Origin: a virus
Strand: one strand, 5' to 3'
DNA: 22,368 nt
IMG/VR virus record: IMGVR_UViG_3300033148_009505
Coordinates: 1-22,368 of that record
Part shown: piece after piece, positions 1 to 22,368 of the stretch
Layout: each line of letters opens with the position of its first letter
Numbering within the stretch: position 1 is the stretch's first letter
Notes under the pieces: model-generated
The model's input: only the letters and a program-made list of their open reading frames with translations
Told to the model about the DNA's origin: nothing
The model's database searches: none
Translations under genes and position numbers: made by a program

Positions 1-197
1 GCCTTGAGAAAAAGCCGGGCCGAGGAGATCCTGGCCCCGCGCCACAGCCCCGCGCCGGGGCAACGGATCTGGACGCTGACGTCGCCGTCTTGGCCGAACT
101 GCAGGTGCTCGTATCCATTGTGCAGCGTCGATCCGGTGCGGAAGCCGTCGTCCGGCGAGTCCTCCGGGTACAGGACTTTTGTGATCCTTGCGCCCAC
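1..197 (-). CDS. Partial phage structural-region protein (N-terminus only)
   Basis: An open frame runs from a GTG at 197 to the window edge without a stop, starting MGARITKVLYPEDSPDDGF and continuing for about 65 residues. GC-rich third codon positions support coding. The proposed start lies one codon after the TAG of the preceding small gene and in the same frame, with only a weak purine stretch upstream, so the start is uncertain. It follows the gp37-like gene, where Mu places neck and tail genes. I do not recognise the family. Confidence 0.55.
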   Translation of the reverse strand, partial: MGARITKVLYPEDSPDDGFRTGSTLHNGYEHLQFGQDGDVSVQIRCPGAGLWRGARISSARLFLK

Positions 198-200
198 ACC

Positions 201-344
201 CTACTCGTCCGTGGCCACGGGCTTTTCCTTGGCCGGGGCCGGCTTCGGCTCGGGCGTGGCGGGCTCCACCACGCGACTGCCGCCGCGCATCACGGTTTCC
301 TTGGGGCCCGCGCAGGGCCGGGGCTTGTCGGTGCGCTTCTTCAT
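201..344 (-). CDS. Small hypothetical phage protein, 47 aa
   Basis: ATG at 344 directly follows the TAA of the gp37-like gene and is preceded by GGAGGATAA, a strong ribosome site at good spacing. The product begins MKKRTDKPRPCAG and has a Pro/Ala/Lys/Glu-rich, probably disordered C-terminus ending VATDE before TAG. It sits where Mu carries the small gp38, but I see no clear DUF2635 signature, so no family is assigned. It is probably translated with its neighbours in the late operon. The next frame opens in phase right after its stop. Confidence 0.6.
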   Translation of the reverse strand: MKKRTDKPRPCAGPKETVMRGGSRVVEPATPEPKPAPAKEKPVATDE

Positions 345-830
345 TTATCCTCCCAGGGTGCCTTCCAGCAGGTGGTAGTTTGTGGCCCGCCACTGCTGGC
401 CGTAGATGCTGATCCCCTTGCCGAACCAGACGTTCTCCTGCCGGGTGAACTGCAGGGGCTGGAGGCCGGTCAAGCCCAGGTCGTGGTTGGCCAGGCGGTT
501 TCTGGCGGCCTCGCACAGGGCGTAGGAGCCGCACCCGGTGGCCCCGCCCCGGCGGGCCTCGGCCTCGTCGCGCAGGGAGCGGGTTGCGAGGAACAGGATC
601 CAAGTCATCTCCTCGACAACCCGCGGGCCCATGTCTTTGACATTGCTGCCGCCGTACACCACCCAGATGGCCGGGAAGGCCCGGGAAAGCTTGCTCACGT
701 CCTGTTCCGTCTCCAGCTCCCCCTGGTAGGTGTCCAGGGTGCGAAGCCCGATGGAGGCGTCCGCCTTGAGGTGCTCGAGCCGCGCCAGGATGGCGTCCTC
801 GACGGCCTCGATGGTGTTTCCCGCGGCCAT
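345..830 (-). CDS. Mu gp37-like protein (DUF1834)
   Basis: 161 aa, the usual size for the Mu gp37/DUF1834 family of neck or head-tail connection proteins. The N-terminus has the family pattern of a helix (IEAVEDAILARLEHL) followed by a short strand, and the middle has FPAIWVVYGG, the conserved 'P.i.V.y.g' region. It is followed by a strand that carries RVVEEMTWILFLATRSLRDEA. ATG at 830 starts one base after the TGA of the gp36-like gene, so the two are translationally coupled. The assignment rests on motif recall and on position after gp35 and gp36; the exact role in joining head and tail is inferred. Confidence 0.8.
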   Translation of the reverse strand: MAAGNTIEAVEDAILARLEHLKADASIGLRTLDTYQGELETEQDVSKLSRAFPAIWVVYGGSNVKDMGPRVVEEMTWILFLATRSLRDEAEARRGGATGCGSYALCEAARNRLANHDLGLTGLQPLQFTRQENVWFGKGISIYGQQWRATNYHLLEGTLGG

Positions 831-831
831 G

Positions 832-1257
832 TCAGATCAGGCCCTTCATGGTGGTGCGGGTGAAGGCGCGGTCCGTGTACTCCGTTTCCACGCCGCCGGC
901 CTCGTTGGCCAGGGTGGCGTCCGGGCCCAGGGTGACCGTCCCGGACGCCACGGCCTTGAGAAACGCGATGATATCGCGCCGCCGCTCCTTGCGCGTTTCG
1001 GGCACGCTGTCCAGGCGGCGGGAAAACAGGTTGTAGATGGCGAGCTCCACGGATGCCCGGCGCACCATGGCGGGCGCGGCGGCGAAGGGCACGGTGTAGC
1101 GGCCGCCGCACCAGGCGTCGATCTCCGCGTCCGCGTCGGCGATGGCCCGGTCGATGACCGCGCTGTCCACCTGGCCGAAGCCCTCGTCGTCCGTGAGCTC
1201 CACCAGCTCGTCGTTGGACAGCTGCTCCTCGATGTCCGCGCGGGTGCAGTAGGCCAT
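832..1257 (-). CDS. Mu gp36-like protein (DUF1320)
   Basis: 141 aa. The start MAYCTRADIEEQLSNDELVELTDD and the helix with AIADADAEIDAWCGGRYTVPF are typical of DUF1320, a head-tail connector-like family found in Mu as gp36. The central 'YNLFSRR' and 'RRRDIIAFLKAVASGTVTLG' segments also fit. Its fold is thought to resemble gp6-type connectors, so a role in the neck is likely. The start at 1257 lies just after the TAG of the gp35-like gene; the ribosome site (AGGGATAGGGATAG) is modest, consistent with coupled translation. Confidence 0.85.
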   Translation of the reverse strand: MAYCTRADIEEQLSNDELVELTDDEGFGQVDSAVIDRAIADADAEIDAWCGGRYTVPFAAAPAMVRRASVELAIYNLFSRRLDSVPETRKERRRDIIAFLKAVASGTVTLGPDATLANEAGGVETEYTDRAFTRTTMKGLI

Positions 1258-1263
1258 CTATCC

Positions 1264-1560
1264 CTATCCCTTCTTGCCGGCGCCTTTTTTGCCCTTGCCC
1301 GCGGCCTCCTGGGGCGTTTCCCGGCCCTTTTCGGGCTCGGGAGTGTTCTTGGCCGCGTTTTCTTTTTCGGGGCCGCCCGCGGCCTCCTGTTCGTTCTCCG
1401 GGGGTTTTTCCGCGTGGGCGTGGACGAGGAGCAGGGGCTCTGCGACGAGGAGCTTAATCTGCTCGTCGGTGAAATAGCCGTCCGGGTACGTCTTGACGCC
1501 GAAGTGCTGCACCCCGGCTCGCCAAAAGCCATCGCGCTTGGTGGTGATGGTGATGGGCAT
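1264..1560 (-). CDS. Mu gp35 / HI1506-like protein
   Basis: 98 aa. The first 45 residues (ITITTKRDGFWRAGVQHFG, then TYPDGYFTDEQIKLLVAEPLLLV) match the FluMu HI1506/gp35 pattern: K.GFRRAG, FT.EQ and L.aEP.L.V. The rest is a low-complexity Glu/Lys/Pro/Ala tail ending GKKGAGKKG, which is strongly basic and probably disordered. It lies between the major head protein and gp36-like gene, as in Mu. Function is unknown in the family. AAAGGAATGACCG precedes the ATG. Confidence 0.82.
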   Translation of the reverse strand: MPITITTKRDGFWRAGVQHFGVKTYPDGYFTDEQIKLLVAEPLLLVHAHAEKPPENEQEAAGGPEKENAAKNTPEPEKGRETPQEAAGKGKKGAGKKG

Positions 1561-1619
1561 CGGTCATTCCTTTCCGCGTCGGGTTTGAAGGCGGGGCCGC
1601 GTCGCGGCCCGCCGGATCA

Positions 1620-2525
1620 TCAGGCCGCGCCGGTGGAGCCGTAGGAAAGCTGCCAGAAGGCGTAGCCGCCGTTGGCCCGGGCCTCGGCCCCGAACTTGTA
1701 CTCGCCCCGGGTGAACACGTCGTCCGCGTCCGCGGTGATCTGCTGCACGAACACCGGGGCCTTGCGCTCCTGGTAGACGAACGGCTTGACGGCGCGCGAA
1801 GTCACGTGCAGGAACCACGCGGTGGTGGAGGTCAGCCAGGGGTTGACCACCACCTTGGCCGTGCCCTTGTAGGGGTTGGGGCTGTCGTCCTCCAGCTTGT
1901 CCATCTCGCAGAGCATGCGGGCGGTGGTCTCCAGGGCCGGGGGCACCTCGAGGGTGTCGGGAATCAGGCCCAGGGGCCGGCCCTCGTCGTCCGTGAAGGA
2001 CATGATGGCCGTGCGGGCCGCGCCGTAGCTGGCCTTGGCCAGGGCCACGGTGGCGGCGGAAAGTGCGGCGGTGCCCGTGTTGGAAACCGTGGACGAGCCC
2101 ACGGGGTGGTCGGTGTCGTAGAAGTACTGCCCGTCGTAGCACAGGTTGGAGAAGGCGTTGTTCTTCAGGTCCGCCACGATCTCGTCCGGGAGCTGCTTGG
2201 CGGAGTAGCCCGCCTCCTGTGCGAGCGGGCCGTAGATGCCCAGGTTGTCGTCCTCGATGTCCTTGCGCGCAACGGACACCGTGGCCTCCCAGTCCTTGTT
2301 GCGAATCGTGTAACCGAAGGCTTCCAAGCTGTTCACCACCTTGTCCCCGATCCACTCGCGCATCTTGGGGAAGCGGGACAGCCAGGCGTAAGTTTCCTGA
2401 GACGTGGTTGAGGTGACCTTCATGGCCGTTTGCTGCCACACGGACGGCGCGGCGTCGAACGCCGCGTTGAAGGTGGCTTTCAGCCCCTGGAACACCGCGG
2501 CGATGGAAGCTTTGTTGACCAGCAT
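1620..2525 (-). CDS. T: Major head subunit, Mu gpT-like
   Basis: About 301 aa, the usual size for Mu gpT, which forms the icosahedral capsid shell. Diagnostic segments include the N-terminal 'F..AF..A...W...A..V.S' stretch, WLSRFPKMREWIG, the region with KDWEATVSVARKDIEDD, and YFYDTDHPVG. The C-terminal 'FVQQIT.DADDVFTRGEYKFGAEARANGGY..WQ..YGS' is also typical. Two in-frame ATGs (2531 and 2525) are possible; AGGAG lies 7 bases before 2525 but abuts 2531, so 2525 is preferred. It is preceded by the protease/scaffold and decoration genes. Confidence 0.95.
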   Translation of the reverse strand: MLVNKASIAAVFQGLKATFNAAFDAAPSVWQQTAMKVTSTTSQETYAWLSRFPKMREWIGDKVVNSLEAFGYTIRNKDWEATVSVARKDIEDDNLGIYGPLAQEAGYSAKQLPDEIVADLKNNAFSNLCYDGQYFYDTDHPVGSSTVSNTGTAALSAATVALAKASYGAARTAIMSFTDDEGRPLGLIPDTLEVPPALETTARMLCEMDKLEDDSPNPYKGTAKVVVNPWLTSTTAWFLHVTSRAVKPFVYQERKAPVFVQQITADADDVFTRGEYKFGAEARANGGYAFWQLSYGSTGAA

Positions 2526-2556
2526 TTTCATTCTCCTTTCAGGTATCGCCCCATGC

Positions 2557-3600
2557 CTAGCTGGCGAGCAGGCTGGCGGTGTACTCGATCCAGATGGCGG
2601 ACACCACCACGGTGTCGGTGGTGTGCGCGCCGGGGGTGAGCTCCACGGTGAGGGTCTGGGCCCCGGCGGGGATGTCCGCCGCGGCGATGGTGATGGTCTT
2701 TTCCGCGTAGGACGCGCCCAGGGCGGCGGAGTCGTCCTCGATCTTGGTGTCGCCCTCGTTGAAGTAGGCGTCCGCGGAAATGACCGGGGTGTCGGTGGAG
2801 CCGCCGGACTTGGCGCGGAGGTGAATGACCAGGTCGGCGGAGGTGTCTATGTCCGGGGGCAGGGGCACCTGGAACAGGACGGGATCGTTGTTGGACGCCG
2901 CCCAGGTGACCACCAGGCCGGAGTCCGTGTCGCCGTTGGCCATGTCCAACGTGGGCGTGGTGGACGGGCCCAGGGCGGCCACGGTGTTGGTGCCGTCGCC
3001 CTCGATGAGGGAAAACAGCGGAATGGGGATGAACCGCTGGGCGGAGAGCAGGTGCTGGTAGATCTCCTGCAAAGCGGCCTCCACCTCGGTCTGGGCGGTG
3101 TGGCCGCCCGCATCCGCGATGCTGATGGCGCTTGCCGCGTGGGCTCCGGAGGTGTCCGCAATGTGCGTGGCGACATCCGCCTGGCGGATGGCAGGCTCGA
3201 TGTCGATGTATGCCGTGGTGGAGGACACGTATTTGGCGATCACGCCGCAGAAAATGGCGTTGGTGACGTTGGCCGCCAGGTCCACGGTCTGGTCGTCCAC
3301 CAAAAACACGTTGTCGCCCACATTGGCCTGCGTGATGGCCGTGCCCAGGGTGACCAGAAACAGGCCCCGCCTGCGCACGGTGCAGGACAGGTCGCCCGCG
3401 GAGCCGGAGGAGTTGTCCGCCTGCTCCATGGCGACGCCCTCGAAGATCAGGCCCGCGGTGTCCGCCCCGGGGTTCAGGTAGCCGTTCGCGTCGACGGCCA
3501 CCAGGCTGCCGCCGTAGATGGTGGTGGACGCGGCGACGGGGAAATCCAGCTCCACGCCCTCGGTGTGCATGGTGTTTCTATCCTCGGTGAGCGCGGTCAT
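2557..3600 (-). CDS. Capsid decoration-type protein with C-terminal beta domain
   Basis: 347 aa, three apparent parts. Residues 1-137 look like a DUF2190-type capsid decoration domain: GSLVAVDANGYLNPGADTAG, GVAMEQADNSSGSAGD, RRRGLF, VGDNVFLVDDQTVDL. Residues 146-185 hold the linker type 'HIADTSGAHAASAI..ADAGGH......EAAL', which recurs in phage surface proteins. Residues 190-347 are strand-rich, with many Thr/Ser/Ala, like a carbohydrate-binding or jelly-roll domain. It lies between gpI and gpT, so the protein probably coats the capsid and displays the C-terminal domain. GAGGAGG precedes the ATG. The domain boundaries are my estimate; the function of the C-terminal part is unknown. Confidence 0.72.
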   Translation of the reverse strand: MTALTEDRNTMHTEGVELDFPVAASTTIYGGSLVAVDANGYLNPGADTAGLIFEGVAMEQADNSSGSAGDLSCTVRRRGLFLVTLGTAITQANVGDNVFLVDDQTVDLAANVTNAIFCGVIAKYVSSTTAYIDIEPAIRQADVATHIADTSGAHAASAISIADAGGHTAQTEVEAALQEIYQHLLSAQRFIPIPLFSLIEGDGTNTVAALGPSTTPTLDMANGDTDSGLVVTWAASNNDPVLFQVPLPPDIDTSADLVIHLRAKSGGSTDTPVISADAYFNEGDTKIEDDSAALGASYAEKTITIAAADIPAGAQTLTVELTPGAHTTDTVVVSAIWIEYTASLLAS

Positions 3601-3627
3601 GCGCTGCCTCCTCTCGTTTCTGGGGGG

Positions 3628-4200
3628 TTATCCGGCGTACCGCTTGAACGTCTCGTCGTCGAGCCCCAGCATGCGGTTGACCGCCGCCTGGACGCTGGAG
3701 ATCCCGCCGCCCGGGTCCGCGGGCGCGGGCCGGCTGTCCAGGCCGGTGTCCGGGGCGATGACCGGGGCGGATTCCACGAATTTTCTGAATGCCTCCAGCC
3801 CGCCCTCCACGCGGCAGGACGCCTCGTAGAATTCCCGGCTGGCGGGCGCGATCTTGCCCGCGGCGACGGCGTCGTCCACCGTGGCCGCGATCTCCGCCTC
3901 CTTAGCCTCGATCTCGGCCCGGCGGATGCGATTCTCCGCCCGTTCCACCCTGGCCTTGAGCTGGTCGTAATCCGCGCGAGGCACGAATTTGCCCAGGTCC
4001 GGGGGCGTGTCGGCCCGGTTGGCCGCCTTGCCGGACGTGGCCGCGGCCACCAGGTCCTCCTCGGATGCGTCCGCGGAAAGGCCCAGGGCCTCGGCCACGG
4101 CGGCCAGCTTGGCCTTGATGGTGTCCACGACGCCCAAGGCGTCCTCGGGGCTGGCGTCCGCGGAAAGGCCCAGGGCTTCCAACAACTTCGTCCAATCCAT
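3628..4200 (-). CDS. Z: Nested scaffold protein (Mu gpZ analogue), internal start in gpI
   Basis: Within the gpI frame, codon 151 is an ATG at 4200 preceded by AGGAGG at a spacing of 5 bases, as good as any start in the window. It would give a 190-aa protein beginning MDWTKLLEALGLSADASPED. The segment is alpha-helical with a coiled-coil stretch (LKARVERAENRIRRAEIEAKEAEIAA) and a Pro/Gly-rich hinge before the C-terminal NRMLGLDDETFKRYAG, the expected capsid-binding end. Mu makes its scaffold gpZ in this way from gene I. The internal start is seen; its use is inferred. Confidence 0.7.
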   Translation of the reverse strand: MDWTKLLEALGLSADASPEDALGVVDTIKAKLAAVAEALGLSADASEEDLVAAATSGKAANRADTPPDLGKFVPRADYDQLKARVERAENRIRRAEIEAKEAEIAATVDDAVAAGKIAPASREFYEASCRVEGGLEAFRKFVESAPVIAPDTGLDSRPAPADPGGGISSVQAAVNRMLGLDDETFKRYAG

Positions 4201-4650
4201 CTCGTCCTCCTCTCGGTTGAGCGCCGTCAGGCGCAGGTTGGGCCGGTTCGTCAGCCCGACACTCAAGACGGCCAAGACCTCGCGCGTTTTCCCGTCGTAG
4301 GCGATGACCGGCGAGACATGGCGATACTCCCGGTTGGCCACCAACTCCTCCCCCCGCGGCGTCCAGGCCACGCGGCCCCAGATGGAGTTTTCTCGGATCT
4401 CCATCCTGTCGATCCAGCCGACGGCCGGCGAGGGGCCGCCGCCCTTTTCGGTGACGTGCTCCTCGTCCACGGGGATTTCGCCGCCGGGAGCCATGGACAG
4501 GGATCGCTCGATGACCTCCTCGGGCTTGTTGAGCGTCCATTTTCGGCCGTCCCGGCCGACGATCCCGCCCACCGGAACGAGCTCCACCCACTCCGGCGCC
4601 GTGGCTTCGGCGCGCAGATTCATGGCGATGGCGAGCGTGTGGTTTTTCAT
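3628..4650 (-). CDS. I: Mu gpI-like capsid protease with scaffold C-terminus
   Basis: 340 aa. Residues 1-145 resemble the Mu I protease: IPVDEEHVTEKG (Asp62, His65), GPSPAVGWIDRME, then REYRHVSPVIAYDGK and VLSVGLTNRPNLRL, the usual 'SPv....g.v..l.s..LTN.P' signature. The catalytic residues probably include His65 and a Ser in one of these blocks. The rest is helical, charged scaffold. ATG at 4650 overlaps the gpG stop (ATGA) and has TAAGGAGG upstream. In Mu the protease matures the prohead and the nested scaffold gpZ shares its C-terminus; an internal start here supports the same design. Confidence 0.9.
   Translation of the reverse strand: MKNHTLAIAMNLRAEATAPEWVELVPVGGIVGRDGRKWTLNKPEEVIERSLSMAPGGEIPVDEEHVTEKGGGPSPAVGWIDRMEIRENSIWGRVAWTPRGEELVANREYRHVSPVIAYDGKTREVLAVLSVGLTNRPNLRLTALNREEDEMDWTKLLEALGLSADASPEDALGVVDTIKAKLAAVAEALGLSADASEEDLVAAATSGKAANRADTPPDLGKFVPRADYDQLKARVERAENRIRRAEIEAKEAEIAATVDDAVAAGKIAPASREFYEASCRVEGGLEAFRKFVESAPVIAPDTGLDSRPAPADPGGGISSVQAAVNRMLGLDDETFKRYAG
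4067..4176. repeat. 23-bp exact direct repeat inside the scaffold
   Basis: Identical 23-bp copies lie at 4067-4089 and 4154-4176, an 87-bp (29-codon) period. They encode the repeated ALGLSADAS part of EALGLSADASxED at about residues 158-172 and 193-207 of gpI. This points to an in-frame internal duplication of a scaffold helix. Confidence 0.8.
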
Positions 4651-5261
4651 GCGTCCTCCTTAAACGCCCCGGCCATGAAGCCGGCCAGGATGTCGCGGAT
4701 CTCGGCTTCGTCCTCGTCCTGCACGACCAGAAACGGCCGGGCGGGGATGTCTCCCCAGGGCAACGCGGCCGTGCGGTCGTGGGCCTTGACGGTGACAAAC
4801 GGCGCGGCGAAGTCCATGCCCATGACCGTGGTCAGGTTGGGCCGCTTGCCGGCCTTTTTCGGGGCGGCGGCAAAGCTTTTGGCCCGGCGCTTTCTCTGGT
4901 GTTCGCGCACCCGGTAGGTGAACGTGCCGAAGCTGCCCTTGGCCGCCCCGAACTGGTGGACGCGGGCGTAGATGACGTTGGTGCCAACGCGCACCCGGGC
5001 GGGCTCCGCGCTCTTGGTGATGCTGTTTTTCAAGCGGGCGGTGTCCACCAGGGTCTTGCCGCCATGCCGCTCGGCGCGCTTGCTGGGCTTCCACCCGGCG
5101 GGGCGGCCGGACGCGCGGAAATTCTCCTCCACGCTGGCCACCAAAAGGTCGCCGATCTGTTCGAAGGCGGGGGTGAGGTCCCTGCCCCGGCGGACGAACT
5201 CGGTCATTCTTTTCCGGAGATCGCGGTCCCGGATGTTGACTTTTATTTGGACTCCGCCCAT
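4647..5261 (-). CDS. G: Phage virion morphogenesis protein, Mu gpG-like
   Basis: About 204 aa. The family pattern of phage virion morphogenesis proteins (gpG of Mu, tail completion in P2) is clear: an N-terminal beta strand, FEQIGDLLVASVEENFRASG, PAGWKPSKRAERHGGKTLVDTARLKNSI, RVGTNVIYARVHQFGAA and the C-terminal IPARPFLVV. A basic insert (KRRAKSFAAAPKKAGKRP) sits between the last two blocks. ATG at 5261 has AGGGG 9 bases upstream; a TTG at 5267 is possible but too close to it. The gene is separated from gpF by 117 non-coding bases, unusual in this tightly packed operon, and overlaps gpI by ATGA. Confidence 0.9.
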   Translation of the reverse strand: MGGVQIKVNIRDRDLRKRMTEFVRRGRDLTPAFEQIGDLLVASVEENFRASGRPAGWKPSKRAERHGGKTLVDTARLKNSITKSAEPARVRVGTNVIYARVHQFGAAKGSFGTFTYRVREHQRKRRAKSFAAAPKKAGKRPNLTTVMGMDFAAPFVTVKAHDRTAALPWGDIPARPFLVVQDEDEAEIRDILAGFMAGAFKEDA

Positions 5262-5302
5262 TGACAAAATCCCCTATGGCCGTTTATCTTTTTCTTGAGG
5301 GA

Positions 5303-5346
5303 CGCGCATGACTAGGGGGGCCACCCTGTCACCGAGGTCATGCGCG
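5303..5346. repeat. 10-bp inverted repeat between gpF and gpG genes
   Basis: CGCGCATGAC at 5303-5312 is perfectly inverted at 5337-5346, with a 24-base loop that contains a smaller AGGG/CCCT pairing. No T-run follows on either strand, so it is not a standard intrinsic terminator. It occupies the only sizeable gap in the head operon and could be an RNA stability or regulatory element. Confidence 0.6.
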
Positions 5347-5378
5347 GGCCGGGGTGTGAGCCGCCCCGGACCCTGCCC

Positions 5379-6605
5379 TCATTTCTTTTTGGGATAGGCC
5401 AAAAATCCCCTTCTTTGCCGATTGAGGTACTCCATCTTCGGCTTGCCTGCCCTGGTGACCGGCAAGTAGCCCGTGACCCCCTGAAAACAGCCGTCGGCGA
5501 CCTCCATAACGGCCAAGCCGCCCACACGCGTTTTGTCCTCCGTTTTCCACGCGGTGATGTAGCGCTTGGCCAGCCTCCATCTCCCGTCCTTGTACTGCTG
5601 GGGCGTGAGCCACACCTCCAGAGGTCTTTCCAGCATCTTCCTGAGGAGCGGCAGGCTTTCCCCATGCCCAGGCTTGTCCCACTTCCATGGGCTTGTGGGG
5701 TCGCCCTTGGCCACCTGAAACATTCTTTTGGACAAAATCACCGGCTCTCCAAGCGCGTCGGCAAGGACCACGCCCTTCTCCCCGTAAAGTTTCTCGAATT
5801 CGGCGGCGTAGAACTCGTCGCTTTTGCCCGCTGGTAGCAGGCGGCTTTCGTCGAAATCCGGCAGGTCCGCGGCCCGGTAATTTTGCAGGCTCCGAAGGCC
5901 GTATTTTTCCGGCCCGGGCAGCCAGTCCGGGGTGTCGCGCATTCCCTTGGGCCGGGTGGCGGCGTCGAACATGCCCCCGAACGTGTCCTCCCCGGGGTTG
6001 TGGGCAAACCCGGGGTCCGGGTCGAACTCCCTGGGGGGCTTGGCCTCCGACAACCCCATGCGCTCCACGGCGCGGGAGGTGAGGATCTGCACGGTGCACC
6101 GGCAGCGGTAGCCGTTGGGGGGCCACCATTCGCCCCACACGGGGGACGTCAGCGGCCACACCTTGCCGTCCTGGGCCGCGTGGCTTTCCCGGGTGCGGGA
6201 GTCGTTGACCGCGGAGTACCGGCCGAAGCGGTCCGGGTTTCTCATGGCCTGCTTCCACCGGCCGGCGGCGTAGGCGGTCTGGATGTTCGTGCGGAAGATG
6301 TTGTCGATCCTCCAGGGCTGCTTGGCGGTCCAGCCGCGGCGGGCGAAGATGGCCTCGCAGTCGCGCTGAAAATCCCGGAAGGTCGTGCCGTCCTCCAGGG
6401 CCCTGGTCATGGCGTTGAAAACCGTGGTCAGCTCGTCGCCCTTGGCGATGCCGGATACGGCGAAGGCCAGGCTCTTTGCCTCGTCCTCCAACTGCTTGAA
6501 CACGCCCGGGCGAACCGGGACCTTGCGCTTCCAGGCCTCGACAGCCTGGGCGAAGGGGACGGGCCGCAGAACCTGGCGGGCGCGGACGGGGCTTCGGGTC
6601 GGCAT
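5379..6605 (-). CDS. F: Mu gpF-like head morphogenesis protein fused to PBECR-like nuclease domain
   Basis: 408 aa. Residues about 15-175 are the phage Mu F / SPP1 gp7 head-morphogenesis domain: FRTNIQTAYAAGRWKQA, then SHAAQDGKVWPL, then PPNGYRCRCTV, the usual 'H...DG ... P.G..CRC' signature. It is a minor head protein that works with the portal. Residues about 265-408 look like a PBECR-type (barnase/EndoU/colicin E5-like) domain: VLADALGEPVILS, WKWDKPGH, ERPLEVWLTPQQ, KRYITAW and YLNRQRRGFLAY. Such domains are known as C-terminal toxins of phage head and polyvalent proteins. ATG at 6605 immediately follows the portal stop. The nuclease call rests on motif memory and is less sure than the gpF part. 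Confidence 0.87.
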   Translation of the reverse strand: MPTRSPVRARQVLRPVPFAQAVEAWKRKVPVRPGVFKQLEDEAKSLAFAVSGIAKGDELTTVFNAMTRALEDGTTFRDFQRDCEAIFARRGWTAKQPWRIDNIFRTNIQTAYAAGRWKQAMRNPDRFGRYSAVNDSRTRESHAAQDGKVWPLTSPVWGEWWPPNGYRCRCTVQILTSRAVERMGLSEAKPPREFDPDPGFAHNPGEDTFGGMFDAATRPKGMRDTPDWLPGPEKYGLRSLQNYRAADLPDFDESRLLPAGKSDEFYAAEFEKLYGEKGVVLADALGEPVILSKRMFQVAKGDPTSPWKWDKPGHGESLPLLRKMLERPLEVWLTPQQYKDGRWRLAKRYITAWKTEDKTRVGGLAVMEVADGCFQGVTGYLPVTRAGKPKMEYLNRQRRGFLAYPKKK

Positions 6606-8191
6606 CTACTTGGCCTCCTCTTCCTCGGCCACGGTGGCCATGCCGAAGGCCCGGGCGTTGGCGATGGCGATTTCAGACAGCTCGCGGAGCTTCGACATTT
6701 CCATGTCCGGGTACAGTTCCAGGACCCGCTCCATGGCGTCTTCGTAGGAGCCGGCGGCCAGGACGGCCTCCGCGATCTTGCGCTCGTTCTCGGCCAGGGC
6801 GTCCTCGCCCATCTCCAGCAGGCTGTCCGCGAAGTCCTCCAGGGCCTGCTGGTTGGGCGTGAAGCGCCGGCGGCCCGCGTTTTGCGCGCGGTTTTCGGCG
6901 CGACCCTGGTCCCCTTTGTCCAGGGCCGGGGGCGAGGGCGGCTCGCCGCCTGGCTGGCCCTGGACAAAGGGGGCCAGGACCTCCTCGTCCTCGCCCGGGT
7001 CGGCCAGGCCGAACTTGTCGCGGATCTCGCTGGCGGATACGCGCAGGCCCATGGGGACAAGGCGGTTCAGGGCCAGGCTCAGGCGGTCCAGGTCCTCGGT
7101 TTCCGGCTCGCGGAGGACGATGCGGGGGTATTCTTTTTGCGGGCCGAAGTTCAGGTCGATGAAGGGTCGCACCAGGTCGCGGTCCAGCGTCCCGGCCAGC
7201 TGGCCGGCGTCCGCGTCGCGGATGTCGTGGCGGACTTCGTTCTGGGCCTCCTCGTTGCCCAGGCGGCCCGGGGTCCCGGACGGATGTATTTCGTGACCTG
7301 GTTGTCCAGCCAGTCGGCCAGCTTCTCGAAAAGCGCCTGCCCGCCGGAGGCCTTGGCCGCCTCCACGAACTCGATCTGCATGGACTCGGGGATGATGGCG
7401 GCCGCGTCCGTGCCCAGGTTGGCCACGGCGTTCAGCAATATGGTCTTCTCGCTGGCCGTGGCGTTGGGGCCGTATTTGCCCACCCGAAGCGGCATGCCGA
7501 AGACCTCGCAGAAGGCCATCCAATCCTTGATCGTGTAGGATTTGAACAGGTGGGCCCATGCCACGACGCGGGCGATGCCGTTTCTGAGGGCCATGCCCGT
7601 GCGGAGCCTGGGTTTGTGGACGATCCACTTGAACGGCGCCAGGGGCACGCCGTTCACCGGGTCGGCGTCGTCGATCAAACGCAGCGTGTTGCCCGTGTTT
7701 TGGTCGAACACGAAAAACCTGGGGTCCCGGTGGATGAACCGTGCGGGCGTCCAACGCTCGGCCGTGCGCTCCCACATGATCTCCACGCAGGAGTAGCCCT
7801 TGCCCAGGCCGTCCAGGAGGTCGGAGAGGAGGTCCGGAACCTCCGGGCGGCGCATGAGGGCGCGCACCGCGTCGGTGCGGGCCACGTCGGCGGGATCGTC
7901 GGACGGGCTTTCCACGGACAGGGGCAGCCCGGAGACCGCCAGCTTGCGTACGTTGAGCACCCCGGCGTAGTGCAGGTCGCGCTCCTCCATCTCGCAGGCC
8001 AGGGTGAGCAGGGAGTAGTTGTCCCCCTGGTTGGCGGCGGTGAGGAGGCTTGCCAAGGCGGAGGGCGTTAAGCCCGTGGCCACGGAATCGTGCCAGGGCT
8101 GGCGCACGGAATAGAGGGACGGCGCGCCATGCTCCCGGGTAAGCGCCGAGGCCTTCACGGGGTTGCCGTACTGGTCCAGGATCTGCGCCAT
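6606..8191 (-). pseudogene. Portal protein, Mu gp29-like (DUF935), frameshifted
   Basis: The portal forms the dodecameric ring through which DNA enters the head. From ATG 8191 (TGATG overlap with the terminase stop) the frame reads as DUF935 (LHYAGVLNVRKLAVSGLPL, GYSCVEIMWE, HRDPRFFVF) as far as LADWLDNQVTKYI. After that it goes out of phase and ends at 7151. The family sequence resumes in another frame as SGTPGRLGNEEAQNEVRHDI, DADAGQLAGTLDRDLVRPFIDLNFG, through to a stop at 6606. The shift is equivalent to losing 1 or gaining 2 bases, near 7260-7290. The LGQT-type motif usually found after the 'TK.I' block is absent, suggesting a small deletion. No slippery heptamer is visible at the join. 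Confidence 0.85.
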
Positions 8192-9690
8192 CACCACGCT
8201 CCGATTTGCCGGCCGAACCCGGCGGTGGCCCTCACGGGCCGGTCAAAAGGATCCTCTTTGGGCCGGGCGGGGGTGTACTCGTAGACCTCCACACCGCCGG
8301 TGGTGGCGGCAAACCAGGCCAGCACGTAAGCGATGGCGGAGTCTCCGTGGCGCTGGCCGCCGTCGCGGCCCGTGGTGCGGGCGTTTTCCGGGACCTTGGC
8401 GATGCCCCTCTCCATGCGCACCACGCGGTGGTCGTCCAGGACGTCCGGGTCGAGAGGGAGGACCAGGGCCTGGTCTTCCAGGGCGGCTTTGTACGGGGGC
8501 ATGTGCTCCAGGTACCAGGTCTGGGACAAAGCCACCTGGGCCACGCGGCTGCCGTAGCGCTGGTTCGCCACCTCGGCCAGGTACTGGCCGTTTCCCCGGG
8601 CGTCCATGGCTACGCCGCCGAACCGCGGCAGGGCGTCGCACAGAGCAAACAAGACCTGCTCCTGCTGGCGGAAAGGGGTGTTCCGAAGCTCCACGTGGAG
8701 AACCGTGCGGCAGCGGCCCACGGCCTGTTCCTGGAGCACGGCCAGGACGGTGAGGTCCCCGCTGCGGCCGAAATCCTCGCCCACGAAGCAGGGGCGGTGT
8801 TTGTCCAGGCCCTCCAGGGCGGGCAGGATTTCTGCGCGGACAAAGGCGTCGGCCTCGGCGGCGCGCAGATCCTCGGGCATCTGGGCGAAATCGTCCGTGC
8901 AGGACCAGCGGGCGATGGGCACGCCGTCCTCCATGCAGGCCCGGACCAGGGCGGCGGGGAGGAACGCGCCCGCGCCCCGGCGGGGGACGCAGTCCAGCTC
9001 CTCGGCCGCGGCGTCCCCGTAGGAGGCCCTGAGAGCCTTTTCCCAGGCCTTTTCCGCCTCGGGCGACCAAGTGGTCCCGGTGGCCAGGCAGATGCGCTTG
9101 TACAGGCCCTGGGCCACGGCATCGGCCAGGGTGACGCGGTGCAGGGAGTGGGTGAGCTTGCCGGCGCGGATGTCCTGGCACATCTGGTTGAACTCGTTCT
9201 CCGCGCCGTTGTGCGTGGAGATGATCCGCACCGAGCCGCCCCACATGAGGAGCGCCATGGCCGCCTTGAGCAGCTCGGGCAGGTCCTCGTGGAACGCGGC
9301 TTCGTCGATGATGACCCTGCCCTGCTTGCCGCGCAGGTTGGACGGGCGGGAGGACAGAGCGACCACCTTGTGGCCGGACTTGAACCGGATGCGGTAGGTG
9401 AGGATGCTCTTGTCCTCGTCCTTGAGTATCTCTTCGCCGACCTTGCCGGCGGCCAGGTCGTAGTCGCGGGCCCACTTGGCGCAATCGCCGATGAACTCCT
9501 GGGCCATCTCCCGGTTGTACCCCACGTACCAGACATCGCTGCCCGTGGTGGACGCAGCGAAAAGGGCCGCATCGGCGGCCTCGGCCCAGGACAGGCCCAC
9601 GCGGCGGCTCTTTTCGCACACCTTGACCGGGGCGGGGTCGCTGACCCAGGCCTGCTGGTAGGGCAACAGAATGGCGGGGGCTTCGCTCAT
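8191..9690 (-). CDS. Terminase large subunit, Mu gp28-like
   Basis: 499 aa. The ATPase domain has YQQAWVSDPAPVKVCEKSRRVGLSW, a degenerate Walker A at residues 26-35, and GRVIIDEAAFHE, a Walker B with Asp129/Glu130. STHNG at about 159 is the coupling motif. The C-terminal RNase H-like nuclease shows VGEDFGRSGDLTV (Asp306), VAMDARGNGQYL (Asp363) and RHGDSAIAYVLA. The enzyme packages DNA, in Mu-like phages by headful cutting out from the integrated copy. ATG at 9690 overlaps the small terminase stop (ATGA). Size and motifs fit the gp28 family well and the gene looks intact. Confidence 0.95.
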   Translation of the reverse strand: MSEAPAILLPYQQAWVSDPAPVKVCEKSRRVGLSWAEAADAALFAASTTGSDVWYVGYNREMAQEFIGDCAKWARDYDLAAGKVGEEILKDEDKSILTYRIRFKSGHKVVALSSRPSNLRGKQGRVIIDEAAFHEDLPELLKAAMALLMWGGSVRIISTHNGAENEFNQMCQDIRAGKLTHSLHRVTLADAVAQGLYKRICLATGTTWSPEAEKAWEKALRASYGDAAAEELDCVPRRGAGAFLPAALVRACMEDGVPIARWSCTDDFAQMPEDLRAAEADAFVRAEILPALEGLDKHRPCFVGEDFGRSGDLTVLAVLQEQAVGRCRTVLHVELRNTPFRQQEQVLFALCDALPRFGGVAMDARGNGQYLAEVANQRYGSRVAQVALSQTWYLEHMPPYKAALEDQALVLPLDPDVLDDHRVVRMERGIAKVPENARTTGRDGGQRHGDSAIAYVLAWFAATTGGVEVYEYTPARPKEDPFDRPVRATAGFGRQIGAW

Positions 9691-10127
9691 GCGGCTCCTA
9701 TGCCGAGGATCTTCTTGCGGATGGCCTCCACCGTGTCCTCGGTGAGGCCGGCGGCGGCGGCGGTCTTGGCCACGTCCGCGGCCACGGCCCGGGCGGCTTC
9801 CAGCTTGTCCATGCGCTCCACCAGGGCGCCCAATTTGCTCAGGGAGTCCATAACCGGCCCCGTGCGCTCCGCGGGGCGCAGGCCCTCCACGAACTCCAGC
9901 TGGCCGTCGTAGAGGTCCCGCACGCGCTGGGCCCGGGAGATGCGCTGCTGGCGGGCCCGGGCCCACTCGTCGGGACCGCCGTCGGCGGGGGCGGTGTCCG
10001 CCTTCCACCTGGCGAGGCTGGTGACGGAGACTTCCAGGGCCTCGGCGATGGCGGAGAGGGTCTCCCCCGCCACGTAGCGGCGCCGGGCCTCGGGCTCCAG
10101 ATACGCGCGGTCCCCCTTGCGGGCCAT
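9687..10127 (-). CDS. Small terminase-like protein (Mu gp27/DUF1804-type)
   Basis: 146 aa. The N-terminal 50 residues hold a homeodomain-like HTH (ARRRYVAGETLSAIAEALEVSVTSLARWKAD), the DNA-recognition part. A helical middle (ISRAQRVRDLYDGQLEFVEGLRPAE) and a C-terminal EDTVEAIRKKILGIGA follow. Position directly before the large terminase, with an ATGA overlap, fits a small terminase subunit that recognises phage DNA. It resembles the DUF1804/DUF3486 group of Mu-like phages; I cannot say which of the two from sequence alone. Confidence 0.82.
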   Translation of the reverse strand: MARKGDRAYLEPEARRRYVAGETLSAIAEALEVSVTSLARWKADTAPADGGPDEWARARQQRISRAQRVRDLYDGQLEFVEGLRPAERTGPVMDSLSKLGALVERMDKLEAARAVAADVAKTAAAAGLTEDTVEAIRKKILGIGAA

Positions 10128-10129
10128 GG

Positions 10130-10381
10130 CTACAGGACCTCCAGCTCGCGCGTAAGCCTGGCCATGCGGCCGCGCAGGGCGGTGTACTCGGCCCAGGCGT
10201 CGGCCAGGTCGGCCATGGCGGACTGCACCCCGGCCACGTCCAGCTCGGCCACAGGGGTAAGCGCGGTGTTCAGCTTGGCGCGGATCTCCGAGGAGTAGCG
10301 CTCGATCGCCCCTTCCAGGGCCGTGGACCGGGCCTTGGCCTCGGCGAGCTTCCCCCTCATGGCGGCGCGTTCATGGCTCAT
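10130..10381 (-). CDS. Small helical phage protein, 83 aa
   Basis: ATG at 10381 overlaps the TGA of the upstream gene (ATGA), and the stop lies two bases before the small terminase start. The product, MSHERAAMRGKLAEAKAR through to LTRELEVL, is almost entirely helical and charged, with a heptad-like pattern suggesting a coiled coil. It sits where Mu carries gp26, between the lysis genes and gp27. The function is unknown. The upstream extension of this frame is a shadow of other genes and is not part of the CDS. Confidence 0.72.
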   Translation of the reverse strand: MSHERAAMRGKLAEAKARSTALEGAIERYSSEIRAKLNTALTPVAELDVAGVQSAMADLADAWAEYTALRGRMARLTRELEVL

Positions 10382-10713
10382 CGGTTGGGGCCTTCCTTGC
10401 GGACCGCTGGGCAGTAGTCGTTGTGCTTGATGGACTCTGTCAGCTGGGCCATGGTTTGCGTGTTGTACGACACCACCTCCATCATGGCCTTGCTCACTTC
10501 CTCCCACCGCTTGCACGCCTCCTCGTAATCCAGCACGAGGCGGGCGTTGTTCTCGTAGAGATTGCGGATGCTGGCCACGTCGTCCCGATAGGCTTCCAGA
10601 ACCTTGCGGATATTGCGGGAGTCGACCCACCAGAGGAACAGGATTATTCCTGCAAAACCGAACTGCTGGAGAACGTTCACCAGCGCGTTCCAGGAAAGGG
10701 CGTCCATGGGCAT
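10378..10713 (-). CDS. Membrane-anchored coiled-coil protein, lysis region
   Basis: 111 aa. One hydrophobic segment at about residues 15-30 (LQQFGFAGIILFLWWV) is followed by a long charged helix (SRNIRKVLEAYRDDVASIRNLYENNARLVLDYEEACKRWEEV). This is the architecture of an inner-membrane spanin or another lysis accessory protein with a periplasmic or cytoplasmic coiled coil. It follows the holin and endopeptidase genes. AGGAG lies 8 bases before ATG 10713. The spanin role is inferred from topology and context; no partner outer-membrane lipoprotein is visible. Confidence 0.75.
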   Translation of the reverse strand: MPMDALSWNALVNVLQQFGFAGIILFLWWVDSRNIRKVLEAYRDDVASIRNLYENNARLVLDYEEACKRWEEVSKAMMEVVSYNTQTMAQLTESIKHNDYCPAVRKEGPNR

Positions 10714-10716
10714 GGG

Positions 10717-10914
10717 CTATCTCCTGGGCTCGCGGCGGCCGGGCCGCAGGGTTTGGGGTTTTGTGCCGGGGGCCGCGGCCGCGGCGGCTGTGCGTTTGCA
10801 GTGGTCGCACAGGGCCTGGTAGCGGCGGTCCAGCTCCATGATCAGCACCCGGTCCGGCTCCTGGTCCGGGTCCACGGAGGAGCCTGGCTGCTTGTGGATT
10901 TTGTCTGACAGCAT
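10717..10914 (-). CDS. Small hypothetical protein with a CxxC pair, 65 aa
   Basis: ATG at 10914 overlaps the holin stop as TAATG, so translation is coupled. The product MLSDKIHKQPGSSVDPDQE has a central helix MELDRRYQALCDHCKR with one CxxC and an Ala-rich, basic tail ending RREPRR. No lipobox or membrane segment is seen. The family is not recognised. Codon bias and the tight overlaps on both sides support it as real. Confidence 0.6.
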   Translation of the reverse strand: MLSDKIHKQPGSSVDPDQEPDRVLIMELDRRYQALCDHCKRTAAAAAAPGTKPQTLRPGRREPRR

Positions 10915-11393
10915 TACCTGCTCCCGGTGATGATGGACGCGGCCTTGCCGGCCAGGCCGCCCGCGCCGCGCTTCTCCAGGGTGCGGCCGACCACCCACAC
11001 GGAGCACACCCCGCCCCAGGCCGCCCAGAACTCGCCGGGCAGGGAAATGTCCGGCATTGTCGCGGCCTTGTCCAGCACCTCCAGCGCGTACCAGGCGGCG
11101 ATGGGGAACACCACGTGCACCAGGCCGATGAAGGCCAGGCCCATGTACACGATGGTGGGGCGGGCGCGCTTGGTGTAGGCGTCGCCCTGGGCCATCTCCG
11201 CCACCATGACCTCGCGCTGGGTGGTGAGCAGGGCGGCCTCGCGGCGCTCCAGCATTTTTTGCACTTCCAGCTGGGCTGCGGCCTTTTCCGCCGGACTGAC
11301 GTCCGGTGGCCAGATGCGGTTGATGATACCGCCGGCGAGATCCGCCACGGACTCGATGGCCCCGCCGTTGATGGCGCTGATGTTGATGCCCAT
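10914..11393 (-). CDS. Holin, 3-TM (GTA holin-like) family
   Basis: 159 aa. After an amphipathic N-terminus (GGAIESVADLAGGIINRIWP) and a charged helix (AEKAAAQLEVQKMLERREAAL) come membrane segments. IVYMGLAFIGLVHVVFPIAAWYAL forms one long or two short helices, and FWAAWGGVCSVWVVGRTLEKR forms another. This is the layout of the 3TM holin family that releases or activates the endolysin at the inner membrane. AGGAGGG precedes ATG 11393, and the endopeptidase gene lies 9 bases upstream, forming a lysis cassette. Confidence 0.83.
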   Translation of the reverse strand: MGINISAINGGAIESVADLAGGIINRIWPPDVSPAEKAAAQLEVQKMLERREAALLTTQREVMVAEMAQGDAYTKRARPTIVYMGLAFIGLVHVVFPIAAWYALEVLDKAATMPDISLPGEFWAAWGGVCSVWVVGRTLEKRGAGGLAGKAASIITGSR

Positions 11394-11402
11394 GGGTCCC
11401 TC

Positions 11403-11852
11403 CTATGCGGCCTCGTCGGGCCGGTTGAACGGCTCCAGGAACAGCCAGGGGTCCGCGCTGGTGATGCGCAGGTGGACGTGCGGGAGCATGCCGCCGCCGT
11501 ACTTGGCGGCGATGTCCTGGGCGTGGGCGATGGTTTCACCTTTTTTGACGGGCACGGATTTGCCATGGTCCAGGGCGCGCTGGATGGCGGCCAGGGGCTC
11601 CACGTAGAACAACGCCACCGCCATACGCCGGCCCTCGATCTCCAAACCCAAGAAGGGGCCGACGGCGTAGGGGCGGGCGATGCGGGTGACCCTGCCGGAG
11701 ATGGGGGCGACGACCTCCTGGCCCGGGTCGCAGAGGAAGTCCGCGCCGTCGTGCCAGCGGCCGCCGCGGGCGGCGCGGTAGTGGCCCGCACCCTGGGGGT
11801 CGTTTCTCATGCCCTTGCCGGTGGGGCTGATGAGGGTGGTGTCTCCGGACAT
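11403..11852 (-). CDS. M23-family murein endopeptidase (endolysin)
   Basis: 149 aa. The LytM/M23 zinc site is visible: GRWHDGADF (His34, Asp38) and MLPHVHLRI (His125, His127), with APISGRVTRIARP between them as the usual strand pair. The enzyme would cut peptide cross-links of peptidoglycan. No signal peptide is seen, so export depends on the adjacent holin. It is the first gene of the late cluster, behind a 220-bp control region, and ATG 11852 has GGAGG upstream. Mu itself uses a different lysozyme; M23 enzymes replace it in some Mu-like phages. Confidence 0.9.
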   Translation of the reverse strand: MSGDTTLISPTGKGMRNDPQGAGHYRAARGGRWHDGADFLCDPGQEVVAPISGRVTRIARPYAVGPFLGLEIEGRRMAVALFYVEPLAAIQRALDHGKSVPVKKGETIAHAQDIAAKYGGGMLPHVHLRITSADPWLFLEPFNRPDEAA

Positions 11853-11872
11853 GGTAGCCTCCAGTGTGGGTT

Positions 11873-11914
11873 GGGGCGGGCCGGCGGTACTCTGGCCGGA
11901 GGCCGGCCCGCCCC
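11873..11914. promoter_or_regulatory. Very stable GC hairpin in the leader of the late operon
   Basis: GGGGCGGGCCGGC at 11873-11885 is a perfect 13-bp inverse of 11902-11914, with a 16-base loop. On the minus transcript it lies about 20 bases before the M23 start codon. No U-run follows, so it is not a classic terminator. It may protect the late mRNA 5' end or limit translation of the lysis gene. Confidence 0.7.
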
Positions 11915-11965
11915 GGGTGCAAGGGAGGCATGGACAGGGAGCCCATGCGTGCTGCGACGGGGAGT

Positions 11966-11994
11966 ATTATAGGGGAGGAAATGCGAAACCCGTG
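11966..11994 (-). promoter_or_regulatory. Candidate late promoter with dyad at -35
   Basis: On the minus strand TATAAT lies at 11971-11966. At 17 bases upstream, the -35 position (11994-11989) is CACGGG, not a TTGACA-like box. This pattern fits an activator-dependent phage promoter, as with Mu Mor and C. One arm of an 8-bp inverted repeat (11988-11995) covers the -35 position and could be the activator site. It would drive the lysis and head genes. Confidence 0.45.
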
Positions 11995-12032
11995 GGACGC
12001 TATGGGACAAAAAGCGCACCACGGGTCTTTTT
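11988..12032 (+). terminator. Inverted repeat with T-run (terminator-like on + strand)
   Basis: ACCCGTGG (11988-11995) pairs with CCACGGGT (12019-12026). An inner CGCT/AGCG pairing extends the stem, and CTTTTTT follows at 12027-12033. It could stop plus-strand transcription entering the middle genes antisense. On the minus strand the downstream T-content is poor. The same repeat overlaps the late promoter candidate, so it may instead be an activator site. Confidence 0.45.
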
Positions 12033-12040
12033 TCTTGGAA

Positions 12041-12070
12041 TGGACTCCCGCCTTCGCGGGGAATGACGGC
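12041..12070. repeat. Dispersed palindrome, copy 1
   Basis: The core CCCGCCTTCGCGGG is followed by GAATGACGG. It is nearly identical to the copy at 19810-19838 and to a hairpin repeat type seen widely between genes in proteobacterial genomes. It lies just past the stop of the minus-strand HTH gene. Confidence 0.75.
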
Positions 12071-12075
12071 GGGGG

Positions 12076-12309
12076 CTACCGCTTGACCAGGAGGCGGGTG
12101 ACGGAGGCGCTGGTGACCGTGCCCTGGGGGCCGCCGGGCGTGAGCCTGCCCTCCTCGATGTAGCGGTAGATGGTGCTCCGGCCCCGGCGCAAGATGGCCG
12201 CGGCCTCCTCCACCCGGAGGAGCGCCTTGGCGCGGAGTATCCGCACCTCCTCCGCTTCCAGCCTCTGGCCCAAAAATGCGGCCGCGACATCCATCTGCTT
12301 CCGGTCCAT
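12076..12309 (-). CDS. Excisionase/MerR-type HTH protein, candidate middle regulator
   Basis: 77 aa from ATG 12309, preceded by a GGGGGG stretch. The C-terminal two-thirds is a typical HTH_17-like domain: LLRVEEAAAILRRGRSTIYRYIEEGRL, with the recognition helix at about residues 42-53, followed by a short wing (PGGPQGTV) and ASVTRLL. It is the last gene before the late control region, the position of Mor and C in Mu. It is not a visible homologue of those activators. A role in switching on late transcription is an inference from place and fold. The ORF remains open upstream, but that part is a shadow of the next gene. Confidence 0.75.
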   Translation of the reverse strand: MDRKQMDVAAAFLGQRLEAEEVRILRAKALLRVEEAAAILRRGRSTIYRYIEEGRLTPGGPQGTVTSASVTRLLVKR

Positions 12310-12323
12310 GCGCCCCCCTGCAG

Positions 12324-12707
12324 TTACTCCGTTTCTCCGGCCCCGGCCCGGGCCAGTTTTTTCGCCACCCGCTTCAGGACCAGGTAGCCGATCAGGTCCA
12401 GTTCCGTGTCCTCGCCGTCGTCTGCGCCCCGGGCGATGCGGGAGAGCTTGTCGTCGATGCGCACGTTGATCTGCTCCACGGGGTCGGCCTTGGAAAAGAT
12501 CCGCAGCGGGTCGAAGGCCGAGTTGCCGTAGGCGCGGTTTTTCTGGAGGAGCATGGCCGTGATCTTCAGGCACTCCCGCTGGATGAGGTCCTCGATCTCG
12601 CCCGCGCCGCCCCTTATTTCCAGGCCCAGGGGGTGGTCGTTGGTTTTGATGTCGCAGGACGATCCCTGATCCTGCAGGTCGGGGCTGGTTTCATGGCAAC
12701 TCTGCAT
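12324..12707 (-). CDS. Nmad1/DUF1599-like protein
   Basis: 127 aa. The core QRECLKITAMLLQKNRAYGNSAF, followed by RIFSKADPVEQINVRIDDKLSRIARG and EDTELDLIGYLVLKRV, matches the 'KN.DYG ... q...k..Ri ... D..gYl.L' pattern. This is the pattern of nucleotide modification associated domain 1 (DUF1599). The fold is all-helical and may be distantly related to MazG-like NTP pyrophosphatases. It could act on nucleotides during replication, but the activity is unproven in the family. The first 35 residues look disordered. AAAGGAGG precedes ATG 12707, and the gene overlaps the upstream one by 17 bases. Confidence 0.68.
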   Translation of the reverse strand: MQSCHETSPDLQDQGSSCDIKTNDHPLGLEIRGGAGEIEDLIQRECLKITAMLLQKNRAYGNSAFDPLRIFSKADPVEQINVRIDDKLSRIARGADDGEDTELDLIGYLVLKRVAKKLARAGAGETE

Positions 12708-13164
12708 CGTTGCCTCCTTTCTCCAAGGCCGCGATGCCGCGGACCAGGTGGAGGGCGGCTTCGCGGAGTTTTTCCGGGAACTCCGGGTTTTCTGGGGCCA
12801 GGGCCTGTGCGTCCTGGTAGGCGAACTCGGCCTCCACCAGGCTGTCCTGCCAGGAGGGCAGGGCCAGGCCGTCCGAGGCCATGGCGCGCTCGGCCAAGAA
12901 AAGGAGCACGCGCGCGGCCGTGGAATAGCTGCGGCTGGGCTTGTTTATGAATTTCAGCGGCGGGGCTTCCAGATTTTCCCGGGGATATGACCAGTCGGCA
13001 TCCGCGCCCCGTCTGGCCGCCATGGCCGTGCGATAGGCTGGATCGGCATCGGCCAGGCGGATATCCACGGCCTGCACGGCGGCGATCCTCGCACACCCCG
13101 CGCAGGGTGGGTGCAACTTGGACAGGTGGGCGTTTTCGCAGCCGATGCAGGGGGATTTGTTCAT
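12691..13164 (-). CDS. Zn-ribbon-containing phage protein, 157 aa
   Basis: The N-terminus has CIGCENAHLSKLHPPCAGC, a CX2C-X11-CX2C zinc knuckle pair at residues 6-24. The rest is helical (AARVLLFLAERAMA, SWQDSLVEAEFAYQDAQAL, EKLREAALHLVRGIAALEKG). The ATG overlaps the upstream stop (ATGA). It resembles no family I can name. The Zn-ribbon suggests nucleic-acid or protein binding. It belongs to the block of small middle-region genes between GemA and the late promoter. Confidence 0.68.
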   Translation of the reverse strand: MNKSPCIGCENAHLSKLHPPCAGCARIAAVQAVDIRLADADPAYRTAMAARRGADADWSYPRENLEAPPLKFINKPSRSYSTAARVLLFLAERAMASDGLALPSWQDSLVEAEFAYQDAQALAPENPEFPEKLREAALHLVRGIAALEKGGNDAELP

Positions 13165-13439
13165 TGCCGGCCGCCTACGGTGTGCATTTCGAGGAGGGTC
13201 GAAAGCCTCCCATAAGTAGAAACCTCGACGATGCGGACCAGGTCAAACGTTTCCGAAGCGAGGCGCTCGAACGGCTCGGCTTCCTCAGGGGTGAACACGT
13301 GGAAGATCGGCTTGTAGCAGCCCTCGGGCCAGCCTTTGCGCCAACCCTCCACGCGGAAAATACACCCTGCCCGGTAGCACCCGTCGAGCACACGATGAGG
13401 GCGGCCAAGCAGGTTGGAAATTCTGCGCTCGTCAGACAT
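13161..13439 (-). CDS. Hypothetical protein, 92 aa
   Basis: ATG 13439 directly follows the GemA stop. The product MSDERRISNLLGRPHRVLDG continues with CYRAGCIFRVEGWRKGWPEG and ends with a helical segment (EEAEPFERLASETFDLVRIVEV) and TYGRLSTLLEMHTVGG. Its beta-then-helix pattern and conserved-looking aromatic/Cys residues suggest a small folded domain, but I do not recognise the family. Tight spacing on both sides supports it as a coding gene. Confidence 0.65.
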   Translation of the reverse strand: MSDERRISNLLGRPHRVLDGCYRAGCIFRVEGWRKGWPEGCYKPIFHVFTPEEAEPFERLASETFDLVRIVEVSTYGRLSTLLEMHTVGGRQ

Positions 13440-14024
13440 CTATTTGCGTCCTTTCCGCCGGTGGCCGTAGGGTTCGGCGTGGCCGTTGAAGTCGCTCAGG
13501 GTGTCCGCGCCGTGCCGGGCTGCGTCATGGCGCAGGGCGGTGATCACCTTATACAGATCTTCCTCGTACACGAAATCCAAGCGCTCGGCGCCGAACATTT
13601 TTTTGGCCATGGCGTGGGCGTAGGCCCAGCCGGGGCCGCCGGGGGCGAAGTGCCCCGCGGCCTCCAATTGTTTGTAGATCTTGCGGAGGCTCTTGCCGCG
13701 CGGGCTCGGGTCCCAGATGTCCTTGGGCTGGTTCTTCTTCTGCAGCTCCGTCTGGGGCGGCCTCGGCTGCCAGGGGCGGCCGGAGGGGTTTTTCACCCTG
13801 CGGCGGCGGTAGGGCCTGCCCAGGCCCGCGGCCTCCTGGCGGGCGCGGACCTCCGCGGCCACCGCGCGGAGGCCGCGCTCATCCAGGCGGCCGCAGGAGG
13901 TGACGCCCGTAACACCCCAGACCATGGCGCGGTAAGCGTCGTCGTCGTAGCCGAGCTCTTTGGCCCCGGCGTGGATGGCGGCCAACAGCCGCGTGCGCTC
14001 GGGCTTTTGCCGTGCCTGGGGCAT
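13440..14024 (-). CDS. gemA: GemA-like regulatory protein (DUF1018, Mu gp16)
   Basis: 194 aa. The N-terminal region LLAAIHAGAKELGYDDDAYRAMVWGVTGVTSCGRLDERGLRAV is the DUF1018 signature, with an 'i...~~~lg.~d..yr..l....g..S...l......~v' pattern. The C-terminal half (LRKIYKQLEAAGHFAPGGPGWAYAHAMAKKMFG) is also typical. In Mu, GemA affects host gene expression and DNA gyrase-related functions. It follows Gam with GGGAGGG upstream of ATG 14024. The family assignment is firm; the precise role here is not known. Confidence 0.88.
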   Translation of the reverse strand: MPQARQKPERTRLLAAIHAGAKELGYDDDAYRAMVWGVTGVTSCGRLDERGLRAVAAEVRARQEAAGLGRPYRRRRVKNPSGRPWQPRPPQTELQKKNQPKDIWDPSPRGKSLRKIYKQLEAAGHFAPGGPGWAYAHAMAKKMFGAERLDFVYEEDLYKVITALRHDAARHGADTLSDFNGHAEPYGHRRKGRK

Positions 14025-14034
14025 GATTCCCTCC

Positions 14035-14553
14035 CTATCCGGCCTCGGATTTGAGCTCCACGTCCGCGGGCTCCCACCAGAAAACGTCTGTCACCTCGCG
14101 CCGGACGCCGTAGATTTCCAGCTTATCGTCCCCCCAGGTGGCCAACTCCTCGCGGTTCACGGCCTCCTTGACGCGGATGGCCTCGCGGATCCCCGCGGCC
14201 TTGAGCGCGTTTAAGACCTTGGCCCAGGTGGTCTTAGGCGCGGGCTTCAAGCGCGTGGACCGCCGAAAGCCGAAGCGGCCGCCGTTTACTTCCACGGTTT
14301 TCCTGTTGGCGAAAAGCTCCTCGCGGCGGTGCTCGGCGAAGGCCTGGAGGCCGTTTTCCAGGGCCTTGATGCGGTCCTGGCAGGGGGCAGCCGCGGCCGC
14401 GGCGCGCTCCTTCTGCTCGGCGATCCGCTCGTTCATCTCCGCCTCGATGGCCTCCGTTTTGCGCGTGAGCGCGGAGAGTTCGGCCAGCACGGCCGAGGCC
14501 TGGGCCAGATTGCTGATCATCATGATGGGGGCGGGTTTTTTCCTATTAGCCAT
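14035..14553 (-). CDS. gam: Host-nuclease inhibitor Gam
   Basis: 172 aa. Mu Gam is a Ku-like protein that binds DNA ends and protects them from exonuclease. The long N-terminal coiled coil (ALTRKTEAIEAEMNERIAEQKER, IKALENGLQAFAEHRREEL) is followed by GGRFGFRRSTRLKPAPKTTW. The conserved C-terminal strands AIRVKEAVNREEL, WGDDKLEIYGVRREVTDVFWWEP complete the family pattern. GGAGGG precedes ATG 14553, which overlaps the upstream stop by 8 bases. It lies just after the transposition genes, as in Mu. Confidence 0.93.
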   Translation of the reverse strand: MANRKKPAPIMMISNLAQASAVLAELSALTRKTEAIEAEMNERIAEQKERAAAAAAPCQDRIKALENGLQAFAEHRREELFANRKTVEVNGGRFGFRRSTRLKPAPKTTWAKVLNALKAAGIREAIRVKEAVNREELATWGDDKLEIYGVRREVTDVFWWEPADVELKSEAG

Positions 14554-14827
14554 GTTCCCTCCTTCCGCCCAGGGACTGGGCCCAGGTGATGCCGCTTCCG
14601 GTGAGGCCCAGGATGATGCCCTGGTCCTCGCACCGGCCGATGACGGCCAGGTGGCAGCCGCGCACCAAGTCGGAGACCGCGCGGCGGGCGTCGAGCTCGG
14701 AGAGGGACGCCTTTTCCATGATCGCCGGGATGGTGACCCGGCCGGACAGGGACAGCTGCCAGGCGGCCACCAGAGCCTGCACGGGCAGGTTGGAGGACCA
14801 GGCGGCGATTTCGGGTTGAGTATTCAT
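14546..14827 (-). CDS. Small winged-helix-like phage protein, 93 aa
   Basis: ATG 14827 has GAAGGAGG upstream and lies 3 bases from the preceding stop. MNTQPEIAAWSSNLPVQALV is followed by helices (IPAIMEKASLSELDARRAVSDLVRG) and a strand hairpin (HLAVIGRCEDQGIILGLTG). This is a helix-turn-helix plus wing layout, consistent with a DNA-binding regulator. I do not recognise the family. It is translated within the early A-B-Gam block. Confidence 0.62.
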   Translation of the reverse strand: MNTQPEIAAWSSNLPVQALVAAWQLSLSGRVTIPAIMEKASLSELDARRAVSDLVRGCHLAVIGRCEDQGIILGLTGSGITWAQSLGGRREHG

Positions 14828-14830
14828 TGG

Positions 14831-15187
14831 TCAGCCTCCTTCGTTCGGTTTGCAGGCCACGGCGGACAGGGGCCTGCCGCAGCGCGCGCAGTGGGGCGGG
14901 GGCGTGGGGCCGACATCCTCCACCAGGGCGTAGGCCTGGAATACGCCGGGCAGGCCGGTGGCCCGAGGGCCGACCTTGCGCAGGTAGCCGTGGTGCTCCA
15001 GCCTGCGGACGAACTTGCGGGCGTTTTCCAGGGCCGCCTGGCGGCTGGTGGGCACCAGGGCGTCCGGCAGGGTGCGGACCAGGTCCGGCACGGTGAACCG
15101 CCGGAGGATGCGCATGGATTTCCACAGGGCCTCCCTGGCCGTGCCCGTGTTGGCGCGGGTGCGCAGCATGCCCGGCTTACCGGCCAT
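14831..15187 (-). CDS. Winged-helix protein with C-terminal Cys cluster, 118 aa
   Basis: ATG 15187 overlaps the MuB stop by 11 bases. The middle (RRFTVPDLVRTLPDA, SRQAALENARKFVRRLEHHGYLRKVG, FQAYALVED) reads as a winged HTH, with the 'L...GYL.k.g' recognition-helix-to-wing pattern. The C-terminus has CARCGRPLSAVAC, which may bind zinc. Such wHTH/Zn proteins follow B in several Mu-like phages of deltaproteobacteria as far as I recall, with unknown role. A regulatory or DNA-binding role is inferred. Confidence 0.66.
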   Translation of the reverse strand: MAGKPGMLRTRANTGTAREALWKSMRILRRFTVPDLVRTLPDALVPTSRQAALENARKFVRRLEHHGYLRKVGPRATGLPGVFQAYALVEDVGPTPPPHCARCGRPLSAVACKPNEGG

Positions 15188-15911
15188 TGGCGGCCCTCCG
15201 CGCCCGGAATGTGGGCTGGTCGTAGAACAGGGCCCGGTCTCCCCAGGCGGCCAGGTCCACGGAGGTAAGCCCGTTGGTTTTGGCCAGGGTTTCCACGCGG
15301 GAAAGAGCCGTGGTCATGCGGCCGATGTTGGAATCCGCCTCAGCGCGGATGTGGGCCAGGAGGTCGTCGGCCACCTGGACCTCGCAGACCGTGTCCGCCA
15401 GGATGCGGGTATCCGCGTCCGAGATGCCGGAGAACTCCACCCACTGGGTGATGCGGCGCGCGGTGCGGCCGTGGCGGCGGACCTTGCGGGCCATGTCCTC
15501 CATGCCGATGAGGACGATGGGCGAGCCTGAGACGTCGTAGATATCCCGGAGGGTGTCCAGCATGGCTGGGTCGCGGAGGAGGTAGTCGGCCTCGTCCACA
15601 AACACGGGCCGGGGATCGGCCATGAGGGAGCGGGTGATGGCGTCCACCATGGGCGCGCGGAAGCGGAGCGGGCTGTGCCCCAGTTCGGTCATGATGGCGG
15701 CCAGCATGGAGGTCATGGTCCAGGCCGCGTTGGCCCGGACGAAAACGCCGGAAAGCGTGTTGGCGGCGAAGGCCACGGTGGTGGACTTGCCCTCCCCGGG
15801 CTGGCCCCAGAGCAACCCCATGCCCTCCACCCCCAGGGAGCGGTCCCGCAGCTCCCGCACAGCGGCCAGGAAGCGGCGGACGTTCGACGTCATTGCCAAT
15901 TCGTGTTTCAT
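15177..15911 (-). CDS. B: MuB-type transposition ATPase
   Basis: 244 aa AAA+ protein that would bind target DNA and deliver it to the transposase. Walker A is GQPGEGKST at residues 36-44, Walker B PVFVDEADYL (Asp106, Glu107), with sensor-like IVLIGMEDM and the arginine-rich RRHGRTARRITQWVEF. It is shorter than Mu B (312 aa) and starts close to the ATPase domain, so the N-terminal HTH domain of Mu B seems absent. ATG 15911 has GGGAGG 8 bases upstream. A 91-base gap with two hairpins separates it from the transposase gene. Confidence 0.93.
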   Translation of the reverse strand: MKHELAMTSNVRRFLAAVRELRDRSLGVEGMGLLWGQPGEGKSTTVAFAANTLSGVFVRANAAWTMTSMLAAIMTELGHSPLRFRAPMVDAITRSLMADPRPVFVDEADYLLRDPAMLDTLRDIYDVSGSPIVLIGMEDMARKVRRHGRTARRITQWVEFSGISDADTRILADTVCEVQVADDLLAHIRAEADSNIGRMTTALSRVETLAKTNGLTSVDLAAWGDRALFYDQPTFRARRAANGR

Positions 15912-15940
15912 CTGTCATACCTCCCTTTGTGGTCGAGACC

Positions 15941-15956
15941 CCCAAAACGGGGGGCC
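15941..15956. repeat. Short hairpin in the A-B gap
   Basis: CCCC and GGGG stretches flank CAAAACG, forming a small stem-loop close to the MuB start on the minus transcript. On its own it would be unremarkable; it lies beside the larger hairpin at 15966-15997. Confidence 0.45.
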
Positions 15957-15965
15957 TCGCTGAAA

Positions 15966-15997
15966 GCCGGGCAGGGGGCGGCCTCCCCCTGCCCGGC
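15966..15997 (-). terminator. Strong hairpin between transposase and MuB genes (attenuator-like)
   Basis: GCCGGGCAGGGGG (15966-15978) pairs perfectly with 15985-15997 across a 6-base loop, giving 13 GC-rich pairs. It lies just past the transposase stop (16003). Only TTT follows on the minus transcript, so termination would be partial. It may lower expression of B and later early genes relative to A, or act as an RNA processing signal. Confidence 0.55.
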
Positions 15998-16002
15998 GCC
16001 TT

Positions 16003-18138
16003 TTAGAGCGCCTGTTTCTTTCCCGTTTCCAGCCAGCGCTCGTAGTCCTCCTTCCACTTCCTGTCCCCGGGGGAAACCGGCTCCCCGGCGGCCAGGTCCT
16101 CGCAGATCTGCTCGTAGCGTTCCCACTCCGTGGCCGGCAAAGGCCGCCTGGGACGGGCCATTTCGATGACCTCGGCGGCGGCGCGCTCCTGTTCGGGCGT
16201 GATTTCCTGGGGGGCCTGGGGGCCGCGCACGGAGGCGCGGACGGCCTCGGCGGCGGTCTCCAGGCCGGTGGATGTCCAGGGCACCTCGTGGTGGGGCAGG
16301 GGGGCCAGGTTCGCGGTCTCCCGCTCCCGGGCTTCCAGGATGTCCCGGTAGGCCAGGTGTGCGCTGGTCTTCTTGGCGATCTTCCTCAGCTCGGCCGCGC
16401 CCTTTTTGTAGATCTCGTCCTGGATCTTTCTGGCGGCCGCGGCGATCTCCTGGCGGTCCAGGCCCGCGCGCTCCGGGTCGTAGGCGCAGCCTACGAACTC
16501 GCGGGAACGATCGGGCAATTCCTTGTACAGGTAGATGGTGCCGGCGTCGGTGGGGTCCAGCAGGACCAGGAGGCGCTTGCCCTCGTGGCCGATGAGATCC
16601 GTGCCGATGTAGTGGGTGTTGTCCACCTGGATCCCTTTTTTGCCCACGGTGCGGTACTTGTCGTCCGCCGGGGGGCACAGGAGCATGTCCAGCGCGCGGG
16701 GGTCGTGGATTTTTTTGACCTCGCCGCGCCAGGATGCCGCCTTTTCAAACGGCGTCATGCCCAGGGAGGAGTGCTTGTCGTGGTGGTAGACGGCCTCCAG
16801 CCAGCGGTCGCACAGGGCCTGGAACTCCTCGGAGGTGAGGGGGATCTCTTCGGTGACCTTGCCCTTGCCCATGATGCGGTCGGCAAAGGATTTGCGGGCC
16901 TCGATGGCCTTTCTGTCCGCCACGGAGTGGCCCACGTAGCCGGGGAGGAGCTCCACGATGGAATGGGAGAAGGTGCGAAAAAAGCGCTCGATATGGGGCT
17001 TCTGCTCCGGGTGGAAAGGCTCGCAGACCTCCTGGTCCACGCCCAGCTCGTGGAGGACGGCGGAGATGTAGTAGCTCGTGTAGTCCGCGCCTTCGTCCGT
17101 GCGGGCCACCTCGGGCACGCCCCAGTCCAGGATGGCGCGGCGGATGAGCGCGGCGATGCCCTCGCTGTTGCTGGTCTTCCGCACCAGGAGCTTGGCGCGG
17201 CGGGAGTAGACGTCTATGCAGCCGATGACGGTGTGGCGGCCGTCTTCGAGCATAAGGTCGCCCGGGGTGGAGTCGAACTCCCAAAGCTGGTTGAGCCGCG
17301 TGACGTCCTCGGCGGCGTCGCCGAAGGCGGCCTGGAAGGAGCTCCTGAACTGGTCCGGATTTCGGACGGCCTCCAGCACGGCCTCGGCCTCGGCCCTGAA
17401 CCGCTCCACGTAGCGGCGGATGCTGGACTGGGAAGGCAGGTTCTCCTCGCCGATGCGGGCCTTTAAGGTCGCCCAGATGGCGGGGACGCGCATGTGGGGC
17501 ATGGCGGCCAACAGGCCCTGGATGTGCTCCTGGACGTGTTCGGGCACGGAGGTTTCCCCGGCGCGGCTGACGTATTTAGGGGCCAGGCCGGGGAGGCCGC
17601 CGGCCTTGTAGGCGGACTCCCAGCGGCTGATAGTGGCCCGGGAGGGCGCCTTGCGGGACGCGGATTCCAAAACCCACCCGGGCAGGTCCACGCGGCCGGC
17701 GGCGAGCTCGCGGCAGAAGACCTCCGTGCCGCGTTTCTTGGCAAAGCCGCCGGCGGCCAGGAACATGTCCCGGGCGGTGAGGATCTCGAACCTGGCCCGG
17801 GCCTGGAGCTGGCGCTCCTTGGGCAGGCGGGTGAAGGCCGCCATCTCCCGCTCGGCGGCCAGGAGCTTTGCGCGCTCCCTGGCCACCTGCTGCTCGGCCA
17901 GGCGGCGGCCAGCGGCCTCTCCGGCCCGGCCCGCGGCCGCCTTTTTGCGGCTGGCCTGGACTTGGGCGCGGATCTCCGGGGGGAGGCAGTCCACGGGGAA
18001 GGCTTGTTTCCTGCCGCCACGGCACCGGAGCGCGGCGGTGGGCCACTGCTCGCGCTTGGCCACGGTGTTGACCCACCTGACCGAGGAACCCGTGGCCCGG
18101 GCGATTTCCGTTGCCGTCACCGCGTCCGCCTGCCTCAT
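16003..18138 (-). CDS. A: MuA-type DDE transposase
   Basis: 711 aa (Mu A is 663). The N-terminal Mu-type winged HTH (VTATEIARATGSSVRWVNTVAKREQWP) is followed by internal HTH and helical DNA-binding regions (residues about 170-250). The catalytic core has WEFDSTPGD (Asp289), RTDEGADYTS (Asp348) and KPHIERFFRT (Glu384). The Mu-transpos_C beta-barrel is marked by VDNTHYIGTDLIGHEGKRLLVLLDP, and a basic/helical tail follows. It catalyses DNA strand cutting and joining at phage ends, with MuB. The spacing Asp348-Glu384 is 35 residues, closer to D35E enzymes than to Mu A, which has 55. ATG 18138 has GGAG upstream. Confidence 0.96.
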   Translation of the reverse strand: MRQADAVTATEIARATGSSVRWVNTVAKREQWPTAALRCRGGRKQAFPVDCLPPEIRAQVQASRKKAAAGRAGEAAGRRLAEQQVARERAKLLAAEREMAAFTRLPKERQLQARARFEILTARDMFLAAGGFAKKRGTEVFCRELAAGRVDLPGWVLESASRKAPSRATISRWESAYKAGGLPGLAPKYVSRAGETSVPEHVQEHIQGLLAAMPHMRVPAIWATLKARIGEENLPSQSSIRRYVERFRAEAEAVLEAVRNPDQFRSSFQAAFGDAAEDVTRLNQLWEFDSTPGDLMLEDGRHTVIGCIDVYSRRAKLLVRKTSNSEGIAALIRRAILDWGVPEVARTDEGADYTSYYISAVLHELGVDQEVCEPFHPEQKPHIERFFRTFSHSIVELLPGYVGHSVADRKAIEARKSFADRIMGKGKVTEEIPLTSEEFQALCDRWLEAVYHHDKHSSLGMTPFEKAASWRGEVKKIHDPRALDMLLCPPADDKYRTVGKKGIQVDNTHYIGTDLIGHEGKRLLVLLDPTDAGTIYLYKELPDRSREFVGCAYDPERAGLDRQEIAAAARKIQDEIYKKGAAELRKIAKKTSAHLAYRDILEARERETANLAPLPHHEVPWTSTGLETAAEAVRASVRGPQAPQEITPEQERAAAEVIEMARPRRPLPATEWERYEQICEDLAAGEPVSPGDRKWKEDYERWLETGKKQAL

Positions 18139-18142
18139 GGTT

Positions 18143-19294
18143 CTACTCCACCCCTTCCAGCCGGATGGCCTGGAGGATCATCTCCGCGTGGCGGATGGCC
18201 GCCTTGCGGTCCGTTTGCCTCCAGTCGTCATCGTGGGCGCGCTGGATTTCTTGCATGAACGCGTCGAAGGCGGCCTTGAACTCCGGGGAAACGCGCTCCC
18301 CGTCGAGGCTCCTCCTGGCGCGGGTGAGGCTGGAGGTGATTTTTTCGCCGCCCATCTCCTTGACCACGCGGGCCACGAGGGTGGATGTGACGGCCGTGCC
18401 CTTTTCGGCGGCGCGGTTCACGGCCTCGCGCCAGGCCGCGGCGCGCTCCTCGGGGGTGGTGAGGCGGGCCAGAGCGCGGGCCTGGGCCTCGTTCTTGGGC
18501 AAGGGCAGGTGGTCCTCGTCGTCCCACATGGGGATCTGGACCGGGATGGCGGGGACGCCGGCTGCGGGGGTGACGTCGATGACCTGGCCGTTGTCCAGAG
18601 GGCCGGAGTCGGAACCCGAACAATTGTTCGCGTTTTGTCCTATTTCTGTCCTGCCCGGAAGGAGGTTCTGGGTCAGGTCATCAAGAACCCCGGCTGCGGC
18701 CATGTGATGCTCGGCGTGCCGGACACCCATATCCCATACTTGCTTCACGTACCCCTCGAAGGTGGCGAACTGGGAGCGGTACAGTTTCCGGTCGCGGATC
18801 TCCTGGAGGGCCTTGCCCACGGCGTAAAACGCGCGGAAGTTCCGCTTGATGACCGTCTCCAGCTCGTCCAGGCGCTTCTTTTCCGCGCGGGAGATGGGGC
18901 GGATGGTGTCGGCCGCGGCCTTGTCGAAAAGGGCCACGTCGTGGTCGTGCTGGGCCTTGGCGCGGGCGGCCAGGCCCTGCTCATAGCCTTCGTGGAAGTC
19001 GCTGGCCCGGATGCCCGTGATGTCCTCGGGGACGGCGTAGTCCCCGCCGTCCAGGCCGAGCTGGTAGCCGCGCGCGGCGGCGGCCTTGCGCTGCTTGTCC
19101 GTGGGGTTGTCCTGCTCCTGGCCCTGGGCGGCCCGGGCCTGGGCGGCGCGCTTTCTGGCGTCGTGCTGGCCATCGGCAAAGCCGCGGGCCCACTGGCCGC
19201 GGCTGGCCACGTTGTGCGCGTAGGGGTTTTGGTCCTGGCGTCCGCCGCCGAAGCCCATCTGGTAGCCCTCGTCGTAGGCCGGGTTTTCCACCAT
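18143..19294 (-). CDS. Early protein with RMF-like N-terminus and ParB-adjacent-type helical domain
   Basis: 383 aa from ATG 19294, which has GGAGGAAAC immediately upstream; a longer ORF start at 19372 lacks this. Residues 6-46 (AYDEGYQMGFGGGRQDQNPY, then QWARGFADGQHDAR) resemble ribosome modulation factor: 'AY..Gy..G......NPY.....W..G...G'. Two shorter GY..GL segments follow near residues 76 and 103. Residues about 135-207 (RLDELETVIKRNFRAFYAVG, LQEIRDRKLYRSQFATFEGY) look like a helical domain of phage and plasmid proteins that often accompanies ParB or methyltransferase genes. The C-terminus is helical and charged. The function is unknown; it precedes the transposase by 4 bases. Confidence 0.72.
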   Translation of the reverse strand: MVENPAYDEGYQMGFGGGRQDQNPYAHNVASRGQWARGFADGQHDARKRAAQARAAQGQEQDNPTDKQRKAAAARGYQLGLDGGDYAVPEDITGIRASDFHEGYEQGLAARAKAQHDHDVALFDKAAADTIRPISRAEKKRLDELETVIKRNFRAFYAVGKALQEIRDRKLYRSQFATFEGYVKQVWDMGVRHAEHHMAAAGVLDDLTQNLLPGRTEIGQNANNCSGSDSGPLDNGQVIDVTPAAGVPAIPVQIPMWDDEDHLPLPKNEAQARALARLTTPEERAAAWREAVNRAAEKGTAVTSTLVARVVKEMGGEKITSSLTRARRSLDGERVSPEFKAAFDAFMQEIQRAHDDDWRQTDRKAAIRHAEMILQAIRLEGVE

Positions 19295-19370
19295 GTTTCC
19301 TCCGTGTTCTTGTGCGGTGTTTCTGTTTGGGTTATGGGTTTTTCTTTTCCTCTTTACTGGAGGCCGCGCC

Positions 19371-19787
19371 ATGTCGCTCTTTTCCTACGCAGGCAAGTGC
19401 AGGGAATTATCCAGAGAATACGCAGCGCTTCTAAGTACAGAAGATATAGAGGCCTTGCGGTCCGATTGCGCCAAGATAGGTTATGGAGGGTTCTGGCAAT
19501 GGATCGGGGAGCACGAGGACGAGCTTTTCCGGCTTTTAAAAGCCTCCCCCTCTCGTAGGCTTCGGCTGCGGTTCTTGCGTGATCCAACCGCTCTACGCAG
19601 ACTGACATTGGCGGCAGCGATCCACGCGAACCGGGCGGCGTCGCTTCTGGAGCATGCGGACCGGCTGCAGTTTCTTGTGGGGTGCAGCTACCGGGAGATG
19701 GTGGTAGAGGCTGGGTGCCTTTTCCTGCACATCTTCCAAGACGCCGGGGGGCGGTGGCCACTTGGGGGGGATGATCCTTTTTCATGA
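19371..19787 (+). CDS. Plus-strand hypothetical protein, likely cargo (moron)
   Basis: 138 aa from ATG 19371, preceded by GGAGG at good spacing; an ORF extension upstream to 19293 is antisense to the neighbouring gene. The product MSLFSYAGKCRELSREYAAL continues with helices (DIEALRSDCAKIGYGGFWQWIG, EDELFRLLKASPSRRLRLRFL, RRLTLAAAIHANRAASLLEHADRL). The first 150 bases are less GC-rich than the neighbours. It is opposite in strand to all surrounding early genes, which is the usual sign of a cargo gene. The family is not recognised. An antisense ORF covers the same interval but has poorer composition and no matching ribosome site. Confidence 0.68.
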   Translation: MSLFSYAGKCRELSREYAALLSTEDIEALRSDCAKIGYGGFWQWIGEHEDELFRLLKASPSRRLRLRFLRDPTALRRLTLAAAIHANRAASLLEHADRLQFLVGCSYREMVVEAGCLFLHIFQDAGGRWPLGGDDPFS

Positions 19788-19809
19788 CTGGCCTTCCATT
19801 TCGGAAACA

Positions 19810-19838
19810 TGGATTCCCGCCTTCGCGGGAATGACGGG
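19810..19838. repeat. Dispersed palindrome, copy 2
   Basis: ATTCCCGC and GCGGGAAT form an 8-bp stem around CTTC, followed by GACGG. It is the close partner of the copy at 12041-12070. It lies 12 bases past the stop of the minus-strand gene at 19850, and may act as a transcript end or barrier between the convergent genes. Confidence 0.8.
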
Positions 19839-19849
19839 ATGGGGGGCCT

Positions 19850-20329
19850 TCATTTGCCGCCCTCCATCTCTTTGAGGAACATCTCGCGCTGGCGTTTGCG
19901 GGCGCTGATCCTTTTTTGCTCCTCGTCCAGTTTCTTGATCTCCGCCCGGAGGGCGTCCGGGCCGGGGAGGGCGAAACAGCCGGCGGCCTCGGCGAGGATC
20001 TCCAGGGGGCGGTGGGAGCGCACCGCGCGACAGAAGGCGGGGAGGTACTCGGCGGGGAAACGGTGGCCCTCCTTGCTTTCGGCCGTCCAGGCGTCCAGCT
20101 GCGCCTTGGTGACGGTGCGGCCCAGGAGGTGGGACATCTCGCCGGCCACCTGGTGGCGGGAGAGGGGACAATCGCGGAAGGCGGCATTCAACGCCGCGCG
20201 AAGGCGCGCGGAACATTCCAGCGCGCCTTCTTCCAGGCCCTGCCCCTCGGCCTTTTTGGCCTCCAGCAGGACGTCGAACAGGCTGCGCTGTTTGGGGCCG
20301 GTGTCTATTTTTCGTCTCGCCTTGGACAT
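19850..20329 (-). CDS. Early phage protein with HTH-like core, 159 aa
   Basis: ATG 20329 is preferred over a TTG at 20341; GTGGGG lies just upstream. The product MSKARRKIDTGPKQRSLFDV continues with a helical core (CPLSRHQVAGEMSHLLGRTVTKAQLDAWTAES, RFPAEYLPAFCRAVRSHRPLEILAEAAG) that resembles an HTH regulator. It ends in a long charged helix (AEIKKLDEEQKRISARKRQREM). Proteins like this sit between Ner and the transposase in other Mu-like phages as far as I recall. A regulatory role is inferred. The gene is followed by a dispersed palindrome. Confidence 0.72.
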   Translation of the reverse strand: MSKARRKIDTGPKQRSLFDVLLEAKKAEGQGLEEGALECSARLRAALNAAFRDCPLSRHQVAGEMSHLLGRTVTKAQLDAWTAESKEGHRFPAEYLPAFCRAVRSHRPLEILAEAAGCFALPGPDALRAEIKKLDEEQKRISARKRQREMFLKEMEGGK

Positions 20330-20356
20330 TGAACCCCACAAAGAGCTGTGGTAGAG

Positions 20357-20611
20357 CTAAGACCTGGCCTTGGGAGGCCGGATGTAGCGGGGGTTTCCGG
20401 ATTCGTCGTACCGGCTGGGCCAGATCCACGACGGGTGCATGTCCAGAATCCTGCCGATGCGCTCCTGCACCCGGGGGTACCTTTTCTGGAACACCGCGTT
20501 GGCGGTGGTGGGCTTGAGGCCGAGTTCGCGGGAGATGCGGGCCAGGCTGTAACCGCGCTTTTCCAGGGCGGCCTTGACGTCCGCGGGGTGCCAGTCGGTG
20601 GGCTGGGGCAT
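20357..20611 (-). CDS. ner: Ner-like negative regulator
   Basis: 84 aa from ATG 20611 with AGGAGG 9 bases upstream; the ORF track extension to 20656 lacks a site. The Ner/Nlp pattern is clear: WHPADVKAALEKRGYSLARISRELGLKPTTANAVFQKRYPRVQERIGRILDMHPSWIWPSRYDE. The HTH helices fall at about residues 22-42. In Mu, Ner shuts down early and repressor promoters in the lytic phase. It is the first early gene, divergent from the repressor, so it probably binds the intervening operator region. Confidence 0.93.
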   Translation of the reverse strand: MPQPTDWHPADVKAALEKRGYSLARISRELGLKPTTANAVFQKRYPRVQERIGRILDMHPSWIWPSRYDESGNPRYIRPPKARS

Positions 20612-20700
20612 GGGGTTTTGCCTCCTGGGTCTATGTTCGAGGGCTAAGATAGACATATGTGTATTATGAATGTGGTTATTATGTCAACCAGAAAATACAA
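20612..20700. promoter_or_regulatory. Divergent operator/promoter region between Ner and repressor
   Basis: This AT-rich gap holds two adjacent near-repeats, ATGTGTATTATG (20657-20668) and ATGTGGTTATTATG (20670-20683), a palindrome ACATATGT (20653-20660), and TGGTT/AACCA (20673-20677 and 20686-20690). On the minus strand TTGACA at 20687-20682 is a perfect -35, with only weak -10 matches 15-18 bases on. It is the likely binding site of the repressor and Ner and the start of early transcription. It may also serve as the transposition enhancer, as in Mu. Confidence 0.65.
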
Positions 20701-21375
20701 ATGGATACCATCCAGAAACGATTGGCTTTTTTAGTCGACTCCCTTGCAGAGGGCAACAATGCTGCCTTCGCGCGTAAGGCTGGTATTCTCCAAGGCACCT
20801 TCCAAAATTACATGAAAGGCCGCGAACCTTCTCTCGAAGCCATACGTAATATACATTTGGCTTATGGCGTAGATTTAAACTGGCTTGCGATGGGCAAAGG
20901 CGAACCCTTCGGGCAGCCACGAGAAACGCCCCCGCATTCGGAGGCCGACGAATACGCCTACATCCCCTTTGCCCAAGCGGAGCTGGCGGCGGGAGACGGC
21001 CTGGTGGCGGACGAGGGGCTGGGCAAGCGGTTCGCTTTTCGGCGCGACTGGCTGCGGAGCGCGGGGATCCGCGCGGAGAGGGCGTATCTGATGCTGGTGC
21101 GGGGGGATTCCATGGCCCCCACGTTGCAGGAGGGGGACACGGTATTGGTGGACACCAGCCGGCGGGAGCTTTTTTCCGGGAGGATTTACGCCGTGGCCGC
21201 GGGCGGGGACCTGCTGATGGTGAAGCGGCTGGAGCGCAGAGGGGACCAGGTGCGCGTGATATCCGACAACCAGGGGTTGTATCCGTCCTACATGGTGGGC
21301 ATCGAGGATATACGGGTGATCGGCCAGGTATGCTGGTTCGCCCGGAGGCTGACCCCGGCCGAAAACGGGGCTTGA
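20701..21375 (+). CDS. Phage repressor, HTH plus S24 peptidase (LexA/CI-like)
   Basis: 224 aa from ATG 20701; a GTG at 20659 is in frame but would lie inside the operator repeats. An N-terminal HTH (NAAFARKAGILQGTFQNYMKGREPSLEAI, residues 20-47) is followed by VDLNWLAMGKGEPF, a hinge, and an S24 domain. This domain has RGDSMAPTLQEGDTVLVD (Ser137) and LLMVKRLERR (Lys175), the Ser-Lys dyad. LAAGDG at 95-100 contains a possible Ala-Gly self-cleavage site. It would hold lysogeny and be inactivated by RecA/SOS. Mu c itself lacks a peptidase domain, so this repressor type differs from Mu. The first 200 bases are less GC-rich than the rest. Confidence 0.93.
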   Translation: MDTIQKRLAFLVDSLAEGNNAAFARKAGILQGTFQNYMKGREPSLEAIRNIHLAYGVDLNWLAMGKGEPFGQPRETPPHSEADEYAYIPFAQAELAAGDGLVADEGLGKRFAFRRDWLRSAGIRAERAYLMLVRGDSMAPTLQEGDTVLVDTSRRELFSGRIYAVAAGGDLLMVKRLERRGDQVRVISDNQGLYPSYMVGIEDIRVIGQVCWFARRLTPAENGA

Positions 21376-21398
21376 TACCTATTATATAAGGAGGCGTC

Positions 21399-21875
21399 AT
21401 GAAGAAGATTCTTGTGGTGCTGGTGGGGGTGGCGGTGCTGGCGGGATGTGCGGGGATGACCGGCCAGCGACTGAGCGCGGAGGACGCAAGTGTGGAGAAG
21501 GTGTATGAGGCGCCCGGTCTTACCCAGAAACAGATATATGACGGGGCGCGGCTTTGGATCGCCCAGACATTCAAGGACGCCAAAAAGGTCATCGAGCTCG
21601 AAGACCCGGAGGCCGGCATCATTATCGGCAACGGGAACATGGCCTACCCGGCCACGGACGCAGAGAAGCTTTGGGTGTTGAAGGACGAGCGGGTCTTTTT
21701 TTCTATCCGCATCGACACCAAAGACGGGAAGTTCCGTATGAGATTTTCCGAAATCCATCTTGACGACCTGCCCCTTTACGAGGGGCATATGACCGCGATC
21801 CGGCCCAAGCTGCTGGCCGTCGGTGATGAGCTGGCGGCCAGCCTGGGCAGCGAGCAAGCGGAAAGCGACTGGTAG
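21399..21875 (+). CDS. DUF4468-like lipoprotein (probable lysogenic conversion gene)
   Basis: 158 aa. A short signal peptide MKKILVVLVGVAVLAGC ends in a lipobox LAGC (lipidated Cys17). The mature part has LTQKQIYDGARLWIAQTFKDAKKVIELEDPEAGIIIGNGNM, then RVFFSIRIDTKDGKFRMRFSEI, the pattern of DUF4468, a beta-sheet domain of TBP-like fold seen in lipoproteins. Its function is unknown; it would be anchored in the outer or inner membrane. It follows the repressor by 23 bases with TAAGGAGG upstream of the ATG, so it may be expressed in the lysogen. It lies between repressor and phage end, a classic cargo position. Confidence 0.8.
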   Translation: MKKILVVLVGVAVLAGCAGMTGQRLSAEDASVEKVYEAPGLTQKQIYDGARLWIAQTFKDAKKVIELEDPEAGIIIGNGNMAYPATDAEKLWVLKDERVFFSIRIDTKDGKFRMRFSEIHLDDLPLYEGHMTAIRPKLLAVGDELAASLGSEQAESDW

Positions 21876-21877
21876 GG

Positions 21878-21894
21878 GTTAAGCTTGGCTTAAC
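21878..21894. repeat. Hairpin right after the lipoprotein stop
   Basis: GTTAAGC and GCTTAAC pair perfectly around TTG, two bases past the TAG. No T-run follows, so it is at most a weak terminator or RNA stability hairpin. Confidence 0.6.
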
Positions 21895-21972
21895 ACCGCC
21901 ACTACACCATCCAGGATGACACCGCGCGAAACACTTCCAGCTTTCGCCCTGCCACGGGCACCCGAAAAAACG

Positions 21973-22009
21973 GCGCACGGCCCCGGCACCACGGGCTATG
22001 CGCTTTTTT
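21973..22009 (+). terminator. Rho-independent terminator, probably bidirectional
   Basis: The arms at 21973-21983 and 21993-22003 pair over 11 positions (GCGCA/TGCGC, one C.A mismatch, GGCCC with GGGCT), followed by TTTTTT at 22004-22009. AAAAAA at 21965-21970 precedes the stem, so it could also work on the minus strand. It would end the repressor-lipoprotein transcript and block host transcription entering the prophage. Confidence 0.85.
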
Positions 22010-22130
22010 CGCGCCTAAAAGCGTCAGTTCCCACTTAGTTCCAGCTTTCGGGCTTAAAAGCCGGAACGATTCCGCGCGGTGATGAGGAGGATAAATCGTG
22101 GAATATCGGGAAAATGGGCTGGCCTTATGC
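22010..22130. other. Non-coding sequence between terminator and transposase sites
   Basis: No convincing gene. It holds GGCTTAAAAGCC, a short hairpin, within a longer TTCC/GGAA stem at about 22040-22070, and a repeat of TTCCAGCTTTCG (also near 21935). A GTG at 22098 with GAGGAGG upstream opens only 16 codons. With 21876-21972 it forms the non-coding arm of the phage end. Confidence 0.5.
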
Positions 22131-22134
22131 AGGT

Positions 22135-22144
22135 CTCAAACCAC
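22135..22144. promoter_or_regulatory. Transposase-site candidate, L3-like copy
   Basis: CTCAAACCAC, the innermost of three same-orientation copies near the phage end, with GGT before it. It lies 41 bases from the next copy. Proposed as a transposase-binding site by copy number and spacing alone. Confidence 0.5.
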
Positions 22145-22170
22145 GTGAAATTTGCCTCCAGGATGGGATG

Positions 22171-22187
22171 GTGGACTCAAACCACCC
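22171..22187. promoter_or_regulatory. Transposase-site candidate, L2-like copy
   Basis: GTGGACTCAAACCAC, which shares 15 bases with the outer copy. The core starts at 22176, 41 bases from the inner copy and 85 from the outer one. Mu shows a similar long L1-L2 and short L2-L3 spacing. Confidence 0.6.
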
Positions 22188-22255
22188 GGATAATCAAAAA
22201 AGCGACGAATCTTAAAGCAAATCGCAACCTTTTCACTTAGAGAGCCGCGCGTGCC

Positions 22256-22272
22256 GTGGACTCAAACCACTC
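22256..22272. promoter_or_regulatory. Transposase-site candidate, L1-like copy at phage end
   Basis: GTGGACTCAAACCAC, then TCGACCCCCCACA leading to the inferred terminal CA. The site is about 11-13 bases from the end, a little farther than L1 in Mu. The next sequence to the right is coding in a different context. Confidence 0.6.
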
Positions 22273-22368
22273 GACCCCCCACACTCTCCAAGGCAGGCAG
22301 CCAGGTCCGGTTCAGCAGGTGGGAATAGTCCGCCCGGCCGCCCACCGTGTTGCAGAAGAAGTATTCCG
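22262..22368 (-). CDS. Partial host gene cut by the prophage end
   Basis: From the window edge a minus-strand frame reads EYFFCNTVGGRADYSHLLNR and TWLPALESVGG, with strongly GC-biased codons, then meets TGA at 22264-22262 inside the outer transposase site. The last few codons (about GRVV) lie in phage DNA if the end is at 22281-22283. This looks like a host protein truncated by insertion; an intact gene ending by chance just inside the phage is less likely. The protein is not recognised from 34 residues. Confidence 0.5.
   Translation of the reverse strand, partial: EYFFCNTVGGRADYSHLLNRTWLPALESVGGRVV

Follow-up and report, generated by a model that had tools for sequence, protein, structure and literature searches.

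The transposable phage Mu has three MuA sites at each end, bound by the I-beta-gamma domains; on cleavage, 3' ends at CA become exposed and attack the target 5 bp apart (PMC3562280, PMC3362531). As measured on NC_000929, the left end of Mu consists of a TG terminus and three direct sites, the first of which occupies nt 6–27 with its core starting at nt 16, and the L1–L2 distance is long and the L2–L3 distance short (105/39, or 105/40 by full site). For the D3112 group of Mu-like phages of Pseudomonas aeruginosa, TGT termini and three putative 22 bp sites per end have been reported; on the left, the sites lie 10, 93, and 124 bp from the terminus, and on the right, R1, R2, and R3 lie at 4, 46, and 93 bp, with R1 inverted to R2 and R3 (PMC4378225). 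For KS10, transposase sites unlike those of Mu have already been published (PMC2628397).

The DNA analyzed here, referred to as the window, is the whole 22,368 bp viral record IMGVR_UViG_3300033148_009505, a fragment in which a left end is included and the right end falls outside the record. Direct search of the window bore out the original prediction that CTCAAACCAC occurs in three exact copies of a single orientation, at 22135, 22176, and 22261, and the predicted spacings of 41 and 85 were correct. The longer repeat that had been assigned to the two outer copies belongs to the middle (22171–22185) and end-proximal (22256–22270) copies, which have the 15-mer GTGGACTCAAACCAC in common; the innermost copy at 22135 reads AGGTCTCAAACCAC. 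Read inwards from the left end of the phage, which means along the minus strand, the repeat core is GGTTTGAG[T/A]CC. The putative cores on this strand are GGTTTGAGTCC for L1 (22258–22268, nt 16–26 from the terminus), GGTTTGAGTCC for L2 (22173–22183, nt 101–111), and GGTTTGAGACC for L3 (22132–22142, nt 142–152), and L1 as a 22 bp site in the Mu register would span 22257–22278. The L1–L2 spacer (22184–22257) is the proposed bend region, with a GC content of 47% vs. 67% for the whole window. Such a low GC content would suit a DNA bend of the kind that we infer from Mu.

Repeats as short as a 10-mer, next to a host-like flank, might have arisen by chance or be host-genome repeats unrelated to the phage, and the exact motif in spaced double copies is also present elsewhere: a scan of IMG/VR matched it only in unrelated coding or tandem-repeat DNA. 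However, among 1000 dinucleotide shuffles of the whole window, only 3 had any 10-mer with three non-overlapping copies within 150 bp; in the real window, the CTCAAACCAC cluster was the only such triple. No further copy was found on either strand of the 22,368 bp record with 1 mismatch allowed, including the 85 bp flank, and the position and spacing of the three copies agree with those in relatives and Mu. A chance or host origin is thus extremely improbable. The exact double motif was absent from any other Mu-like record scanned, and the exact terminal 16-mer was present in seven IMG/VR records, none of which had a relative of the window transposase.

With the transposase as a query, 24 viral and 10 genomic relatives were identified (35–46% identity in the best segment); the collections searched yielded no close relative (>50% transposase identity). 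In 297 genomes from the phylum of the L035 host, there were only distant transposases (33–39% identity), the window repressor as a query returned one truncated relative, and a nucleotide search of the window against 50,697 phages gave no match. For two of the relatives, L005 (IMGVR_UViG_3300005254_000010) and L035, with transposases 35–42% identical, both prophage ends were present with perfect 5 bp target duplications, AACAA and TACTT, respectively. The left end of L005 reads AACAA and then TGTAGGGGGTCATAAGGTATGAGACC, and its right end, read inwards, is TGTAGCGTGACGCAAGGTTTGGAACCAATTAACGCAAGGTATGAAACC with AACAA again outside; the left end of L035 reads TACTT and then TGTGAAGCACCGGTTGACTTGGCACC, and its right end is TGTAACCCCCCGCGCATTTTGGCACCACTCAACGCTTGATTTGGCACC with TACTT outside. 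Both phages have repeats of their own motif versions, with nt 16, counted from the TG terminus, as the start of the first core, and two inverted core copies 22 bp apart at the right end. Such inverted right-end copies were also present in the Pseudoalteromonas phage HS6, each of the three phages having its own motif. In the L035 prophage, the middle left-end copy (about 6630–6640 of L065) has the opposite orientation to L1 and L3.

When the 26 terminal nt of the L005 left end were compared with the window, the best match was exactly at 22283 on the minus strand (19/26; the next best, 15/26), and the phage therefore ends there: TGTGGGGGGTCGAGTGGTTTGAGTCC. The L006 end (IMGVR_UViG_3300027985_001592) matched 17/26 at 22283 and equally well at one other position, and the L005 right end matched 16/26 there, the second best in the window; the ends of L025, L035, HS6, and Mu were too divergent to be used in this comparison. 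The terminus at 22283 is TGTG on the minus strand, with TG on the minus strand and CA on the plus strand, and the homology to L005 supports the predicted CA end beside the outer copy. The first core starts at nt 16, that is 15 nt inside the TG terminus, in the window, L005, L006, L025, L035, HS6, and Mu alike. A terminus at approximately 22269, with TGGTTTGAG as the very end, was also considered and was ruled out by alignment to L005, L006, L025, and L035.

Outside the located terminus, the window has only 85 bp of flanking, presumably host DNA (22284–22368), beginning with the predicted 5 bp target duplication CTCTC (22284–22288, plus strand), which is modeled on the duplications of L005 and L035. 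One stop-free frame of the flank, on the minus strand, reads EYFFCNTVGGRADYSHLLNRTWLPALE. This peptide had no match in Pfam, PDB, or the 297 genomes, and two plasmid hits were non-significant (E 7–8); therefore, the label 'host' rests on the position of the terminus and not on gene recognition. Of the host-like coding sequence that had been predicted here, the open frame in 85 bp was found but the coding identity was not. The left end of Mu DNA in virions is flanked by 50–150 bp of host sequence (PMC12135933); a flank of only 85 bp thus suggests that the record may derive from packaged DNA.

The genes of the window are those of a Mu-like phage. A MuA-type DDE transposase (16003–18138, minus strand), presumed to bind L1–L3, matched PF09299, PF00665, and PF02316, all above the cut-offs, and has the catalytic residues D289, D348, and E384. 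It is accompanied by a MuB-like AAA ATPase (15177–15911, minus strand), a Ner-like regulator (HTH_35; 20357–20656, minus strand), and a CI/S24-type repressor (20659–21375, plus strand), and the window also codes for Gam-like, portal, minor head, and major head proteins, including head genes of the Mu type. A DUF4468 lipoprotein gene (21399–21875, plus strand) lies between the repressor and the left end, where Mu has no annotated gene, and may represent prophage-expressed cargo. The predicted structure of the transposase (mean pLDDT 71.5, pTM 0.44) resembles TnsB, IstA, and retroviral integrases as a model. MuA was not among the PDB matches listed, by sequence or fold, which is no evidence against a relationship. 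A Tn7/CAST (TnsB) identity was rejected, despite the TnsB-like predicted fold, as the neighboring genes tested are MuB-like, Gam, Ner, portal, and head genes and not TnsA/TnsC/TniQ.

Short direct repeats in a non-coding stretch that adjoins repressor and lipoprotein genes could also be operators, of either the phage repressor or some other regulator, that act in transcription near the end and not in transposition. But the repeats lie at the terminus, downstream of the last phage gene, the DUF4468 lipoprotein gene, and approximately 750 bp past the repressor stop codon, whereas the divergent control region sits near 20657. Moreover, the equivalent repeats of the relatives occur at both ends, at a fixed distance from the TG terminus and beside 5 bp duplications. 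We consider a role as operators very unlikely. The position beyond the last phage gene is where a Mu-like left end is expected, and transcription of the transposase gene runs away from the repeats. In L005 (3123–3238) and L018 (1138–1250), three AACTCCGAAATT-type repeats were observed upstream of the transposase, and these are probably repressor operators.

The end found in the window thus has a TG...CA terminus and three repeat cores with a long L1–L2 and a short L2–L3 distance. Together with the MuA-type transposase and MuB, and with the two-end layout and 5 bp duplications of the relatives, the terminus offset and the spacings support the predicted Mu-like reading: the repeats are, with high confidence, the L1/L2/L3 transposase-binding sites of a Mu-like transposable phage whose left end terminates at 22283. 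The same sites might be those of an end that has decayed or been truncated and has lost its function, as the record is a fragment and one end alone cannot show function. Nevertheless, two sites have 14 of 15 bases in common, the end retains its TG terminus, and the reading frame of the transposase is intact with its invariant catalytic residues, so that a non-working end has only a minimal probability.

A two-end scan for TG termini, a 5 bp duplication, and a 22 bp right-end pair placed the L005 and L035 ends far ahead of the next candidates (31 vs. 18 and 30 vs. 20, respectively) and gave no convincing end for G064. In a blind scan for triple repeats, 22283 came out on top in the window, as did the known end in L005, and the known end of Mu was among tied top candidates; the known ends of L006, L022, L025, L035, and HS6 were not ranked first, and the scan is therefore not a general end finder.

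The spacing pattern of the window resembles that of Mu. The L1–L2/L2–L3 spacings were 85/41 in the window, 118/42 in L005, 113/42 in L025, 115/41 in L022, and 105/39 in Mu, with the L2 copies of the relatives picked by eye and the L2 assignments of L006 and L035 weak. The L2–L3 distance of 41 is comparable to those of L005, L022, and L025 (41–42) and Mu (39–40), whereas L1–L2 falls short of the Mu distance by 20 bp, about two helical turns. The site sequence of Mu (GAAGTACGAAA) is unrelated to that of the window (GGTTTGAGTCC). In contrast, the sites of the nearest relatives are recognizably related to it (GGTATGAGACC, GGTATGGGACC, and GGTTTGGAACC). L005 and L006 have the terminus TGTAGGGGG vs. 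TGTGGGGGG in the window and a related core, GGTATGRGACC, at nt 16, and L005 further resembles the window in its L2–L3 of 42, with R1/R2 and the 5 bp duplication in addition. They differ in an L1–L2 of 117–118 vs. 85 and at 2–3 of the 11 core positions, the L2 of L006 being weak. HS6 has a transposase of the same family (36% identity), a core at nt 16 at both ends, and an R1–R2 distance of 22, but its core is AAATGATAAA and its L2–L3 is 24 with the copies chosen; the HS6-type left terminus recurred with four different flanks. The D3112 group resembles the window in its TGT termini and three putative left-end sites, and its right-end layout is a different one.

Another difference lies just inside L1. 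GGGA or GGGAT tracts at intervals of approximately 10–12 nt were observed there in Mu (nt 30–75 of L072), and likewise at the left ends of L008, L018, L021, L022, L025, L035 (L065), L037, and HS6 (L055), whereas there were none in nt 27–100 of the window. The GGGA tract of Mu presumably overlaps the Mu packaging site. Lacking this tract, the window phage may use another packaging signal, different from that of Mu.

The predicted end-binding region of the transposase, residues 76–250, was only 17–37% identical to relatives, vs. 58–71% in the catalytic core. In this region, identity was 31% with L005 and 37% with L006 and 17–25% with relatives that have other site sequences; L005 and L006, with the most similar sites, are thus also among the most similar in residues 76–250. 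L004 was equal to L005 at 31%, and no left end was located on the L004 contig.

By analogy with Mu, the N-terminal end-binding region of the transposase (16003–18138) would contact all three direct copies, and the L1–L2 stretch would be bent in the complex. The left-end sites would then pair with inverted copies at the right end (R1 and R2, 22 bp apart in relatives), and the transposase, assisted by the MuB-like ATPase, would cleave behind the CA dinucleotide and link both ends to the target with a 5 bp stagger. Transposase binding to the repeats, the L1–L2 bend, and the window phage's own right end are what we infer, and the terminus is located by homology.

The original prediction of a new transposase site type was too strong, since the sites of the relatives are related and lineage-specific sites are known in Mu-like phages (PMC4378225, PMC2628397). 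What is new here is a phage member with a new site sequence, in a branch in which no studied member was found; the structure type, a Mu-like three-site end, is already known. For this phage, the exact end was fixed from sequence alone, with the predicted transposase site GGTTTGAGWCC. The geometry of the first core at nt 16, the 22 bp right-end register, and, in many cases, an L2–L3 near 40 bp recurs among very different sites, and the constant 15 nt offset with the 22 bp register is a useful regularity. It is an even question whether end geometry is fixed throughout the transposase family and Mu alongside a complete change of site sequence and rapid divergence of the end-binding region. If so, a fixed geometry with changing sites would be a natural series for reading the code of site recognition. 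The relatives also suggest that the nt 16 core and the 22 bp right-end pair can locate the ends of Mu-like prophages whose site sequence is unknown.
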